Source of the DNA: Bacteroidota bacterium | Lineage (GTDB): Bacteria; Bacteroidota; Bacteroidia; Chitinophagales; Chitinophagaceae | NCBI GenBank assembly: GCA_018267705.1 | Contig: JAFDXX010000004.1 | Span: 186,001-250,000, forward strand | Reading direction: 5' to 3' | DNA: 64,000 bases | In this document: positions 1 to 64,000 of the stretch, one piece after another | How the letters are laid out: the number at the start of each line of letters is the position of its first letter | Numbering within the stretch: the first letter of the stretch is position 1 | Position numbers and translations under genes: made by a program | Notes under the pieces: generated by a model | Database searches by the model: none | The model's input: the letters and a program-made list of their open reading frames with translations, nothing else | What the model was told of the DNA's origin: nothing

Positions 1-160
1 CCTGTACTAAAAAACAATTATCGCAAACTAATACTTTTAAAGGATAAGTTGTTTCGGCTTTATTTAAATCATTTGCATTTAAAAAAGCGTTTGATACAGC
101 AGTATGCCCTAAGTCTATTAGTGTAGTATCAATTGTTTTACTGCAAAACCTGCATCGCAT
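1..160 (-). CDS. Class I SAM-dependent methyltransferase, N-terminal fragment
   Basis: The gene runs off the left edge; only the first 53 codons are visible, starting from the ATG at 160. The fragment has the zinc-binding N-terminal domain of sugar C-methyltransferases of the TylCIII type: CRFC near the start, a DLG followed by a SNAF segment, then the pair CDNC at residues 47-50 followed by FLVQ. That spacing of two CxxC-type pairs is characteristic of the Methyltransf_13 zinc-binding domain. The SAM-binding domain must lie outside the window. The gene is divergent from the glycosyltransferase at 249, which fits a deoxysugar or surface glycan locus. Family assignment is fairly sure; the substrate is unknown. 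Confidence 0.75.
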   Translation of the reverse strand, partial: MRCRFCSKTIDTTLIDLGHTAVSNAFLNANDLNKAETTYPLKVLVCDNCFLVQ

Positions 161-248
161 AATATTAGTTTTAAACAATATAAAAAGCTAAGATAAAGGC
201 TAAACTGCAATTGGCATCAATCTGAAAAATTTATCTCATTTTTGAGGT

Positions 249-1136
249 ATGATTGAAAATATACAATTTATAAATAGAGTTAAAGAAAACGATTTTCAGT
301 TTTCTATTCTCATCCCGTCTTGGAATAACTTGCCTTATTTAATAAATGCTGTAGAAAGCATTAGAGAACACTCGTTTTATAAACATCAAATAATAGTTCA
401 TATTAATGAAGGAACAGATGGAACAATAGATTGGGTTAAGCAACAATCTGATATAGATTATACGTATAGTGAAAAAAATATTGGTTTGTGTTATGGATTG
501 AATGCAACAAGGCAACTAGTTAAAACACCCTATATGGTTTATCTGAATGATGATATGTATGTGTTACCAAATTGGGATAAATATTTGATGGATACGATTA
601 AAGAAATAGGCCACAATTTATTTTTTTTAAATGGAACAGGTATAGAACCTTATGCTGGGAACCCTTGCATAATTTATAAAGATTATGGAACCGATATTCA
701 ATCTTTTCAGAAAGAAAAATTATTAAAAGAATTTGCATTATTTGAAAAAAACGATTGGCAGGCCGGTAGTTGGAGCCCTAGTGTAATGCATGTTAGTGTT
801 TGGGATTTAATTGGTGGTTACAGTATAGAATTTTCACCTGCACATTATTCAGATCCCGATGTTGCAATGAAATTGTGGCAAGCGGGTATTCGTATTTTTA
901 AAGGAGTAGGCAAAAGCCGTGTGTACCATTTTGGCTCAAAATCAACAGGTAGATTTAAAAAACATAAAGCTTATTATACATATATTTTAAAATGGGGAAT
1001 AACTGCCGGAACTTTTACTAAATATTATTTGAAAATGGGGCAACCTTATAATGGCATATTACCCGAACCTGTGTTTCATACATCGGCAAAAATTAAAAAT
1101 TTATTTAAGCGTATAGTTGCTGTATTTAAAGTGTAA
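249..1136 (+). CDS. Family 2 glycosyltransferase
   Basis: This 295-residue protein opens with the GT2 Rossmann-like core (FSILIPSWNN at residues 18-27) and carries the nucleotide-sugar/metal motif LNDDMYV with aspartates at 101-102. An ENDWQAGSWSP stretch and a later HFGSKSTGRF segment resemble those of rhamnosyl- or galactofuranosyl-type GT2 enzymes. There is no signal peptide and no clear membrane segment, so it should act at the cytoplasmic face on a nucleotide sugar. It is divergent from a sugar methyltransferase fragment, which suggests surface polysaccharide assembly. Donor and acceptor cannot be told from sequence. The start ATG is preceded by an AT-rich leader without a Shine-Dalgarno sequence. 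Confidence 0.85.
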   Translation: MIENIQFINRVKENDFQFSILIPSWNNLPYLINAVESIREHSFYKHQIIVHINEGTDGTIDWVKQQSDIDYTYSEKNIGLCYGLNATRQLVKTPYMVYLNDDMYVLPNWDKYLMDTIKEIGHNLFFLNGTGIEPYAGNPCIIYKDYGTDIQSFQKEKLLKEFALFEKNDWQAGSWSPSVMHVSVWDLIGGYSIEFSPAHYSDPDVAMKLWQAGIRIFKGVGKSRVYHFGSKSTGRFKKHKAYYTYILKWGITAGTFTKYYLKMGQPYNGILPEPVFHTSAKIKNLFKRIVAVFKV

Positions 1137-1388
1137 TTTGCTATTAAATAAATATTCAAATATTTATTTAATAATTAACCTCATCTCCTAATTTCTTTTA
1201 AGTGTTGTGGTTTTTTTGTTGAAACCCTTAACCTGCATGTGTTTGATTCAAAAACAATTAACGTATAAATAATTGCTTTTGCAAAAACAAGACATCAATA
1301 TCCTTAAAATAATAAAAAATAAAATAATAGATTTAAGCACTTTACAGAATTAAAAGGCTTTAATTTCGGCAACGATAAAACCCAATTT

Positions 1389-2111
1389 ATGCAAACCACC
1401 CTCTGTTTTGATTTTGGTAACACACGCTTAAAATGTGCTGTATTTATCAATAATGAATTTAAAGAATTATTGGTTTTGAATGATGATAGTGTACTTAGCA
1501 TTGAAGATGTTTTGCATCAATATCAACCACAAAAATCAATTCTTTCTTCTGTAATTAACCATAACCCCGAAATAGAAATTGTACTTGAAAAAAGTACAAC
1601 ATTTCATAAATTAGGGCCAACAAGTAAAATAAATTTTACAACGCCAGTTGGCAAACCGGAAACTATTGGTGCAGACAGGTTAGCTATTTGTGCCGCTGCA
1701 GTAGATTTATTTCCACAAAAACACATATTGGCTATTGCGTTAGGCACTTGCATTACATTTAACTATATTAATAAACTGCACCAATTTTTAGGTGGAAGTA
1801 TTTCTCCCGGTATGTATATGCGGTTTAAAGCCATGAACGAACAAACTGCTTTATTGCCTTTAGTAAAACCTACACTTAATTTTCCGTTGGTTGGTTATAA
1901 TACAGCTACCAACTTGCAAAGTGGTGTTATTTTGGGTATGGCAAAAGAAATTGATGGGATTATTGATTTATACAAAGAAAAGTTTGACGATATGCAAATA
2001 ATACTTACGGGCGGAGACATGGAATTTTTTACCCCACATATTCGCAATCAACTTATTGCCGATCCATATTTGCTTTACAAAGGTTTGTTTGCAATAAGTA
2101 AAGCCAATTAA
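1389..2111 (+). CDS. coaX: Type III pantothenate kinase
   Basis: The product phosphorylates pantothenate, the first step of coenzyme A synthesis. The 240-residue length is close to the family's usual size of about 250. Diagnostic acetate/sugar-kinase-fold motifs are all present: phosphate-binding DFGNTRLK at residues 8-15, GADRL at 94-98, the LGT motif at 118-120 and GGSISPG at 135-141. Type III kinases lack the Walker motif of CoaA, as here. The 252 bases upstream hold no gene I can see. The TAA stop is followed within 45 bases by the next gene on the same strand, but that gene has its own promoter-like box, so co-transcription is not required. Confidence 0.93.
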   Translation: MQTTLCFDFGNTRLKCAVFINNEFKELLVLNDDSVLSIEDVLHQYQPQKSILSSVINHNPEIEIVLEKSTTFHKLGPTSKINFTTPVGKPETIGADRLAICAAAVDLFPQKHILAIALGTCITFNYINKLHQFLGGSISPGMYMRFKAMNEQTALLPLVKPTLNFPLVGYNTATNLQSGVILGMAKEIDGIIDLYKEKFDDMQIILTGGDMEFFTPHIRNQLIADPYLLYKGLFAISKAN

Positions 2112-2142
2112 TAGTATTAACAACTTATTTTAAAGAATATAT

Positions 2143-2150
2143 TATCTTTG
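2143..2150 (+). promoter_or_regulatory. Bacteroidota -7 box (TATCTTTG) for the metal cassette
   Basis: TATCTTTG matches the Bacteroidota housekeeping -7 consensus TAnnTTTG exactly. It ends four bases before the GTG start at 2155, so the transcript would have almost no 5' leader. No convincing -33 TTG was singled out. Confidence 0.6.
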
Positions 2151-2154
2151 CTAC

Positions 2155-2535
2155 GTGAAAAAATTTTTAATTTTTGCCTTATTAATTAGTTATAGCATTG
2201 CTTCGTTAGGAGTAAGTCTTAACTATTTTTATTGCTGCGGAAAATTAAAATCGGTTTCGGTACAAGTAAATAAAGAAACAACCAATTGCTCGGGAAAACT
2301 ATCAAAAGATTGTTGCGGAAATAAAACGGTAACACTGCAATTAAAAACAGACCAAAAAGAAAACAGTGTACTTAATTATCAATTTAATGCTTCAATTTCT
2401 CCTGCAATTATTTATATTAATAATTATGCAGTTTTAGGTAGTGCAGCTAATTGTACTCAAAAATTTTTTTACAAAAACCCTCCCGAGAAATATAATGCTT
2501 CTCTTAATGTTTTGTATTGCATTTATAGAATTTGA
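2155..2535 (+). CDS. HYC_CC_PP family small secreted Cys-rich protein
   Basis: This 126-residue protein has an N-terminal hydrophobic segment (residues 4-22), followed by FYCCGKLKSVSV, a KDCCGNK pair at 53-54 and a terminal NPPEK at about 108-112. That order (aromatic-Y-C, CC, PP) is the signature of the small HYC_CC_PP family of Bacteroidota, whose function is not established. The start is a GTG; no ATG lies nearer, and the -7 box directly upstream supports it. It is the first gene of a run with an HMA protein and an HMA-TonB receptor, and its cysteine pairs make a metal-handling role plausible, but that is inference from context. Confidence 0.8.
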   Translation: MKKFLIFALLISYSIASLGVSLNYFYCCGKLKSVSVQVNKETTNCSGKLSKDCCGNKTVTLQLKTDQKENSVLNYQFNASISPAIIYINNYAVLGSAANCTQKFFYKNPPEKYNASLNVLYCIYRI

Positions 2536-2624
2536 TTTATTGAATAAAAGAACACTGATTGTACAACATTTATAGGCTTAAATTTTCTTTATTCAACAAA
2601 AAATTATTCAAAAAAAATATAACA

Positions 2625-3011
2625 ATGAAAACACTAAAAATATTTTTAACTACATTATTTGCTATTACCATTTTTCAAGTTGTAAATGCATCAAACAAAA
2701 CAAATAAAACGGTTGCTGTTTATAATTACTCAACTACAGATACTTTTAAAGTATATGGAGAATGTGGTATGTGCAAAAGCCGTATAGAAAAAGCTGCACG
2801 TACTATTGACGGAGTGCAAACTGCTGTTTGGAATGTAGATACTAAAATACTTACCGTAACTTACGATAATACAAAAGATGCAGTAATTGATAATCTTCAA
2901 AAGAAAATGGCTGCTGTAGGGCATGATACTGAAAAATACAGAGCTACAGATGCTGCATATAATAACTTGCCAAAATGTTGCCATTACGATCGTAAAGCAG
3001 TTACCCAGTAA
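2625..3011 (+). CDS. Secreted heavy-metal-associated (HMA) domain protein
   Basis: The 128-residue product starts at the ATG at 2625; an in-frame TTG at 2559 would add an implausible lysine-rich leader before the signal peptide. Residues 1-22 form a signal peptide, so the domain should act in the periplasm. The HMA domain follows, with the metal-binding loop GECGMCKSR (cysteines 47 and 50) and the usual beta-alpha pattern up to AVGHDTE. After the domain comes KCCHYD at 117-122, an extra Cys-Cys-His motif. The next gene's N-terminus repeats the same layout, so the two are paralogous. Copper is the usual ligand of CxxC HMA domains, but the metal here is unproven. Confidence 0.85.
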   Translation: MKTLKIFLTTLFAITIFQVVNASNKTNKTVAVYNYSTTDTFKVYGECGMCKSRIEKAARTIDGVQTAVWNVDTKILTVTYDNTKDAVIDNLQKKMAAVGHDTEKYRATDAAYNNLPKCCHYDRKAVTQ

Positions 3012-3074
3012 TAATTTGTACATACATAATTAATAGGTATTAGGCAAAAGCTTAATACCTTAAAACTTTTTACA

Positions 3075-5636
3075 ATGAACAGAAAATTTATTGTAGCGGT
3101 TTTATGTATTGTAATAAATATTACTGCATCCGCTCAAAAGAAAAATACTAAAACAGAAACATTTAAAGTATATGGTACCTGCGAACAATGTAAAGATAGA
3201 ATTGAAAAAACTTTACAACATTATGGCATAAATAAAGCAGTGTGGAATATTGAAACAGGAATGCTTACCGTAACTTATGACAGCACAAAGTTTAATAAAC
3301 AAAAAATTGAAAAAAAATTAGCAGATGTTGGTCATGATACAGAAGACTTTCAGGCAAAAGACAACGTGTATAACAGTTTGCCGGAATGTTGCCATTATGA
3401 TAGATTTACGCAAGCACAACAACAACAAACTTCCGATACAATAGCAAGTAATATAAAAATTGTGCACACCATTACCGGAGTTGTTTTAGAAGAAGATAAA
3501 AAAGGAAAATTATTTCCACTTGTAAAAGCAACTATTCATAATTTAAATAATCATCATATAACAACAACCGATAGCTCCGGTGTTTTTCAGATAACAACAA
3601 CAGTTCCTGCAAAACTTGCTATAAGTTATGTAGGTTTCAATTCCGATACTATTCACATTGTTTCTCCCAACGAAATAAAAGTTGTTTTAAAAAATGCATC
3701 AACAGGGCATTTGCGTGAAGTGGTAGTTACAGCAAAAAATCAATCAACTTATGTTTCTTCTTTTAGTACATTTAATACATTAAATATTGGATCGAAAGAA
3801 TTAGCAAAAGCTGCATGTTGCAATCTTTCAGAAAGTTTTGAAACAAGCCCTTCGATAGATGTAAGTTATACCGATGCAGTAATTGGTATAAAACAAATTC
3901 AGTTATTAGGTTTATCGGGAAACTATACACAACTACTTACAGAAAATACTCCTGAAATAAAAGGGCTTGCAGGAAGTTACGGACTTACATTTATTCCCGG
4001 CCCATGGATTGAAGGCATACAAATAACAAAAGGTGTTGGCTCAGTAGTAAATGGTTATGAAAGTATTGCAGGGCAAATAAATATTGAAGAAAAGAAACCG
4101 GATAAATCAGATAAACTTTTTGTAAATACTTACATTAATACATTAGGAAGAATGGAGGCAACCGTTAATCTTTCTTCGGTATTAAACGATAAATGGAGTA
4201 CAGCATTACTTACACACGCCAATGGAGTGAATACAAAAGTGGATGATAACCATGATGGGTTTTTAGATATCTCTTTAGGAAGACAATTTAATGTGATAAA
4301 CCGTTGGAAATATGCAGATGCCAACGGAATTATTGCACAATTTTCTATTAAAGCATTAAATGATAAAAGGCAAGCAGGGCAAATAAATTTTAATCCATCA
4401 ACCGATAAATTAACTACTAATAATTACGGTGTAGGTATTGATGTGCAGCAATATGGTGTTACAGGAAAACTAGGGTATGTGTTTCCACAACAAAAATATA
4501 AAAGCATAGGTTTTATATTTTCTGCAAACAATTATAACAACAATTCATATTATGGATTAACTAAATATGATGGAAAACAAAATTCTATTTATACCAATTT
4601 AATTTATCAATCAATTATAGGAACAACTATGCATAAATTTCGTACAGGTTTAAGTTTTGCAAACGATAATTATAACGAAACTTTTAATGCAATTAATTAT
4701 AATAGAATTGAAACAGTATCGGGTGCATTTTTTGAATATACTTATACTGGTGAAAAGTTTTCTGCTATTGCAGGTATAAGAGAAGATTATCATAACCAAT
4801 ACGGATGGATAACAACTCCGCGTTTACATTTAAAATATGATTTTAGTCCTAAAACAAATCTTCGTTTTTCGGTTGGTTCGGGTTTTAGAGTAGCAGATAT
4901 TTTTGCAGAAAATGCAGGTGTATTTGTTAGTTCAAGAACATATAGTATTCTTAATTCAACATCAAATTACGGTTATGGATTAAGCCCTGAAAAAGCTTGG
5001 AATTTTGGAATGAATTTTATTCATAATTTCAAATTAAATAATCATTCCGGTTCTTTTAGTGTAGATGTTTATAGAACTAATTTTGATAATCAAGTAGTGG
5101 TTGATGTTGATGCAAGCCCGCAAAAAATTCTTTTTTATAATTTAAATGGAAAATCTTTTTCAAACAGTATTCAAGCAGAAATAAATTATGAAATAGCAAA
5201 AAAATTTGATGTTCGTTTAGCATATCGTTGGTTAGATGTACAAACAAATTATAATGGCACAATGCTTGAAAAACCTTTGGTAGCAAAAGATAGAGCTTTT
5301 GTGAATTTTGCATACGAAACCAATAATCATTGGAAGTTTGATTATACGGTGCAATGGTTTAGTAAAAAAAGATTGCCTAATACAAGCGGTAATCCGATTG
5401 TATATCAGTTTGAAAATTATTCTCCTTCTTATTTTCAAATGAGTACTCAAATAACCAAACAAATTAATAATAAATGGGATATATATGTTGGTGCAGAAAA
5501 CTTAACCAACTATATGCAGAAAAATTTAATTATAGCAGCGGCACAACCCTTTAGTCAATATTTTGATGGTTCTATAACTTGGGGGCCGGTTAATGGAAGA
5601 ATTATTTATTTAGGGTTACGTTTTAAAATTAAATAG
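3075..5636 (+). CDS. TonB-dependent outer-membrane receptor with N-terminal HMA domain
   Basis: The order of parts in this 853-residue receptor is: signal peptide (1-20), HMA domain with CEQC at 36-39, a CCHYDR motif at 105-110, a carboxypeptidase-regulatory-like beta domain (about 133-210), a TonB-box-like VVVTA at 216-220, a plug domain, and a 22-strand-type barrel ending in GLRFKIK. The plug carries KAACCNLSES at 245-254, the opening of a strongly conserved plug segment (SFETSPSIDV, then VNGYESIAGQINIE). The HMA module closely matches the separate protein encoded just upstream. A receptor with its own periplasmic metal-binding domain suggests uptake of a metal or metal complex, perhaps copper. 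The substrate is inferred, not shown. Confidence 0.88.
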   Translation: MNRKFIVAVLCIVINITASAQKKNTKTETFKVYGTCEQCKDRIEKTLQHYGINKAVWNIETGMLTVTYDSTKFNKQKIEKKLADVGHDTEDFQAKDNVYNSLPECCHYDRFTQAQQQQTSDTIASNIKIVHTITGVVLEEDKKGKLFPLVKATIHNLNNHHITTTDSSGVFQITTTVPAKLAISYVGFNSDTIHIVSPNEIKVVLKNASTGHLREVVVTAKNQSTYVSSFSTFNTLNIGSKELAKAACCNLSESFETSPSIDVSYTDAVIGIKQIQLLGLSGNYTQLLTENTPEIKGLAGSYGLTFIPGPWIEGIQITKGVGSVVNGYESIAGQINIEEKKPDKSDKLFVNTYINTLGRMEATVNLSSVLNDKWSTALLTHANGVNTKVDDNHDGFLDISLGRQFNVINRWKYADANGIIAQFSIKALNDKRQAGQINFNPSTDKLTTNNYGVGIDVQQYGVTGKLGYVFPQQKYKSIGFIFSANNYNNNSYYGLTKYDGKQNSIYTNLIYQSIIGTTMHKFRTGLSFANDNYNETFNAINYNRIETVSGAFFEYTYTGEKFSAIAGIREDYHNQYGWITTPRLHLKYDFSPKTNLRFSVGSGFRVADIFAENAGVFVSSRTYSILNSTSNYGYGLSPEKAWNFGMNFIHNFKLNNHSGSFSVDVYRTNFDNQVVVDVDASPQKILFYNLNGKSFSNSIQAEINYEIAKKFDVRLAYRWLDVQTNYNGTMLEKPLVAKDRAFVNFAYETNNHWKFDYTVQWFSKKRLPNTSGNPIVYQFENYSPSYFQMSTQITKQINNKWDIYVGAENLTNYMQKNLIIAAAQPFSQYFDGSITWGPVNGRIIYLGLRFKIK

Positions 5637-5644
5637 CTAAATAA

Positions 5645-5672
5645 AAATCCCCGAATATTATTTCGGGGATTT
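5645..5672. terminator. Intrinsic terminator between convergent genes
   Basis: Perfect 11-bp stem, AAATCCCCGAA with TTCGGGGATTT, around a 6-base loop. T-rich on the plus side and A-rich before it, so it can serve both the HMA-TonB receptor gene and the convergent CWC gene. Confidence 0.85.
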
Positions 5673-5679
5673 TGGTTTT

Positions 5680-5895
5680 TCATTCTAAACTTATTTTTTT
5701 CTTTAATAGTTGGTATTGTTGTTTTAGTTTGTGCATACAATGAATGCACAAACAATCTGTGTATATGCTTTCAAAATATATTTTTTCTTCATAGCTTAAT
5801 TGTATTTGATAGCATTGACATTCTAACACATTGCCTACTTTACACTCAAAAATGTTATTGCATTGTGGGCATTTTTTATTTTCATGTTGTGCCAT
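5680..5895 (-). CDS. Cysteine-rich CWC family protein
   Basis: This 71-residue protein has the CWC spacing: CPQCNNIFECK, then CQCY, then DCLCIHCMHKL, giving eight clustered cysteines in three groups that probably bind zinc or another metal. A short Lys/Leu helix ends the protein. The biochemical role of the family is unknown. It lies 27 bases after the stop of the BtuB-like receptor on the same strand, so it may be the last gene of the cobalamin-controlled transcript. It faces the upstream metal receptor gene across a shared terminator. Confidence 0.8.
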   Translation of the reverse strand: MAQHENKKCPQCNNIFECKVGNVLECQCYQIQLSYEEKIYFESIYTDCLCIHCMHKLKQQYQLLKKKISLE

Positions 5896-5922
5896 GCATG
5901 TATGTTTAAAAGTTATTTTTTA

Positions 5923-7848
5923 TTACCAATTAACTGTTATACCTGCATTAAATAAAAATGGAATTGAGTTATATCCTCGCACATCAAAAAACTTTTTGTT
6001 GGTTATATTTTGTGCATCGACAAATACTTTAAAACTATTATTGAAAGTATATTCTGCATTGGCTCCTACAATAAAATAATCATTTAATAAAACATCGGCT
6101 ACCCCATATCCGCCAACATCATACCTGCTGCTAACAAACTTTCCATTTACTGAAATATATAATTGCTTAATTGGCTCAACTGCAATAGTTATGTTTACAC
6201 TGTTTTTAGGCCTGCGTAATAAATAATTATAAGTAACGGTATCATGATTAGTAATTCTGTTTTGTGTGGTTTCGTTGGCTGCAATAAATGTATAGTTGGC
6301 AATAATGTTTACTTTATTAAACGGTTTGTAACTTACTTCATATTCTATTCCATTAACAATTTGTTTAATATAGTTAAAGTATTTAAAAGTGATGTAGTTG
6401 TAATCAATTCCGTTATCAATAGCTCTGTTAAAAAATACTATTCTAGTGCTTATGTTTTTATTTTTCAACTGAATACCTGCTTCATAATTTACTGATTTTT
6501 CAGGAAGCAATAATGAATTAATACTTAGTTGATAAAGACTTGGAGCTTTAAATCCGCTTGCTATACTTCCAAAAACTCTCCATTGTTCATTAATATTATA
6601 GGATGGATTGAAAGTGTATGTGTAGTTGCTGCCGTATCTGCTGTGTGTATTTAATCTTCCGCCTAATTCAACATTAAATTTTTTATTTGCATTGGCAAAA
6701 TATAAAGAAGCATACATAGAAGTTTGACTTACAGATGTATCTCTAAAAGTGCTACTATATAGGCCGGAAATGCTTACAGAATTATAATAGTTATTGTAAG
6801 AACCATATCTATAATCTGCACCACTTAATAAATTAAAACCACTGCCTAAATTAATATGCGTATATAATTCTGCAAATTGGCTAATAGCATTATAATCATT
6901 TAAAGAAAACAATGAATTTCCTGCACTATAATTATCATCATATACACGTTTAGATTTTGTGTATTGATAATTACCTGTTACACTTACGGCATCATTTTTA
7001 AAAGTAAAGCCTGCACCACTGTTGCTGCTTCTGTTGTTAATAAAATAAAATGTTTTATCTGCAAATGGCCCTGCATCAATATCGGCTTTATATTGGCTGA
7101 ACATTGTAAATGCTTTGAATGATAGTTGATTATTTGCCTGATATTGAATAGCAGCATTAGCCATATTACCATCATAACCATCCTTATCAAAATTTTTTGT
7201 GCCGGTACTGTCATAAGCACTTGAAAAACCATTTGTTTTTAATTTAGAATAACGTACTGAATAAGTAAGTTTATCTACTTTTCCAAATAACTGCACACTA
7301 CCTTTATATGTATTTAAGTTACCTGCCGTTAACGTTGCTTTGCCACCCAAAGCCTTATTAATATTAGGTTTTACAGTTATAATATTTATAACACCCGCAA
7401 TGGCATCACTTCCGTATAAAGTGCTTTGAGCTCCTTTACATATTTCAATTTTTTCTATATCGTTAATAGAAAACAAATTCAAATCGTAATCATTATTAAT
7501 TTGTGATGGATCGTTTACCGGAATACCATCAATTAATATTAATGTTCTTCCGGCGTTAGCCCCACGCATAAAAACAGTTTGTACGCTGCCTGCATTATTT
7601 AATGCACCATTAATGGTAATACCGGCTTGTTCATTTAATAACTGTGTAACTGTTTTACTTGAGCTGTGTTCAATTTGCTCTTTAGTAATTACGGTAATTA
7701 CTTTTCCTGTTTGAGATTGTTTTTGTTCAATCTTATTGGCAGTTACTACAACAGGGTCTAAAGTTTTTCCTGTTAGTGTGTCTTTGTTTTGTGCAGCAAC
7801 AGTTAATGTTGCACTGCTTGTAAGGATGGCTAAAAATTTCTTGCTCAT
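5923..7848 (-). CDS. BtuB-like TonB-dependent receptor, cobalamin-regulated
   Basis: The 641-residue receptor has a signal peptide (1-19), a TonB box DPVVVTA at 31-37, a plug with LIDGIPVNDP and GAQSTLYGSDAIAGVINI, and a barrel ending in the aromatic strand FNAGITVNW. The length and compact plug, without a carboxypeptidase-like domain, are those of BtuB-type receptors. The leader carries a cobalamin riboswitch, strong support for vitamin B12 or cobinamide as substrate. Its ATG overlaps the stop of a possible 31-codon upstream ORF (ATGA). No btuCDF genes are in the window. The gene downstream is a small CWC protein. I leave the symbol empty because btuB is only the nearest functional analogue. 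Confidence 0.9.
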   Translation of the reverse strand: MSKKFLAILTSSATLTVAAQNKDTLTGKTLDPVVVTANKIEQKQSQTGKVITVITKEQIEHSSSKTVTQLLNEQAGITINGALNNAGSVQTVFMRGANAGRTLILIDGIPVNDPSQINNDYDLNLFSINDIEKIEICKGAQSTLYGSDAIAGVINIITVKPNINKALGGKATLTAGNLNTYKGSVQLFGKVDKLTYSVRYSKLKTNGFSSAYDSTGTKNFDKDGYDGNMANAAIQYQANNQLSFKAFTMFSQYKADIDAGPFADKTFYFINNRSSNSGAGFTFKNDAVSVTGNYQYTKSKRVYDDNYSAGNSLFSLNDYNAISQFAELYTHINLGSGFNLLSGADYRYGSYNNYYNSVSISGLYSSTFRDTSVSQTSMYASLYFANANKKFNVELGGRLNTHSRYGSNYTYTFNPSYNINEQWRVFGSIASGFKAPSLYQLSINSLLLPEKSVNYEAGIQLKNKNISTRIVFFNRAIDNGIDYNYITFKYFNYIKQIVNGIEYEVSYKPFNKVNIIANYTFIAANETTQNRITNHDTVTYNYLLRRPKNSVNITIAVEPIKQLYISVNGKFVSSRYDVGGYGVADVLLNDYFIVGANAEYTFNNSFKVFVDAQNITNKKFFDVRGYNSIPFLFNAGITVNW

Positions 7849-7940
7849 TCTTTTTGTTTTTTTTTGTTAAAGAATGAACCTTCAGATAATGAAAACAGTA
7901 GAAATGATAAAACAACTTCTGCAGAAAGATGCTCTTTCAT
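7845..7940 (-). CDS. Possible 31-codon upstream ORF overlapping the B12 receptor start
   Basis: Between the riboswitch and the receptor an ATG at 7940 opens a frame of 31 sense codons (MKEHLSAEVVLSF at the start, NKKKQKE at the end) whose TGA overlaps the receptor ATG as ATGA, a classic arrangement for translational coupling. An AAGG lies seven bases before its ATG, unusual here because most genes in the window lack such a sequence. The AAGG overlaps a small hairpin (CTTTC, GGGT loop, GAAAG). It may be a translated leader that passes riboswitch control to the receptor, or a chance frame. There is no conservation evidence available to me. Confidence 0.35.
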   Translation of the reverse strand: MKEHLSAEVVLSFLLFSLSEGSFFNKKKQKE

Positions 7941-7977
7941 CTCCGGCCTTTCACCCGAAAGCTCGTTGATAATTGTT

Positions 7978-8188
7978 GGAAGTTTGGCAGGTCTTCTGGC
8001 TTGTTGAACTAATGAATGCCTTCCCGCAAATAAAGCAGTGGCGTAGGTTTCATTAGTGTAGTTGTTTTCGATAATCAGAAATAATATTCATGATTATCGA
8101 TTCATAATTTTCAACTTTACAGCTACGGGGATAGCTCACGATTGTAACGTGATTCCCTTTTAATCCCGAAATATCAGGAACCAAATCC
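7978..8188 (-). promoter_or_regulatory. Cobalamin riboswitch (B12 element)
   Basis: Read on the minus strand, the conserved B12 parts occur in order: AAAAGGGAATC after the P2 hairpin, CCCCGTAGCTGTAA, the B12 box GCCACTG followed after eight bases by GGGAAGGC, and AGCCAGAAGACCTGCC. The ends close with a P1 helix pairing TTTGG at the 5' end with CCAAA at the 3' end, flanked by GGA and TTCC. An optional hairpin sits in the variable region near 8055-8105. It lies in the leader of the BtuB-like receptor and should lower receptor expression when adenosylcobalamin is plentiful. The leader after the aptamer is about 130 bases; no U-tract terminator is evident there, so control is more likely at translation. 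Confidence 0.93.
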
Positions 8189-8279
8189 GCTGCAAATGTA
8201 ATAGGCATTTTTTTGTATAAAAATTTTCTTTCGCACAGTTGTTTAACATTGGTTATTTTTCATCTCAATTAAATCACTT

Positions 8280-9620
8280 ATGCAAAGCAATCAAAAGCTA
8301 AATCTTTTTTCTTTTACCATGATTGTGGTGGGGCTGGTAATAGGAATGGGTATTTTTAGAACAGCACCTACTTCTGCAAAAGATGCTATTAACCCGTCGG
8401 TTTATTTTAGTGCATGGATTATTGGTGGCATTGTTGCATTATGCGGAGCATTAACTTATGCAGAAATTGGTAGCCGTTATCCGGCAACAGGTGGATATTA
8501 TAAAGTGTTTGCTAAAGCCTATCACCCAAGTATTGCATTTGCCGTTAATTGTTTAATATTAGTTAGTAATGCTGCAAGCCTTAGTGGTGTGGCATTAGTA
8601 GGTAGTGGTTATGTTTTAAAAACTATTCCCGGTGAGTGGAACGATACACATAAAGCTTTATTAAGTTGTGCTGCCATAATTATTTTTTATATTATTAATT
8701 TAATGGGTTTGAAGATGAGTTCACTTGTTCAAAATATATTAATGATTATAAAAATTACCATGATTGTGGTGCTAATATTTGCATTATTTTTTCCTGATAA
8801 ATATGCACATGAAACTGTTACTCAAGTTAGCAATACATCAACCTCGGCAATAGACTGGATAAAAAGTTTAGGTATTAGTTTAATTGCAGTTTCATTTACT
8901 TATGGAGGCTATCAACAAACCATCAATTTTGGAAATGAAGTAAAAACACCGGCAAAAAATATTCCTAAAGGTATATTCTTTGGTATTGCAACTATTATTG
9001 TTTTATACTTATTGGTTAATTTAAGTTATTACAATATGGTAGGCTTTAATCAAATGAAAAACGAAAAAGAAATTGCTTATGTAGTAGTTGATAAAATGTT
9101 TGGACAAACAGGTGCCACTGTGTTTTCGGCATTTTTATTTTTGGGAGTATTGGCTTATGTAAATGGTTTATTAATGAGTAATCCGAGAGTAATGTTTGCT
9201 ATGGGAGAAGATGGAAGTTTGCCTAAATTATTTGCTAACCAACATAAAAAAACAGGTGTATTATCATTCTCATTAACGGTATTTACTATTATGTGTATAA
9301 TAATACTTTTCTTCTCTCAACAATTTGAAAAAATATTAACCTTTTCAATTTTTTTAGATTGTTTTGGAATGATACTAAGTGGGGCAACTATTTTTTGGTT
9401 TAGAAGAAAAACAAAACATTTAGATAATACAAGTATATACAAAATGAAATTGTTTCCATTGGCTCCGCTTGTTTTTATTGCTTCTTATGTTTTTGTAGGC
9501 GGTAGTATTATTATAAATTATAAACAAAATAATTATGCGGCTGCTATTGGTGTAAGTGTGTTGGTTTTATTTATAATTATCTATTTTTTATTGCACAAGA
9601 AAAATAAAAATCATGCTTAA
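8280..9620 (+). CDS. APC-family amino acid permease
   Basis: A 446-residue inner-membrane transporter with about 12 hydrophobic helices. The first helix has the unwound glycine-rich motif of the APC superfamily (GLVIGMGIFRTAP), followed by the helix 2 to helix 3 segment ALTYAEIGSRYPATGGYY, which is typical of the basic amino acid/polyamine and L-type branch. A short lysine-rich cytoplasmic tail (KKNKNHA) ends it. It should carry amino acids by proton symport or exchange; substrate unknown. Its last eight bases overlap the following VOC gene, so the two are probably co-transcribed. Confidence 0.88.
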   Translation: MQSNQKLNLFSFTMIVVGLVIGMGIFRTAPTSAKDAINPSVYFSAWIIGGIVALCGALTYAEIGSRYPATGGYYKVFAKAYHPSIAFAVNCLILVSNAASLSGVALVGSGYVLKTIPGEWNDTHKALLSCAAIIIFYIINLMGLKMSSLVQNILMIIKITMIVVLIFALFFPDKYAHETVTQVSNTSTSAIDWIKSLGISLIAVSFTYGGYQQTINFGNEVKTPAKNIPKGIFFGIATIIVLYLLVNLSYYNMVGFNQMKNEKEIAYVVVDKMFGQTGATVFSAFLFLGVLAYVNGLLMSNPRVMFAMGEDGSLPKLFANQHKKTGVLSFSLTVFTIMCIIILFFSQQFEKILTFSIFLDCFGMILSGATIFWFRRKTKHLDNTSIYKMKLFPLAPLVFIASYVFVGGSIIINYKQNNYAAAIGVSVLVLFIIIYFLLHKKNKNHA

Positions 9621-9960
9621 TAAATTACGTACAGTTATTTATCATGTAAATGATATTGCTAAAGCAAAAGAGTGGTACACGCAACTAACAGGAATACAAC
9701 CTTATTTTGATGAAGTATTTTATGTTGGTTTTGATATTAATGGTTGTGAATTAGGATTAGACCCCGATATAAATTATGTTGCAAAAGGAAATCATCATGT
9801 AGCATATTGGAGTGTAGATGATATTGGCAAAGCAGTTACGCACGCAAAAAATATTGGGGCGGTAGTTGTTTCACCCATTCAAAATGTAGGTGGAACAATA
9901 GAAGTAGCCATTGTTGCAGACCCCTTTGGTAACCATATTGGCTTAATTTCCGGAGCATAA
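9613..9960 (+). CDS. VOC-family (glyoxalase/bleomycin-resistance-like) protein
   Basis: The 115-residue product has one complete vicinal-oxygen-chelate unit pair: an initial LRTVIYHVNDIAKAKEWY, the typical start of the first beta-alpha-beta-beta-beta module, and a final VADPFGNHIGLI, the typical end of the second. Possible metal ligands are H12, E59-type residues in the central strand and the terminal histidine. The family includes lyases, dioxygenases and antibiotic-binding proteins; nothing here fixes the reaction. Its start overlaps the end of the permease gene by eight bases, which implies translational coupling and perhaps a shared physiological job. Confidence 0.8.
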   Translation: MLNKLRTVIYHVNDIAKAKEWYTQLTGIQPYFDEVFYVGFDINGCELGLDPDINYVAKGNHHVAYWSVDDIGKAVTHAKNIGAVVVSPIQNVGGTIEVAIVADPFGNHIGLISGA

Positions 9961-10024
9961 ACTTACCATGCAGCATTCAATTTTTCCATTCATCTAAAAT
10001 TTTATATAGTGCACATCTTTCCTT

Positions 10025-10032
10025 TATTTTTG
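10025..10032 (+). promoter_or_regulatory. Bacteroidota -7 box (TATTTTTG) upstream of tolC-like gene
   Basis: TATTTTTG fits TAnnTTTG and ends seven bases before the ATG at 10040, predicting a very short leader for the TolC/adaptor operon. Confidence 0.5.
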
Positions 10033-10039
10033 TTTGAAT

Positions 10040-11476
10040 ATGAGAAAACTTATTACTATTACCCTTACTTGTATTTTTTGCATACAATCAAATGCACAAG
10101 AAATATCTGACAAATGGGATTTGCGTAAGTGTGTTGAATATGCGGTTAAAAATAATATATCTATCAAACAAGCAGATATTCAAGCAAGAATAACTGCATT
10201 GCAACTAAAACAAAATAAATTATTTCAATATCCAACAACTGCATTTGGCACTAATGGAAATTTGCAATTAGGCCGTTCTATAGATCCTACAACCAACCAA
10301 TACACTACTTCAGAATTAATAAGCCAAAGTTATTCTTTACAAGGAAGTATGCCGTTATACAATTGGGGTAGATTAAAAAATAGTATTGCCGCTGCACAAC
10401 TAAGTGCACAAGCAGCCTTAGCAGATATTGAAAAAACAGCTAATGATGTTTCATTAACTGTTGCTAATTATTATTTAAATGTTTTAGCAGCCAAACAACA
10501 AATAGATATTGCAAATGTGCAAGTGAAACAAACCAACTCGCAATTAGATATTACAAAAAAGAAAGTAAATGCAGGAGCATTACCGGAATTAAATCAGGTG
10601 CAATTAGAAGCTCAATTAGCAACAGACAGTAGCAACTTAATTACTGCACAATCTAATTATGAATTAAATATTTTATCATTAAAGGGAGCATTAAGTTTAG
10701 ATGCAGCAACACCTTTTGAAGTTGTAACTCCGCCTTTAGATAAAATTCCTTTAGAATCTTTACTAAACCTTCAACCCGATGTTGTGTATCAATTAGCATT
10801 AAATACCCAACCATTGCAAAAAGGAGATAGCTTACGAATTAAAGCCGCCGAAAAAACATTGGCTGCAAATAAATCTGCTTTATATCCCACTTTATCTGCC
10901 AATTATGCTTTTGCAAGTGCATTCAACAATAAAGCTTTAGAACCCGTAGGATCTACACAAATTTTACCGCCAATTGGTACTGTAAAAGTTGGAAGTACAG
11001 ATTACAATGTTTTTCCATTAAACCCATATACAGTTTACAGCTATGGAAAATCTGGATATTTTAATCAATTAAATAACAACTTTAGTCAAAGCGTAGGTGT
11101 AAGTTTATCTATTCCTATTTTTAGTAATGGTCAAAGAAGAATAGCTTATGAACAATCAAAACTTACTTTAAAAAATATCCAATTCCAAAATCAACAAGAT
11201 AATTTAACGCTAAAAAATAATATTTATACATCATATACCAATGTAGTTACTTCATTACAAAAATACAATGCAAGTATAAGAGCGGTTGAAAGTGCACAAA
11301 AAGCCTATGATTTTGCACAAAAAAGATATGAAAACGGATTATTAAGTACGTATGATTTAATTGTAACACAAAACAGTTTAACTACTGCTAAATTACAGCA
11401 GTTGGCAAACCAATACGATTATGTATTTAAAATTAAGTTATTAGAATTTTATAGAGGGCAAGGAATTAAATTATAA
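10040..11476 (+). CDS. TolC-family outer membrane efflux protein
   Basis: The 478-residue protein starts at the ATG at 10040, where a signal peptide begins (MRKLITITLTCIFCIQSNAQ); a TTG two codons earlier is not needed. The rest shows the TolC repeat: two long Gln/Ala/Lys-rich coiled-coil stretches (about 110-220 and 355-460) separated by shorter beta-strand parts, with the second half containing SVGVSLSIPIFSNGQRR and YENGLLSTYDLI. These are usual for outer-membrane channels of tripartite exporters. The adaptor gene follows 38 bases later on the same strand. No pump gene is next to them, so the exporter's inner-membrane part must come from elsewhere. Confidence 0.92.
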   Translation: MRKLITITLTCIFCIQSNAQEISDKWDLRKCVEYAVKNNISIKQADIQARITALQLKQNKLFQYPTTAFGTNGNLQLGRSIDPTTNQYTTSELISQSYSLQGSMPLYNWGRLKNSIAAAQLSAQAALADIEKTANDVSLTVANYYLNVLAAKQQIDIANVQVKQTNSQLDITKKKVNAGALPELNQVQLEAQLATDSSNLITAQSNYELNILSLKGALSLDAATPFEVVTPPLDKIPLESLLNLQPDVVYQLALNTQPLQKGDSLRIKAAEKTLAANKSALYPTLSANYAFASAFNNKALEPVGSTQILPPIGTVKVGSTDYNVFPLNPYTVYSYGKSGYFNQLNNNFSQSVGVSLSIPIFSNGQRRIAYEQSKLTLKNIQFQNQQDNLTLKNNIYTSYTNVVTSLQKYNASIRAVESAQKAYDFAQKRYENGLLSTYDLIVTQNSLTTAKLQQLANQYDYVFKIKLLEFYRGQGIKL

Positions 11477-11514
11477 TATATTAATTATTTTTAATAGTTG
11501 AATAAATTTTTTTT

Positions 11515-12837
11515 ATGAACAAAACATTAATTTGGATTATTGTTGGAATAGTGGTTTTAATTGGTGGGATGGTTGTATTAAAATCTGTTGGCGTTTTAGG
11601 AAAAGATGAAGGCACAAAAGTAATTACCGAAAAAGCTACCAAACGAACTATAATAGAAACAGTAAATGCCAGCGGAAAAGTATATCCTGAAATTGAAGTA
11701 AAAGTTAGCCCCGATATTAGTGGAGAAATTACACAGCTTAATGTAAATGAAGGAGATAGTGTAAAACGCGGACAAATATTAGCAAGAATATATGCCGATA
11801 TTTATGAAACACAAAAAGAACAAGTAGAAGCATCTGTAACACAAGCACAAGCACAAGTATCAAATTCTGAAGCTTCATTAACAGGGTTAAAAGCAATATT
11901 AGATCAGGCTCAATTAAATTTTAACCGTCAAAAAAAATTATTAGAAAGCAAAGTAATTAGTGCATCTGAATTTGAAACAGCACAACAAGCTTTGTTAACT
12001 GCACAATCTAATTACAATGCAGCCATACAAGGTATTAGAGCTTCAAAAGCCAATGTAAAAAATATGCAGGCACAATTAGCAAAGTCTGATAAAGATTTAT
12101 CAAGAACAGTGATTACTGCACCAATGGATGGCATTATAAGTTTGTTAAGTGTAAAAAAAGGAGAACGTGTAGCCGGTAATAGTTTTAATGTGGGTACAGA
12201 AATGATGCGTATTGCCGATATGAATAGCATGGTAGTACAAGTTGATGTTGGTGAAAACGATATTCCTAAAGTAAGAATTGGAGATACTGCATTAGTTGAA
12301 ATAGATGCATACAATAACAGAAAATTTAAAGGGCTTGTTTATAAAATTGCCAACCCAACAGCCTCGCTAACAACTACCAATACCGGAACTGATGTTACCA
12401 ATTATACTGTTCATATTCGCTTACTGGTAGATAGTTATAAAGATTTAATTGTACCCGGAAAACCATTTCCATTTCGCCCTAAAATGAGTGCCAGTGCAGA
12501 TATTCAAACAAAAACAGAAAAAGATGTTTTAAGTATTCCTTTAAATGCAGTAACAACACGCGAAGTAAAAGATAAAGACGGAAAAACAAATGGAACAGAA
12601 GAAGTAGTATTTGTTTTAAATAAAGCAACAAACACTATTAAAAAAGTAAAAGTTACTACCTCTATTCAAGATATAAATTATATAGAAATAACACAAGGAT
12701 TAAAAGAAGGAGATGAAGTAATAACCGGACCTTATGCAGCTGTAAGTAAAATTTTAAATGATGGATCAAAAGTTACAGTAACAACAAAAGATAAAGTGTA
12801 CGATGATAAAAATTCAAGCACCGATAAAAAACAATAA
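11515..12837 (+). CDS. Periplasmic adaptor (membrane fusion) subunit, MacA/HlyD-like
   Basis: This 440-residue protein has one N-terminal membrane anchor (residues 4-26), then a lipoyl/barrel-sandwich half (ISGEITQLNVNEGDSVKRGQILARI), a coiled-coil hairpin rich in Gln and Ala (about 95-190), the second lipoyl half (TAPMDGIISLLSVKKGERV) and beta-barrel and membrane-proximal domains. That order and the long hairpin favour a MacA-type partner of an ABC transporter over an RND partner. It sits directly behind the TolC-family gene and ends at a strong terminator. A MacB-like permease is encoded at 51171-52454, far away and with no ATPase gene beside it; whether it is the partner is unknown. Confidence 0.9.
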   Translation: MNKTLIWIIVGIVVLIGGMVVLKSVGVLGKDEGTKVITEKATKRTIIETVNASGKVYPEIEVKVSPDISGEITQLNVNEGDSVKRGQILARIYADIYETQKEQVEASVTQAQAQVSNSEASLTGLKAILDQAQLNFNRQKKLLESKVISASEFETAQQALLTAQSNYNAAIQGIRASKANVKNMQAQLAKSDKDLSRTVITAPMDGIISLLSVKKGERVAGNSFNVGTEMMRIADMNSMVVQVDVGENDIPKVRIGDTALVEIDAYNNRKFKGLVYKIANPTASLTTTNTGTDVTNYTVHIRLLVDSYKDLIVPGKPFPFRPKMSASADIQTKTEKDVLSIPLNAVTTREVKDKDGKTNGTEEVVFVLNKATNTIKKVKVTTSIQDINYIEITQGLKEGDEVITGPYAAVSKILNDGSKVTVTTKDKVYDDKNSSTDKKQ

Positions 12838-12841
12838 TTTT

Positions 12842-12867
12842 AAAAGAGAAGCGAAAGCTTCTCTTTT
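12842..12867 (+). terminator. Intrinsic terminator after the adaptor gene
   Basis: An 11-bp stem, AAAAGAGAAGC with GCTTCTCTTTT, closed by a GAAA tetraloop and followed by more T residues. Confidence 0.9.
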
Positions 12868-12897
12868 TTATTTCTGCAATTAAACCAATAGCTTTCG

Positions 12898-12905
12898 TAA
12901 GTTTG
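12898..12905 (+). promoter_or_regulatory. Bacteroidota -7 box (TAAGTTTG) upstream of gpsA
   Basis: Exact match to TAnnTTTG, 19 bases before the gpsA ATG and downstream of the previous terminator. Confidence 0.5.
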
Positions 12906-12924
12906 TTTTAATTAAAATCTTGCC

Positions 12925-13935
12925 ATGCAATTTGGAATTATCGGAAGCGGAAGCTGGGCAACCGCATTAGCTAAAATATTAACAGATAACGGTAATACTA
13001 TATATTGGTGGGTGCGTAATGAAGCAGCCATAAAAACTATTCAGCAACGTAGGCACAATCCACATTATTTGCATACCGCTTACTTTAATACTTCGCAATT
13101 AATTTTAGAAAAAAACTTAAATAAAGTAATAGAAGCTTGCAATGTGTTGGTTATTGCAGTTCCATCTGCTTATGTTGAAGATGCATTTAATCAGATAAAT
13201 GAAAATGCATTGCAAAATAAAAAAATAATGAGTGCCGTAAAAGGTATTCTTCCTGCAAAAAACTTATTGGTAAATGATTATTTGAAAGAAAAATTTAATG
13301 TATTATTAGAAAATTATTTTACTATTCTTGGCCCATGCCATGCAGAAGAAGTAGCCGCCGAAAAATTATCGTACTTAACTTTTTCGGGAATAGATGAAGA
13401 TATTGCTAAACAATTGGCACAACATTTTAAAACAGATTATTTAAACATTATTACCAATCACGATGTATTGGGTGTGCAATATGCAGCTATTCTAAAAAAT
13501 ATTTATGCGTTAGGTGCAGGTATTGCACATGGCTTAGAATATGGCGATAATTTTTTAAGTGTTTACATTGCAAATGCAGCCGATGAAATGGTTGGCTTTT
13601 TAAAAAAAATAGTTTGGAGTAAAGAAACTGAAGAAGAACAACGTATTATAAATTATGCAGCATCTGTGTATCTTGGAGATTTATTGGTAACCTGTTATTC
13701 TTTATATAGCCGTAACAGAACCTTTGGAAATATGATTGGTAAAGGCTATAGCGTAAAAGCTGCACAGTTAGAATTAAATATGGTTGCCGAAGGTTATAAT
13801 GCAAGTAAATGCATTCATAAAACTAATACTACCGTAAAAGCATCAATACCAATTGCTACCATTGTTTATGAAATTTTGTGGGAGCATTTATCTGCGGAAG
13901 AAGGTTTTAAAAAGATTGAAGAATTGCTATTTTAA
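12925..13935 (+). CDS. gpsA: NAD(P)H-dependent glycerol-3-phosphate dehydrogenase
   Basis: GpsA reduces dihydroxyacetone phosphate to sn-glycerol 3-phosphate for phospholipid synthesis. The 336-residue length is typical. The N-terminal Rossmann motif is GSGSWATA (residues 7-14); GPCHAEEVA corresponds to the conserved GPSFAxEVA segment, and LKNIYALGAGIAHGLEYGDN contains the catalytic lysine and substrate-binding asparagine region. The later RNRTFG matches the SRNxxxG segment of the C-terminal domain. It is a single gene with its own promoter-like box, lying behind a strong terminator and convergent with the DUF1501 gene. Confidence 0.94.
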   Translation: MQFGIIGSGSWATALAKILTDNGNTIYWWVRNEAAIKTIQQRRHNPHYLHTAYFNTSQLILEKNLNKVIEACNVLVIAVPSAYVEDAFNQINENALQNKKIMSAVKGILPAKNLLVNDYLKEKFNVLLENYFTILGPCHAEEVAAEKLSYLTFSGIDEDIAKQLAQHFKTDYLNIITNHDVLGVQYAAILKNIYALGAGIAHGLEYGDNFLSVYIANAADEMVGFLKKIVWSKETEEEQRIINYAASVYLGDLLVTCYSLYSRNRTFGNMIGKGYSVKAAQLELNMVAEGYNASKCIHKTNTTVKASIPIATIVYEILWEHLSAEEGFKKIEELLF

Positions 13936-14050
13936 ATCTACATTGGTTTAATAAAATTATTTTATTAATTAAGAAGTTAATGTAACTGGCTTTCTTTTTA
14001 TAATGGCAGTATGCATTATTAATAATTGTGTTCATTAAAATTGCCAATCA

Positions 14051-15310
14051 TTAACTTTTCATAATATTGATACTTGTTCCATTCCAATCAGGGAATAGTT
14101 TTTTATCGTCGTTAATTTTTAAATGATTATCTGCTACTGCACTAAACACACTTCTAAAATCTGTTGTTACAGGTAAATCTCTTCCATCTTCTAAGTCTTG
14201 TATAGCAAGGCTTTTAATATTATTATATACTTTTCCGCCGGCAACATCGTTTCCTAAAACAAATAAACAACTTGCACGTCCGTGGTCTGTACCACCTGTT
14301 CCGTTTTGATGTGCAGTTCTTCCAAATTCAGTCATTGTCATTAAAGTAACATCATCTTGATGTGCATCCATATCTTTCCAAAATGCAGCAATGCTATCAC
14401 TAAAATCTTTTAAATTTCTTGCTAATGAACCGTTGGCTGTACCTTGGTTAAAATGAGTATCCCAACCTCCAACTTCTGCAAATGCAACTTCTAATCCAAT
14501 ATTCATTTTTATTAATGTAGCAATTTGTTTTAATGAATTTCCTAATGCAGAATTTGGATAAACTGCACCATTAGCAGGTTGATAATTTTTAATATCGTTA
14601 CTATTCAACATTTTCATTGCATCAAAACTTTCTTTACCTGTTTTATTTAATAATTGCGAAGAAGTATCATCATATAATTGTTCAAATGATTTACTTGCAA
14701 TGTTTGCTGCCATTGGATTTCCTCGCATTTGAATAGCAAAATCTTGTAAATTATTTATAGCCAATGCTTCATTATCTCCATAGAAACTTCTAGGTAATGC
14801 ACTAGTTAAACTTACTGCTCTAAAAGGTGTTCCTTCATGCCCTAATAAACCAACTGCACGGTTTAACCAACCACTTGAAGTGCCTTTATTAAAAGGTGTT
14901 CCGGCTTCCATATAATCTTGTGCATCAAAATGGCTGCGTGTATTATTGGGGCTACCAACACCGTGTACAATGGCTAATCTTCCTTGTCTGTATAAAGGTT
15001 CAAATGCAGCTAAACCGGGATGCAATCCAAATTTTCCATCTAAATCAAACATTCTGCCTTCATTAGCAGAAGGGCTCATGTATAATGATGGACGTAATAT
15101 TTTTAAATTAGGGTCTGCATAAGGACTAACTGCCATTAATCCATCCATTGCACCGCGTTGGAAAATACAAACCATTGTTTTGTTTTTCTTATACGGCGGA
15201 ATTATTTTTTTGTTATCTGCAGCACGAGCCACAAAACTTGGTACACCACCTAAACCTGCTGCAAATAGTGCCATTGCACCATTACGCATAAAAATTCTTC
15301 TGTTTACCAT
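14051..15310 (-). CDS. DUF1501 protein (sulfatase-like fold), Tat-exported
   Basis: The 419-residue protein begins with a twin-arginine-type signal (NRRIFMRNGAMALFAAGLGG), so it is probably exported folded. The body has the DUF1501 pattern: VCIFQRGAMDGLMAVSPY, FGLHPGLAAFEPLYRQGRLA, VHGVGSPNNTRSHFDAQDYME, then VGGWDTHFNQG and TMTEFGRTAHQNGTGGTDHG. These histidines and aspartates occupy the metal-site positions of the alkaline-phosphatase/sulfatase superfamily. Activity is not established for the family. It follows the DUF1800 gene by 40 bases on the same strand; the two are very often paired in bacterial genomes and probably work together at the cell surface. Confidence 0.9.
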   Translation of the reverse strand: MVNRRIFMRNGAMALFAAGLGGVPSFVARAADNKKIIPPYKKNKTMVCIFQRGAMDGLMAVSPYADPNLKILRPSLYMSPSANEGRMFDLDGKFGLHPGLAAFEPLYRQGRLAIVHGVGSPNNTRSHFDAQDYMEAGTPFNKGTSSGWLNRAVGLLGHEGTPFRAVSLTSALPRSFYGDNEALAINNLQDFAIQMRGNPMAANIASKSFEQLYDDTSSQLLNKTGKESFDAMKMLNSNDIKNYQPANGAVYPNSALGNSLKQIATLIKMNIGLEVAFAEVGGWDTHFNQGTANGSLARNLKDFSDSIAAFWKDMDAHQDDVTLMTMTEFGRTAHQNGTGGTDHGRASCLFVLGNDVAGGKVYNNIKSLAIQDLEDGRDLPVTTDFRSVFSAVADNHLKINDDKKLFPDWNGTSINIMKS

Positions 15311-15350
15311 ATAATAAATATTTTAATTATTTAATTTTTTTACTTGTTAT

Positions 15351-17348
15351 TTATCTTCTTTGAAATTCTGGAGAACCTATTATAATTCCTACTACTTGAG
15401 CTATTGTACTGTTATTTCCTTGAACGTAAGCTGTTGGAATTGGTTTTGCACTTTTTTTATTTAAAGCTGCTCTTTCTTCTTTTTCTTCTTTCTTATTATT
15501 CATCATCATTGTTGTTTCATTTTCTGTATTAGTATCTGTATTTACAATAGTATTAGCATTGGCTGCATCGTTAATTTTTTTCTCTACATCTTCTTCTTTA
15601 ATTAATTGAGAAAGTCTTTTTATATTTTCATCTTGATTTCTTTCGGGTAATAATATTTTGCTATAGGTTACTAAAGCTGCATCTATACTTTCGGGTTCGT
15701 GATTATTATTTAATGCTGCGAGGTTTATTTTAATTCCGGGTATTTTTTGTGTGGCAAAGGCTAAACCAAAATTCATTCTGCTTAATAAAGCACCGGTATT
15801 AATCCAATAAGATGCTTTATCGGGAAAGCCTGTAGGAGCTTGGTAGTAATAAAATTTTTGCCCCATTTTTACGCACCAATTAAATATTTGAAATGGTTGT
15901 TGTAAATCTGCATTAGTTGCACGAATTGAACTGATAGTTAATTCAAAAGGAGATTTTATTTTTTCACGTAGTGCATCTTTGCTCCAAAATTCATCACTAT
16001 TTACTATGGCAACAATGATTGCTTTTATATCGCCTTTGGTTTGTAAATACACTTTTGATAAATTATCAAGTAATGCTTGCGATGGGTTATCACTTACAAA
16101 GCGAACAGCTAATTTTTTACATATAAATTTTGCAGTTGATGGATGCATGGCTAACATTTTAATAACTTCCATTCCTTCATAATAACCACCACCTGCTGAA
16201 AATTTTTTTCCTAAAATTGTTTTTTCATTTTGATCGTGTTTATTCGCTGCAAAAAAGAAATCACCTTCTTTTACAAAACCTTGTTTTGCCATTTTATCCC
16301 AAGTAATAAAACTCATTAATTTTTGTGTTGCTTGTTTGGCAAAAGTTAAATTGGGGTTTAAAGTCCAGCCGGTTAAAGCTCTTGCAACTTCTGTAACATC
16401 TTTTTGTGTGTAGCCGCCATCAACACCTAATGTATGTAACTCCATAATTTCACGTGCATAGTTTTCATTTAAACCTTGATTTTTTTTGTTTGCAGCAATT
16501 TGTTTTTTTATTGGATTGGAATTGGGATTATTTAATATTTCTTCCATTTGTTGTTCTGCACGTATGCCGGCAGCACTGTTACGTTGTCTTTTTGCTATTT
16601 CATTATCATTACTTACACTAGTAGCATTATCTAAATATTCTAACATGGCAGGATGTTTTGCCGTTGCTTCTAATAGTGTTTCAAAATTGCTTAATATATT
16701 GGGGCGTATAGCATCTCTTTCATAAGTAAGAATAAAAGGAGCACATTGTTCTTTGGTTAATGATACATTGAAATGGTTAAACCAAAAATCGGTTAATACT
16801 TCATGTAATTGATTGTTACTGTATGCTGCTCTGATAATTTTTTGATTAATAAGTTGGCGTTGTAATTCTTTCGGATCTTTATAACCATATTTATCCATAA
16901 ATGCTTTAACCTGTTGCCTGTATTCTGCTTTATTGGCTTTGTTCACAGAATCTTTATTAATAACTCCTTCTTTAATGGCAAGTCTTATTATTTCTGATTG
17001 GCGGGGGTAAGTAGCAATTATTTTTTCGTTATTAAGATTTAAAGCATCGTAAGTTGATAGCCTTTGTGTTACATCATCATCTGCTAATTTTCCGTCTAAT
17101 TGTTGTTGAAACCAATTTTCAATACCGGTATTTACTACATCATCAACTTCTGTTGGCGTTGATCCAAATGTAAAACGGCTTATTAAGTGTGCTGCTGCTT
17201 GCCTATCGGTTAATCCCATTTTTTTATAGGGGAAATGCAAGGCATATTTTTCATTCTTAGAAGTATTTTTATTTAGCTGTATAAAAGCAGAAAAAACAAA
17301 TAAAACGGCTCCGGCCGAAAAACACATAAACATTCTTTGCAGTTTCAT
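15351..17348 (-). CDS. DUF1800 domain protein
   Basis: A 665-residue secreted protein with an N-terminal hydrophobic signal (about 7-26). The DUF1800 core is visible as RQAAAHLISRFTFGSTPTEV, DFWFNHFNV, NYAREIMELHTLGVDGGYTQ, DVTEVARALTGWTL and, later, CKKLAVRFVSDNPSQALL and LREKIKSPFELTISSIRA. The C-terminal 90 residues are a low-complexity region rich in Asn, Thr, Glu and Lys, including an MMMNNKKEEKEE stretch, which is probably a flexible tail. Function is unknown; the partner DUF1501 gene follows directly. It is the first gene of a two-gene unit and is divergent from dnaX. Confidence 0.9.
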   Translation of the reverse strand: MKLQRMFMCFSAGAVLFVFSAFIQLNKNTSKNEKYALHFPYKKMGLTDRQAAAHLISRFTFGSTPTEVDDVVNTGIENWFQQQLDGKLADDDVTQRLSTYDALNLNNEKIIATYPRQSEIIRLAIKEGVINKDSVNKANKAEYRQQVKAFMDKYGYKDPKELQRQLINQKIIRAAYSNNQLHEVLTDFWFNHFNVSLTKEQCAPFILTYERDAIRPNILSNFETLLEATAKHPAMLEYLDNATSVSNDNEIAKRQRNSAAGIRAEQQMEEILNNPNSNPIKKQIAANKKNQGLNENYAREIMELHTLGVDGGYTQKDVTEVARALTGWTLNPNLTFAKQATQKLMSFITWDKMAKQGFVKEGDFFFAANKHDQNEKTILGKKFSAGGGYYEGMEVIKMLAMHPSTAKFICKKLAVRFVSDNPSQALLDNLSKVYLQTKGDIKAIIVAIVNSDEFWSKDALREKIKSPFELTISSIRATNADLQQPFQIFNWCVKMGQKFYYYQAPTGFPDKASYWINTGALLSRMNFGLAFATQKIPGIKINLAALNNNHEPESIDAALVTYSKILLPERNQDENIKRLSQLIKEEDVEKKINDAANANTIVNTDTNTENETTMMMNNKKEEKEERAALNKKSAKPIPTAYVQGNNSTIAQVVGIIIGSPEFQRR

Positions 17349-17498
17349 ACTAATGATTTTGCTGATATGATTATTTATGAAGAAAAAAGTTTAATCTGCA
17401 ATATTTATTTCACCTATTTTATATTGTGAAAAACTATTCAATAAGAAACTATTATCAAATACACTTGCAGAAAAAGCATTTATTATATTGCAACTTAT

Positions 17499-19292
17499 AT
17501 GGATAAATTTATTGTTTCGGCACGTAAGTACAGGCCTCAAAATTTTAATACGGTTGTTGGTCAAAGTCATATTACCACTACACTTAAAAATGCTATTCAG
17601 CATAATCAGTTAGCACATGCATTTTTATTTTGTGGCCCACGTGGTGTGGGCAAAACCACGTGTGCAAGAATTTTAGCCAAAACAATTAATTGTGAAAATT
17701 TACAACCCGATGGAGAAGCTTGTAACAAATGCAATAGTTGCAAAAGCTTTAATGATGGAGCTTCTTTAAACATACATGAATTAGATGCTGCAAGTAATAA
17801 TAGTGTTGATGATATACGAAGCTTGGTAGAACAAGTTCGCTTTGCACCACAAGCAGGTAAATACAAAGTATATATTGTAGATGAGGTACATATGCTAAGT
17901 GCCAGTGCTTTTAATGCATTTTTAAAAACGTTAGAAGAGCCACCATCATACGCTATTTTTATATTGGCCACCACCGAAAAACATAAAATACTTCCTACTA
18001 TTTTATCTCGTTGTCAAATTTTTGATTTTAAAAGAATTACAACCAATGATACAGTTGAACATTTACAAGAAATAGTTGATAAAGAAGAAATAAAAGCCGA
18101 TAAACAATCGCTACACATTATTGCTCAAAAAAGTGAAGGGTGTATGCGAGATGCATTGAGTATTTTAGATAAGATTGTAAGTTTTAGTAATGGTATTGTA
18201 ACCTATAAAAACACATTAGAACATTTAAATATTTTAGATGAAGATTATTATTTTAAACTGTTATCTTATTTGCAGCAACAAGATTTAGTTAACGTTATGT
18301 TGTTGTATGATGAAATTAATAATAAAGGCTTTGAAGGAGATTTAGTACTAAACGGATTTGCTGAATTTTTAAGAAATGTATTAGTAAGTAAAGATATAAA
18401 AGCAGCGGTTTTATTAGATGTTGCCGAAGGTATGCACGAAAGATTTACTACTCTAGCCAAAACTACGAATAGCTCTTATATTATATCTGCTTTAAATATT
18501 TTAAATGAAGCAGAAATTAATTTTAAAATGGCACGTAACAAAAAGTTACATGTAGAGCTCACTTTAATTAAACTAAATTTTTTACAACAAGCAATTGATT
18601 TGTCGGTAAATGATGGAAGTATAATTAAAAAAAAACGAGTTGATGCTCCGGCAATCATAAAGTTTAAACCAATACAACCATACTTTGCCAAACAACAATC
18701 AGAAGCCAAGTTATCAATTGAAAAACCAAAAGAAGAAGAAAAGAAACCATTAGCACCAAACAACAATATTGAAATTAAAAATATTGTAACAGAGCCTATA
18801 TTACACACTAAACAACCCATTGCAAGCAACGGCAATAAAAAAGATTTATTAAATATTCTTCGCGAAAGAGCCGGAAGAAATTATATAGTAGAAGAAGTAA
18901 AAGAAGCCTTAGTTTTATCTGAAGAAAAACTGTTGCAATGTTGGAATGAATATATTATTAAATTAGAAACACAAGGCGGAAAGCCAAGTACAGTAAGTAC
19001 CTTCCGCATTGCAAAAATTAATATAATTGATGAACTGAAATTTACTATTTCAGTGAATGCCATAACGCAACAAAAATTTATTGAGCAAGAAAAAATGATG
19101 CTTGCCGATCATATTCAACAAACATTTAATAACCGAGCTATTAATTTTTCTATTGCTGTAGAAGAAGGTGATCAAATAATGATACCTCAACATGTAATGC
19201 TTAACAGCAAACAACGTTTTGAACGCATTGCAGAGCAATACCCTCTAATAAAAGAGCTCAAAGAAAAACTGAAGTTAGAGATTGATTATTAA
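17499..19292 (+). CDS. dnaX: DNA polymerase III subunits gamma and tau
   Basis: This is the 597-residue clamp-loader ATPase. Visible parts are Walker A GPRGVGKT (46-53), the zinc site with cysteines 65, 75, 78 and 81, Walker B VDEVHMLS, and EEPPSYAIFILATTE with the sensor region. Domain III covers about 240-370. The tau-specific C-terminal part (about 380-597) follows a Lys/Pro/Glu-rich linker. At codons 377-379 there is a run of nine A residues directly after domain III; slipping by one base leads to a stop two codons later, giving a 381-residue gamma-like form. That matches how gamma is made in E. coli (frameshift) and Thermus (A9 slippage). The gene is divergent from DUF1800. Confidence 0.95.
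   Translation: MDKFIVSARKYRPQNFNTVVGQSHITTTLKNAIQHNQLAHAFLFCGPRGVGKTTCARILAKTINCENLQPDGEACNKCNSCKSFNDGASLNIHELDAASNNSVDDIRSLVEQVRFAPQAGKYKVYIVDEVHMLSASAFNAFLKTLEEPPSYAIFILATTEKHKILPTILSRCQIFDFKRITTNDTVEHLQEIVDKEEIKADKQSLHIIAQKSEGCMRDALSILDKIVSFSNGIVTYKNTLEHLNILDEDYYFKLLSYLQQQDLVNVMLLYDEINNKGFEGDLVLNGFAEFLRNVLVSKDIKAAVLLDVAEGMHERFTTLAKTTNSSYIISALNILNEAEINFKMARNKKLHVELTLIKLNFLQQAIDLSVNDGSIIKKKRVDAPAIIKFKPIQPYFAKQQSEAKLSIEKPKEEEKKPLAPNNNIEIKNIVTEPILHTKQPIASNGNKKDLLNILRERAGRNYIVEEVKEALVLSEEKLLQCWNEYIIKLETQGGKPSTVSTFRIAKINIIDELKFTISVNAITQQKFIEQEKMMLADHIQQTFNNRAINFSIAVEEGDQIMIPQHVMLNSKQRFERIAEQYPLIKELKEKLKLEIDY
18627..18657 (+). other. Candidate programmed frameshift/slippage site in dnaX
   Basis: A9 at 18627-18635 is read as three Lys codons. 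In the -1 frame, also reached by one added A in the transcript, the next codons are ACG AGT TGA, so translation stops after two residues. In the other frame a TAA follows within about nine codons. Five bases after the A-run a weak hairpin can form (TGATGC, TCCG loop, GC plus ATCA with a bulged A, 18641-18657). A purine-rich GGAAG lies at 18615-18619 upstream. All of this is directly visible; that slippage occurs is inferred from known dnaX genes. Confidence 0.6.
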
Positions 19293-19305
19293 AACCAATA
19301 ACCAC

Positions 19306-20043
19306 ATGAAAAATTTTTTGCACGCATATCCATTAAAAAAATTTGCTTCAATAGCTTGTGGAAGACCCAAAAGAACATGGATGGATTTAACCTTTGAAAA
19401 TTTTGCCTATGCATGTTTACCTTTGGTTATTGCCAACCAAACCGGTTGGGATATTTATTGTCAAACAAACTTTAAGGCCAAATGGAATGGCGGTAATTTA
19501 GCATCCGATATTGAAATTGTATTTGAAGATGTAAATGATCCTTTCAATGAACAAGTTATGGCACACTTTGGTTATGGTGTTATTACATTCAATCCTGGTT
19601 TTTTATTCGTAACCAATGAAGGAAACAATTTAATTGTAAAAGGAATTCCTAATATGCTAAAAGATGCTATTCAACCATTAGAAGCAGTTGTTGAAACAGA
19701 TTGGCTTCCATTTACTTTTACTATGAATTGGAAATTTACACGAACAGATACTTGGATAAACTTTGCAAAAGGTGAACCAATATGCAGAATAATGCCATAT
19801 CCAAGAAATTTCATTGAAAGTTTTGAGCCACAATATCAATCTTTTAAAACCAATCCTGAGTTAGCACGAAAAATGAACGAATGGGGTGCATCACGACAAG
19901 AGCATAATAATAATTTATCTACAGGTACGGCTAATAAAGCAACTGAGAAAAATTATTTACAAGGTAAATTAAAAGATGGTAACAAGGTTGGCTTTCACCA
20001 ACGCAAAATAAATTTAAAAGAATTTGAAAACCCTAATGTATAA
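19306..20043 (+). CDS. DUF6065-like protein of unknown function
   Basis: The 245-residue product starts at the ATG at 19306, 13 bases after the dnaX stop; a TTG at 19282 overlapping dnaX is possible but less likely. No signal peptide or membrane segment is seen. Features are RPKRTWMDLT near the N-terminus, a TGWDIYC segment, TFTMNWKFTR in the middle and ICRIMPYPRNFIESFEPQYQ, which I recall as typical of DUF6065 proteins. The family has no known activity. The C-terminus is charged and polar. The gene is probably co-transcribed with dnaX and ends inside a terminator shared with the convergent gene. Confidence 0.6.
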   Translation: MKNFLHAYPLKKFASIACGRPKRTWMDLTFENFAYACLPLVIANQTGWDIYCQTNFKAKWNGGNLASDIEIVFEDVNDPFNEQVMAHFGYGVITFNPGFLFVTNEGNNLIVKGIPNMLKDAIQPLEAVVETDWLPFTFTMNWKFTRTDTWINFAKGEPICRIMPYPRNFIESFEPQYQSFKTNPELARKMNEWGASRQEHNNNLSTGTANKATEKNYLQGKLKDGNKVGFHQRKINLKEFENPNV

Positions 20044-20059
20044 TTGCAATTAGGGTTTT
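20027..20059. terminator. Bidirectional terminator formed by the ends of two convergent genes
   Basis: Perfect 11-bp stem, AAAACCCTAAT with ATTAGGGTTTT, with an 11-base loop. Both stop codons (20041-20043 plus, 20050-20052 minus) lie inside it, so the last codons of the plus-strand gene form part of the hairpin. Confidence 0.8.
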
Positions 20060-20403
20060 AAAGCTTTTTCTAATTCTGTAATTAATTGCTTAGTTACTTT
20101 TTTTGTGTCTTCTTCTTTAATTTTTTTAAGTATAGGAAGAGCAATTGCTCCAAATTCATACAAGCCAATTGGATTTTTATCAAAATCATAACTTCCTATT
20201 ACATACGCAAGTTTAGATTGAAGTTCGTTATAAGCAGGTTCATTAATTTTTTGGAAGGTTTCAAATGCTTTTACACAAGCATTTCTAATTTTTTCTGAAG
20301 GATGCACTATTACTTTTTCTACAGAAGAAGCTACTGCTACTTTTTTCTTAGTAGTGGTTGCTTTTACTTTTTTTTCAGGTGCAGGTACGGTTTTCTTTGC
20401 CAT
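20050..20403 (-). CDS. Small basic-tailed protein, unknown function
   Basis: I do not recognise this 117-residue protein. The first 30 residues are Lys/Ala/Val/Thr-rich (VKATTTKKKVAVASS), like a flexible, possibly nucleic-acid-binding tail. The rest (about 35-117) is predicted to be mostly helical and amphipathic, ending in KKVTKQLITELEKALKP. No signal peptide, cysteines or catalytic motif are seen. The start ATG is at 20403; it is a single gene between the E1 fusion gene downstream on the same strand (74 bases on) and the convergent DUF6065-like gene. The codon use matches its neighbours, so it is likely a real, conserved gene. Confidence 0.65.
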   Translation of the reverse strand: MAKKTVPAPEKKVKATTTKKKVAVASSVEKVIVHPSEKIRNACVKAFETFQKINEPAYNELQSKLAYVIGSYDFDKNPIGLYEFGAIALPILKKIKEEDTKKVTKQLITELEKALKP

Positions 20404-20476
20404 AATGTTTGCTTTAAATAATTAATCTACGCAAACAATCGTTTATAAAATTGCGGCAAATGTAAGGTTTCAAAAT

Positions 20477-22474
20477 TTAATAATTCAAAAGTTTCTTTAT
20501 ATGCTCGTGCAGCCTTGCTTTTGCTAAGAAATTTTTTTCTAATTCTGTATTAAAAGGAATAGGTGTATCTAAACTTGCACAACGCAATACCGGAGCATCA
20601 AGCATTTCAAAACAATGTTCATTTATCCAAGCACTAATTTCTGCACCAATGCCTAATGTTAAAGTATCTTCATGCAATATCAATACTTTACCTGTTTTAG
20701 CAACGGCATTTTTAATAGCATCATAATCTAAAGGAAGTAAGGTTCTTAAATCTATAATTTCTATACTAATATTTTTATTTTGTGTTGCATACTCTAAAGC
20801 CCAATGTACACCTGCACCATAAGTTATAATTGTTATATCGGTTCCTTTATTTACGGTTGTTGCTTTACCAATTTCAATTTCATAATATTCATTAGGTACT
20901 AAACCGCTAATACTTCTGTATAATAATTTATGTTCAAAATATAAAACAGGGTTGCCATCATTAACAGCAGCAATAAGTAAACCTTTTGCATCTTCAGGTG
21001 TTGAAGGATAAACAATTTTTAAACCCGGAACATGCATAAACCATGCTTCATTACTTTGGCTATGAAAAGGGCCTGCACCAACGCCTGCACCTGTTGGCAT
21101 ACGAATAACTACATTAGCAGCAACACCCCAACGATAATGAATTTTTGCAAGATTATTTACAATTTGATTAAAGCCTACGCTTACAAAATCTGCAAATTGC
21201 ATTTCAACAATACTTTTATATCCTTCTAAACATAAACCTAAAGCAGTTCCTACAATTGCACTTTCACAAATTGGTGTATTTCTAATTCTGTGTTTACCAA
21301 ATTCATTTACAAAACCTTCGGTAATTTTAAATGCACCTCCGTATTCTGCAATATCTTGCCCCATTATAATTAGGTTGTTATGTTTTTGTAATGATTGATG
21401 AAGGGCTTGTTTAATGGCATCTATAAAACGTATTTGTGATGATGGAACTTTTTTATTATCTGTTATTTGTTCTTTATTGTTTGTTATTTTACTTGCATAC
21501 ACCTCATTCAATTCTTCGGTAGTATTTACTTCAAACTTTTTTGTTTCGTTAGCAGTTAATAGTTCTGATTCAATATATTGTTTGAAATTATTTTTAATAT
21601 TTTCTATTTCATTGGTTGAAATAATATTTTCATTTATTAACCATGCTTCGTAATTTTTAATAGGATCTTTTTGTTCCCATTCTTCAAATAATTCTTTAGG
21701 TACATATTTTGTTCCGCTGGCTTCTTCGTGGCCACGCATTCTAAAAGTTTTGCATTCAATTAAATAGGGTTTTTGGTGTTGAATACAATATTCTCTCACA
21801 CCTTTAATGGTATCATATACAGCTAAAATATTATTGCCATCTATCGCAATTCCTTCTATACCATATCCTATTGCTTTGTCAATTAAATTTTTACAACGGT
21901 ATTGTTCGTTTACGGGAGTTGATAATCCATAACCATTATTTTCAATAATAAAAATTACGGGCAAATTCCATACTGCTGCTACATTTAATGCTTCGTGAAA
22001 ATCTCCTTCACTTGTTCCACCATCACCTGTATATGCAACCGATACTTTGTTTGCGTTGTTTAGTTTATAGGCCAATGCAACACCGTCTGCTACTGCCATT
22101 TGTGGACCTAAATGCGAAATCATTCCGCAGATAAAATATTCTTTACTTCCAAAATGAAAACTTCTTTCTCTGCCTTTTGAATAACCTTCTTTATTGCCTT
22201 GCCATTGCATAAATAATTTACTTAATGGCATATTGCGAGAAGTAAATACACCTAAATTTCTATGTAAGGGCATTATCCATTCATCAGAATGTAATGCAAG
22301 TGTAGAGCCAACGGCAATGGCTTCTTGCCCTATTCCGCTAAACCATTTACTAATTTTCCCTTGTCTTAAAAGCACTAACATTTTCTCTTCAATCATTCTG
22401 GGTAGCAAGAGGTATTTGTAAATATTCATTAACTCTTGATTAGACAAATTGGAACGATGTTGTTGAAATTGCAT
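20477..22474 (-). CDS. Fused E1 alpha/beta of a 2-oxoacid dehydrogenase complex
   Basis: This 665-residue thiamine-diphosphate enzyme joins both E1 subunits. The alpha half (1-320) has HRNLGVF, the ThDP motif GDGGTSEGDFHEALN starting at residue 150 and its closing ENNGYGLSTP, then FRMRGHEEASG. A polar linker (about 320-345) leads to the beta half, with MGQDIAEYGGAF, QFADFVSVGFNQIVNN and RMPTGAGVGAGPFHSQS, and a transketolase C-terminal domain (VLILHEDTLTLGIGAEI). The most likely reaction is decarboxylation of branched-chain 2-oxoacids, with pyruvate as the alternative. E2 and E3 are not in the window. The fusion is common in Bacteroidota. A terminator separates it from the upstream BI-1 gene. 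Confidence 0.9.
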   Translation of the reverse strand: MQFQQHRSNLSNQELMNIYKYLLLPRMIEEKMLVLLRQGKISKWFSGIGQEAIAVGSTLALHSDEWIMPLHRNLGVFTSRNMPLSKLFMQWQGNKEGYSKGRERSFHFGSKEYFICGMISHLGPQMAVADGVALAYKLNNANKVSVAYTGDGGTSEGDFHEALNVAAVWNLPVIFIIENNGYGLSTPVNEQYRCKNLIDKAIGYGIEGIAIDGNNILAVYDTIKGVREYCIQHQKPYLIECKTFRMRGHEEASGTKYVPKELFEEWEQKDPIKNYEAWLINENIISTNEIENIKNNFKQYIESELLTANETKKFEVNTTEELNEVYASKITNNKEQITDNKKVPSSQIRFIDAIKQALHQSLQKHNNLIIMGQDIAEYGGAFKITEGFVNEFGKHRIRNTPICESAIVGTALGLCLEGYKSIVEMQFADFVSVGFNQIVNNLAKIHYRWGVAANVVIRMPTGAGVGAGPFHSQSNEAWFMHVPGLKIVYPSTPEDAKGLLIAAVNDGNPVLYFEHKLLYRSISGLVPNEYYEIEIGKATTVNKGTDITIITYGAGVHWALEYATQNKNISIEIIDLRTLLPLDYDAIKNAVAKTGKVLILHEDTLTLGIGAEISAWINEHCFEMLDAPVLRCASLDTPIPFNTELEKNFLAKARLHEHIKKLLNY

Positions 22475-22531
22475 AATGTATTTACTTACTGCACAAGATA
22501 GTTTTTTTCTTTGTTTGTATGCTGAAAATAA

Positions 22532-22564
22532 AAACCGCCAAACAAGTTATTTGAATGGCGGTTT
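22532..22564 (-). terminator. Intrinsic terminator of the BI-1 gene
   Basis: Nine-bp stem, AAACCGCCA with TGGCGGTTT; on the minus strand it is followed by a T-rich run (TTTTTATTTT). Confidence 0.8.
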
Positions 22565-22582
22565 AAAAATATTTTCTATTCA

Positions 22583-23359
22583 TTAATTTCTATTGCTTGC
22601 AAAACGACTTAGTAATTTTAAAATTTCAATATATAGCCAAACAATAGTTACCAATAAACCAAAGGCACCGTACCACTCCATATATTTAGGAGCTCCCATT
22701 TCTGCACCTTTTTCTATCATATCAAAATCTAAAATTAAATTTAATGCAGCTATGGCAACAACAAATAAGCTAATACCAATTCCCAATAAACCACCATTGG
22801 TAATGCTCATAAATTCTAACTGCACACCAAATAAACGTAATAGCATTGTGATGCCATAAAAAATGGCAATACCTAAAGTTGCAGCAACTATTACACTTTT
22901 GAATTTTTCGGTTGCTTTAATAATTCTAAAGTTGTATAATAAAAACATGGCTATTGCAACACCAAAAGTTAAACCAACTGCTTGCATTACAATACCGGGA
23001 TATTTTTTTCCAACAGTTTCATTAATTACTACTGATAATGCACCTAATACAAAACCTTCTAAAATGCCGTAAGCGGGTGCCAAATAGCCTGCCCAATTGG
23101 GTTTAAAAGTTATTGCTAAAGCACAAATTAATCCACCAAAAACGCCAACCAATAATAGCGTGTACATTAAACTTGGGTTTTGCGTTTCAAACAAATGCCA
23201 AGTATATGCTGCACCACCAATTACCATTAACATTAAAAAACCGAATTTGTTAATAGCTCCTCTTACACTCATTACACCTTGCAATTGTGCATTGCGGGTT
23301 GCAGTATTGTTAAAAATTTTTTCTGATAAAGTAGGGTTACTTGATTGAAATAAAGCCAT
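22583..23359 (-). CDS. Bax inhibitor-1/YccA family membrane protein
   Basis: A 258-residue integral membrane protein with seven hydrophobic segments. The N-terminal region (STRNAQ-like TATRNAQLQGVMSVRGAINK) precedes helix 1, and the late helices carry DFDMIEKGAEMGAPKYMEWYGAFGL, with the aspartates of the proposed pH-sensing, ion-conducting site of the BI-1 family, and the final LYIEILKLLSRFASNRN. Bacterial members such as YetJ behave as pH-dependent calcium leaks; that function is only inferred here. It appears to be a single-gene unit with its own terminator. Confidence 0.9.
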   Translation of the reverse strand: MALFQSSNPTLSEKIFNNTATRNAQLQGVMSVRGAINKFGFLMLMVIGGAAYTWHLFETQNPSLMYTLLLVGVFGGLICALAITFKPNWAGYLAPAYGILEGFVLGALSVVINETVGKKYPGIVMQAVGLTFGVAIAMFLLYNFRIIKATEKFKSVIVAATLGIAIFYGITMLLRLFGVQLEFMSITNGGLLGIGISLFVVAIAALNLILDFDMIEKGAEMGAPKYMEWYGAFGLLVTIVWLYIEILKLLSRFASNRN

Positions 23360-23424
23360 AGTTATATTTTTTACAACTGTAAAGATAATTAAGAATGAAA
23401 GATTATTAAAGTTAAAATTGTATT

Positions 23425-24288
23425 CTAAAAAGGTTTTAAATTAGGGTAGTTGTCAATTGTTTCAAATACATATCCTTTTTGTTTTAGTAATGAAATAAAA
23501 GTTTGTAATTCATTAGCATATTCAGGTAAGCGAAACATTCTATCGTGTGTTAATATTACCAGATGACTTTTCGTATGCAAATTATTTTTATCAAAAGCAT
23601 ATTCAACATATTCTAACATTTTATTGGGGCTTTGAATAGGGTTTGCAGTTTTATGATCAAAACTCCATTCAACATCCCAACCAATTACATTGTAACCTGC
23701 ACTATCTAATAATTTACATACAGGTTTTACTAAACCACTTGCTTTTATTTCATTATTTCTTACCCATGCACTATTGCCTGGTAAACGAATTATTTTATAA
23801 GGTGCAGCAAGTGTTTGTTGGGCTTGTAAAAAATCATTAAAAGCCATTTGAGGGTGTTGGTAGAAATATTTATATCTATCACTTGCATGTGTGTAACTGT
23901 GGTTAGCTAATAATATTTGCGGATAGCTGTTTTTAATTTCATTTACTAATTCATGTCCTTTGTTGGCTCTATCGGTATGTAAGCCAACCATAAAAAAAGT
24001 TCCTTTAATTCCTTCTTTTCTGCATATATCTAACACAGTGGTAGTACCGTTTTGCGGGCCATCATCAAAAGTTAAATACACATATTTTTTTGTACTATCA
24101 TAAATAGGTGGTTTATGTATAAACTTGGTAACACTATCGGGCAAAGTTGGTTTAGTAACTTGAGTGGTTGCAACAGAATCAGGTTCAACTTTTGTTTTTG
24201 AATGTTGTTCATTACAAGCTGTTAATTGCGTAACCATTAACATTAAACAGCAATAAGCAAAAACTTTTTTAAAGCATTTTCTTCTCAT
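23425..24288 (-). CDS. Polysaccharide deacetylase family lipoprotein
   Basis: The 287-residue protein has a lipoprotein signal with lipobox LTAC (Cys25), so it is anchored in a membrane facing the periplasm or surface. The NodB domain follows: YLTFDDGPQNG (motif 1 with catalytic and metal aspartates), NHSYTHAS (motif 2, zinc histidines), IRLPGNSAW (motif 3), WDVEW (motif 4) and LVILTHDR (motif 5). All residues expected for a metal-dependent N- or O-deacetylase seem present. Peptidoglycan or a surface amino-sugar polymer is the likely substrate. It is a single gene, divergent from korA, and unrelated in detail to the second NodB gene at 29610. Confidence 0.9.
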   Translation of the reverse strand: MRRKCFKKVFAYCCLMLMVTQLTACNEQHSKTKVEPDSVATTQVTKPTLPDSVTKFIHKPPIYDSTKKYVYLTFDDGPQNGTTTVLDICRKEGIKGTFFMVGLHTDRANKGHELVNEIKNSYPQILLANHSYTHASDRYKYFYQHPQMAFNDFLQAQQTLAAPYKIIRLPGNSAWVRNNEIKASGLVKPVCKLLDSAGYNVIGWDVEWSFDHKTANPIQSPNKMLEYVEYAFDKNNLHTKSHLVILTHDRMFRLPEYANELQTFISLLKQKGYVFETIDNYPNLKPF

Positions 24289-24415
24289 GTAAATAAAAAT
24301 AATTTAACTAATGCAATTTAAGCATCATTAATTTGTTTATTTCATTTTCATTCTGTTAAAATATACATCATTAAATAAAGCATATCCTTATCTTAGCATA
24401 ATTCAATTTTAAATA

Positions 24416-26263
24416 ATGAGTACTAAAGAACAAGTTTTACAAGATGTTGTAATAAAATTTGCAGGAGATAGTGGAGATGGCATGCAACTTACAGGCCAAC
24501 AGTTTACCAATAACACAGCTTTGTTAGGAATTGACCTTGCTACTTTTCCTGATTTCCCCGCTGAAATACGTGCCCCTATTGGAACATTGCCGGGTGTAAG
24601 CGGATTTCAACTTAGATTTTCAAGTGATAGAGTTTTTACTCCCGGAGATATGTGCGATGTATTGGTAGCAATGAATGCAGCTGCATTAAAAGTTAATTTA
24701 AAAAACTTAAAACGCAGCGGAAAAATTATTGCTAACATTGATGGATTTGATACAAAAAATCTTCGCTTAGCAAATTACACCGATGGTGTAAACCCTTTAG
24801 AAGATGGAAGTTTAGAAGGTTTTGAAGTAATTAAAATTGATGTTACTAAACTTACGCGTGAAGCGTTAAAAGATTTTACCGAATTAGGTGTGAAAGAAAG
24901 AGACCGTGCAAAAAATATGTTTGTACTTGGTTTTATTTATTGGATGTACAACCGCACACTTGATACAACTATTAATTTCTTAAAAGAAAAATTCGGAAAG
25001 AAAGAAGTTATTCTGCAAAGCAATATAAAAGTATTGCAAGCAGGTTATAATTACGGAGATACTACCGAAACTTTTACTACACGTTATAAGGTTGAAAAAG
25101 CAAAACTTCCTGCAGGTGTTTATCGTAGTATAATGGGTAATCAAGCATTGGCTTATGGATTAATTGCTGCTTCAGATAAAAGTGGATTACCAATGTTTTT
25201 AGGAACTTATCCTATTACACCCGCATCAGATATTTTACATGAGTTAAGCAAATACAAATCTTTCGGTATTCGTACTTATCAAGCAGAAGATGAAATAGCA
25301 GGTATTGCTTCTGCAATTGGTGCAAGCTACGGAGGTTCTTTAGGTGTAACAACGACCAGTGGTCCTGGTATGGCATTAAAAAGTGAAGCAATGGGTTTAG
25401 CTGTAATGTTAGAAATTCCGTTGGTTATTATAAATATTCAGCGTGGTGGCCCCAGCACAGGTTTACCAACCAAAACAGAACAAAGCGATTTAATGCAAGC
25501 ATATTATGGTAGAAATGGAGAATGCCCCATGCCTATAATTGCTTCTGCAACACCAAGTGATTGTTTTGAAGTTGCTTACGAAGCTGTAAGAATTGCTGTG
25601 CAACACATGACGCCCGTTATTTTATTAAGTGATGGATATATTGCCAACGGTGCAGAACCTTGGAAATTTCCTAAAGCAGATGATTTACAAAATATAGAAG
25701 TAAAATTTAAAACATCATTAAACGATAATGAAGAAAAGTTTATGCCTTATTTGCGTGATGAAAAATTAGTACGTCCTTGGGCAGTACCCGGCACTCCCGG
25801 ATTAGAACATAGAATTGGCGGATTAGAAAAACAAAACAATACAGGCAATGTAAATTATGAACCCGAAAACCATCAATTAATGGTTAATATAAGGCAAGAA
25901 AAAGTTGATAAAATTGCCGAATATATTCCTGAACAAAAATTAGATAGCGGTCCCGAAAAAGGAAAAGTTTTAGTAATTGGTTGGGGCAGCACTTACGGCT
26001 CAATTAAAAGTGCAGTAGCAGAATTACAAGAACAAGGTTACAGTGTTAGCCACGCACATTTGCGATATGTAAGACCATTTCCTAAAAATTTAGGAAGCAT
26101 TATTAAAAATTTTGAAACCGTTTTAGTACCTGAAATTAATAACGGGCAATTAGTAAAAATTTTACGTGATGTATATATGGTAGATGCTAAAGCTTACAAT
26201 AAAATAATGGGTGTACCAATTACCAAAACAGAATTGGTGGATGTATTAAAAAAGATGTTATAA
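24416..26263 (+). CDS. korA: 2-oxoacid:acceptor oxidoreductase, fused gamma-alpha subunit
   Basis: This 615-residue protein starts with the gamma domain (about 1-190: VIKFAGDSGDGMQLTGQQF, then EIRAPIGTLPGVSGFQL) and continues with the alpha subunit (from about 225: MGNQALAYGLIAA, then GTYPITPASDIL, EDEIAGIASAIGASYGG and GPGMALKSEAMG). The C-terminal part LVIGWGSTYGSI is the transketolase-like domain. It belongs to the 2-oxoglutarate:ferredoxin type that makes succinyl-CoA, although pyruvate cannot be excluded. The thiamine-binding beta subunit (korB), which commonly follows directly, is missing: the next gene is on the other strand. A strong terminator follows, so this is a single-gene transcript. 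Confidence 0.9.
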   Translation: MSTKEQVLQDVVIKFAGDSGDGMQLTGQQFTNNTALLGIDLATFPDFPAEIRAPIGTLPGVSGFQLRFSSDRVFTPGDMCDVLVAMNAAALKVNLKNLKRSGKIIANIDGFDTKNLRLANYTDGVNPLEDGSLEGFEVIKIDVTKLTREALKDFTELGVKERDRAKNMFVLGFIYWMYNRTLDTTINFLKEKFGKKEVILQSNIKVLQAGYNYGDTTETFTTRYKVEKAKLPAGVYRSIMGNQALAYGLIAASDKSGLPMFLGTYPITPASDILHELSKYKSFGIRTYQAEDEIAGIASAIGASYGGSLGVTTTSGPGMALKSEAMGLAVMLEIPLVIINIQRGGPSTGLPTKTEQSDLMQAYYGRNGECPMPIIASATPSDCFEVAYEAVRIAVQHMTPVILLSDGYIANGAEPWKFPKADDLQNIEVKFKTSLNDNEEKFMPYLRDEKLVRPWAVPGTPGLEHRIGGLEKQNNTGNVNYEPENHQLMVNIRQEKVDKIAEYIPEQKLDSGPEKGKVLVIGWGSTYGSIKSAVAELQEQGYSVSHAHLRYVRPFPKNLGSIIKNFETVLVPEINNGQLVKILRDVYMVDAKAYNKIMGVPITKTELVDVLKKML

Positions 26264-26284
26264 AAATTTATAATTTATAAAAAT

Positions 26285-26317
26285 AAAAATCCTCACTTAA
26301 TATAAATGAGGATTTTT
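26285..26317. terminator. Terminator between korA and the convergent DHS-like gene
   Basis: Eleven-bp stem, AAAAATCCTCA with TGAGGATTTTT, flanked by A-runs on the left and T-runs on the right, so it can work in both directions. Confidence 0.85.
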
Positions 26318-26352
26318 TTATTTGATGATGCTATTGTTATAAAAATATTTTT

Positions 26353-27327
26353 TTACCAACCTAATATCCATGCAAACATTAAAGGTGCAACAATGGTAGC
26401 ATCACTTTCTACAATAAATTTCGGAGTATTAATATCTAACTTGCCCCAAGTAATTTTTTCGTTAGGTACAGCACCACTATAGGAACCGTAAGATGTAGTG
26501 CTATCGCTTATTTGGCAGAAATAACTCCAAAACGGAACATCGTGCCATTCTAAATCTTGATACATCATTGGTACTACACAAATAGGAAAATCTCCTGCAA
26601 TTCCTCCTCCTATTTGAAAAAATCCAACACCTTTTCCGCCACTGTTTGCTCTGTACCATTCAGTTAAAAAAACCATGTATTCAATTCCACTTTTTACAGT
26701 GCTTGCTTTCAATTCATTCTTAATAACATAAGATGCAAAAATATTTCCGGTGGTACTATCTTCCCAACCCGGAACTATGATTGGAATATTTTTTTCTGCT
26801 GCGGCAATTATCCAACTATCTTTTGGATCAATTTCATAATACTGTTTTAAATCTCCACTTAAAACTGTTTTATATAAAAATTCATGCGGAAAAAATCTTT
26901 CACCTTTTGCTTCAGCATCTTTCCATTGTTTATGCAAATGTTTTTGTAAACGGCGAAAAGCTTCTTCTTCAGGAATACAAGTATCTGTTACACGGTTGTA
27001 ATGGTTTTCTAATAAATCCCACTCTTCTTGCGGTGTTAAATCTCTGTAATTAGGAACTCTTTTATAATGCGAATGTGCAACAAGGTTCATTACATCTTCT
27101 TCTAAATTAGCACCTGTGCAACTAATAATTTGTACTTTATCTTGCCTAATCATTTCTGCCAAAGAAATTCCTAATTCTGCTGTACTCATAGCACCTGCTA
27201 ATGTTACCATCATTTTACCGCCTTCATTTAAATGGGCTTCATAACCTTTAGCTGCATCCATTAATGCGGCTGCATTAAAATGCCTGTAATGATGTTCAAT
27301 AAATTTTGAAACCGGACCTTTATTCAT
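26353..27327 (-). CDS. Deoxyhypusine synthase family protein
   Basis: The 324-residue enzyme resembles eukaryotic deoxyhypusine synthase, which moves the aminobutyl group of spermidine to a lysine of eIF5A with NAD. The segment ITWGKLDI (Lys296) matches the catalytic-lysine motif VSWGK of that family, and the closing ESDATIVAPLMFAWILGW fits the DHS C-terminus. NAD-site-like stretches include VTLAGAMSTAELG and SCTGANLEEDVMNLVAH. Bacteria have no eIF5A, and bacterial relatives are thought to act as homospermidine synthases or similar polyamine enzymes. No polyamine genes are adjacent. Family assignment is secure; the substrate is not. It is a single gene, convergent with korA. Confidence 0.88.
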   Translation of the reverse strand: MNKGPVSKFIEHHYRHFNAAALMDAAKGYEAHLNEGGKMMVTLAGAMSTAELGISLAEMIRQDKVQIISCTGANLEEDVMNLVAHSHYKRVPNYRDLTPQEEWDLLENHYNRVTDTCIPEEEAFRRLQKHLHKQWKDAEAKGERFFPHEFLYKTVLSGDLKQYYEIDPKDSWIIAAAEKNIPIIVPGWEDSTTGNIFASYVIKNELKASTVKSGIEYMVFLTEWYRANSGGKGVGFFQIGGGIAGDFPICVVPMMYQDLEWHDVPFWSYFCQISDSTTSYGSYSGAVPNEKITWGKLDINTPKFIVESDATIVAPLMFAWILGW

Positions 27328-27467
27328 TTTATATAAATTTTAATAGAAGCAGCAAAAGTAATTTTTTTTAGCTTGTTACACTTTTTATTAACGCAATATT
27401 AATAAACACTTGAACTATAAAATTGTTGTGTTGATTTTAATTGATTTTATTACTTTGCATTTACTGC

Positions 27468-28394
27468 ATGCAAAAAAAGATAAGCATATTAATACCTATA
27501 TATAATGAAGAAGGGAATATTGTAACCATTACCAACGCATTGCATAAAGTATTAATGCCTTTGCCTTATAATTATGAGATAATTTTTGTTGATGACGGAA
27601 GTGAAGACAATTCTCTTAACGAGATAAAAGAACTTACACAACAACAAAGCAATATTTTTTTTATTTCTTTCTCGAAAAATTTCGGACATCAAAATGCTAT
27701 TAAAGCAGGTTTTGATATGGTTACCGGAGAATGTGTAATTAGTATGGATGGAGATATGCAACACCCTCCAACATTAATTCCTTTATTATTAAAAAAATGG
27801 GAAGAAGGTTATGATATTGTTTACACCATTCGTAAAGACCACATGGAAATGCCCATACTAAAACGCCGCACTTCTGAAATGTTTTATAATGTAATGAATA
27901 AGTTAAGCGATATTGAATTAGAAAGCGGAACAGCAGATTTTAGATTAATGGATAAAAGCGTTATTAGTGTTGCCAAAAATTTTCAGGAAGATGATTTGTT
28001 TTGGCGTGGTTTAATTAAATGGATGGGGTTTTCACAAATTGGCATTGAATATGAACCTGCACAAAGATTAAAAGGGAAAAGCAAATACACTTTTAAAAAA
28101 ATGTTGCAGTTTGCATTAAGAGGTATTACTTCATTTAGTATAAAACCTTTAGGCATTGCTATTTATTTAGGGTTTTTATTTGCATTACTATCATTGCTAT
28201 ATGTGCCGTATGTTTTATATAGTGTTTATTTTGGGCATCCAATTTCAGGATGGGCATCTTTAATTGTTACCATTGTATTTTTTGGCGGCTTGCAATTAAT
28301 GATTTTAGGAATTATTGGAATGTATTTAGGAAAATTATTTATGCAAAGCAAACAAAGGCCACATTACATTATAAAAGAAACTAATCTTAAATAA
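27468..28394 (+). CDS. GtrB/DPM-type polyprenyl-phosphate glycosyltransferase (GT2)
   Basis: The 308-residue product starts at the ATG at 27468; an upstream TTG would add nine unneeded residues. The GT2 domain shows ISILIPIYNEEGN, FVDDGSEDNS, SKNFGHQNAIKAGFDM and the metal motif MDGDMQHPP. Two C-terminal membrane helices (about 225-250 and 263-290) anchor it to the inner membrane, the layout of enzymes such as GtrB and ArnC that load a sugar onto undecaprenyl phosphate. The gene is followed after four bases by a GT87 membrane glycosyltransferase and then a NodB deacetylase, so it probably supplies their lipid-linked sugar donor. Which sugar is used cannot be read from sequence. Confidence 0.88.
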   Translation: MQKKISILIPIYNEEGNIVTITNALHKVLMPLPYNYEIIFVDDGSEDNSLNEIKELTQQQSNIFFISFSKNFGHQNAIKAGFDMVTGECVISMDGDMQHPPTLIPLLLKKWEEGYDIVYTIRKDHMEMPILKRRTSEMFYNVMNKLSDIELESGTADFRLMDKSVISVAKNFQEDDLFWRGLIKWMGFSQIGIEYEPAQRLKGKSKYTFKKMLQFALRGITSFSIKPLGIAIYLGFLFALLSLLYVPYVLYSVYFGHPISGWASLIVTIVFFGGLQLMILGIIGMYLGKLFMQSKQRPHYIIKETNLK

Positions 28395-28398
28395 ATTA

Positions 28399-29610
28399 AT
28401 GAACCACTTGCGTACAGAAAACAGATTAAGTTTTACTAATTTCTTTTACAATAAAAAAATTGCAATTGCATTATGGTTTGGGCTGGCTTTTATTGCCATA
28501 GTGCAAGAGTTGTGGCACCATTATCCACCAAATAATTTTTTAATTTTTAAAGGCGTTTTTGAACACACACTTAAGCAAACAAATTTATTTGCAGAATACC
28601 CCACAGAGTATTTAGATGTAAACCATTACGGGCCAACATTTAGTATACTATTTGCACCTTTTGCATTATTAGGTAATTATGTAGGATGTATTTTATGGGT
28701 ACTATTTAATGCAGCAATTTTATATATAGCAATAAGGCAACTTCCTATTCAGCAAAAATTTCAAAATGCTATTTTAATTTTTTCAGCACATGAGTTAATG
28801 GTTACATCTGAATGGCAACAAAGTAATGCACTAATTTGTGCTTGTTTAATTCTTGCATTTACATTTATTAATAAAGAAAAAGAAATTTGGGCTTTATTAT
28901 TTATTGCTTTAGCAACATTTATAAAATTATATGGCATTGTTGGTTTAAGTTTCTTCTTTTTCAGTAATAACAAAATAAAATTTATTATTTGGGGTATAGT
29001 GTGGAGTATTGTTTTGTTTATATTACCTATGGCAATATCTTCTCCTCATTTCATTGTTCAATCTTATATTGATTGGTACAACGAACTACTTTTTAAAGCA
29101 GCAAAAAATGTAAGATTAGATATTGGAAACGATTATCAGGATATTTCTGTAATGGGCATTATACGAAGGTTATTGGGAATAAAACATTTTAAAAATTATT
29201 TAATAACTGTGCCTGCCGTATTACTCTTTTTTTCACAATACATTCAATGGAAACACTTTGCAGACTTGCGTTTTAGGCTGTATATGCTTTGCCTTGTATT
29301 AATTATGACGGTAATTTTTACAACCAGTGCAGAGTCTCCAACCTATATTATTGCATTTCCGGCAGTTTGTATTTGGTATGTATTGCAAGAAAATAAAAAA
29401 TGGGTTAATACTATTTTTATTTTTGCTTTATTGCTAACCAGTTTTTCATATTCAGATATTTTTACACCGTATGTAAGAGATAATATTGTTAGGCCGTATT
29501 CGTTAAAAGCATTACCCTGCTTTATAGTATGGCTAATTATAATAATTCAAATGTGGAAGCAACAATTCTTATCAATTAATAAAAATAAACTTATACCTGC
29601 AGTAACTTAA
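28399..29610 (+). CDS. GT87-type (DUF2029) membrane glycosyltransferase
   Basis: A 403-residue polytopic membrane protein with roughly ten hydrophobic helices and a large first external loop carrying DVNHYGPTFSILFAPFALLG, the typical opening of the GT87/DUF2029 family. This family has a GT-C fold and uses polyprenyl-phosphate sugars as donors on the periplasmic side. The EWQQSNALICACLILAF segment also fits (Q-rich loop before a helix). The gene lies four bases after the GtrB-like gene, and its stop overlaps the next start by one base, indicating tight translational coupling of three genes. Confidence 0.85.
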   Translation: MNHLRTENRLSFTNFFYNKKIAIALWFGLAFIAIVQELWHHYPPNNFLIFKGVFEHTLKQTNLFAEYPTEYLDVNHYGPTFSILFAPFALLGNYVGCILWVLFNAAILYIAIRQLPIQQKFQNAILIFSAHELMVTSEWQQSNALICACLILAFTFINKEKEIWALLFIALATFIKLYGIVGLSFFFFSNNKIKFIIWGIVWSIVLFILPMAISSPHFIVQSYIDWYNELLFKAAKNVRLDIGNDYQDISVMGIIRRLLGIKHFKNYLITVPAVLLFFSQYIQWKHFADLRFRLYMLCLVLIMTVIFTTSAESPTYIIAFPAVCIWYVLQENKKWVNTIFIFALLLTSFSYSDIFTPYVRDNIVRPYSLKALPCFIVWLIIIIQMWKQQFLSINKNKLIPAVT

Positions 29611-30389
29611 TGGCAAAAGAACGTTTTATATTATTAAGTTTTGATGTGGAAGAATTTGATATGCCTTTAGAATACAATCAGGCTATTAATTTATCTGAGC
29701 AATTAAAAGTTGGTAACGATGGGATGCAAAAAATTTTGCCGATAATTAATTCAGAAAATACACCTTGTACTTTATTTACCACTGCAACCTATGCCACTCA
29801 TTTTCCACAACAAATTAAAGAATTATCTAATGTGCATGAAATAGCTTCGCATACTTTTTATCATTCCAATTTTAGTAACGATCATTTATTGCAATCTAAA
29901 TTAAAATTAGAAGAAATAACCGGAAAACCCGTTACAGGCTTGCGTATGCCAAGAATGAGAAAAGTAGATATGAGCGAAGTAAAAAAAGCAGGATACAAAT
30001 ACGATTCTTCAATTAATCCAACATGGTTGCCCGGCAGATACAATAATTTGCATTTACCAAGAACTTTTTATAAAGATGAAGAAATGCTTCGTTTACCTGC
30101 ATCGGTTAGTCCGCAGCGTATTCCATTATTTTGGTTATCATTTAAAAATTTTCCTTACCTGTTTTTTAAACAATTGGTTTTGCAAACTTTAAAAAAAGAT
30201 AGTTATGTGTGCTTGTATTTTCATCCTTGGGAGTTTACAGATATAGAGCAATATAAATTACCTGCTTATACAAAAAAAGGAAGCAAACAAATATTACTAA
30301 ATAAATTAATCCGTTTAATATCCGATTTAAAAAATGAAGGAGAATTTATTACCATCCAAAATTATATAACAAAAAAAGCCTTGCTATAG
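29610..30389 (+). CDS. NodB-type polysaccharide deacetylase
   Basis: This 259-residue protein lacks a signal peptide. It has SFDVEEFDMP near the N-terminus (motif 1, Asp pair), HEIASHTFYHSNF (motif 2 with zinc histidines), GLRMPRMR (motif 3) and YFHPWEFTD (motif 5), so it is a metal-dependent deacetylase of the PIG-L-unrelated NodB class, in the branch that contains a DUF3473-like C-terminal part. The start overlaps the previous stop as TAATGG. With a GtrB-like and a GT87 enzyme in the same unit, it may deacetylate the lipid-linked sugar before or after transfer. The end of the gene forms part of a terminator. Confidence 0.85.
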   Translation: MAKERFILLSFDVEEFDMPLEYNQAINLSEQLKVGNDGMQKILPIINSENTPCTLFTTATYATHFPQQIKELSNVHEIASHTFYHSNFSNDHLLQSKLKLEEITGKPVTGLRMPRMRKVDMSEVKKAGYKYDSSINPTWLPGRYNNLHLPRTFYKDEEMLRLPASVSPQRIPLFWLSFKNFPYLFFKQLVLQTLKKDSYVCLYFHPWEFTDIEQYKLPAYTKKGSKQILLNKLIRLISDLKNEGEFITIQNYITKKALL

Positions 30390-30399
30390 CAAGGCTTTT
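30374..30399 (+). terminator. Terminator overlapping the end of the deacetylase gene
   Basis: A 26-base perfect palindrome with arms AAAAGCCTTGC and GCAAGGCTTTT; the TAG stop codon lies in the centre, so the final codons are part of the stem. Confidence 0.85.
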
Positions 30400-30442
30400 C
30401 AGTAAACCAACTGAATGCAAAATATGAGAACCAAAGTTTAAA

Positions 30443-30898
30443 TTACTTTATAAATTCAGATACGTTACCGCTTTCTGTTATTTCTAATACTATGTTTTCT
30501 GTACTATTATTTTTCAAACTAATATAATAATTAGTACTACCATCTGCACGCACTAATTCAATACATTCATCTAATATATACGGAGGAAAAGGGTATTTTG
30601 TAGTAATTGTTCTAATAGCACTTTCCGGCAATTTATTAAAAGCAATAGCTTTACTTGTAGCCAATAAATCTCCATCAACTGTGTAAAAGGCTTCTGTTTT
30701 TTGATTATCTAAAACAAAAGATGCTTTAACAAAATTTTTATCAACTTTCCAAGTTACATTTTGTGCAGTTGAAAAATCTGATTGAAAACTGTTTAGTACC
30801 CTGTTAGAAACTATTTCTGAAATAATTTCTGCCGGTTTTGCAAAAGCACTTCCGGTAACTGCTACTGCAATAAGAATTGCGAAGATTAACTTTTTCAT
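30443..30898 (-). CDS. Secreted PepSY-like domain protein
   Basis: The 151-residue product has a clean signal peptide (MKKLIFAILIAVAVTGSAFA). The mature part has the PepSY-like/DUF2874 layout often found in Bacteroidota: FSTAQNVTWKVDKNFVKASF, then an AFYTVDGDLLATSKAIAF strand pair, LPESAIRTITTKYP and a final ITESGNVSEFIK. Such small periplasmic proteins are thought to bind peptides or act as inhibitors, but their job is unknown. A stand-alone gene, transcribed away from the 334-base upstream gap. Confidence 0.75.
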   Translation of the reverse strand: MKKLIFAILIAVAVTGSAFAKPAEIISEIVSNRVLNSFQSDFSTAQNVTWKVDKNFVKASFVLDNQKTEAFYTVDGDLLATSKAIAFNKLPESAIRTITTKYPFPPYILDECIELVRADGSTNYYISLKNNSTENIVLEITESGNVSEFIK

Positions 30899-31232
30899 TT
30901 TTTTTGTTTTTTAAGTTTAAATAAATATTATGGTTTGTTTTTGTTGTCTTTTTTTGAATTGACAAGTCAAAAGTAAAATCACATACACTCCTAACGAAAC
31001 ACATTGTGATTAGTTACAGCCTTATTATTTGTTTTATGACGAACGGTTTTAATACAGTATTAAACAAGTAGTACAAATTGCATGAAATGCTTTACTGTAA
31101 AGCGTTTGATAAAAAATCTTAACTAATTACAAAATTGTGATGAGAATAATGTTAAGTTTCTTTAACAAGTATGAGTGGCGGCTTGTCGGTGAATAAAACA
31201 AGTACAATTATTAGTTTTTATATCTTAACGGC
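30899..31232. other. Intergenic region between divergent genes
   Basis: These 334 bases hold no gene I can support. They are AT-rich and must carry promoters for the PepSY-like gene (minus) and the AcpH-like gene (plus). Two 14-base stretches, TTGTGATTAGTTAC at 31004-31017 and TTAACTAATTACAA at 31119-31132, are inverted copies with two mismatches, possibly a regulator's paired sites but possibly chance. A GC-richer spot (GTGGCGGCTTGTCGG-like) occurs around 31170-31186. Confidence 0.5.
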
Positions 31233-31829
31233 ATGAATTATTTAGCACATGCATATCTATCTTTTAATAATAAACACTTGTTATTAGGCAATATGTGTAG
31301 CGATTTTATTAAAGGCAAAAAGAAACTTGATTATTCATTAGCTATACAACAAGGAATTGTTTTACACCGAGCAATTGATGAGTTTACCGATACACATTCA
31401 TCAACCGCCGAAGCAAAAGTTTTTTTTAAACCTTTTGTTGGTTTATATGCCGGAGCTTTTGTAGATGTTGTTTACGATCATTTTCTTGCAACAGATAAAA
31501 ATGAATTTATAAATGACGATGCTTTAAAAAAATTCACCACTAATACTTATAATATATTACAAAAAAACATTTCTGTATTGCCCGAAAAATTTCAAAATAT
31601 ATTCCCATATATGCAAAAACAAAATTGGTTATACAATTATCAATTTAACTGGGGTATAGAAAAAAGTTTTGAAGGTTTGGTACGCAGAGCAAAATATTTA
31701 TCATCTTGGAAGGAGGCTTTTACGGCCTTCGAAAACAATTACACTGCTTTGCAAAACTGTTACAAATGTTTTTTCCCTGAAATAAAATATTTCGTTAATC
31801 AAAAAATGCAAGAGCTTTTAAAAGCCTAA
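31233..31829 (+). CDS. Acyl carrier protein phosphodiesterase (AcpH family)
   Basis: AcpH-family enzymes remove the phosphopantetheine group from acyl carrier protein. The 198-residue length matches. The N-terminus MNYLAHAYLSFNNKHLLLGN is the usual opening, followed by GIVLHRAIDEFTDTH, which has the HRxxDxFTD metal-site pattern of this HD-like fold, and YAGAFVDVVYDHFLA with further Asp and His ligands. All ligands I can place are present. The gene precedes a DUF2911 gene by 23 bases, but that one has its own promoter-like box. No fatty-acid gene is adjacent, so context does not add to the assignment. Confidence 0.88.
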   Translation: MNYLAHAYLSFNNKHLLLGNMCSDFIKGKKKLDYSLAIQQGIVLHRAIDEFTDTHSSTAEAKVFFKPFVGLYAGAFVDVVYDHFLATDKNEFINDDALKKFTTNTYNILQKNISVLPEKFQNIFPYMQKQNWLYNYQFNWGIEKSFEGLVRRAKYLSSWKEAFTAFENNYTALQNCYKCFFPEIKYFVNQKMQELLKA

Positions 31830-31830
31830 T

Positions 31831-31838
31831 TATCTTTG
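31831..31838 (+). promoter_or_regulatory. Bacteroidota -7 box (TATCTTTG) upstream of DUF2911 gene
   Basis: Exact TAnnTTTG match directly after the AcpH stop, 14 bases before the ATG at 31853. Confidence 0.55.
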
Positions 31839-31852
31839 CAAAAAATAACAGT

Positions 31853-32425
31853 ATGAAAAAATTATTATTGCTTGCTTTTTCTTTGGTAACAGTTTGTTTA
31901 GTTAATGCTCAACAAAAACCAACTGAATTAGATAAAAGCCCAATGGATATAAGTTATTGGCCGGCTAACTATCCTATTTTAAAATTAAATGGAAAAGTAA
32001 AAGATGCACCTATTGCAAGAATTATATACAGTCGCCCTCAAAAAAATAATCGTTTAATTTTTGATGGCATTATAAAGTATAATGAAATGTGGCGTTTAGG
32101 TGCCAATGAAGCAACAGAAATAGAATTTTTTAAAAACGTAAAAATTGGAAATAAATTAATTACTAAAGGCAGATACACTTTATACTGCATACCTAATACA
32201 GATAAATGGACAATTATTGTAAGCAACGATAATTATTCTTGGGGCAATTATTCTTACGATATAAAAAAAGATGTAACACGTACCGATGCAAAAGTTGAAA
32301 AAAACCCGGATACTGTAGAAAATTTTACTATTTATTTTAACGAAACAAAAACCGGAGCAAATCTTATTATGCTTTGGGACGATGTTAAAGCAACACTACC
32401 CATTACTTTAGCTACACCCAAATAA
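31853..32425 (+). CDS. DUF2911 secreted protein
   Basis: The 190-residue protein has a signal peptide (MKKLLLLAFSLVTVCLVNAQ). The DUF2911 domain is clear: ARIIYSRPQKNNRLIF, then YNEMWRLGANEATEIEFFKN, then GRYTLYCIPNTDKWTIIVSN and WGNYSYDIKKDVTR. This beta-rich domain is widespread in Bacteroidota and has no established activity; an older annotation as asparagine synthetase is not supported by it. It has its own -7 box and terminator, so it is probably a monocistronic gene with a periplasmic product. Confidence 0.88.
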   Translation: MKKLLLLAFSLVTVCLVNAQQKPTELDKSPMDISYWPANYPILKLNGKVKDAPIARIIYSRPQKNNRLIFDGIIKYNEMWRLGANEATEIEFFKNVKIGNKLITKGRYTLYCIPNTDKWTIIVSNDNYSWGNYSYDIKKDVTRTDAKVEKNPDTVENFTIYFNETKTGANLIMLWDDVKATLPITLATPK

Positions 32426-32443
32426 TAATTAAAAAATATTTCT

Positions 32444-32471
32444 AAAAGCCCTGAACAATTTCGGGGCTTTT
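32444..32471 (+). terminator. Terminator after DUF2911 gene
   Basis: Twelve-bp stem with one G-T pair, AAAAGCCCTGAA with TTCGGGGCTTTT, followed by a T/A tail. It insulates the phenylacetate regulator promoter. Confidence 0.85.
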
Positions 32472-32497
32472 ATATTTTACAAAATAAACACTTGTTA

Positions 32498-32511
32498 CTA
32501 ACAATTGTTAG
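32498..32511. promoter_or_regulatory. Palindromic operator, probably for the TetR regulator (site 1)
   Basis: CTAACAATTGTTAG is a perfect 14-bp palindrome lying 14 bases before the TetR ATG, between a TTG (32492-32494) and the -7 box at 32514. A near-identical palindrome precedes paaA. The pattern CnAAC-N4-GTTnG agrees with the operator I recall for the TetR-type phenylacetyl-CoA-responsive PaaR of Thermus. Binding here would block the promoter, giving autoregulation. Confidence 0.75.
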
Positions 32512-32513
32512 CA

Positions 32514-32521
32514 TATTTTTG
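32514..32521 (+). promoter_or_regulatory. -7 box (TATTTTTG) of the tetR-paaE promoter
   Basis: TATTTTTG fits TAnnTTTG, 19 bases after a TTG, and ends only four bases before the ATG. The transcript would then be leaderless or nearly so. Confidence 0.6.
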
Positions 32522-32525
32522 AAGC

Positions 32526-33116
32526 ATGGGAAGAATTAAAACAAACGATACCACCAGCCGCCGCGAAATAATAATACAAAAAGCAGCTACACTTTTTAAA
32601 GAAAAAGGTTTTAAAGCTGCAAGCATGCGAGAGTTGGCAGATATTGTTGGTGTAGAAGCTGCAAGCCTTTACAATCATATTAAAAATAAAAATGAATTAT
32701 TAAATATTATTTGTTTTGATGTAGCCAACCGTTACATGCAAATGATTGCAGAAATTGAAACAGAAAAAAAATCATCTTTAGAAAAAATAGAAAAACTATT
32801 ACGCTTTCATATAACCGGAATGGTAAAACATTTTGATGAAGTTTATGTAAGCGATAGAGAATGGAAACACTTAGAAGAACCTTATTTAGCTAACCTGCAA
32901 GCACAACGCAGAGCTTACCGCAAACGCATTGCAGCCATTATAGATGATGGCATAAAAAAGAAAGAAATAAAAAAAATTGATGCATCTACAGCCGTATTAA
33001 TTATGTTGCATGCAGTTAGTGGTATTGAAAGCTGGCACAGAAGCAAAGCAAAAATTAACGGAAAAGAATTAGAAGAAAACATGGTAAGCATTTTAGTAAG
33101 CGGATTAAAAAAATAA
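32526..33116 (+). CDS. paaR: TetR-family regulator of phenylacetate catabolism (PaaR-like)
   Basis: A 196-residue repressor with the TetR helix-turn-helix at about 30-55 (MRELADIVGVEAASLYNHIKN) after the usual AATLFKEKGFKAAS. The C-terminal ligand domain is all-helical and ends in GIESWHRSKAKINGKEL, with a WH pair often seen in acyl-CoA-sensing TetR proteins. It is followed by paaE after 14 bases and preceded by a 14-bp palindrome that recurs before paaA. The natural reading is a repressor released by phenylacetyl-CoA or a later CoA intermediate. The symbol rests on that context rather than on direct homology testing. Confidence 0.8.
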   Translation: MGRIKTNDTTSRREIIIQKAATLFKEKGFKAASMRELADIVGVEAASLYNHIKNKNELLNIICFDVANRYMQMIAEIETEKKSSLEKIEKLLRFHITGMVKHFDEVYVSDREWKHLEEPYLANLQAQRRAYRKRIAAIIDDGIKKKEIKKIDASTAVLIMLHAVSGIESWHRSKAKINGKELEENMVSILVSGLKK

Positions 33117-33130
33117 TTATTACCACTTTT

Positions 33131-34201
33131 ATGTCTTTACATTTTGAAAAATTAATTATTAAAGAAATAAAAAACGAAATGGCCGATTGTGTTTCTATTG
33201 CATTTAATATTCCTACACAGTTAAAAGAAAAATTCAATTATACACAAGGTCAAAATATTGCAGTAAGAATTTTTATTAATAATGAAGAAGTAAGACGTTC
33301 TTATTCTTTATGTTCATCTCCTTTAGAAAACGATTTTCGTATTGCCGTTAAAAAAGTAGATGGTGGTTTATTTTCAACCTATGCCAACACACAATTAAAA
33401 GCAGGAGATACATTAGAAGTAATGCCCGCCGTAGGAAAATTCTTCACACCACTTCAATCAAACAACAAAAAAAATTATGTAGCATTTGCAGCAGGCAGTG
33501 GCATTACACCTATTCTTTCTATTATTAAAACAACTTTGCAAACAGAGCCTGAAAGCAATTTTACTTTAGTATATGGAAATAAAAATGTTGCTTCCATAAT
33601 TTTTAAAGAAGCTATTGAAGCATTAAAAAATAAATACATAAACAGATTTAATGTTGTTTATATTTTAAGTAAAGAAAGAACCGAAAGCGAATTAAATTTT
33701 GGAAGAATTAATACGCAGAAATGCAAAATACTTTTTAAAAAATTAATTGCAATTAATGCCCATGAATTTTTTATTTGTGGCCCCGAAGCAATGATTTTTT
33801 CTGTAAAAGAATTTTTAGAAAAGAAAGGCGTTAAAAAAAATAAAATTCATTTTGAGTTATTTAATACATCTACTACAACCACGCCTGTAAAACATATTCC
33901 TATAAACAGCAACACTGCTGCATCAAATATTACTATTAAGGTTGATGGAAGAAGTTTTGATTTTAAAATGCCTTTTAATACTACAACTATTTTAGATGCA
34001 GCTTTACAACAAGGTGCCGATTTACCTTATGCTTGCAAAGGCGGTATGTGCTGCACTTGTAAAGCAAAACTATTAGAAGGTAATGTAAGTATGAATGTTT
34101 GTTATGGTTTAGAAGAAGATGAAATAAAACAAGGTTTTATTCTTACATGTCAATCTCATCCGCTTACAAATACAATTGTGGTTGATTATGATATAAAATA
34201 A
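33131..34201 (+). CDS. paaE: Phenylacetyl-CoA epoxidase reductase subunit
   Basis: PaaE passes electrons from NADPH to the PaaABC(D) epoxidase. The 356-residue protein has an FAD domain (RRSYSLCSSP, about 56-65), an NAD domain (FAAGSGITPILSII, then FFICGPEAMI), and a C-terminal plant-type [2Fe-2S] ferredoxin domain with CKGGMCCTC, i.e. C-x4-C-x2-C, and the last ligand in LTCQSHP. The FAD-NAD-ferredoxin order is that of PaaE. It lies 14 bases after the TetR gene, in a unit separated by three genes from paaABCD but sharing the same operator sequence. It abuts the convergent gene tail to tail. Confidence 0.93.
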   Translation: MSLHFEKLIIKEIKNEMADCVSIAFNIPTQLKEKFNYTQGQNIAVRIFINNEEVRRSYSLCSSPLENDFRIAVKKVDGGLFSTYANTQLKAGDTLEVMPAVGKFFTPLQSNNKKNYVAFAAGSGITPILSIIKTTLQTEPESNFTLVYGNKNVASIIFKEAIEALKNKYINRFNVVYILSKERTESELNFGRINTQKCKILFKKLIAINAHEFFICGPEAMIFSVKEFLEKKGVKKNKIHFELFNTSTTTTPVKHIPINSNTAASNITIKVDGRSFDFKMPFNTTTILDAALQQGADLPYACKGGMCCTCKAKLLEGNVSMNVCYGLEEDEIKQGFILTCQSHPLTNTIVVDYDIK

Positions 34202-34897
34202 TTATTTCTTCGAAGCAAGTGTAAAGGCAAGCTTTACGCCCAATGCATTGTTGTTTGAAGTTTTTTCTCCATTATAATTTTTTAATACATTATCAGATGC
34301 ATCATAAAACCGATGCTTTGTAATAGCAACATCATAAAAAGGAATAAGTTTTACAGCTGAAAAAAAATCTCCTTTTGTGGGAATATTAAATATAATTTGA
34401 AACCTTCCTCTTAAAAAATAACTTCTAAACATATTTTCATTATCTGAAACTTTAAATCTTAAAGGTATAGCAGGTGTAAGGGAAGCAACATCTAATTTAA
34501 TTTCGTTAGAGCTAAGCATTAATAAACAACCAAACAATAAGTTTTTAGATAAGGAGAAATTAGGACCTAATCTAACATTAAATGTGGTTAATCCCACCCT
34601 TCCCGAACTTGTTCCATTAGATTTTGCAGTAGAAAAAGATTTTGAATAATCTGCACCAAATTCAAGGCCATTAAGCAAAAAACTTACACCAATACCATAT
34701 TGTATAGGCGATGCAGTAAGCATTCCCGGTACTCCTAAACTGTCTGAAACAGTATTAATATAACTCTCAAAATTTGTGCTGCTTTGTTTAAAACTAAGTA
34801 ACTCTAAATTAATTCCATTTTTTGCCTTTTCATTTTTTTGTGCGAAAGTGGTTAAACTTAATATTGTTAGAATAATAAATATTTTACTTTTTTTCAT
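34202..34897 (-). CDS. Putative outer-membrane beta-barrel protein, unknown function
   Basis: I choose the ATG at 34897, where a signal peptide begins (MKKSKIFIILTILSLTTFAQ); a frame open further upstream has no signal sequence. The 231-residue product has alternating hydrophobic strands with aromatic ends and short Asn/Ser/Gly loops (GIGVSFLLNGLEFGADYS, NVRLGPNFSLSKNLLFG), as in eight- to ten-strand outer-membrane barrels, and ends GVKLAFTLASKK. No known family was recognised. Its stop abuts the paaE stop with no spacer and no terminator between. It lies inside the gap that splits the phenylacetate genes. Confidence 0.65.
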   Translation of the reverse strand: MKKSKIFIILTILSLTTFAQKNEKAKNGINLELLSFKQSSTNFESYINTVSDSLGVPGMLTASPIQYGIGVSFLLNGLEFGADYSKSFSTAKSNGTSSGRVGLTTFNVRLGPNFSLSKNLLFGCLLMLSSNEIKLDVASLTPAIPLRFKVSDNENMFRSYFLRGRFQIIFNIPTKGDFFSAVKLIPFYDVAITKHRFYDASDNVLKNYNGEKTSNNNALGVKLAFTLASKK

Positions 34898-35018
34898 TTT
34901 ATTTTTTTTGTAAAAATATTTATACAGTTGCCTATAAGAAATACTCAAAAACGATTATTTTTTAATATTAATATTTTGTATTTAATGTAGCATGATAAAC
35001 AACTTATCATTATTTGTA

Positions 35019-36377
35019 TTAAAACTCTTGATATCCTTTCCCTCCGCATGATGAACAATCAACAGGTATAGTTTTATAGGATGAAGAATTATAAGCAGCA
35101 TAAACCCTTTTTAAAACAGTACCGGTGCCGGCACAAGCAGGGCAAACTACACGTGTGGTTACTTTAGGAGTTATAGGAGTAGTTGGTTTAGATGTTGATG
35201 GAGATTGGCCGTTATTATTGGATTGAGTAGTATACGGTTTCCCTTCCCATTCGGCAATTGTTCTATCAACCAAACCGGTATAAGAGTCGTCTAACAATTT
35301 TACTTTTTCCATATCTCTTTTAGCAGTTATAAGAGCTCCATCTTTTTTATATGCTCTTGCCCTATTTAAATAAGCATCTGGTACATTAGGGTATAATCGA
35401 ATTGCTTCAGATGAACAAGCAATTGCTTTTTTTAGATTTACTTCTTTTTTACTTCCGTATCCATAAGTGTAATTATATCCATCATCTAACAATGTTTTAT
35501 ATGCTTGTGAAACACCTGAAATTGTTTTTACAGAATAATCCGGTGCAATAGATGCTGTTTCAAAACCACCCGTTTTTTCTAAAAGAATTGTTCGTTTTGT
35601 ATAGCAGCCTGCAGCCTTTGCCCATTCTGTATTTATTTGAATGGCTTTTGAATAATCGGCAATAGCAAAATCGTATTTACCTGCAGCTTCATAACTTGCG
35701 GCACGCATTACTAAAATTTGTATTTGGCCATAATCATTCTTATCTGCAATAGAAATTTTTAATGCTTCTGTATAATCATTTATTGCGTTGGTATAATCTT
35801 TTCTTTCATCATATATTTTTGCCCTGCTTGTAAAAATATCGACAGCCTTAAAATTCAATGCAATAGCCTTAGATAAATCTGCATAAGCAGAATCTGTTTT
35901 ATTAATTAATTTATTTTGATATAGAGTACCTCTTTTATAAAAGAATACAGAATCTTTTGGGTCTAAACTAATTGCTTTGGTAAGATCATTGATTGCTAAT
36001 TGATATTGTGAAATCATTGCATATAAAGAAGAACGTGTGCTATAAAGCAATGCTGCTTTAGAATACTTGGCAATTAACTTTCCGAAAGATTGTATTTCTG
36101 TTTCAATATAATTTATTGCTTCTGTTTCTTGTGCATTTCTAAGTTTATATCTGTATACTAATAATAATCTGTTGTATAATTCTCTTTCATCGGGTTTTAA
36201 TTCAATCGCTTTTTTATAAAGAGCAACAGATTTATCAAACTCGTAATTTTTAAAAGCTTCTTGTGCACTGCTATAAACCTCTTGCCATGTAGTTTTTGTA
36301 GAGGTAGTTGTTTTATTTGTCTGAGCAAAAGATGCTAAACATAAGAATGTTAAAATAAGAAATGTATAAAATTTCAT
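35019..36377 (-). CDS. Secreted TPR-repeat protein with DnaJ-type zinc finger
   Basis: The 452-residue protein has a signal peptide (ending ASFAQ), then about eight TPR units from residue 30 to 370 (for example AFKNYEFDKSVALYKKAIEL, then LYNRLLLVYRYK, and YAMISQYQLAINDLTKAISL). A Ser/Thr/Pro linker leads to a C-terminal zinc finger with CPACAGTG and CSSCGGKGY, two CxxCxGxG motifs like half a DnaJ cysteine-rich region. The combination is frequent in Bacteroidota and its role is unknown; TPRs suggest protein binding in the periplasm. It is a single gene between the barrel protein and a divergent lipoprotein. Confidence 0.85.
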   Translation of the reverse strand: MKFYTFLILTFLCLASFAQTNKTTTSTKTTWQEVYSSAQEAFKNYEFDKSVALYKKAIELKPDERELYNRLLLVYRYKLRNAQETEAINYIETEIQSFGKLIAKYSKAALLYSTRSSLYAMISQYQLAINDLTKAISLDPKDSVFFYKRGTLYQNKLINKTDSAYADLSKAIALNFKAVDIFTSRAKIYDERKDYTNAINDYTEALKISIADKNDYGQIQILVMRAASYEAAGKYDFAIADYSKAIQINTEWAKAAGCYTKRTILLEKTGGFETASIAPDYSVKTISGVSQAYKTLLDDGYNYTYGYGSKKEVNLKKAIACSSEAIRLYPNVPDAYLNRARAYKKDGALITAKRDMEKVKLLDDSYTGLVDRTIAEWEGKPYTTQSNNNGQSPSTSKPTTPITPKVTTRVVCPACAGTGTVLKRVYAAYNSSSYKTIPVDCSSCGGKGYQEF

Positions 36378-36505
36378 AGCGAGGTTTTTACAAAAATATT
36401 TTTTTAAAAACTTCTGTCAATACTCTTAAACGAGTATAAAATACTCAATATAGAGTATATGTAGCATTTAATTGAAATGCTATTTTGTTCTTCAAAAATT
36501 TATTT

Positions 36506-37186
36506 ATGAAAAAAATAATCTTACCCTTAGCAACACTATTCATTTTAATTGCATGTGAAAATAATCCTACACAAGAAAAAGCAGAAAATGCTCAATCTGA
36601 TTCTACAAAAAGCACCGCCACCACCACTGCAGACCCTAATGTTTCTGAATGGATGAGTTGGGAATCAGGAGTAGATGTTGCTGCTATTACCGATACAAGT
36701 TTTAAAACACCTAATGTTATTGTACATGTAGCACGTATGGTAAACACACCTGTTGGTAATGCAGCAAGCGGTATGCTATTATACCAACCTAATGCAAAAC
36801 AACAACCTGTTGTAATGGGTTTTGTTAGCACCAATAAAACAGTAGGTGCATATTTTGGCCCTAAAATTTTTGCAGGCACACCATTTGAAAAAGCTCCGGT
36901 ATTAGATGCAACTTTTAATATTAAACAAGATAATAAAACCGCCACAGCTAAAATAGTTGCAAGCGGGCATGTTTTTGAAGTTGAAATGATTGATTTAGGA
37001 AACCCTTATTTAATAGATAGAAAACCAGCTGCAATGCCACCTTTCTATCAACAAGGTGTAGAAATGAAAGCAGGAACAGTTAAACTAAAAGTTGATGGTA
37101 AAGAAGTAAAATTAATATTACCACCTAAAGGTATTAGTGGAGGCCCCGCTGCCGTTGTATCTCCTAACGGAGTTTATGCACGATAA
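36506..37186 (+). CDS. Lipoprotein of unknown function
   Basis: The start chosen is the ATG at 36506, which begins a lipoprotein signal with lipobox LIAC (MKKIILPLATLFILIAC); an upstream TTG frame adds only seven residues. After a Ser/Thr/Asp-rich spacer, the 226-residue product has a globular domain with WESGVDVAAITDTSFKTPNV, AYFGPKIFAGTPFEKAPVL and a C-terminal LPPKGISGGPAAVVSPNGVY. I do not recognise the family. It is transcribed toward paaA but separated from it by a terminator and an operator, so it is not part of the phenylacetate operon. Confidence 0.7.
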   Translation: MKKIILPLATLFILIACENNPTQEKAENAQSDSTKSTATTTADPNVSEWMSWESGVDVAAITDTSFKTPNVIVHVARMVNTPVGNAASGMLLYQPNAKQQPVVMGFVSTNKTVGAYFGPKIFAGTPFEKAPVLDATFNIKQDNKTATAKIVASGHVFEVEMIDLGNPYLIDRKPAAMPPFYQQGVEMKAGTVKLKVDGKEVKLILPPKGISGGPAAVVSPNGVYAR

Positions 37187-37208
37187 ATATTTCATTTTTA
37201 TTAAGTGG

Positions 37209-37230
37209 AGCCCCATTTATTGGGGCTTTT
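37209..37230 (+). terminator. Terminator between the lipoprotein gene and paaA
   Basis: Seven-bp GC-rich stem, AGCCCCA with TGGGGCT, loop TTTAT, followed by TTTCTTTTT. Confidence 0.8.
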
Positions 37231-37237
37231 CTTTTTC

Positions 37238-37251
37238 CTAACAGTTGTTAG
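37238..37251. promoter_or_regulatory. Palindromic operator upstream of paaA (site 2)
   Basis: CTAACAGTTGTTAG differs from site 1 before the tetR gene by one base in the centre. It overlaps the expected -33 region (TTG within the right arm) and is followed 18 bases later by TAATTTAG (37270-37277), a one-mismatch -7 box. It is 43 bases before the paaA ATG. Repression by the TetR protein is the likely function. Confidence 0.75.
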
Positions 37252-37294
37252 CTTTATTGCTAAAACATTTAATTTAGCATCAAAATAGTTTTAA

Positions 37295-38242
37295 ATGGAA
37301 GTACAAGACTTTGAGCAAATATTTCAACAAAAAATTGATAACGAAATAAAAATAGAACCAAAAGATTGGATGCCGGATGCATATAGAAAAACTAATATTC
37401 GACAAATAAGTCAACATGCACACAGCGAGGTTGTTGGCATGCTGCCCGAAGGTAATTGGATTAGTAGAGCACCCTCATTAAAACGTAAAGCAATTTTATT
37501 AGCAAAAGTACAAGATGAAGCAGGGCACGGTTTGTACTTATATTCAGCTGCCGAAACATTGGGTATAAGTAGAGATGAAATGATTGAACAATTACTTACT
37601 GGTAAAGCAAAATATTCTTCCATATTTAACTATCCAACACTTACATGGGCCGATATGGGAGCCATTGGTTGGTTAGTAGATGGAGCAGCCATATTAAATC
37701 AGGTAATGCTTTGTAGAACAAGTTATGGCCCATATGCAAGAGCTATGGTTAGAATTTGTAAAGAAGAAAGTTTTCATCAACGGCAAGGCTTTGAAGTTTT
37801 ATTAGTATTATCAAAAGGAACCAATGAGCAAAAAGCTATGTGCCAAGATGCTATTAACAGATGGTGGTGGCCAAGTTTAATGATGTTTGGACCTAAAGAC
37901 AGTGAAAGCACTAATAGTGATTTAAGTATGAAATGGAAAATTAAAAGAAAAAGCAACGATGAACTTCGGCAGAACTTTATAGATATGATTGCAGAACAGG
38001 TAAAAATATTAGGAATGACTTTGCCCGACCCTAATTTAAAATGGAATGAAGAAAGAAAACATTACGATTTTGGCGAAATAAATTGGGATGAGTTTTGGAA
38101 TGTAGTAAAAGGAAATGGCCCATGCAATAAACAAAGATTGGAAGCACGAAAAAAAGCACACGAAAATGGGAATTGGGTAAGAGAAGCAGCTTTAATGTAT
38201 GCCGAAAAAAGAAAAAATCGTACAGCCACAAAAGTAGCATAA
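37295..38242 (+). CDS. paaA: Phenylacetyl-CoA 1,2-epoxidase catalytic subunit A
   Basis: PaaA is the di-iron subunit that forms the ring epoxide of phenylacetyl-CoA. The 315-residue length is typical. Iron-ligand regions are visible: the first helix carries [12 protein letters not shown], then [11 protein letters not shown] (E-x2-H), and later [14 protein letters not shown] (second E-x2-H). [12 protein letters not shown] and [11 protein letters not shown] also fit the family. It is the first gene of the operon paaABCDGI, all in the same direction with overlaps or short gaps, and lies behind a terminator and an operator palindrome. Confidence 0.95.
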
Positions 38243-38256
38243 TAAAAAATAATAAT

Positions 38257-38616
38257 ATGAAAAATTATATAAATAAATATTTTTACGGAGACTATGGAGA
38301 AATAGAAGGAGGCTCTTCTTCATCAAACACAACAGAACACCAATGGCCTTTATGGGAAATTTTTATAAGAAGCAAACAAGGGTTAGATCATAAACATGTT
38401 GGTAGCCTACATGCAGCCGATGCACCAATGGCAATTGAAAATGCAAGAGATGTTTATACCAGAAGAATGGAAGGCATAAGTATTTGGGTAGTAGAAAGTA
38501 AATACATTACAGCCTCTAATCCCGATGAAGCAGGAGAGTTATATGAGCCTGCAAAAAATAAAATTTATCGCCACCCAACATTTTATCAATTACCCGAAGA
38601 AGTAAACCACATGTAA
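38257..38616 (+). CDS. paaB: Phenylacetyl-CoA epoxidase subunit B
   Basis: The start is the ATG at 38257 (MKNYINKYF), 14 bases after paaA; an earlier in-frame start would overlap paaA by 70 bases. The 119-residue protein has the PaaB core WPLWEIFIRSKQGLDHKHVG, then LHAADAPMAIENARDVYTRR and GISIWVV. A short Gly/Ser insert near the N-terminus (GGSSSSNTTEHQ) looks like a linker. PaaB links PaaAC units in the complex and is needed for activity. Its TAA overlaps the ATG of paaC by one base. Confidence 0.93.
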   Translation: MKNYINKYFYGDYGEIEGGSSSSNTTEHQWPLWEIFIRSKQGLDHKHVGSLHAADAPMAIENARDVYTRRMEGISIWVVESKYITASNPDEAGELYEPAKNKIYRHPTFYQLPEEVNHM

Positions 38617-39350
38617 TGCAATATTTAATTAACTATACACTTTATTTAGCCGATACAACTTTAATTCTTTCGCAACGCAATAGTGAATGGTGTGGGCACG
38701 GACCAATTTTAGAGCAAGATATTGCCCTCACCAATATCGCATTAGATTTATTAGGGCAATCAAGAAGTTTATATCAATATGCAGCCGAACTAATTGGCAA
38801 CAATGCAACCGAAGACAGCCTTGCTTATTTAAGAAATGAAAGAGAATTTAAAAATTTATTGTTGGTTGAATTACCTAATACAGATTGGGCACAAACTATT
38901 GTAAAACAATTTTATTTTTCAATTTATCAATTATACTTATTTCAACAATTACAACAACATAGCAATACACATATAGCAGCCATTGCCGAAAAAGCTATTA
39001 AAGAAATTATGTATCATGCTCGTTGGAGTAGTGAATGGGTAATACGTTTAGGTGATGGTACAACCGAAAGCCACGGACGTATGTTAAATGCAATTGATGA
39101 ATTAAAAAATTATACTAATGAAATGTTTATTCCAACCGCCTATGAAGTAGAAATGAATATTGATTTAAAACTAATTCAACAACAATGGAATGAAAAAGTG
39201 AATAATATTTTTGAAGAAGCTACATTATTATTTCCAAATAAAACATTTAGTCAAACCGGTGGAAAAACAGGTACACATACAGAACATTTAGGTTACATTT
39301 TAGCCGAAATGCAATATCTACAAAGATCTTATCCTAATGCACAATGGTAG
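38616..39350 (+). CDS. paaC: Phenylacetyl-CoA epoxidase structural subunit C
   Basis: The 244-residue PaaC is a ferritin-like partner of PaaA that has lost a working di-iron site. Family marks are the EWCGHGPILEQDIALTNIALDLLGQSR stretch (read here in parts: EWCGHGPILEQDIALTNI, then ALDLLGQSRSLYQYAAEL), KEIMYHARWSSEWVIRLGDG and TGGKTGTHTEHLGYILAEMQ. Helical throughout. Its start overlaps the paaB stop by one base and its end overlaps paaD by seven bases, so translation of the three is coupled. Confidence 0.94.
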   Translation: MQYLINYTLYLADTTLILSQRNSEWCGHGPILEQDIALTNIALDLLGQSRSLYQYAAELIGNNATEDSLAYLRNEREFKNLLLVELPNTDWAQTIVKQFYFSIYQLYLFQQLQQHSNTHIAAIAEKAIKEIMYHARWSSEWVIRLGDGTTESHGRMLNAIDELKNYTNEMFIPTAYEVEMNIDLKLIQQQWNEKVNNIFEEATLLFPNKTFSQTGGKTGTHTEHLGYILAEMQYLQRSYPNAQW

Positions 39351-39847
39351 AAACTGAAAACATATTAATCAAAAAAACATGGGAAATATTAGCTGGCGTA
39401 TCAGATCCTGAAATTCCGGTATTAACTATTTTAGATTTAGGAATTGTTAGAGATGTTGTTATTACAAACCAACAAATTGAAATTATCATAACGCCAACTT
39501 ATATGGGCTGCCCTGCTATGGATATGATAAGTATGAATATAAAAGCAGCAATGTTAGAACACGGCTATAAAAACATATCAATAAAAAATATATTATCTCC
39601 TGCATGGACAACAGATTGGATGAGTGAAGAAGGAAAGAAAAAATTAAAATCCTACGGAATTGCTCCACCCAACCCAAAACAAATTGTTTGTACACCTAAT
39701 GCATTTCAAGAAGAAGAAGTGGTGCAATGCCCTAAATGTAACTCATATAATACACAACTTATTTCAAGATTTGGAAGTACTGCCTGCAAAGCATTGTACA
39801 AATGTTACCATTGTCACGAGCCTTTTGAATATTTTAAATGCCATTAA
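39344..39847 (+). CDS. paaD: Phenylacetate degradation maturation protein D
   Basis: The 167-residue protein has an N-terminal MIP18/DUF59 domain (GVSDPEIPVLTILDLGIVRD, then ITPTYMGCPAMDMI) and a C-terminal zinc-ribbon-like part with CPKC and CYHC cysteine pairs. PaaD is thought to help mature or insert the metal centre of the epoxidase or the [2Fe-2S] of PaaE. The full double-domain form is present. It overlaps paaC by seven bases and is followed by paaG after three bases. Confidence 0.93.
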   Translation: MVETENILIKKTWEILAGVSDPEIPVLTILDLGIVRDVVITNQQIEIIITPTYMGCPAMDMISMNIKAAMLEHGYKNISIKNILSPAWTTDWMSEEGKKKLKSYGIAPPNPKQIVCTPNAFQEEEVVQCPKCNSYNTQLISRFGSTACKALYKCYHCHEPFEYFKCH

Positions 39848-39850
39848 ATT

Positions 39851-40627
39851 ATGTTACCTATTCTATTTGAAATAAAAGAAAAAATTGCCTTTATAACACT
39901 TAACCGCTCCGATAAATTAAATTCTTTTAATAGAGAAATGGCTTTATTATTTCAAGAAAAATTAGATGAAGCAGCAGCAAATACAGAAGTAAGATGTATT
40001 TATATAACCGGTGCCGGCAAAGGGTTTTGTGCAGGACAAGATTTAACTGAAGTAACAGACCCTAATGGCCCTAGCATGAATACAATTTTAAGTGAACATT
40101 ATAATCCAATCATCAATCGCATTAGGAATATTTATAAACCCATTGTTTGTGCAGTAAACGGTGTAGCAGCAGGTGCGGGTGCAAATATTGCTTTGGCTTG
40201 CGATGTAGTTATAGCACATGAACAAGCAAGTTTTATTCAAGCATTTAGTAAAATTGGTTTAATACCCGATAGCGGTGGCACATTTACTTTACCAAGATTA
40301 ATTGGTTTTCAAAAAGCAAGTGCATTAATGATGCTGGGTGATAAAGTTACTGCAATAGAAGCCTTACAAATGGGCATGTTATATAAAGTTTTAAATGAAG
40401 AAAATTTTATATCTGAAAGCATTAAAATAGCAACTACACTTGCCAATATGCCTACTAAAACATTAGGATACATTAAACATTTACTCAATTGCTCTGTTAT
40501 AAATAACATGAATCAACAATTATTAGTTGAAGATGAATATCAACAAAAAGCGGCAGCTACAAAAGATTACAAAGAAGGAGTAGTAGCATTTTTAGAAAAA
40601 AGAATACCACGTTTTACGGGAGAATAA
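39851..40627 (+). CDS. paaG: Enoyl-CoA hydratase/isomerase, PaaG-like
   Basis: The 258-residue crotonase-fold protein is the likely ring 1,2-epoxyphenylacetyl-CoA isomerase. It has ITGAGKGFCAGQDLTEV (oxyanion hole residues), AVNGVAAGAGANIALACDVV (second oxyanion strand) and IPDSGGTFTLPRLIGFQKA, whose Asp replaces the second Glu of hydratases, a mark of PaaG rather than PaaF. It sits between paaD and paaI, in the operon's usual place. A PaaF-type hydratase is the alternative, but the D-for-E exchange speaks against it. Confidence 0.88.
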   Translation: MLPILFEIKEKIAFITLNRSDKLNSFNREMALLFQEKLDEAAANTEVRCIYITGAGKGFCAGQDLTEVTDPNGPSMNTILSEHYNPIINRIRNIYKPIVCAVNGVAAGAGANIALACDVVIAHEQASFIQAFSKIGLIPDSGGTFTLPRLIGFQKASALMMLGDKVTAIEALQMGMLYKVLNEENFISESIKIATTLANMPTKTLGYIKHLLNCSVINNMNQQLLVEDEYQQKAAATKDYKEGVVAFLEKRIPRFTGE

Positions 40628-40656
40628 ACCAATATCATATTATTAAAATAATTATT

Positions 40657-41091
40657 ATGAGCACAAAGGATGAGTTTGCCAATCATATTGTTGAACAAAT
40701 GTTACACAACGATAAATTTTCTCAATGGTTAGGCATTTCAATAATAAAAATAGCAGAAGGATACAGTAAAATTTCTATGATGGTACGAAACGAAATGCTT
40801 AATGGGCATGGTATTGCACACGGAGGTATTGCATTTAGCTTAGCTGATAGTGCATTTGCATTTGCATGCAATAATAGAAATGTGCTATCAGTTTCTTTAG
40901 ATACCAGTATAAACTTTATAAAACCAACCCATACCGGCGATATATTATTTGCAGAAGCCAAAGAAATTCATAACGGAAAAAATACAGGCTTATATCATAT
41001 AACAATAACCAATCAATATAATCATGTTGTTGCTTTGTTTAAAGGCACTTGTTATAAAACAGATAGAAAAGTAGTGAATGAAAGTGTATAA
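40657..41091 (+). CDS. paaI: Phenylacetyl-CoA pathway hotdog thioesterase
   Basis: PaaI-type thioesterases hydrolyse dead-end or accumulating CoA esters to relieve CoA trapping. The 144-residue length and the motif GHGIAHGGIAFSLADSAFAF, with HGG and the catalytic Asp, are typical of the PaaI hotdog family; SVSLDTSINFIKPTHTGD is the next conserved segment. It follows paaG by 29 bases on the same strand and is probably the last gene of the operon. No terminator is evident after it. Confidence 0.92.
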   Translation: MSTKDEFANHIVEQMLHNDKFSQWLGISIIKIAEGYSKISMMVRNEMLNGHGIAHGGIAFSLADSAFAFACNNRNVLSVSLDTSINFIKPTHTGDILFAEAKEIHNGKNTGLYHITITNQYNHVVALFKGTCYKTDRKVVNESV

Positions 41092-41272
41092 GAATTAAAG
41101 TGTGCTTAGAGAAAATAAATAATTCAGTACATTTATTTCATACATAACATTATAATTAAGAATATTAATTTTGAATTTGAAGCATTAGAAATAGCTCCAT
41201 AGTGTATCTTAAAAAAATAAACATCAATAAAAATTTTACCACAATAACTTGTAGTAGTTATATGCTTTAATC

Positions 41273-41863
41273 ATGATATATCAATTCAACCAATACATTC
41301 CTGTAATACACAAAACTTCTTTTATACATCCTTTAGCAAGTGTTACAGGCAATGTAATTATTGGTAAAAATGTTTATGTTGGTCCGCATGCAGCAATAAG
41401 GGGAGATTGGGGAAAAATTATTATAGAAGATGGTTGCAATGTGCAAGAAAACTGTACCATACACATGTTTCCGGGCGTAACAGTATTATTAAAAGAGGCA
41501 GCTCATATTGGACATGGTGCGGTAATACATGGAGCTACTATTGGTAAAAATTGCTTAATAGGAATGAATGCCGTAATAATGGACAATGTTGTTTTAGAAG
41601 AAGAGTGTATTGTAGGAGCATTAAGTTTTATTAAAGCCGATGAAAAATTTGCGGCAAGAAGTTTAATAGTTGGGAATCCTGCAAAAAAAGTTAAAGAAGT
41701 AAGCAATGAAATGATTGCTTGGAAAACAGAAGGTACTGCATTATATCAGCAACTACCTAAACAAATGTTTGAAACTTTTAAAGAAGTAGAACCATTAAGA
41801 GATATTCCTGAAAATTATAAAGATCAACCTGCTATTTATAAAACGTGGAATGAGTATAAATAA
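41273..41863 (+). CDS. paaY: Gamma-carbonic-anhydrase-like hexapeptide protein, PaaY-like
   Basis: A 196-residue left-handed beta-helix protein built from hexapeptide repeats (SVTGNVIIGKNVYVGPHAAI, then EDGCNVQENCTIHMFPG, AHIGHGAVIHGATIGKNCLIG). The three histidines typical of gamma-class metal sites (HMF, HIGHG, HG) are present. The C-terminus KTWNEYK and helix fit PaaY, a thioesterase or carbonic-anhydrase-like enzyme of the phenylacetate pathway. It follows paaI after 181 bases with its own leader, so it may be separately transcribed. Confidence 0.85.
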   Translation: MIYQFNQYIPVIHKTSFIHPLASVTGNVIIGKNVYVGPHAAIRGDWGKIIIEDGCNVQENCTIHMFPGVTVLLKEAAHIGHGAVIHGATIGKNCLIGMNAVIMDNVVLEEECIVGALSFIKADEKFAARSLIVGNPAKKVKEVSNEMIAWKTEGTALYQQLPKQMFETFKEVEPLRDIPENYKDQPAIYKTWNEYK

Positions 41864-41874
41864 TTTCTTAAATA

Positions 41875-42699
41875 TTATTCCATTTTACCAAAAGGTCTTT
41901 TCATTAATTCTGCAAAATCTTCATCTTTATTATTCGGATAATATCTATCTAATCCGTATTTAATATCAGCAGCATTTAGTTTTAAAAATGTTCCTAATAA
42001 TCTATCCCAAATGCTTAAAACAGCACCATAATTACTATCAGTATATGGTTGTTTCCAATGGTGGTGTACTTTGTGCATATTAGGAGAAACTAATATATAA
42101 CTTAACCCTTGATCTAACCATTTTGGTAAACTTATATTAGCATGTGTAAAAGCGGTGGCAATTACAAGTATGGTTTGAAAAATCATCACTGCATACATGG
42201 GAGAGCCTGAAATAAAAATACCTATAAAAAAGAACAGCCCACGCAACACACTTTCAACCGGATGATGACGTAAACCTGTTGTAACATCTACATTATTATC
42301 TGCATGATGCACTACATGAAATCTCCATAAGAATTTTATTTTATGTTCTGTTATATGCACCAACCATCCACCAAAAAAATCTAATGCTAAAAATGAAATA
42401 ATAATGGTTGAAATAATATTGGCTTTAAACCAATACACCAATCCAAATTCTTTTGTTTTACACCAATCGCTCAATTTTACAATTAACACAGCTAAAAAAG
42501 TATGAATAATTAAATGAATAATTGTGAAAGCAAAATTTACACCTGCATGTTGCAATTTATTTTTTTTATAATTCATTTGAATTAAAGGAATACTACCTTC
42601 AATTATCCAAAAAAATAAAAGCCCGCCAACTAAAAAAGCCAAACGTTGAATGGGATGATGCTCAAGTGTTTCAAAATAAGTAATAATGTTTTGTAGCAT
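41875..42699 (-). CDS. Sterol desaturase/fatty acid hydroxylase family membrane protein
   Basis: The 274-residue protein has about five hydrophobic helices and the His-box pattern of the family: HITEHKIKFLWRFHVVHHAD (HxxxH and HxxHH), LRHHPVE, and HKVHHHWKQP, for a cytosol-facing di-iron site. Family members hydroxylate or desaturate lipids and sterols. It has all the His ligands I can place, so it should be active. The substrate is unknown; in Bacteroidota, hydroxylated lipids such as flexirubin-, sphingolipid- or carotenoid-related compounds are candidates. It faces paaY and follows dnaN on the same strand, separated from it by a terminator. Confidence 0.88.
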   Translation of the reverse strand: MLQNIITYFETLEHHPIQRLAFLVGGLLFFWIIEGSIPLIQMNYKKNKLQHAGVNFAFTIIHLIIHTFLAVLIVKLSDWCKTKEFGLVYWFKANIISTIIISFLALDFFGGWLVHITEHKIKFLWRFHVVHHADNNVDVTTGLRHHPVESVLRGLFFFIGIFISGSPMYAVMIFQTILVIATAFTHANISLPKWLDQGLSYILVSPNMHKVHHHWKQPYTDSNYGAVLSIWDRLLGTFLKLNAADIKYGLDRYYPNNKDEDFAELMKRPFGKME

Positions 42700-42722
42700 A
42701 AAGTGATTTGAGTAATGAAAAT

Positions 42723-42757
42723 AAAAAATCCTTCAGCAAAAAGCAAAAGGATTTTTT
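42723..42757 (-). terminator. Terminator of dnaN
   Basis: Eleven-bp stem, AAAAAATCCTT with AAGGATTTTTT; on the minus strand it follows the dnaN stop and ends in a T-run. Confidence 0.8.
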
Positions 42758-42777
42758 TATGGGATGGTTAATAAGTA

Positions 42778-43893
42778 TTAGTTGTTTAACATTAAGGGCA
42801 TTACCAACATTAGTAATTCTTCGCCATCTGCTTGCTCGGTTGGTTTTATAATACCTGCTTTGGTAGAAGTAGATAATTCTATTTTTACCTCATCAGTGTC
42901 GGCGGCGTTTAACATTTCAATTAAAAATTTTGCATTAAATGCAATTTGCATATCAGTTCCATCGTATTGGCAATTCATACGTTCATTTCCTTCAGAACTA
43001 AAATCAACATCTTGTGCTGCCATTTGCAATTCACTGCCCGTAATACTTAATGCTACTTGGTTGGTGCTTTTATTACTAAACACATTTACACGGCGTAATG
43101 CATTTTGAAAATCGTTTTTATTTACAATTAATTTATAGGGATTGTCTGAAGGAATAACTACTTTATAATCAGGAAAGCGTGCATCTATTAAACGGCAAAT
43201 CATTTGCACCTCTCCATGACTTACAAATAAGTGATTACTGTTGTATGAAATATTAATTGCATCATCATTATCAGGTAATGCATTCTTTATTAATCCTAAT
43301 GGTTTTTTAGGTACAATAAATGAATCTGTTTTAGTGGCTTTGGCATCTGTTCTTTTATAGCGTACTAAACGATGTGCATCGGTAGCTACAAACTGAACAC
43401 CATCTTTTGCTAATTCAAAAAATACACCTGTCATTGCAGGACGTAAATCATCGTTACTAACAGCAAATAAACTTTTATTAATTGCGGTAACTAAGGCAGT
43501 ACTCGTCATAGTAAACGCTGTTGTATCATCACTGGCAGGTTCTTTTGGAAAATTATCAGGATTTTCTCCCATCACTTTATACTTACCGTTATCGCTGGTA
43601 ATTTCTATTGCAAAATTTTTATCAATATTAAAAGTTAACGGTTGGTCTGCAATATTTTTTAAAGAATCAATTAAAATTTTTGCAGGAATACAAACTTTAC
43701 CGCTGGCTTTACTTTCAATATCCATTTGTACACGCATTACGGTTTCAAGGTCTGTAGCAGTAACACTTAGTTTTTTATCGTTTATTTCAAATAAAAAATC
43801 TTCTAAAATGGGTAATACAGTGTTCGCATTAATAACGCCACTAATTTGTTGCAAGTGTTTTAATAATGATGAAGACGATACAATAAACTTCAT
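42778..43893 (-). CDS. dnaN: DNA polymerase III beta sliding clamp
   Basis: I start at the ATG at 43893 (MKFIVSSSSLLKHLQQ); a TTG two codons upstream is not needed. The 371-residue product has the three tandem clamp domains: domain 1 with NTVLPILEDFLFEINDKKLS, domain 2 with MTGVFFELAKDGVQFVATDAHRL, where ATDAHRL is a diagnostic motif, and domain 3 starting about LIVNKNDFQNALRRVNVF. The C-terminus ends in LVMPLMLNN, the conserved LPMR-like region in modified form. It is monocistronic; its usual neighbours dnaA, recF and gyrB are not next to it, as is common in Bacteroidota. Confidence 0.95.
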   Translation of the reverse strand: MKFIVSSSSLLKHLQQISGVINANTVLPILEDFLFEINDKKLSVTATDLETVMRVQMDIESKASGKVCIPAKILIDSLKNIADQPLTFNIDKNFAIEITSDNGKYKVMGENPDNFPKEPASDDTTAFTMTSTALVTAINKSLFAVSNDDLRPAMTGVFFELAKDGVQFVATDAHRLVRYKRTDAKATKTDSFIVPKKPLGLIKNALPDNDDAINISYNSNHLFVSHGEVQMICRLIDARFPDYKVVIPSDNPYKLIVNKNDFQNALRRVNVFSNKSTNQVALSITGSELQMAAQDVDFSSEGNERMNCQYDGTDMQIAFNAKFLIEMLNAADTDEVKIELSTSTKAGIIKPTEQADGEELLMLVMPLMLNN

Positions 43894-44045
43894 AAACAAT
43901 TAATTTCGATTAAATGATATTTCCCGCAATAAACGGTATGGGCAAACCTAATCTAAAATTTGAATATTCCACACATATATTTTAGAATAAATCAAAGTGT
44001 GAATGGTATGTGAATTGAAACTTTTTACTATGTAGCTTTGAAACT

Positions 44046-44519
44046 ATGCAAAAACAAAAACTTACAGTAGAGCAAGCATTACAAAAAGCCCGCCACTATT
44101 GTGCTTACCAAGAAAGAAGCCATTTTGAGGCGAAAGAAAAACTGTATAGTTTGGGATTGTTTAAAACGGAAGTAGAACAATTGCTAAGTAATTTAATTGA
44201 AGATGATTATTTGAATGAAGAACGTTTCGCTAAACAATTTGCCGGCGGAAAATTTAGGCTAAAACAATGGGGTAAAATAAAAATTGAACATGAATTAAAA
44301 CAAAAAAGAGTAAGTGCTTACAATATAAAAAAAGCACTAAGAGAAATTGAAGAAGATGAATACTTAAAAGTTTTGTATAACCTTGCCTTTAAAAAATGGA
44401 ATAGTTTAAAAGCAGAGCAATATTTAAATAGAATAGCTAAAACAACCAATTATTTGTTACAAAAAGGTTTTGAGCATAACCTAATCATCAATACCTTAAA
44501 ACAGTTGAGAAATAAATAA
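44046..44519 (+). CDS. recX: RecX regulatory protein
   Basis: RecX modulates RecA filaments. The 157-residue length and three-helix repeat architecture fit: ALQKARHYCAYQERSHFEAK (first repeat), LLSNLIEDDYLNEERFAKQF (the conserved DDxYLNExRFA motif), GGKFRLKQWGKIKIEHELKQ, and IKKALREIEEDEYLKVLYNL. No recA is in the window. The lpxR-like gene follows 10 bases later on the same strand. Confidence 0.9.
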   Translation: MQKQKLTVEQALQKARHYCAYQERSHFEAKEKLYSLGLFKTEVEQLLSNLIEDDYLNEERFAKQFAGGKFRLKQWGKIKIEHELKQKRVSAYNIKKALREIEEDEYLKVLYNLAFKKWNSLKAEQYLNRIAKTTNYLLQKGFEHNLIINTLKQLRNK

Positions 44520-44529
44520 TGCTTATAAA

Positions 44530-45438
44530 ATGAAATTTTTGATTGCCATATTATTCGTTTTTTCTTTTTTTATTTCATCAGCTCAATATAGTCAGGCGTT
44601 TACTTTGCAAACAGATAACGATTCTTATTTATTGAACCGTAGCGATAAATATTATACCAATGGACTTTTATTTACATATGCCAATCGCATACATACACAT
44701 AACAAAAATTACGAACAACATTTTACAATAGCTCAAAAAATTTATACGCCCTTTTTTTTAAACCTTACTTCCACACAATTAATGGATAGACCTTTTTGTG
44801 GATATTTATTTGCAGAATATGGTAAAATCATTTTAAATAAAGAAAATAAAATTATAAAATGGAATTTTTCTTTAGGCACAATTGGAAAAGCATCTTTTGG
44901 AGAAGATATTCAAAAATTTATTCATAATGTAACCGGTTTGTATGCGGTAAGCGGCTGGAAATATCAACTTAAACAAAATGTTTGTATTAATGCAGGCGTT
45001 ACTTACATGCCTATACTTCTTAATACTCCCACAAAATTTTCAATAAAAATATTACCCAATATAACTGCAAATATTGGCAACGTTTATACTAACATACAAA
45101 CAGGAGTATTGTTGGCAGCAGGTTTTATGAACAATATTTTAAAAAGTTCTTTACTTAGCAATACGGGTTTAAACAAAGCAGAATACTACTTTTATTTTCA
45201 GCCAAAAATAATTTTTCAGGCATATAATGCAACAGTACAAGGCAGTTTGGTTACAAAAAATAATACAGGTTTTATTGCTCAGCCAACGGCTGTTATGTAT
45301 CAGCAAATAACAGGCTTTGCTTTTTCAAAAAATAAAGTATTACTTAAACTGCAACAAAATTTTCAAACACAAGAATGTGTTGAGCAATTTGAACCTCATC
45401 AATATGGTAGTATTCAATTTACTTATCGCTTCAAATAA
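44530..45438 (+). CDS. LpxR-like lipid A 3'-deacylase
   Basis: The 302-residue outer-membrane protein has a signal peptide (ending FISSAQ) and the LpxR/DUF2219 opening TLQTDNDSYLLNRSDKYYTN, which contains the ND pair and the DKYYTNG calcium/active-site motif. The remaining part is alternating barrel strands ending in IQFTYRFK, as expected for a 12-strand barrel. LpxR removes the 3'-linked acyl groups of lipid A. It lies directly behind recX and ahead of an omega-amidase; the neighbours do not share a pathway. All in all a likely deacylase, but the catalytic histidine position was not verified. Confidence 0.85.
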   Translation: MKFLIAILFVFSFFISSAQYSQAFTLQTDNDSYLLNRSDKYYTNGLLFTYANRIHTHNKNYEQHFTIAQKIYTPFFLNLTSTQLMDRPFCGYLFAEYGKIILNKENKIIKWNFSLGTIGKASFGEDIQKFIHNVTGLYAVSGWKYQLKQNVCINAGVTYMPILLNTPTKFSIKILPNITANIGNVYTNIQTGVLLAAGFMNNILKSSLLSNTGLNKAEYYFYFQPKIIFQAYNATVQGSLVTKNNTGFIAQPTAVMYQQITGFAFSKNKVLLKLQQNFQTQECVEQFEPHQYGSIQFTYRFK

Positions 45439-45471
45439 TTATTGATTATTTTTATTGCATAATCAACCCAT

Positions 45472-46263
45472 ATGTCACTGCTTACTTTCACGTTAATTCA
45501 AACCAATCTTTTTTGGGAAGATAAACAAGCAAATCTTTTAATGCTTGAAAAAAAAATTAATTCTATAAAAGAAAAAACAGAAGTAATTGTTTTGCCGGAA
45601 ATGTTCAGTACAGGTTTTAGTATGCAACCCAAATTATTTGCTGAAACTATGGATGGTATTGGTGTTGAATGGATGCGTAAAATGGCAACTACAAAAAAAA
45701 TTATAATTACCGGAAGTTTAATGATAAAAGAAAATAATGCTTTCTATAATCGCTTAATATGGATGTTACCCAATGGGCAATATGGTTATTACAATAAACG
45801 CCATTGCTTTGCTTATGCACATGAAAACAAACATTATACCGCCGGAAATAAAAGATTAATTGCACAAGCAAAAGGCTGGAAAATAAACCTGCAAATATGT
45901 TACGATTTACGTTTTCCTGTTTGGGCAAGACAACAGAAAAATGATACCAACGAAACCGAGTATGATGTTTTATTATATGTTGCCAATTGGCCTGAAAGAA
46001 GGAATACTGCATGGAAAACATTATTAACTGCAAGAGCCATAGAAAATCAGTGTTATGTTATTGGTGTAAACAGAATAGGAAATGATGCCAATAATATTTA
46101 TCATAGTGGAGACAGTATGGTAATAAATCCGTTAGGAGAAATACTCTACACTAAAGCACATGAAGAAGATATATATACCATTACGTTAAACAAAGAAGAA
46201 CTAATTAATATAAGAAATCAATTTCCTTTTTTAAATGATGCTGATAATTTTAAAATTGTATAG
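45472..46263 (+). CDS. Omega-amidase (YafV/Nit2-like) of the nitrilase superfamily
   Basis: The 263-residue protein has the nitrilase triad: Glu in VLPEMFSTGF, Lys in YNKRHCFAYA and Cys in LQICYDLRFP. The FSTGFSM and AHENKHYTAGN segments are typical of the YafV branch, which hydrolyses alpha-ketoglutaramate and alpha-ketosuccinamate and closes the methionine-salvage/transamination route. No signal peptide; cytosolic. A trans-sulfuration enzyme exists at 61962 but not as a neighbour. The short spacing to the LpxR-like gene (33 bases) allows co-transcription. Confidence 0.88.
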   Translation: MSLLTFTLIQTNLFWEDKQANLLMLEKKINSIKEKTEVIVLPEMFSTGFSMQPKLFAETMDGIGVEWMRKMATTKKIIITGSLMIKENNAFYNRLIWMLPNGQYGYYNKRHCFAYAHENKHYTAGNKRLIAQAKGWKINLQICYDLRFPVWARQQKNDTNETEYDVLLYVANWPERRNTAWKTLLTARAIENQCYVIGVNRIGNDANNIYHSGDSMVINPLGEILYTKAHEEDIYTITLNKEELINIRNQFPFLNDADNFKIV

Positions 46264-46269
46264 TTTACT

Positions 46270-46443
46270 ATGAACGAAGAACAAAATATTGATGACAGTG
46301 AGGAATAGCCAATAATCAATAGTCCATCATTCACAGAGCAAGAAGCTTTGGTTCGTGTCGGCACCGAACCAAAACATGGAGATTATCAACCCTTACAGTC
46401 TCTCAAAGAGCTGTCGGTGGTTTTTCAAAACAAATACATATGA
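46270..46443 (+). pseudogene. Small interrupted ORF or structured GC-richer element
   Basis: From an ATG at 46270 the frame reads 12 residues (MNEEQNIDDSEE), meets a TAG, and then stays open for 44 codons until a TGA that overlaps the ATG of the penicillin acylase gene, ending VVFQNKYI. The 46339-46435 part is about 46% G+C by hand count, well above its surroundings, and contains two hairpins: TTTGGTTCG with CGAACCAAA, and ACAG-CTCT with AGAG-CTGT around one bulged T. It may be a broken small gene, or more likely a repeat or structured RNA leader that happens to stay open. I cannot tell whether it recurs elsewhere in the genome. Confidence 0.35.
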
Positions 46444-48686
46444 GAAAAATTTTTCTTGCATTCATTCTTCTGCTTTTGGCATTCAACGTAAATGCACAAT
46501 TCAATAAAGAAGAAATTAACAGATATGAAAAGCAAGCCAAACAAGTAACCATTATTCGTGATAACTGGGGCATCCCACATATTTACGGAAAAACGGATGC
46601 AGATGCAGTATTCGGTTTATTGTATGCACAATGTGAAGATGATTTTAAAAGAGTGGAGATGAATTACATTGAAAAGTTGGGAAGGTTGGCAGAAATAAAT
46701 GGCGAAAAAGATTTGTACAATGATTTATTGATACGTTTAGTAATTGATAGTGCCGATGCAATAAAAGATTATAACAGTGCTCCGCAATGGTTAAAGAAAT
46801 TATGCAATGCTTTTGCAGATGGCATTAATTATTATTTATATAAACATCCGCAAATAAAACCTTTGTTGTTGCAACACTTTCAACCTTGGTATGCTTTATT
46901 ATGGACAGACGGAAGCATTGGTGCAATAAGCACAGCAGGGTTAACGGCAAGAGATTTAAAGAATTTGTATGGAAATGATTTAACTGCTAAATTATTACAA
47001 GGAAAAAAGAAATTTTATTTGAGCAATGCAATTGCTTCAAGCAAAAATCTTCAAAATGAGGATGAATATATGAATGAAGATGAAAAACTAACCGGCTCCA
47101 ATGGTTTTGCATTTGCTCCAAATATTACACAAAATCATAATGCAATTTTATACATCAATCCACATGTAACATTTTATTTTAGACCGGAAGTACATGTTGT
47201 AAGTGAAGAAGGTTTAAATGCTTATGGAGCCGTAACATGGGGTCAATTTTTTGTATATCAAGGATTTAATGAACATTGTGGATGGATGCACACATCAAGC
47301 CAGGTAGATGTTTCAGATGCTTACATTGAAAAAATAGTTAATCAAAATAATCAATTAGTTTATGAATATGAACATCAATTAAAAAATGTAATAACAAAAA
47401 ATATCAACCTTTCATTCAAACAAAATAATTCTATTCAAACAAAAAATATTAAAGCGTTATTTACACATCATGGCCCTGTAATGGCTTATAAAAATAATCA
47501 ATGGTTAAGTGTAAAATCATTCAATCGTTCTATTATTAGTTTAGAGCAAAGTTGGTTAAGAACAAAAGCAACATCGTTCAATGAATTTAAAAAAGTGTTA
47601 GATATGCGTGGCAATACTTCAAACAATACTGTTTATGCAGATGCAGAAGGAAATATTGCTTATTGGCATGGAAATTATGTTCCTGTAAGAAATAAAAATT
47701 ATAATTGGAATAAACCTGTTGATGGAACAATTGCCGCAACCGAATGGCAAGGCTTGCATAATATGAATGAAATTATTCATTCTATAAATCCACCCAATGG
47801 ATGGTTGCAAAATTGTAATTCTACTCCTTTTACTGTTGCTGGAAATAATAGTCCCAAAAAAGAAAATTATCCAACTTATATGGCACCCGATGGAGAAAAT
47901 TTTCGCGGCATAAATGCAGTTAAAGTTTTAGCAACTGAAAATAATTATACTATTGATAAGGTAATTAAAGCAGGATATAATACCAATTTAGCATTCTTTG
48001 AAAACACAGTACCCGCTTTAGTTTCAGCTTATAATAATTTATTGGCAACAGATAGTTTGCATCAAATTTTAAAAGAACCCATTACTGTTATGCAACAGTG
48101 GAATTTTCATTCAGGTAAAGAATCTGTTGCAACTACTATGGCTGTATTTTGGGGTATGCATTTAATGCCTTTAATAAATAGTATCAATAGCGGGGGAGAT
48201 ATTGTAGAACGTACCAATGCATTTATAACGAATACTAATAATGCAAACACATTATTAACTACTTTTTATGCAGCCATTAAAACATTAAATAAAAATTACA
48301 GCACATGGAATACAGCGTGGGGAGCAATTAACCGATTTCAAAGAATAAATAACGAAATTGATAGTAAGTTTGATGATAATGCAGTAAGTATTCCCGTTGG
48401 ATTTACTTCATCTGCATGGGGGCAAATTCCATCTTATACTAGTCGTACGTTTTCTAATACAAAAAAAATGTATGGCATAAATGGAAATAGTTTTATTTGT
48501 GCAGTAGAATTTGGTAAAAAAATAAAAGCAAAATCATTGCTAGCTGGTGGTGAAAGTGGAAATATACATTCAAAACATTTTACAGATCAAGCTACTATGT
48601 ATAGCAATGGAATGTTTAAAGAAGTATTATTTTATAAAGAAGATGTTTTAAAACATATAGAAAAAAAATATCATCCCGGAGAATAA
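46440..48686 (+). CDS. Penicillin acylase family N-terminal nucleophile hydrolase
   Basis: The 748-residue precursor has a signal peptide (ending NVNAQ) and an alpha-chain opening VTIIRDNWGIPHIYG with LLYAQCEDDFKRVEM, diagnostic of the family. The autoprocessing site is TGSNGF, with Ser220 as the new N-terminal nucleophile of the beta chain; the conserved VTWGQFFVYQGFNEHCGW follows. The beta chain includes NTVYADAEGNIAYWHGNYVP. Such enzymes hydrolyse penicillins, cephalosporins or acyl-homoserine lactones; which one cannot be said. It is periplasmic and probably intact. Confidence 0.92.
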   Translation: MRKIFLAFILLLLAFNVNAQFNKEEINRYEKQAKQVTIIRDNWGIPHIYGKTDADAVFGLLYAQCEDDFKRVEMNYIEKLGRLAEINGEKDLYNDLLIRLVIDSADAIKDYNSAPQWLKKLCNAFADGINYYLYKHPQIKPLLLQHFQPWYALLWTDGSIGAISTAGLTARDLKNLYGNDLTAKLLQGKKKFYLSNAIASSKNLQNEDEYMNEDEKLTGSNGFAFAPNITQNHNAILYINPHVTFYFRPEVHVVSEEGLNAYGAVTWGQFFVYQGFNEHCGWMHTSSQVDVSDAYIEKIVNQNNQLVYEYEHQLKNVITKNINLSFKQNNSIQTKNIKALFTHHGPVMAYKNNQWLSVKSFNRSIISLEQSWLRTKATSFNEFKKVLDMRGNTSNNTVYADAEGNIAYWHGNYVPVRNKNYNWNKPVDGTIAATEWQGLHNMNEIIHSINPPNGWLQNCNSTPFTVAGNNSPKKENYPTYMAPDGENFRGINAVKVLATENNYTIDKVIKAGYNTNLAFFENTVPALVSAYNNLLATDSLHQILKEPITVMQQWNFHSGKESVATTMAVFWGMHLMPLINSINSGGDIVERTNAFITNTNNANTLLTTFYAAIKTLNKNYSTWNTAWGAINRFQRINNEIDSKFDDNAVSIPVGFTSSAWGQIPSYTSRTFSNTKKMYGINGNSFICAVEFGKKIKAKSLLAGGESGNIHSKHFTDQATMYSNGMFKEVLFYKEDVLKHIEKKYHPGE

Positions 48687-48728
48687 AAAAATATAAACAA
48701 TTAAATTTTAAAACATAAATAAAAATAT

Positions 48729-51080
48729 ATGCAAAAAAAGCACATTGTTTTTCCTTTATTGTTTTCGGCATTTATAGTGCATGCTCAACAAGCATTAACC
48801 GTAAAAGATTATCAGCAAGCCGAAAGCATGTTAAGCTATAATATTGATAAGTTTATTGATAGAAGTGTTTCGGGTATTAATTGGCTTGAAGGAGATAAAC
48901 TTACTTACCGAACCTTAACACCAAACGGAACAGAATTTTATTGTGTAGATGCCGTAAAAGGCACACGCAGCCTGGCTTTTAATCATGAAAAGTTAGCCGC
49001 TGCATTATCTAAAGAAACCGGAAAATCATACACGGCAACAACTTTACCTTTTCAATCTTTCAACTTTGATAAAGATCTTAAAACTATTCACTTTCGTGTA
49101 AGCGGACACTTTTATAGTGCAGACCTTCAAACCTATACAATTACCAAAACCGAAGGAACAGGAAATAACAACGAAGGAGCGAATAGTTTTGCTGGAAGAA
49201 GAAGAGCCGGAAATGAAGTAGCATCACCCGATGGAACCAAAGCAGCTTTTATACGTAATTATAATTTGTGGGTGAAAGATATTAAGACAGGAACCGAAAC
49301 ACAACTAACAACCGATGGTATTAAAGATTTTGGTTATGCAACCGATAATGCAGGATGGAAACACTCTGATGCTGCAATATTAAAATGGAGCCCCGATTCA
49401 AAAAAAATAGCAACCTTTCAACAAGATCAACGCAATGTTGGAGACATGTATTTAGTATCAACCAATGTAGGGCATCCTAAATTATATTCATGGAAATATC
49501 CGTTACCGGGCGATAAAGAAATTGCCATGATTCATAGAGTAATTATTGATGTAGAACAAAAAAAGGTAATACGTTTAAACATTCCACCCGATCCACATAG
49601 AGCTACATTAGGTGATGATATATCAAGCAGCGGAACTTTTGATGATATTGATTGGAGTGAAGATGGAACACAACTTGCTTTTGTTTCAACATCGCGAGAT
49701 CATAAAAATGAAAAATTAAGAATAGCCAACGCACAAACAGGTGAAGTTAAAGAAGTATTAGAAGAAACAGTTGCTACACAATTTGAAAGCGGACAAGGAA
49801 GAATTAACTGGCGTTTCCTGCCAAAAACCAATGAAATAATTTGGTATTCTGAAAGTGATAATTGGGGGCATTTATATTTATATAACGCTACATCAGGTAA
49901 ATTAAAAAATCAAATTACTAAAGGAAATTTTGTAGTAACACAGCTGCTAAAGATTGATGAAAAAAATCGTATATTATATTTTTATGCTAATGGTTTGCAA
50001 ACCGAAAATCCATATTTCACACAACTATACAGTATTGGGTTTGATGGTAAGAATATGAAACTTTTAACACCCGGTGATGGTATTCATTCCATACAATTTT
50101 CTCCTTCAGGAAATTTTATTTTAGATACATGGAGTAAACCCGATGTTCCGCAAACAGTTGCTATTCGTAATTTACAAGGCAAATTAATGGTTGAATTAGA
50201 AAGGCGAGATATAAGCCGTTTAAAAGCAACAGGATGGAAACCGCCAACACCTTTTAGTGTAAAGGCACACGATGGCGTAACAGATATTTATGGCATACTG
50301 TTTTTACCAAGTAACTTTAATCCTAATAAAAAATATCCTATTATAGATTATATCTATCCTGGTCCGCAAGGCGGCAGCATTAGTGGTGCATGGGCATTTG
50401 GTGCAGCCATACGAGATAACCAAGCATTAGCAGAATTAGGATTTATAGTGATGGCATTAGAAGGAACAGGCAATCCGCTTCGCTCAAAAAGTTTTCATGA
50501 TATGTATTATCCTAACATGAGTGAAAACACTTTGCCAGATCAGGTTACAGCCATTCGTCAATTGGCACAACGCTTTAATTATATTGATACCAACAAAATA
50601 GGAATTTGGGGACACTCAGGAGGTGGCTTTGCAACGGCATGTGCTATGTTTAAATATCCCGACTTTTTTAAAGTTGGAATTTCAGAATCAGGAAATCATG
50701 ATAATAGAAATTATGAAGATGATTGGGGTGAAAGATATATTGGTTTATTACAAGGAGATAATTATGAAATGCAAGCCAATCAAATTTATGCTAAGAATTT
50801 AAAAGGAAAATTAATGTTAGCACATGGCTTGTTAGATGATAATGTTCCGCCATATAATACATTGTTGGTTGTTGAAGCATTAGAGAAAGCCAATAAAGAT
50901 TATGATTTGGTAATATTTCCCAACAGTGCACATGGTTATGGTGCATACAGCAATTACATGATGCGTAGAAGATGGGATTATTTTGTAAGAAATTTATTAG
51001 GAGAAGAACCCCCTAAAGAGTATAAAATAACACCAAGTTCAGATCCAAGAAATGTAATGATGATGGGAATGGGACAATAA
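48729..51080 (+). CDS. S9-family dipeptidyl peptidase IV-like protease
   Basis: The 783-residue secreted protein has a signal peptide (ending IVHAQ), an eight-blade beta-propeller (DPPIV_N) up to about 510, and a C-terminal alpha/beta hydrolase domain. The catalytic Ser630 sits in GIWGHSGGG, Asp in LLDDNVPP and His in SAHGYG. The nucleophile elbow is GHSGG rather than the GWSYGG common in DPP IV, so substrate preference may differ. It follows the penicillin acylase by 42 bases on the same strand; both are periplasmic amide-bond hydrolases and may be co-expressed. A strong hairpin follows. Confidence 0.9.
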   Translation: MQKKHIVFPLLFSAFIVHAQQALTVKDYQQAESMLSYNIDKFIDRSVSGINWLEGDKLTYRTLTPNGTEFYCVDAVKGTRSLAFNHEKLAAALSKETGKSYTATTLPFQSFNFDKDLKTIHFRVSGHFYSADLQTYTITKTEGTGNNNEGANSFAGRRRAGNEVASPDGTKAAFIRNYNLWVKDIKTGTETQLTTDGIKDFGYATDNAGWKHSDAAILKWSPDSKKIATFQQDQRNVGDMYLVSTNVGHPKLYSWKYPLPGDKEIAMIHRVIIDVEQKKVIRLNIPPDPHRATLGDDISSSGTFDDIDWSEDGTQLAFVSTSRDHKNEKLRIANAQTGEVKEVLEETVATQFESGQGRINWRFLPKTNEIIWYSESDNWGHLYLYNATSGKLKNQITKGNFVVTQLLKIDEKNRILYFYANGLQTENPYFTQLYSIGFDGKNMKLLTPGDGIHSIQFSPSGNFILDTWSKPDVPQTVAIRNLQGKLMVELERRDISRLKATGWKPPTPFSVKAHDGVTDIYGILFLPSNFNPNKKYPIIDYIYPGPQGGSISGAWAFGAAIRDNQALAELGFIVMALEGTGNPLRSKSFHDMYYPNMSENTLPDQVTAIRQLAQRFNYIDTNKIGIWGHSGGGFATACAMFKYPDFFKVGISESGNHDNRNYEDDWGERYIGLLQGDNYEMQANQIYAKNLKGKLMLAHGLLDDNVPPYNTLLVVEALEKANKDYDLVIFPNSAHGYGAYSNYMMRRRWDYFVRNLLGEEPPKEYKITPSSDPRNVMMMGMGQ

Positions 51081-51110
51081 TTTTTATATAATATTATCAA
51101 TCTATCCAAA

Positions 51111-51141
51111 TAATAATGCCTGCAAAATGCAGGCATTATTA
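51111..51141. terminator. Strong hairpin between convergent genes
   Basis: Fourteen-bp perfect stem, TAATAATGCCTGCA with TGCAGGCATTATTA, loop AAA. There is no clean T-run on the plus side, but it lies exactly between the ends of two convergent genes. Confidence 0.75.
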
Positions 51142-51170
51142 TTATGTTGAATATTCACTTAGCATTAAGT

Positions 51171-52454
51171 TTATTCATACCGTAAAGCCACAATAGGACT
51201 AAGTTTGGAAGCTTTCATTGCAGGATATAAACCTGCCAATAATCCAACACCTGTTGAAATAATAATACCTAATACAACCCATAACCAAGGCACCGCAAAT
51301 GGGCTATGAAATAAAAATCCTGCAGCTACATTTCCTATAATGATACCTAAAATAATTCCAAACAATGCACCTAATAAACTAATAATTAAACTTTCCAATA
51401 AAAACTGTTGGCTAATATTTTTCTTTTTGCCGCCAATAGCTTTTATTAAACCTACTTCACGGGTACGTTCGTTTACGGCAACTAACATAATATTCATTAA
51501 TCCAATAGCTGCACCAATTAAAGTAATTAGCCCTATAGCTCCTGCAGAACCTGTAACACCACTTAAAACAGAAAGTAATTGTTCGGCAGCCTTATCACTT
51601 TTTTCAATAACAAAATTATCAGTATCTGTAGGTGTTAGTTTTCTAATACTTCTAAAGGTGGCAGTAGCTTCACCAACAGCAACATCTATCTGATTAACAC
51701 TGCCGGACATTATTCCAATAAAAAATGTATTAGATATATTTTGTAAGTGTTCTATGCTATTATAAGAGGTTATTACAATGTCATCTTGTCGCATCATTCC
51801 GCTAGAGCCTTTACTTTTTAATAAACCAATTACTCTATACGGAACACCATTTACACGCATAATATTATCAATGGCTTTTTCTGCATGTTCTCCAAACAAT
51901 CTGGTGGCTACATTGTTTCCTATAATACAAACGTTTCTTCCACTGTGTACATCTAACGTATTTAAATTTCTACCTTCTTGCAAAGTATAACCGTTTACAA
52001 TAAGATAATTTTCATCTCCACCCCAAACTGTAACAACCGGATTGGTTTTTTTATTATCGAAACTACATTCTGCATTTCCCGGACCTCTACGATAAATACT
52101 AACTTGTGCAGAAGGGAATTTAAAATTCACTTTAAACTGTTCTGCTTCTTCTTTTGTAATAATTTTATTAAGATTAGCAACTTTTTCTTTTTGCCCTTTT
52201 TGTTTTTTTTCAACTTCTTTTCGTGGTGGCCCGCCTCCAAAACGAATATTCGATTCTTTATATCGAATACTAAAAGCATTGGCTCCCATTGATGAAAAAC
52301 TTTCGCGGAGGCTTTGCTCCATTGCAGTAATAGCAGTAATAATTCCTATTAATGCCATAATACCAAAAGCAATAATAGTAACGGTTATACCTGTACGCAA
52401 TTTATTGCTGCGTACAGTACGAAATGCTAATGAAAAAGTATCTTTAAATGTCAT
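51171..52454 (-). CDS. MacB/FtsX-type ABC transporter permease
   Basis: The 427-residue permease has one N-terminal helix (NKLRTGITVTIIAFGIMALIG), a large periplasmic MacB_PCD domain (about 40-290), and three C-terminal helices with the FtsX-family coupling motif NERTREVGLIKAIGGKKKNI and the ending SPIVALRYE. This is the four-helix topology of mechanotransmission exporters such as MacB or LolCE. No ATPase domain or gene is adjacent. The hyper-charged insert RKEVEKKQKGQKEK lies in the periplasmic loop. It may pair with the unlinked TolC/adaptor genes at 10-12.8 kb, but that is speculation. Confidence 0.9.
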   Translation of the reverse strand: MTFKDTFSLAFRTVRSNKLRTGITVTIIAFGIMALIGIITAITAMEQSLRESFSSMGANAFSIRYKESNIRFGGGPPRKEVEKKQKGQKEKVANLNKIITKEEAEQFKVNFKFPSAQVSIYRRGPGNAECSFDNKKTNPVVTVWGGDENYLIVNGYTLQEGRNLNTLDVHSGRNVCIIGNNVATRLFGEHAEKAIDNIMRVNGVPYRVIGLLKSKGSSGMMRQDDIVITSYNSIEHLQNISNTFFIGIMSGSVNQIDVAVGEATATFRSIRKLTPTDTDNFVIEKSDKAAEQLLSVLSGVTGSAGAIGLITLIGAAIGLMNIMLVAVNERTREVGLIKAIGGKKKNISQQFLLESLIISLLGALFGIILGIIIGNVAAGFLFHSPFAVPWLWVVLGIIISTGVGLLAGLYPAMKASKLSPIVALRYE

Positions 52455-52610
52455 TGTACAATTACAAGTGCTAAAGATAAAAGAGAATGTAGAATTGACT
52501 ATAATTATTTGATGAAGGGCTTGAATATTGTATAATTGAATGAGGAGTTATACAAAATAAAAATATATACTATAGAATAGTTTGTATAAAATGGTGATAG
52601 ATTCTAATGT

Positions 52611-52618
52611 TATTTTTG
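52611..52618 (+). promoter_or_regulatory. Bacteroidota -7 box (TATTTTTG) upstream of hemW
   Basis: TATTTTTG fits TAnnTTTG and ends 13 bases before the ATG at 52632. Confidence 0.5.
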
Positions 52619-52631
52619 TAAACAATTATTT

Positions 52632-53759
52632 ATGGCCGGTATTTATATTCATATTCCGTTTTGCAAAAAAGCGTGTCATTATTGCAATTTTCATTTTTCA
52701 ACAACACATCATTTAATGCCCCAAATGTTGGAAGCTATTAATAAAGAAATTAGTTTACGAAAAAATGAATTATCTGAAACTGTTGATACCATTTATTTCG
52801 GCGGCGGAACTCCAAGTTTATGCAACACAGAAGATATACAGTGCATAATGAATGCATTAAGAAAATACTTTACAATTAATATTGATGCAGAAGTAACATT
52901 AGAAGCTAACCCGGATGATATTACAGAACAAAAATTAAATAGCTGGAAATGTTGCGGAATAAACAGATTAAGTATAGGAATACAATCTTTTAATGAAGAA
53001 GAATTGGTTTGGATGAATAGAGCACACAATGCAACACAAGCAACAAATAACTTACAATTGGCCTTACAATATTTTAATAATATTTCGGTTGATTTAATTT
53101 ACGGCACACCCTTGTTAACCAATCAACAATGGCTTGAAAATTTACAAACTGTTGCTGCATTAAATATTCCGCATATTTCTTGTTATGCACTAACGGTTGA
53201 AGAAGGCACTGCATTAAATAAAATGATTTTGCAAGGAAAAAAACAAAATACTAACACCAACAAGCAAGCTGAACATTTTGAAATGCTTATGCAATGGGCT
53301 TTTCAAAACAATTACCAACATTATGAAATTTCAAATTTTGCCAAACCTAATTTTAAAAGCCAACACAACAGTGGTTACTGGCAAGGGAAAAATTATTTAG
53401 GTATAGGGCCCTCTGCACATTCTTACAACGGTAAACAACGCAAATGGAATATTGCTAACAACGCATTATATATAAAAAATATAGAACAAAATATTGTTTT
53501 GTTTGAAGAAGAAACATTAACTGCTACACAACAATTAAATGAATTTTTAATGATTGCTTTGCGAACCAATGAAGGCATTTGTTTTACAGATGAAAGATGG
53601 GAGATGATAAATGAAAATTATAAAAATAAAATTATAGAAGTAGCCAAAAAATGGAGTGTAAGTAACCATTTACTTATTACCGAAAATAATATTTGCTTAA
53701 CTAATAAAGGAAAGTTTTTAGCCGATGGTATTGCCTCAGATTTATTTCAGTTAAGTTAG
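52632..53759 (+). CDS. hemW: HemW-like radical SAM heme chaperone
   Basis: The 375-residue protein has the radical SAM motif FCKKACHYCNF with Cys11, Cys15 and Cys18, and the extra FGGGTPS, LEANPDD, RLSIGIQSFN and GIGPSAHSYNG motifs of the HemN/HemW family. HemW inserts heme rather than oxidising coproporphyrinogen; the short N-terminus before the cysteines and the lack of HemN's N-terminal arm favour HemW. The ending YEISNFAKP plus winged-helix-like C-terminus also fit. It is monocistronic, with a 300-base gap downstream. Confidence 0.92.
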   Translation: MAGIYIHIPFCKKACHYCNFHFSTTHHLMPQMLEAINKEISLRKNELSETVDTIYFGGGTPSLCNTEDIQCIMNALRKYFTINIDAEVTLEANPDDITEQKLNSWKCCGINRLSIGIQSFNEEELVWMNRAHNATQATNNLQLALQYFNNISVDLIYGTPLLTNQQWLENLQTVAALNIPHISCYALTVEEGTALNKMILQGKKQNTNTNKQAEHFEMLMQWAFQNNYQHYEISNFAKPNFKSQHNSGYWQGKNYLGIGPSAHSYNGKQRKWNIANNALYIKNIEQNIVLFEEETLTATQQLNEFLMIALRTNEGICFTDERWEMINENYKNKIIEVAKKWSVSNHLLITENNICLTNKGKFLADGIASDLFQLS

Positions 53760-54058
53760 TTCATTATTTTTTTAAGTAATCATGTAAAAATATTGGTAAT
53801 TGAAAATGAATTTTATTTAAATATCTATACAAACAATCACGTAAATATTATTACTAAAAAAATTGCTACTTATTAATAGATATAAATATTCAATGAGAGA
53901 AAAATTTAAACTTTATGGTTCAGATAAATAGTGATGAACAAATGTTTTTAAAGTATTAATACTTTACAACGCTAATATATTTTTTTCATACACAAAAAAA
54001 GCAAACTGAAAAGTGTTCAATTTGCTTTAATATTTTTTTACTATTATACCCGAAAAAA
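53760..54058. other. AT-rich intergenic region between hemW and clpX
   Basis: These 299 bases hold no gene I can support; they are very AT-rich. The right end carries the clpX terminator (53998-54028). No terminator for hemW was seen. Confidence 0.6.
53998..54028 (-). terminator. Terminator of clpX
   Basis: Stem AAAGCAAAcTGAA with TTCAaTTTGCTTT (one C-A mismatch), followed on the minus strand by a long T-run. Confidence 0.75.
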
Positions 54059-55294
54059 CTATGCTACTTTTAATAAGTTCATTTTGCTGTTGCTAAACAT
54101 TCTTTCCGCATAATCTAATGTTACGATAAGTTCTGTTTGTGTAGTACCGGGCATTTCAAACATAGCATCGGTTAAAATATTTTCGCAAATAGTTCTTAAA
54201 CCTCTTGCTCCTAATTTATATTCCATTGCTTTGTTTACCATAAAGTTTAAGACTTCGGGTTCAATGGTTAAGGTAATACCTTCTAATTCAAATAAGCGGG
54301 TATATTGTTTTATTAAAGAATTTTTTGGTTCGGTTAAAATACTACGTAAAGTTTCTGCATCTAAGGGATCTAAGTGAGTTACAACCGGTAATCTTCCTAA
54401 TAATTCAGGGATTAAACCAAAATTTTTTAAATCTTGTGCATTTACAAAACGAAGTAAATTTTTACGTTGTAATTCTTGTTGGTCTTTATTTACATTAAAT
54501 CCAATAGTATTTGTATTTATTCTTCTTGCAATTATTTTATCAATTCCATCAAAAGCACCGCCACAAATGAAAAGTATGTTTTTGGTATCAACTTTAATCA
54601 TTTTTTGTTCTGGGTGTTTTCTTCCGCCTTGCGGAGGAACTAATACTTCTGTTCCTTCCAACATTTTTAATAGCCCTTGTTGTACACCTTCTCCACTTAC
54701 ATCTCTTGTTATTGAAGGGTTATCTCCTTTACGTGCAATTTTATCAATTTCATCTACATATACAATTCCGCGTTCTGCTGCTGCTACATCATAATTACAA
54801 TTTTGTAATAAACGTGTAAGCATACTTTCTACATCTTCTCCAACATATCCTGCTTCTGTAAAAACAGTTGCATCAACAATGGCAAAAGGTACATTCAACA
54901 TTTTAGCAATAGTTTTTGCTAATAAAGTTTTGCCTGTTCCTGTTTCGCCAACCATTACAATATTGCTTTTTTCTATTTCAATATCATCTTTCTGTATTTT
55001 TTGAGCAACGCGTTTAAAATGATTGTAAACGGCTACTGCCAGTATTTTTTTAGCTTCATCTTGGCCAATAATATAATCATCTAAAAACTTCTTAATTTCT
55101 TGTGGTTTGCGAACGGTAAGTTTAAAATTATTGGGTCTACTGTCTATTTTAATATTGAGTTCTTGTGCAATAATTTCTTGAGCATGCTCTACACAATTTT
55201 CGCAAATATGCCCTTCTTGTCCGGCTATTAAAATACGTACTTCATCTCTATTTCTGCCGCAGAATGAGCAATGTAAATGACTTTGCTTAGGCAT
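54059..55294 (-). CDS. clpX: Clp protease ATP-binding subunit ClpX
   Basis: ClpX unfolds substrates and feeds them to ClpP. The 411-residue length is typical. The N-terminal zinc domain has CSFCGRN and CENCVEHA; then come Walker [16 protein letters not shown], Walker [10 protein letters not shown], the pore loop [11 protein letters not shown], and the ClpP-contacting IGF loop as NTIGFN. It is the last gene of the clpP-clpP-clpX cluster and is separated from the nearer clpP by 137 bases that contain two palindromes. Confidence 0.96.
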
Positions 55295-55335
55295 TTCTTT
55301 TTATTTTAATGTTGCTAACTTGTAGTTATAACAAT

Positions 55336-55387
55336 GTTATTAATAACAACAATAATTTGCATAGCTACTATTGTTGCTATGCAAATT
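55336..55387. promoter_or_regulatory. Two palindromes in the clpP-clpX spacer
   Basis: GTTATTAATAAC (55336-55347) is a perfect 12-bp palindrome. AATTTGCATAGC (55354-55365) pairs perfectly with GCTATGCAAATT (55376-55387) around a 10-base loop. Read toward clpX, no T-run follows the second hairpin, so it is more likely an operator, processing site or attenuator than a terminator. Function unknown. Confidence 0.45.
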
Positions 55388-55431
55388 TACAATTTTTATT
55401 TTTTGTGAAGTTTTTGGAGAACTTTTTGGGG

Positions 55432-56070
55432 TTATAGTTTGTTTAAAACTGCATCCACAATACCATAATTAACGGCTTCGTTGGCGTCCATCCAATAGTC
55501 GCGGTCAAAATCTTTTAATACTTGATCTACTGTTTTTCCGCAATTTTCTGCTAATATTTTAGCACCAATTAATTTGGTTTTTTCTATTTGTATGGCTTGA
55601 ATTTCAAGATCTGCCGAAACTGCTTGCATGTATCCGCCTAAACTTGGTTGATGTATCATTACTTCTCCGTGCGGGTAAATAAAACGTCTTCCTTTTTTTC
55701 CAACACTTAATAAAATAGAACCCATACTGGCAGCTAACCCCATGCAAATGGTACTAACTGGTGAGCTAATCATTTTAATAGTATCATAAATAACCATTCC
55801 GCTGGTAACTACACCACCGGGACTGTTGATGTATAGTTTAATTTCTTCGCCTGGTTTATCAGCATCTAACAATAATAATTTACTTACCAACTCTTTAGCA
55901 CTTTTATCTTCTACAACGCCCCATAAATAAACGGCACGTTTTTCAAAAAACAATTTCTCCATTTTTTTTAACATGGCACCGCCCATTTGCTCGGGTTGTT
56001 TGTCATCTTTTGGCTTTTCATCATCATCATCTTCCATTAAAAATGGGTTGATATATTTTGCTTGTATCAT
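55432..56070 (-). CDS. clpP: ClpP-family protease subunit (second copy)
   Basis: A 212-residue serine peptidase of the ClpP family. The nucleophile region is GLAASMGSILLS, the His is in MIHQPSLGG, and the Asp region is DFDRDYWMDANEAVNYGIVD, so the triad looks complete. The N-terminal part is unusual: a charged stretch (MEDDDDEKPKDDKQPEQ) and GAMLKKMEKLFFEKRAVYLWG, a longer and more acidic start than typical ClpP. It lies 32 bases after the other clpP on the same strand. Two non-identical ClpP subunits may form mixed or separate rings, as in Mycobacterium and cyanobacteria. Confidence 0.92.
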   Translation of the reverse strand: MIQAKYINPFLMEDDDDEKPKDDKQPEQMGGAMLKKMEKLFFEKRAVYLWGVVEDKSAKELVSKLLLLDADKPGEEIKLYINSPGGVVTSGMVIYDTIKMISSPVSTICMGLAASMGSILLSVGKKGRRFIYPHGEVMIHQPSLGGYMQAVSADLEIQAIQIEKTKLIGAKILAENCGKTVDQVLKDFDRDYWMDANEAVNYGIVDAVLNKL

Positions 56071-56102
56071 TATATAAGAGAATTATTAGTTGTGAATATC
56101 AA

Positions 56103-56795
56103 TTATTTGTTTTCTTTTTTCGGATTGGTTAATAAAACTTCATCAACCAAACCGTAAGCTTTTGCGTCTAAAGCTGTCATCCAAAAATCGCGGTCGCTGT
56201 CTGCTGCAATAGTTTCAACATCTTTACCGGTATGGTGTGCGGTAATAGCATACAATTCTTGTTTTAATTTTTTAATTTCTCTTGCAGTAATTTGAATATC
56301 TGTTGCTTGCCCACCAATGGCACCGCTGGGTTGATGCATCATAACACGACTATGTTGTAAGGCTGTTCTTTTTCCTTTTACACCTGCACATAATAATAAT
56401 TGCCCCATACTTGCGGCAATGCCTGTGCAAATAGTGCTTACATCGGGTCCAATAAATTGCATGGTATCATAAACTCCCAAACCTGCATATACACTGCCAC
56501 CCGGACTGTTAATGTACATTTGAATATCGCGACCTCTATCAGCACTTTCTAAAAATAATAATTGGGCAGTAATAATATTCGCAACATAATCATCAATTGC
56601 TTGCCCTAAAAAAATAATCCTATCCATCATTAAACGGCTAAACACATCCATTTGTGCAATGTTTAACGGCCTTTCTTCAATAATGTAAGGTGTTAAACCA
56701 GTTGGATTAAAATGGGTTTGATAACTATGTAATGTGTTGCTGCTAATGCCTTTGTGTTTAACAGCATATTTTTCAAATTCTTTTCCAATATTCAT
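56103..56795 (-). CDS. clpP: ClpP protease subunit (first copy)
   Basis: The 230-residue protein is closer to standard ClpP: RLMMDRIIFLGQAIDD, MYINSPGGSVYAGLGVYDTM, the Ser in GIAASMGQLLLCAG, His in MMHQPSGAIGG, and Asp in DSDRDFWMTALDAKAYGLVD. An N-terminal extension of about 25 residues may be a propeptide (the typical one is shorter). First gene of clpP-clpP-clpX. No trigger factor gene is upstream; instead the divergent pterin gene begins, so the shared 165-base spacer must hold both promoters. Confidence 0.95.
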   Translation of the reverse strand: MNIGKEFEKYAVKHKGISSNTLHSYQTHFNPTGLTPYIIEERPLNIAQMDVFSRLMMDRIIFLGQAIDDYVANIITAQLLFLESADRGRDIQMYINSPGGSVYAGLGVYDTMQFIGPDVSTICTGIAASMGQLLLCAGVKGKRTALQHSRVMMHQPSGAIGGQATDIQITAREIKKLKQELYAITAHHTGKDVETIAADSDRDFWMTALDAKAYGLVDEVLLTNPKKENK

Positions 56796-56960
56796 TCTAA
56801 AAATTTATGCGTTGAAGATAAGGTTTTACTGTTTTCAAATATTATGCAATTTATTTTGGCAGACAGAATGGCGGAGTTGCATTTTCGAATTACGAATAAA
56901 TTGTTTATAAAACTGTTTATTTTAATGCCTTTGCTACATTCGCACTACATAAATTGTATA

Positions 56961-57374
56961 ATGAATAAAGTTGCAGTTTACCGAAAAGAACACTTTAACG
57001 CTGCCCATAGGTTATTTAATGCTGCATGGAGCAAAGAAAAAAACGATGCAGTATTTGGTTTATGTAATAATGAAAACTATCACGGCCATAATTATGAATT
57101 GGTAGTAAAAGTAGTAGGATTACCTAATCCGCAAACGGGTTATGTAATTGATACTAAACAACTAAGTAATTTAATAAAGCAAGAAATACATACAAGGTTT
57201 GATCATAAAAATTTGAATTTAGATACAGAAGAATTCAAAAATTTAAACCCAACTGCAGAAAATATTGCAATAACTATTTATAACTTATTGGCACCTAAAT
57301 TGGAAGAAGGATTAGAACTTACAATAATATTATACGAAACCGAAAGAAATTTTGTTGAATATCCGATACGATAA
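56961..57374 (+). CDS. 6-pyruvoyl-tetrahydropterin synthase/QueD family protein
   Basis: The start is the ATG at 56961 (MNKVAVYRKEHFNAAHRL); an open frame continues upstream across the clpP start, but it is not plausible coding sequence. The 137-residue length is standard. Zinc histidines are in HFNAAH and YHGHNYEL; the catalytic Cys is in GLCNNENYHG, and the final LYETERNFVEYP carries the conserved glutamate. It could make 6-carboxy-tetrahydropterin for queuosine (QueD) or 6-pyruvoyl-tetrahydropterin. The next gene, folE, gives its substrate, dihydroneopterin triphosphate, and lies 11 bases downstream, so the two form a pathway pair. Confidence 0.93.
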   Translation: MNKVAVYRKEHFNAAHRLFNAAWSKEKNDAVFGLCNNENYHGHNYELVVKVVGLPNPQTGYVIDTKQLSNLIKQEIHTRFDHKNLNLDTEEFKNLNPTAENIAITIYNLLAPKLEEGLELTIILYETERNFVEYPIR

Positions 57375-57385
57375 AAAATTAAAAT

Positions 57386-57982
57386 ATGGCTTACAGTAAA
57401 ATTGAAAAATACGACGAGGCAATTACAGAAGGCTTGAAAAAAAATTATAAAGAAGTATTGAATTTATTAGGAGAAGATGCCGAGCGTGAAGGGCTATTAA
57501 AAACACCCGAACGTATAGCAAAAGCAATGCAATATTTAACACAAGGCTATCATTTAGATGCTAAAAAAATTATTGAATCTGCAAAATTTCATGAAGAAGT
57601 GAGTGAAATGATTATTGTAAAAGATATTGAAATTTATTCTATGTGCGAGCATCACATGCTACCGTTTATTGGGAAAGCACATATAGCATATATTCCTAAT
57701 GGATGGATAACGGGCTTAAGTAAAATTGCAAGAGTGGTAGATGTTTTTTCCAGAAGATTACAAGTACAAGAAAGACTTACTACACAAATATTAGAGGCTA
57801 TTCAAACTTCATTAAACCCTTTAGGTGTAGCTGTTGTAATTGAAGCAAAGCATTTGTGTATGATGATGCGTGGAGTACAAAAACAAAATTCTGTTACTAC
57901 AACTTCTGCTTTTTCAGGTGAGTTTGAAAAATATCCTACACGCAATGAATTTTTAAAATTAATCAGCAATGATTTAGATTAG
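57386..57982 (+). CDS. folE: GTP cyclohydrolase I
   Basis: FolE turns GTP into 7,8-dihydroneopterin triphosphate, the entry to folate, biopterin and queuosine. The 198-residue length fits. Motifs are [34 protein letters not shown] (zinc Cys and His), [20 protein letters not shown] and [13 protein letters not shown] with the second zinc Cys. It follows the PTPS/QueD gene by 11 bases and precedes fabD by 49. Confidence 0.96.
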
Positions 57983-58031
57983 AAATAATTATTCAATTCA
58001 ACTTTTATCTTCGTTTTAAAATTTTATTATA

Positions 58032-58922
58032 ATGAAACATGCATTTGTATTTCCCGGACAAGGTTCTCAGTTTAGTGGTATGGGAAAAAATTTATATGAG
58101 AATAATTCAACAGCTAAAGAATTATTTGAACAAGCCAATAATGTTCTCGGCTTTAAAATAAGTGATATAATGTTTGCAGGAACAGATGAAGAATTAAAAC
58201 AAACCAAAGTAACACAACCTGCTGTTTTTCTACATTCTGTAATTGCATTTAAAACCTTAAATAATGCTAAACCCGATATGGTTGCTGGACACTCTCTCGG
58301 AGAGTTTTCTGCATTGGTTGCCAATAATGTTTTAAGTTTTGAAGATGCTTTAAAATTAGTAAGTATTCGTGCTGCTGCTATGCAAAAAGCATGCGAGCAA
58401 AATCCATCAACAATGGCGGCAGTATTGGCTTTGGCAGATGATAAGGTTGAAGAAATTTGTGCAACAATACAAGCAGAAACTAATGAAGTTGTAGTTGCTG
58501 CTAACTATAATTGCCCAGGGCAATTGGTTATAAGCGGCTCATTAAAAGGAATTGAAATTGCTTGTGAAAGAATGAAAGCTGCCGGTGCAAAACGTGCATT
58601 GGTATTACCTGTAGGTGGTGCTTTTCACTCGCCATTAATGGCTTCTGCAAAAGAAGAATTGGCTGCTGCAATTCAATCAACAACATTTAATAATCCATCT
58701 TGTGCAGTATATCAAAACGTTGTTGCAAAAGCTGTAACAGATGCAACTATAATTAAAGAAAATTTAATTGCACAATTAACTGGTGCTGTTCGTTGGACAC
58801 AATCTGTTGAAGCTATGCTTGCAGATGGTGCAAAACATTTTACAGAAGTTGGTCCCGGTAAAGTATTGCAAGGGTTAGTACAAAAAATAAATAAAGAAAC
58901 GGTTGTTGATGGCGTGAGTTAA
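58032..58922 (+). CDS. fabD: Malonyl-CoA:ACP transacylase
   Basis: FabD loads malonate onto acyl carrier protein for fatty acid synthesis. The 296-residue length is usual. The N-terminal FPGQGSQFSGMG, the nucleophile motif GHSLGEFSAL, GGAFHSPLM with the catalytic His, and EVGPGKVLQGL near the end are all present. A TATCTTCG, close to a -7 box, lies upstream near 58006. fabH is about 4.5 kb away on the other strand, so fatty-acid genes are spread out here. Confidence 0.95.
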   Translation: MKHAFVFPGQGSQFSGMGKNLYENNSTAKELFEQANNVLGFKISDIMFAGTDEELKQTKVTQPAVFLHSVIAFKTLNNAKPDMVAGHSLGEFSALVANNVLSFEDALKLVSIRAAAMQKACEQNPSTMAAVLALADDKVEEICATIQAETNEVVVAANYNCPGQLVISGSLKGIEIACERMKAAGAKRALVLPVGGAFHSPLMASAKEELAAAIQSTTFNNPSCAVYQNVVAKAVTDATIIKENLIAQLTGAVRWTQSVEAMLADGAKHFTEVGPGKVLQGLVQKINKETVVDGVS

Positions 58923-58941
58923 TTGTTATGTATTTTTAAAT

Positions 58942-59649
58942 ATGTGTAGGTTTATACTTTTAATAGTATTTGCATTTATAAGTAAAATAAGTTTTGCTCA
59001 GTTAAAACTAAACGATACTTTATTTTTTGTAAGAGATAGTAATGAATTGTATTATCATAAAGTTTTTATTGACACAAACAAAGCGTCTATATTTTATTCA
59101 TTAGTGTCTGACTTTACTTTTAACAGGTTTGATACAGATACTTATAAAGGTTCGCTCAGTTATTTGTATTCCCAAAAATTATTCCCCAAAAAACAATACT
59201 ATAAAGACTTCCCACTTGAATGGACAATGTTGGAAACTTATAAAGGAAATATTTATGTTTACTCTCCTGCAGATTATTACACTCATTATAAAATTAGATT
59301 AACAGATTCTGTTTTTATAAATTGGACTGGAGAAGGTCCAGAAGCAACGTATATAAATGAATTTCAGAAAATAAATTCGCGTACTTATAAATTTATTTTA
59401 ACATCTCAACTATACGGACGTAGAGAACTGACAATTAAATATTTAAATAAAGACAAAGGAATTGCAATATTTCATGATAAATGGTATAACAAAATAATAA
59501 AGGAACCTATTGAATATTATTATATGATGGTTGATGTAAAGAAAATGCGAGCAACACCATTATTGGTAAATTCTTGCAATAATCAAAAACAAGATGAAGT
59601 ATATTTTGATAATGTTGATTATAAAAAAGTGTTTCAACTTATAAAATAA
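58942..59649 (+). CDS. Secreted protein of unknown function
   Basis: I do not recognise this 235-residue protein. It has a signal peptide (MCRFILLIVFAFISKISFAQ) and a mature part rich in Tyr, Lys and Asp with predicted beta structure, for example FVRDSNELYYHKVFIDTNKA, FILTSQLYGRRELTIKY and YYYMMVDVKKMRATP. The region contains three scattered Cys. It is placed 20 bases after fabD, but a shared function is unlikely. It is probably lineage-specific and periplasmic. Confidence 0.6.
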   Translation: MCRFILLIVFAFISKISFAQLKLNDTLFFVRDSNELYYHKVFIDTNKASIFYSLVSDFTFNRFDTDTYKGSLSYLYSQKLFPKKQYYKDFPLEWTMLETYKGNIYVYSPADYYTHYKIRLTDSVFINWTGEGPEATYINEFQKINSRTYKFILTSQLYGRRELTIKYLNKDKGIAIFHDKWYNKIIKEPIEYYYMMVDVKKMRATPLLVNSCNNQKQDEVYFDNVDYKKVFQLIK

Positions 59650-59665
59650 AACATAAAAAAATAAT

Positions 59666-60112
59666 TTAAAAATCCAAAGCTCCGTTTACCCATTCTGTAT
59701 CAAAACTTGAGTTGTATTTTTTATAAAAATTTATGGCAGGCTCATTCCATTCTAATACTTGCCAACACATTCTTGTAAATTTTTTTTCTTTACATTCTTC
59801 AATAACTCTATCAAACAAAAGTTTTCCTATTCCTTTGCCTCTTGCTTTTTCGGTTACTAAAAAATCTTCTAAATATAAACATTGTCCTTTCCATGTACTG
59901 TACCGAATGTAGTATAATGCAAAACCGAGAATTAAATTATCATCTTCTGCTACAAAGCCCCACCACACAGGGTTTTCACCAAAACCACTTTCTTCAAAGT
60001 GTTGTAATGTTACAGTAACTTCTTGCGGTGCTTTTTCATAAACTGCCAATTCATTAACTAATTCTAATAATCTTTTACAATCTTTTTTTTCTGGTCTTCG
60101 TATGGTTATCAT
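59666..60112 (-). CDS. GNAT N-acetyltransferase, diamine (spermidine/spermine)-like
   Basis: The 148-residue acetyl-CoA-dependent transferase has the SSAT/diamine N-acetyltransferase look: LLELVNELAVYEKAPQEV, then YSTWKGQCLYLEDFLVTEKA, the acetyl-CoA loop ARGKGIGKLLF, and CWQVLEWNEPAINFYKKY. The WKGxxLYLED and VLxWN segments occur in mammalian spermidine/spermine acetyltransferase and related bacterial enzymes acting on thialysine or polyamines. The neighbour gene starts one base away and codes for a serine hydrolase, so co-transcription is likely but the pathway is not evident. Confidence 0.85.
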   Translation of the reverse strand: MITIRRPEKKDCKRLLELVNELAVYEKAPQEVTVTLQHFEESGFGENPVWWGFVAEDDNLILGFALYYIRYSTWKGQCLYLEDFLVTEKARGKGIGKLLFDRVIEECKEKKFTRMCWQVLEWNEPAINFYKKYNSSFDTEWVNGALDF

Positions 60113-61939
60113 TTATTTCTTTTTTGCTTTAAAATTTCCGTTGGGTTGTTTAAATGTTAATGAGGTAACAATATCTTTTTCAATATTAAATTCAACAAAA
60201 TAACCGTTTAATATTTTTAAGGCAAAAAGGTTGGTATCTGTATTTACTAATTCGTATTCTGGCTGTCCGGGAACAAATACAAATAATTTATCATCTTTAA
60301 TATACACTTTTGCAGTAACTGCTGGCGTTATTTCATACTCGCCAACATATTTTTTTAATTCGTCAATGCTAATAGATTTTGGTTTGGGTTTGCGTGTAAA
60401 TTTTAAAGGTTCTAAGCCTGCTTCCAATTGTGTATGTAGTGCATCAATATTTCCTGCATCATTCATGGTAAATGAAATGCGTAAGGAAGATGCTTCAGTT
60501 GTATCAATTCCATCTTGTTTATCTATTGCAAAGGGTTGAAAAATATCGTAATGATAATGTTTTAACCATGCAGTATCTTTTGGTCCCATTTTCATAAACA
60601 AAGAATCGTTTTTTTCAAATACATCAATTGTTCCGTAGCCAAGGTTATTGTATAAACCTTCGTAATCTTTTAAAGGATGTGAAGGATGTGTATTTAATTT
60701 TTGATTACTGCTTGTTTTTAATAATTGCTCGGCACTTTTTGCTGTTACTTTAGCTTTATCAATAATTGCTTTTAATGAATCGCTCCAAGCAAAAGGAGAA
60801 AGATTTAATAATCTATCAGAAATAATATTTCTTACGGCGGAAGTAACAACAGAGCCATTTTGATTGGTTAAAACTATAATACCAATACTATCACTCGGAA
60901 AAAATGAGGTACTTGCACTAAAGCCATCAATGTTGCCGCCATGCTCTACTCTGTAATGCCCGCGATATGATGTTAGCATCCACCCAAAACCATAAGTAGA
61001 AAATTGAACATCGGGATGATCTTTGGTGGGCAAAGCAGCACCAATAACCATTTGGCTACTTTGTGCTTCTGTAATATATGCTGCCGGTAAAATTTCAGTA
61101 CCATTAAATTTTCCGCCATTAATCCAAGTAATAACCCAATTAGCCATTTCATTAACACTACTGTTAATACTTCCTGCAGGGCCCATGGCATCAATAGTAT
61201 AATAATCTAATTTTTTTATGATTGAATCTTTTTTTACGGTATAACCAACAGCAGCATTAGAATCTTTTGCCATTAGGGTTACAGAAAAATTAGAACGATT
61301 CATATTTAATTTATTAAATATGTTTTCTTTAATGTTTGATTCCCAAGATTTACCTGTGAGTTTTTCGGTAATAACACCTTGTACCAAAAACATAAAATTA
61401 TTGTATTGCCATTTTTCTCTAATGCCTGCAGTTGGCTCTTGATATTGAATTCTTTTTATTAAACTATCTCTTGATGATGAGGGGAATAAATACCATGAAA
61501 AGTCGTGCCTTGGTAATCCTGTTCTATGGCACATCAAATCTCTTACGGTAATTAATCTATTCATATCATTATTATAAAAATTTAGTTCAGGTAAATAATT
61601 TTTTGCAGGGTTATCGTAAGCAATTTTATTATTCTGAACTAATAAACCTATTTGAGATGCTGTAAATGCTTTGGTACAACTGCCTATGGCAAATAAGGTA
61701 TTGGGTGTAACGGGTAATTTTTTTTCTATATCTCTATAGCCAAAACCTTTTGCATAAATAATTTTATTTTTTTTAACCACAGCTACTGCAAAGCCCGCAG
61801 CATGAAAATCTTTTAGCAATTTTTCAAAAGTGGTATCTAATCCTGTAAAAGGATCTTTGGGTTGAGGATGTTTATTTTTCTTTTGTGCAAATGATACAAT
61901 GCTTGTAAGTATACAAACAATAAGTGCAATTTTTTTCAT
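60113..61939 (-). CDS. Serine hydrolase, class C beta-lactamase-related
   Basis: The 608-residue secreted enzyme has a signal peptide (ending VSFAQ), the catalytic SxxK as SCTK (Ser87-Lys90), a YNN-type tyrosine motif at YNNFMFLVQ, and HGGNIDG as the KTG-equivalent. After the beta-lactamase fold (to about 400) come two C-terminal lipocalin-like modules (DUF3471-type), with EGLYNNLGYGTIDVF and VGEYEITPAVTAKVYIKDDK. Such proteins are often peptidases, esterases or D-amino-acid peptidases. The substrate cannot be told. It is upstream of the GNAT gene and downstream of the PLP enzyme, all on the minus strand. Confidence 0.88.
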   Translation of the reverse strand: MKKIALIVCILTSIVSFAQKKNKHPQPKDPFTGLDTTFEKLLKDFHAAGFAVAVVKKNKIIYAKGFGYRDIEKKLPVTPNTLFAIGSCTKAFTASQIGLLVQNNKIAYDNPAKNYLPELNFYNNDMNRLITVRDLMCHRTGLPRHDFSWYLFPSSSRDSLIKRIQYQEPTAGIREKWQYNNFMFLVQGVITEKLTGKSWESNIKENIFNKLNMNRSNFSVTLMAKDSNAAVGYTVKKDSIIKKLDYYTIDAMGPAGSINSSVNEMANWVITWINGGKFNGTEILPAAYITEAQSSQMVIGAALPTKDHPDVQFSTYGFGWMLTSYRGHYRVEHGGNIDGFSASTSFFPSDSIGIIVLTNQNGSVVTSAVRNIISDRLLNLSPFAWSDSLKAIIDKAKVTAKSAEQLLKTSSNQKLNTHPSHPLKDYEGLYNNLGYGTIDVFEKNDSLFMKMGPKDTAWLKHYHYDIFQPFAIDKQDGIDTTEASSLRISFTMNDAGNIDALHTQLEAGLEPLKFTRKPKPKSISIDELKKYVGEYEITPAVTAKVYIKDDKLFVFVPGQPEYELVNTDTNLFALKILNGYFVEFNIEKDIVTSLTFKQPNGNFKAKKK

Positions 61940-61961
61940 GATTTATATTTATTATTTTGCG

Positions 61962-63194
61962 TTATATTTTTTGTAAAGATTGTTCAAAATCGTTTAAAAT
62001 ATCTTCGCTATTTTCTATTCCAACACTTAATCTTATTAAACCGTTGGTAATACCAAATTTTAATCTTTCTTCTTGGCTTACACCTAGGTGGCTGGTGCTT
62101 GCAGGGTGAGATATTAATGTATCGGTAGTGCCTAATGAAATTGCTTGTGTGCACATTTTTAATGCATTCATAAATTTTGTTGCTGCTGTATAACCATTTT
62201 TTAATTCAAAACTTATTAATGATCCAAATTGTTTCATTTGCTTTTTTGCAATAGCATGATCGGGATGTGTTGGTAAGCCAACATAATTTACTAAAGCAAC
62301 TGCCGAATGATTTTGTAAATAGGTTGCAACTTTCATTGCATTGCTGCAATGCCTATCCATTCTAAGCTCTAATGTTTTTAAACCATTGCCTAATAAAAAT
62401 GCATCAAAAGGGCTGGTATTGCTGCCTAAAAGTACATGCCATTTCCAAACTTTTGTATTCATGTATTCATCATCTTTTCCTATTAAAACACCACCTATTG
62501 AAGTGCCGTGACCGTTTAAAAATTTTGTGGTAGAATGAATTACAAAATCTACATCGTATTTAAATGGTTGTTGTAAATAAGGAGTTGCAAATGTATTATC
62601 AACTGAAACTTTAATATGATATTTTTTTGCTATTTGTGTGATGCTTTCAATATCAATACAATTAATGGTTGGGTTAGAAGGTGTTTCAATATGTATTAAT
62701 TTAATAGAAGAATTTTCTTTCAGTGTTTTTTCTAATACATCTGTATTTCTTATGTCTGCAATTATTGTTTTTATTCCGGTATCTGTTAAAACTTTATGCA
62801 TTACTTCATAAGTGCCACCGTATAATGCGTAATGTGATAAAATTGTATCGCCTGTTTTTAAGTTACTTAAAAATAAAGTAGCTAAAGCTGCTTGCCCGCT
62901 TGAATGCAACAAGGCTTTAAGTTTTAATGGTTCATTATTTTTGTTTTTCAAACCAAAACTTTCTAAAGCAGCAATGGTTTTTTCTGCAGCAACAAAAGTG
63001 GGGTTGCCTAAACGGGTGTAAATTTTACTTTTGTCCTCTCCGGCAAATCTTGCTGCACCATCTTCGGTTGAATTAAATGTAAATGTTGAAGTTGCATAAA
63101 TAGGCGTTAAGTGTGCATGTTCTGCATTATGATTACTTGCAGTATGTATTGCTGTTGATGTGATGCCTTTTAAAGTGAATGATGAATTACTCAT
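61962..63194 (-). CDS. PLP-dependent trans-sulfuration enzyme (Cys/Met metabolism)
   Basis: The 410-residue enzyme has the family's PLP lysine in STTKFLNGHG (Lys224), the aspartate in VSVDNTFATP, and the LHSSGQAALATL and SHYALYGGTYEV segments. SLGTTDTLISHPASTSH near the C-terminus is the substrate-binding region. It may be cystathionine gamma-synthase, cystathionine gamma-lyase/beta-lyase, or methionine gamma-lyase; the sequence alone does not settle it. It is monocistronic or the first gene of a three-gene minus-strand group with the serine hydrolase and GNAT genes. Confidence 0.9.
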   Translation of the reverse strand: MSNSSFTLKGITSTAIHTASNHNAEHAHLTPIYATSTFTFNSTEDGAARFAGEDKSKIYTRLGNPTFVAAEKTIAALESFGLKNKNNEPLKLKALLHSSGQAALATLFLSNLKTGDTILSHYALYGGTYEVMHKVLTDTGIKTIIADIRNTDVLEKTLKENSSIKLIHIETPSNPTINCIDIESITQIAKKYHIKVSVDNTFATPYLQQPFKYDVDFVIHSTTKFLNGHGTSIGGVLIGKDDEYMNTKVWKWHVLLGSNTSPFDAFLLGNGLKTLELRMDRHCSNAMKVATYLQNHSAVALVNYVGLPTHPDHAIAKKQMKQFGSLISFELKNGYTAATKFMNALKMCTQAISLGTTDTLISHPASTSHLGVSQEERLKFGITNGLIRLSVGIENSEDILNDFEQSLQKI

Positions 63195-63344
63195 AATTTT
63201 TTGTTACAACAGAAGTAGTTGTTGCTAACCAAAAGTAATCAATCAATATGAAAGAGTTGTTTTGTTTATAATGCAATTAAATGTAACATACATTATACAT
63301 TTTGTAACTGCTGATATTATTTGTTTTGGTACTAAAGAAAATTT

Positions 63345-63375
63345 AAAAGCCAATCAAAATATGAGATTGGCTTTT
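63345..63375 (-). terminator. Terminator of fabH
   Basis: Eleven-bp stem, AAAAGCCAATC with GATTGGCTTTT, with a 9-base loop; on the minus strand it lies just after the fabH stop and is followed by a T-rich stretch. Confidence 0.85.
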
Positions 63376-63392
63376 ATGTGAAGTAGTAAAAT

Positions 63393-64000
63393 TTATTTTG
63401 AATCGTAAGCCCACTTAATCAAAGTAGCACCCCAAGTAAAACCACCACCAAAAGCTGCTAATACAATTTTATCGCCTTTGTGTAATTGTTTTTCCCACTC
63501 CCATAAACATAACGGGATAGTTGCTGCTGTTGTATTTCCGTATTTCTGAATGTTTATCATTACCTTTTCTTTGGTTAATCCCATTCTGTTGGCTGTGGCA
63601 TCAATAATTCTTAAATTGGCTTGGTGTGGTACTAGCCATGCAATATCATTTCCGGTTAAATTATTTCTTTCTAATAATTCAGCACTTACATCTGCCATAC
63701 CTTTAACGGCATATTTAAATACAGGCTGCCCATCTTGAAAAATAAAATGTTCTTTTCTGGTAACTGTTTCAATACTTGCAGGGTTTAAAGAACCTCCTGC
63801 TTTTTGATATAAATAATTTTTTCCTACACCATCGCTTTTTAATAAACTGTCTAATATTCCGTTTTCATCTGTACTTGGTTCTAACAAAACGGCACCTGAG
63901 GCATCTCCAAATAAAACACAAGTAGTTCTATCAGTATAATCTACAATGCTGCTCATTTTATCGGCACCAACCACTATTACTTTTTTATATCTGCCACTTT
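63393..64000 (-). CDS. fabH: 3-oxoacyl-ACP synthase III, C-terminal fragment
   Basis: The gene begins beyond the right edge; the last 201 codons are visible, the frame staying open to the edge ([16 protein letters not shown] just inside). KASIII features are [32 protein letters not shown] with the catalytic His, and [11 protein letters not shown] with the catalytic Asn. The nucleophile Cys lies outside the window. Length and motifs fit FabH, which starts fatty acid chains from acetyl-CoA or branched acyl-CoA; the fused branched-chain E1 at 20.5 kb would supply branched primers if present as BKD. A GTG at 63974 is not the true start. Confidence 0.93.

Follow-up and report, generated by a model that had tools for sequence, protein, structure and literature searches.

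Free and receptor-fused HMA modules in a candidate copper-import operon of Bacteroidota

Results

A three-gene unit with two copies of an HMA module

The window, meaning the entire 64,000-nt stretch of Bacteroidota DNA analysed here, contains one compact transcription unit spanning nucleotides 2143-5673. Its genes encode a small Cys-rich protein of the HYC_CC_PP family (HYC), a free HMA protein with a C-terminal Cys-Cys tail (HMA-CC), and a TonB-dependent receptor that carries a second HMA-CC module at its N-terminus (Table 1). The intergenic gaps are 89 nt (HYC to HMA) and 63 nt (HMA to receptor). The listed ORF of the free HMA protein, 150 aa long, begins at an upstream TTG; the ATG given in Table 1 is the likelier start. 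The motifs picked out in a preliminary description of this DNA (CxxC, LTVTYD, VGHDTE, CCHYDR and a Cys-Cys in the plug) all lie where it had placed them. A CWC protein and a BtuB-like receptor encoded downstream on the minus strand are convergent neighbours and fall outside the unit.

Table 1. Features of the transcription unit (window coordinates)
Feature	Position	Strand	Remarks
Bacteroidota -7 promoter box, TATCTTTG	2143..2150	+	4 nt upstream of HYC start codon
HYC_CC_PP family protein, 126 aa, GTG start at 2155	2155..2535	+	NF047658, at cut-off
Free periplasmic HMA protein with CC-HYD tail, 128 aa, likely ATG 2625	2625..3011	+	PF00403
CxxC of free module, C47-G-M-C50	2763..2774	+	
Tail Cys-Cys of free module, C118-C119 in CCHYD	2976..2981	+	
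TonB-dependent receptor, 853 aa, N-terminal HMA-CC module	3075..5636	+	PF00593, PF07715, PF00403
HMA-CC module fused to receptor	3156..3404	+	C36xxC39 and C105-C106-HYDR
CarboxypepD_reg_2-like domain	3471..3728	+	31.3 bits, under the 32.2 cut-off; aligned to SusC and 9gbc N-termini
Plug domain	3780..4073	+	Di-cysteine C248-C249 at 3816-3821
Barrel His381, candidate ligand	4215..4217	+	Conserved in 113/115 receptors
Intrinsic terminator hairpin, 12 bp	5644..5673	+	Closes the unit

The 4-nt spacing between the -7 box and the start codon suggests that the HYC mRNA is leaderless. Of 90 HYC-type genes, 39 have a TAnnTTTG that ends at most 12 nt before the start, as against 31 of 1260 control ORFs, and by this measure HYC-type genes often appear to be leaderless. 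A palindromic regulator site shared by the regions upstream of HYC genes was not found.

The HMA-CC module combines a chaperone fold with a conserved Cys-Cys tail

The free and fused modules match PF00403 with 35.7 and 29.4 bits, respectively (cut-off 24.8). Both have CxxC, LTVTYD, VGHDTE and the Cys-Cys-HYDR tail (C47xxC50 and C118-C119 in the free protein, C36xxC39 and C105-C106 in the receptor); they have an identity of 50% across the full match, which rises to 56% within the trimmed module, and constitute the sole such pair in the 2.63-Mb genome at E≤0.01. Scores against the curated CopZ, MerP and TIGR00003 chaperone models reach 28-31 bits at best, below their cut-offs of at least 62. C47, C50, C118 and C119 are all invariant among 63 aligned modules, so that in this set the tail cysteines are as conserved as CxxC; the module of Parabacteroides distasonis, however, has no CC tail.

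The AlphaFold2 model of the free protein is a confident HMA fold, with pLDDT of about 95-98 over residues 41-120, and the extra C-terminal CC segment is ordered (block-mean pLDDT 97-98). The nearest solved fold is CopZ (2qif; Z 11.0, 1.2 Å over 68 residues). Cu(I) chaperones and domains of Cu ATPases predominate among the best matches of known structure; ZiaA and MerP are matched as well. Among the matches listed, no known fold aligned to residues 105-125, which in itself is no evidence of a new fold. It is plausible that CxxC and the CC tail together make up a putative four-thiol site.

HYC is a borderline member of its family: the protein scores 28 bits against NF047658, exactly at the cut-off of 28, and 27.0 bits in a six-frame search with the same model. 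It has a signal-like N-terminal helix followed by a Cys-rich short beta region, and it shares HYC-like, CC and PP motifs with the family. In 60 relatives C27, C53 and C54 are invariant and C45 and P109 nearly so. The AlphaFold2 model (mean pLDDT 69.5, pTM 0.40) is confident for residues 1-40 and of low confidence in the second half. A PDB structure search with this low-confidence model (pTM 0.40) returned no meaningful match, and a PDB sequence search with the protein returned none. NF047658 has no recorded function, whereas the window member is linked to HMA-CC and the receptor; HYC is likely to be another metal protein of the periplasm, small and Cys-rich, that serves the same pathway as these two.

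The receptor has a di-cysteine in its plug

In the receptor, the fused module is followed by a CarboxypepD-like domain, the plug (PF07715, 23.9 bits, equal to the cut-off) and the barrel (PF00593, 88.8 bits, cut-off 27). The vitamin B12 receptor model TIGR01779 scores 28.1 bits, far below its cut-off of 599.7. Since the fused module precedes the CarboxypepD-like domain and a probable Ton box, the topology of the TonB receptor family would place it in the periplasm.

The plug di-cysteine belongs to a KAACC motif that is invariant in 24 of 24 aligned receptors. It is present in 35 of 40 loci selected without it and absent in the other five; its invariance in the 115-receptor set is circular because the motif was used to pick those receptors. 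The di-cysteine follows the likely Ton box by about 20 residues and, when aligned to 9gbc, falls where the first plug helix begins, presumably on the N-terminal side, near the periplasm. The only other conserved ligand-type residues are His381, which played no part in any receptor selection, and His520. As neither Met nor additional Cys residues are conserved, the receptor is not an obvious binder of free Cu(I).

The cassette is conserved across Bacteroidota

The free protein, NF047658 and the receptor body each served as a query against 296 evenly sampled Bacteroidota genomes, and we compared the positions of the matches. At a receptor cut of our own choosing (about E≤1e-70), 77 genomes encode the receptor. 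An HMA-CC module lies within 5 kb of it in 56 of the 77, always on the same strand, a HYC_CC_PP match lies within the same distance and on the same strand in 45, and both are present in 41. The 17 receptors with neither neighbour are mostly divergent (mostly below about 42% identity). Fourteen modules adjoin a HYC gene in places where this receptor is missing. Among named genomes picked by their receptor, 72 of 73 complete neighbourhoods contain the module and 68 of 73 a HYC-type gene. The order is HYC-HMA-receptor in most genomes and HYC-receptor-HMA in Flavobacteriaceae. The three families, described from the window alone as a metal cassette, are therefore associated in other Bacteroidota genomes too, and this conservation excludes a chance origin of the arrangement.

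The module is usually either free or fused to the receptor

With our own profiles we scored 60 neighbourhoods, mostly chosen for proximity to the module, and 80 named receptor loci. The latter came from a search with a motif that includes the plug CC and were sorted by their similarity to a fused query, a selection that over-represents fused receptors. Among the 108 loci with an intact upstream region, the module is only free in 64, only fused in 38, present in both forms in four (window included) and absent in two; 100 of the 108 have a HYC-type Cys-rich gene. Free and fused forms thus seldom coincide (Fisher p 4e-22, with shared descent ignored). On the receptor tree, the one analysis in which shared ancestry of the counted genomes is taken into account, the state has changed at least six times. 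Fused receptors make up a large Chitinophagaceae/Sphingobacterium clade, mostly devoid of a free copy; separate cases are a Chryseobacterium-like family with two tandem modules, Saprospiraceae-like genomes and the single locus L128. This alternation is a Rosetta-stone pattern. A fused domain that swaps with a neighbouring gene is a classic sign of two proteins acting on one step, and here the alternation across the phylum directly predicts the partner.

Both forms occur together in the window and in loci L041, L097, L110 and L114. The preliminary description had explained the two copies of the window by tandem duplication and fusion of one copy to the receptor. In a tree of 64 modules, the fused module of the window clusters with other fused modules (support 96/93), and the free one clusters, with weak support (90/33), with the module of L072, to which it is 61% identical; L072 belongs to a genome of the same family as that of the window, and the neighbours of its free module are a HYC gene and a CusA-type pump. 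The free copies of L097, L110 and L114 likewise cluster together, apart from their fused partners. The fusion is thus old and clade-wide and the copies group apart, leaving duplication followed by fusion unsupported. It is unsupported rather than disproved, because AU tests on alignments of only about 90 columns do not reject the window pair as sisters (p 0.19 with 64 modules, 0.87 with 143 modules).

Neighbouring genes point to copper

Many receptor-less modules adjoin CusA, CusB-DUF3347, CPMHP-bearing ATPases or CopA clusters. Five CusA pumps adjacent to receptor-less modules were aligned with that of E. coli, and each retains the methionine triad reported to bind Cu(I) there (PMC11213822). 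HMBD and HMA-MauE proteins are found within cassettes. L042 and L169 encode, between the HYC and receptor genes, an ATPase with CPC, YN and MSxSS, which we take to be the signature of P1B-1 Cu(I) ATPases; in L099 and L171 such an ATPase is found close to the cassette. From this context, copper is the likeliest metal. The window genome also encodes heme-copper oxidases, a co-occurrence that we discarded as evidence for copper; it has no discriminating value because 283 of the 296 sampled genomes carry this oxidase family.

Discussion

A putative copper-import operon with a periplasmic acceptor

Taken together, the cassette is best read as an operon that imports copper across the outer membrane and has its own acceptor for it in the periplasm. 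The layout of the operon, its conservation, the domain assignments, the alternation of free and fused modules and the partners of Cu(I) type are observations; we infer the metal, the direction of transport, the hand-off by thiols and the part played by HYC, and assign this reading a probability of roughly 0.6. The receptor would import copper or a copper chelate at the expense of TonB energy, and the HMA-CC module would serve as a copper chaperone of the periplasm. It would receive the metal on its exit from the plug, with thiol exchange as the probable means of transfer between the plug Cys-Cys and the CxxC/CC site. The chaperone would then deliver the metal to targets in the periplasm or the inner membrane. 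In most Bacteroidota it would work as a separate product of the operon, whereas its tethering to the receptor in Chitinophagaceae, Sphingobacterium and a few others would make the hand-off intramolecular. Since free modules of the window type adjoin CusA-type pumps elsewhere, the free copy of the window may shuttle metal onward or buffer an excess. The earlier suggestion of a soluble carrier that works with the receptor fits well here, a periplasmic carrier being the best reading of the module. The complete route, an undescribed TonB-dependent path for copper from the barrel via the plug di-cysteine to a four-thiol CxxC and CC site and onward with the help of HYC, is a tentative scheme with well under an even chance of being right as a whole.

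Efflux genes are also among the neighbours, so a role in copper tolerance fits part of the context. HMA-CC and HYC would then capture surplus Cu(I) in the periplasm and supply it to CusCBA or CopA, with the receptor as an accessory for recovery of a chelator or for metal sensing. The receptor-less modules in CusA, CusB-DUF3347 and CopA clusters agree with such a role, as do the closeness of the free copy of the window to a pump-linked module, the CzcA-type pump (lacking the methionine set) that is clustered with the receptor cassette of L041, and a Haliscomenobacter plasmid on which a CusA/CzcA pump is encoded downstream of a related receptor. However, most cassettes, that of the window included, have no adjacent pump, TonB-dependent receptors are importers as a rule, and the fusion suggests that the module acts at the receptor. 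We consider tolerance an unlikely primary function.

The import operon could also have the same hand-off architecture and serve another soft metal or a metallophore, for example zinc, nickel or a chelate of the thiol or peptide type. HMA domains are not restricted to one metal, binding of Zn, Hg or Cd being known as well; Zn-ATPase and MerP domains are among the matches, and P1B-2-like ATPases are encoded at two module-only loci, L073 and L084. Copper-type partners nevertheless dominate, and signatures of the Cu(I) type recur within cassettes, which makes a different substrate improbable. A regulatory or gating domain, through which metal would control exposure of the Ton box or close the receptor at high periplasmic copper, would suit the position of the module directly before the CarboxypepD-like domain and Ton box and the signalling role of N-terminal extensions in some other TonB receptors, but is very unlikely, as a carrier better fits a module that is a separate secreted protein in most genomes and is encoded by the downstream gene in Flavobacteriaceae.

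Relation to known systems

Little has been learned about the way in which the periplasm takes over metals imported through TonB receptors, and few studies have dealt with copper acquisition by Bacteroidota. A search of literature mostly outside subscription journals found nothing on HYC_CC_PP, the CC tail, this receptor family, the cassette or HMA-fused TonB receptors, in keeping with the earlier remark that no role is known to have been described for CCHYD or HYC_CC_PP proteins. The only uptake receptor named in a paper on copper in Bizionia is OprC-like, and among the regulated TonB receptors listed in a paper on ZntR of R. anatipestifer we could match none to this family. What appears new here is a putative TonB metal-import system that has a periplasmic chaperone of its own, in some cases covalently linked to the receptor. 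If correct, it would give a role to two widespread but merely named families, HYC_CC_PP and the CC-tailed HMA proteins, and the built-in chaperone makes metal hand-off testable on a single polypeptide.

OprC of Pseudomonas aeruginosa binds Cu through C143xxxM147 of the plug and H323xM325 of the barrel (PMC8610252). The window receptor resembles it in being TonB-dependent, in the plug Cys and barrel His implicated in metal binding and in the proposed import of copper. The CxxxM and HxM motifs of OprC are both absent from its sequence; unlike OprC, for which no HMA domain has been described, it has a di-Cys near the N-terminus of the plug. The copper receptor CrtA/BfrG of Bordetella pertussis, whose import serves heme-copper oxidases, has an essential invariant His (PMC12914433). 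Compared by description only, it and the window receptor appear alike in the import of copper, proposed for the latter, in a conserved His and in the presence of heme-copper oxidases in the genome. The paper mentions neither an HMA module nor a HYC partner for CrtA/BfrG, and the single mention of Bacteroidota in that paper concerns BtuB (PMC12914433).

Among small carriers, the CopZ/Atx1/MerP chaperones (PF00403) have the same fold and CxxC site as the module. HMA-CC differs from them in being secreted, in its ordered C-terminal CC tail and in its association with a TonB receptor, either as a partner protein or as a fused domain. CusF, encoded with CusCBA, is likewise a small periplasmic Cu(I) carrier whose gene lies beside CusA, yet the HMA fold is ferredoxin-like and that of CusF a barrel, and in Bacteroidota HMA-CC also pairs with a receptor.

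A promoter box at HYC start codons

Of 90 genes for HYC proteins, the Cys-rich HYC_CC_PP type, 39 have the −7 box TAnnTTTG ending no more than 12 nt from their start codon, as against 31 of 1260 controls; the count covers window positions 2143-2157 and the HYC genes of the Bacteroidota loci L032-L171. This enrichment so close to the start codon suggests that leaderless mRNAs are a conserved trait of HYC/HMA-CC/receptor cassettes.

Variation in modules and gene content

In some Flavobacteriaceae (L160, L163, L165, and L167) a gene for an HMA-MauE membrane protein of ~250 aa is inserted in the cassette beside the receptor; the L165 protein carries domains PF00403 and PF07291. Elsewhere the HMA-CC module is fused with a DUF3347-like domain (~290 aa; L016, L019, L027, L083, and L089), and several of these fusions adjoin another small Cys-rich protein with PPKIS at its end. 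The human gut commensal Parabacteroides distasonis carries a gene row (L181) comprising a Cys-rich protein, a receptor with the plug di-cysteine, and an HMA protein that lacks the CC tail.

Features of the window and its genome

The DxNxDGFxD loop of the receptor barrel, near the conserved His381, resembles a calcium-binding loop. The CWC gene, on the strand opposite to the cassette, has the terminator of the cassette on one side and the gene of the BtuB-like receptor on the other. In the window genome a heme-copper oxidase gene adjoins one for a CPC-containing P-type ATPase, which is the usual arrangement for a cbb3 oxidase and its copper-supply ATPase.

Locations of features in the window and in other sequences
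Feature	Location	Strand	Remarks
DxNxDGFxD loop	window 4242-4268		receptor barrel residues 390-398; conserved
CWC protein, Cys-rich, 71 aa	window 5680-5895	−	PF14375, 39.3 bits
BtuB-like TonB receptor	window 5923-7848	−	downstream of riboswitch; convergent with cassette
Cobalamin riboswitch	window 7969-8200	−	Rfam RF00174, 85.8 bits
Oxidase/ATPase pair	G000 (window genome) C15:312747-316262		
P. distasonis cassette (L181)	NZ_OY725762.1 42597-45887

Follow-up and report, generated by a model that had tools for sequence, protein, structure and literature searches.

The dnaX gene and its A9 run

The window analyzed here is a 64,000-nucleotide stretch of a contig assigned to the Chitinophagaceae. 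It contains an orthologue of dnaX whose full open reading frame (ORF) encodes tau, as in dnaX of the Thermus type. The ORF scored 446.8 bits against TIGR02397 (NCBIfam dnaX_nterm, cut-off 250) and 479.1 bits against PRK05563 (cut-off 400), and its top-scoring model was PRK14971 at 674.8 bits, slightly below the cut-off of 685. Two further traits of the Thermus type are present: an uninterrupted sense-strand run of at least nine As, and near stops in both other frames, which would end the product at 381 and at 386 to 387 amino acids (aa). The features are as follows.

17499..19292, + strand: dnaX, one-ORF form; frame 0 encodes tau (597 codons, 597 aa)
18231..18590, + strand: clamp-loader domain III (Pfam PF12169, residues 245-364), the last domain common to gamma and tau
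18615..18619, + strand: GGAAG upstream of the run, seen in the sequence; no support as a signal
18627..18635, + strand: A9 run, putative slippage site, codons 377-379 (AAA AAA AAA)
18636..19289, + strand: tau-only part (linker and C-terminal part)
18641..18643, + strand: TGA stop in the -1 frame (mRNA with one extra A); predicted 381-aa gamma
18658..18660, + strand: TAA stop in the +1 frame (one A fewer or two more); predicted 386- or 387-aa gamma
45548-45556: second coding A9, in a carbon-nitrogen hydrolase ORF at 45472-46263 (PF00795, 129.5 bits)

The Pfam match to domain III ends at residue 364, 12 residues before the A9 run, in keeping with the sequence-only reading, which had put the run just past this domain. 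That reading had also assigned the run to codons 377-379, with early stops in both other frames, and had predicted a 381-residue gamma after a -1 reading. The sequence confirmed the first point, and the TGA at 18641-18643 confirmed the second as a predicted product length. A message with one extra A would be read as ...KKK-T-S-stop, giving a gamma of 381 aa and 42.9 kDa, and one with a single A fewer would be read as ...KKNELMLRQS-stop, giving 386 aa. The computed mass of tau is 67.9 kDa.

Transcriptional slippage at an A9 run in dnaX of Thermus thermophilus was reportedly described by Larsen et al. in 2000. The window gene is like the Thermus gene in its single tau ORF, its nine As, and its close stops in both other frames. 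Passages in three papers describe the T. thermophilus case as transcriptional slippage at A9 (PMC1088944, PMC5009743, PMC3711429), with gamma coming from messages with the wrong number of As, and we propose the same route for the window gene. The Thermus run lies seven-eighths through the gene according to a passage in PMC1088944, whereas the window run lies at 63%. Slippage was measured in Thermus, while for the window gene we infer it. In Escherichia coli, dnaX undergoes a -1 ribosomal frameshift at A_AAA_AAG, as outlined in parts of PMC5009743 and PMC3290774; the outcome, a gamma with the first three domains and a tau with all five, is likewise predicted here. According to a 2012 review, frameshift signatures in dnaX are missing from most other bacteria (PMC3290774).

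The window has a GC content of 31%, and the 2.63-Mb genome contains 187 overlapping A9 matches over both strands. An A9 in one window of 31% GC proves little, and this window holds another A9 in a coding sequence. Chance as the origin of the A9 and its stops is compatible with the window's genome taken alone, and the earlier judgment that the arrangement is hard to credit to chance could not be sustained from one AT-rich genome with a bystander A9 close at hand. The corresponding alternative is that there is no device at all: AAA-rich lysine codons would fall in a basic linker of an AT-rich genome, and the stops would lie close by chance. The abundance of A9 in this genome and the second coding A9 both fit that alternative, and relatives were used to weigh it.

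Conservation of the run and of the adjacent stops

The bystander A9 in the hydrolase gene served as a control in 25 genomes drawn from the family. Over residues 15-45 of the hydrolase, the A9 was present in the window gene and in none of the 22 relatives whose gene covers the place (one of the 25 genomes had no match, and L348 was left out since the place was not covered), whereas over residues 355-415 of DnaX, a stretch twice as long, an A9 or A10 was present in the window gene and in all 22 matched relatives (23 of 23 including the window; 2 of the 25 genomes had no dnaX match). This conservation in relatives argues against chance.

A set of 73 near dnaX genes comprised that of the window, 3 of the genus, and 69 of 80 loci; the set excludes L019, which seems to duplicate L006, the truncated L088, and the distant loci L090-L098. 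A run of A9-A11 was found in 70 of the 73, window included. The exceptions were L044 (A4), L061 (A8), and L073 (A7), and L044 also lacks the usual TGA and has a TAG one codon further in that frame. Seven near genes have AAA AAA AAG, and six of these still have A9 or A10, with the preceding codon ending in A. The prospect raised by the sequence-only reading, that synonymous AAG codons might break the run in close relatives, did not materialize. The close stop was also kept, as that reading had anticipated: 58 of the 73 near genes have their -1 stop at the third codon, the position it occupies in the window (unmeasurable in 2). One of the distant loci, L095, lies on a contig labeled Verrucomicrobia, a label that may be wrong; its dnaX is 42% identical to that of the window and has an A10 run.

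The second codon after KKKx encodes Val, Ile, or Leu (GTN, ATH, or CTN) in 55 of the 73 near genes, and 54 of these 55 codons end in T and so form a stop in the -1 frame together with the codon that follows (TGA in 52 genes, TAA in 2). The background use of T in such codons is 40% (1,909 of 4,747; codons 1-361 of the same genes), and the excess corresponds to a binomial probability of 1e-20, a value not corrected for the relatedness of the genes.

The survey was extended to 218 dnaX genes with 81 family codes, 144 from a class set and 74 more from a phylum draw. The class set held 149 genomes (the window's included) with 146 matches, of which 144 were examined; G016 and G125 matched in part and were omitted. 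The phylum draw held 99 genomes with 97 matches. Of these, 24 belong to the window's class, 8 of them new and used, and outside the class 66 of 73 matched genomes were examined, with G232 (contig end) and 6 of the 21 genomes of f69 omitted. The labels Bacteroidia and Bacteroidota were inferred from the nearest named records (Chitinophagaceae or unclassified Bacteroidetes), which also make the family suggested by the sequence-only reading plausible. The run was measured as the longest A run in 300 nucleotides (nt) from about residue 345-348.

Runs of A9-A12 were found at the border between domain III and the linker in 170 of the 218 genes (A9 in 43, A10 in 114, A11 in 12, and A12 in 1). No gene had exactly A8, and 48 had A7 or less. 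Runs of nine or more As (A9+) occurred in 128 of 152 genes inside Bacteroidia and in 42 of 66 outside. By comparison, A9+ was absent from all 654 control windows, each of 300 nt, taken within codons 1-300 of these genes; elsewhere, there was one in codons 1-340 (222,360 bp) and there were four in the stretch 60-600 nt past the run (90,424 bp). The survey genes are related, so the counts are not independent, and when one gene per family was drawn at random, A9+ was found in a mean of 60.0 of 81 families.

At least one sampled gene had the run in 64 of the 81 families. Among the 62 Bacteroidia families, the run was present in every sampled gene in 48, mixed in 6, and absent in 8; the corresponding figures for the 19 families outside Bacteroidia were 7, 3, and 9. 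The 17 families without a run in any sampled gene include 9 seen in a single genome, and 6 for which 3 or 4 genes each were sampled (f25, f34, f46, f64, f65, and f76). The 48 genes and 17 families without the run indicate that gamma made by slippage is dispensable. In family f15, L116 and L131 share both stops and closely similar flanks, yet one has A7 where the other has A10; slippage may have been lost here recently through removal of one AAA codon.

Base composition and the encoded peptide were considered as causes of the run. The median GC3 was 0.48 in genes without the run and 0.43 in genes with it, a modest difference in the direction expected if there were no device. The conservation of the run is more than an AT effect, because it is present in 27 of the 41 genes whose GC3 exceeds 0.6. 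In all, 38 codon strings encode the run, which indicates that the nucleotide run is kept rather than a peptide. No T or G homopolymer of nine or more was found at the site in the 218 genes, and two C runs of this length were seen, each in a gene that carries the A run as well.

The frame of tau could be classified in 167 of the 170 A9+ genes (all but L106, L111, and L212). In 158 of the 167, a stop comes within 10 codons in each of the two non-tau frames, compared with a mean of 53.6 and a maximum of 66 in 200 shuffles that replaced downstream codons by synonyms at the gene's own usage. When each family was represented by one randomly drawn gene, stops on both sides were found in a mean of 56.3 of 58.3 classified families. 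The run and the stops are conserved beyond what protein and codon usage require. Together with the loss of the bystander A9 in relatives, the 38 codon strings, and the 51 genes of reversed organization described below, these counts already contradict the absence of a device, which we now regard as scarcely credible.

One-ORF and two-ORF forms of dnaX

Tau is encoded in frame 0 in 116 of the 167 classified genes, and gamma is encoded in frame 0 in the other 51. In this reversed form, frame 0 ends just past the run and the C terminus of tau lies in the -1 frame (47 genes) or the +1 frame (4 genes). A C-terminal profile built from one-ORF genes, that of the window among them, found the tau C terminus in the predicted shifted frame in all 51. 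The same two-ORF organization characterizes the dnaX genes predicted by GeneTack, whereas the window gene has the one-ORF form. PMC3711429 lists 17 such dnaX genes from 12 genera, 12 of them with poly-A; three poly-A cases are named, Chloroherpeton thalassium and two Chlorobium species, and the authors attribute the A10 cases to transcriptional realignment.

Three near genes (L083, L084, and L085) are also two-ORF. Frame 0 closes directly past the run at 379-385 aa, and the match carries on in a different frame as far as residue 595-597. L083 is recorded as Chitinophagaceae bacterium LY-5, without a metagenome-bin label. Sequencing error was considered as the source of the two-ORF set as a whole and was rejected: some families are two-ORF throughout (f13, 4 of 4; f44, 4 of 4; f3, 3 of 3; f16, 3 of 3), several two-ORF genomes are single contigs (e.g., G085, G191, G202, and G213), and the tau C terminus keeps to one shifted frame in every case. 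Taken singly, the two-ORF form of L083-L085 may be due to such error. Individual two-ORF genes may also contain a separately started second gene. Their first possible tau-frame start codon is found at distances from 3 codons to 100 or more beyond the run, but that arrangement would leave the constant A9+ run at the junction unexplained. An early stop was found in 1 of the 48 genes without the run, L242 (f27, genome of about 0.5 Mb), whose dnaX stops after 346 codons and lacks the A run. L242 may have a reduced genome with a clamp loader built on gamma alone.

Changes between gene forms were counted on a DnaX tree with the site left out. As parsimony minima on a quick tree, there were at least 26 changes between the one-ORF and two-ORF forms (40-49 in 30 label shuffles) and at least 23 changes in run presence (40-48 in label shuffles). 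Gene form and run presence follow descent in part, yet switch repeatedly. Homopolymers mutate readily, and the repeated interchange could be taken as DNA-level phase variation, in which the genomic run length would switch cells between tau and gamma forms. We give this reading next to no weight. The frame state is uniform within families f13, f44, f3, and f16, tau is expected to be essential from E. coli, and near stops on both sides of the tau frame fit mixed messages better.

Slippage by RNA polymerase or by the ribosome

We propose that RNA polymerase would slip on the run and make a mixture of dnaX messages with different A-run lengths. Messages with 9 or 9+3n As would encode tau (597 aa), and messages of other lengths would meet a nearby stop in either alternative frame and yield a gamma of 381-387 aa, which would keep the three clamp-loader domains without the linker and the C-terminal part. 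The A9 run is quite probably a selected slippage site that gives two clamp-loader subunits from one gene via RNA polymerase slippage. The gamma-making slippage device put forward by the sequence-only reading is supported by conservation in relatives; we infer slippage during transcription, its efficiency, and the production and use of gamma from the comparative pattern.

The sequence-only reading had left the choice between ribosome and polymerase open, and the evidence favors the polymerase for four reasons. Run lengths jump from at most 7 to at least 9 in all three codon phases (counts taken on all 218 genes), stops are near and reversed genes occur in both directions, there is no hairpin or Shine-Dalgarno signal beyond controls, and 38 codon strings spell the run. 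The jump lies close to a threshold of nine nucleotides reported in PMC1088944: in a large share of genomes, A/T runs that reach this length show evident selection against them, although the threshold varies and eight As may suffice in some organisms. The near relative L061, with A8, is a point against a clean nine-A threshold. The GeneTack authors read opposite shift directions as pointing to transcriptional realignment (PMC3711429).

Programmed -1 ribosomal frameshifting as in E. coli dnaX, in which tandem lysyl-tRNAs would slip back one base with the aid of a Shine-Dalgarno-like motif and a hairpin, is unlikely. Runs of this length contain slippery heptamers, the first stop is on average nearer in the -1 frame (2.5 codons) than in the +1 frame (4.2), and an in-frame A_AAA_AAG is found at the run in 48 of the 167 classified genes, where a ribosomal contribution is possible. 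The window, unlike E. coli, reads A_AAA_AAA followed by C (AAA AAA AAA CGA) and has no in-frame A_AAA_AAG. The survey runs also differ from the E. coli site in being of at least 9 or at most 7 As, never 8 (218 genes). Among the 180 genes in codon phases 1 and 2, whose in-frame slippery heptamer would need no more than 8 or 7 As, 148 carry at least 9 As, 5 carry 7, and none carries 8. A -1 shift would moreover leave unexplained the selection for a near +1 stop and the four genes with tau in the +1 frame.

The stimulatory elements of the E. coli system gave no signal beyond controls. Downstream folding in the window is weak (-3.4, -4.7, and -5.4 kcal/mol for 50, 55, and 71 nt). Across the 167 genes, the mean z score of folding at the site was -0.47, between those of the two control stretches (-0.59 and -0.18); a hairpin was rejected as a stimulator on this basis, although folding was stronger than in the downstream control, and the downstream hairpin cited in the original case lost its force. 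Shine-Dalgarno-like motifs precede the run in 53 of the 167 genes, compared with 12% of random 18-mers from the same genes, and the mean duplex energy was -3.19 versus -1.51, a comparison to random 18-mers only. The motif count is within the range of 500 synonymous shuffles (46.2 ± 4.2, maximum 59), and a Shine-Dalgarno stimulator was rejected. The GGAAG pointed out upstream of the window run is present at 18615-18619, but such motifs are no commoner than the encoded amino acids demand.

Ribosomes could also lose the frame in both directions by sliding on consecutive AAA codons, which would explain stops in both frames. Passages in PMC4363877 report that E. coli ribosomes slide in vitro and that even three AAA lysines can yield some truncated product, but also that in E. 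coli extract truncated product is robust at A11 and little at A9 or A10. A9 or A10 accounts for 157 of the 170 survey runs. The sliding data come from E. coli and are not decisive for Bacteroidota, and we consider this route improbable, more so than programmed frameshifting.

Sites of this kind are already known, from Thermus and from the two-ORF dnaX genes predicted by GeneTack, and the window gene would add a case. The main text of PMC3711429 has no mention of Chitinophaga, Cytophaga, Flavobacter-, Bacteroides, or Spirosoma; a part of that paper gives 20 Bacteroidetes species in the GeneTack data, and overlap with our survey genes is possible. In the literature searched, no title or opening of an abstract dealt with dnaX slippage across Bacteroidota, and neither the breadth of the site nor its repeated reversal was found in print; subscription literature and the GeneTack supplement lay outside this search, so priority is not established. 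The breadth of the site in the phylum and the repeated reversal of the in-frame product are the part worth following.

We think it likely, with a little less assurance than for the site itself, that A9-A11 slippage is old and very widespread in the phylum, that the frame drifts between tau-encoded and gamma-encoded states, since slippage yields both products whichever is encoded, and that tau depends on slippage in about 3 of 10 run-bearing genes (51 of 167), which are likely misannotated as truncated. Annotation may list just one of two DnaX products. The proposal predicts efficient RNA polymerase slippage at A9-A10 in Bacteroidota, for which the survey offers many natural variants for testing. 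As the site is found in 64 of 81 families and is held by selection, gamma or the gamma/tau mixture would be useful there.
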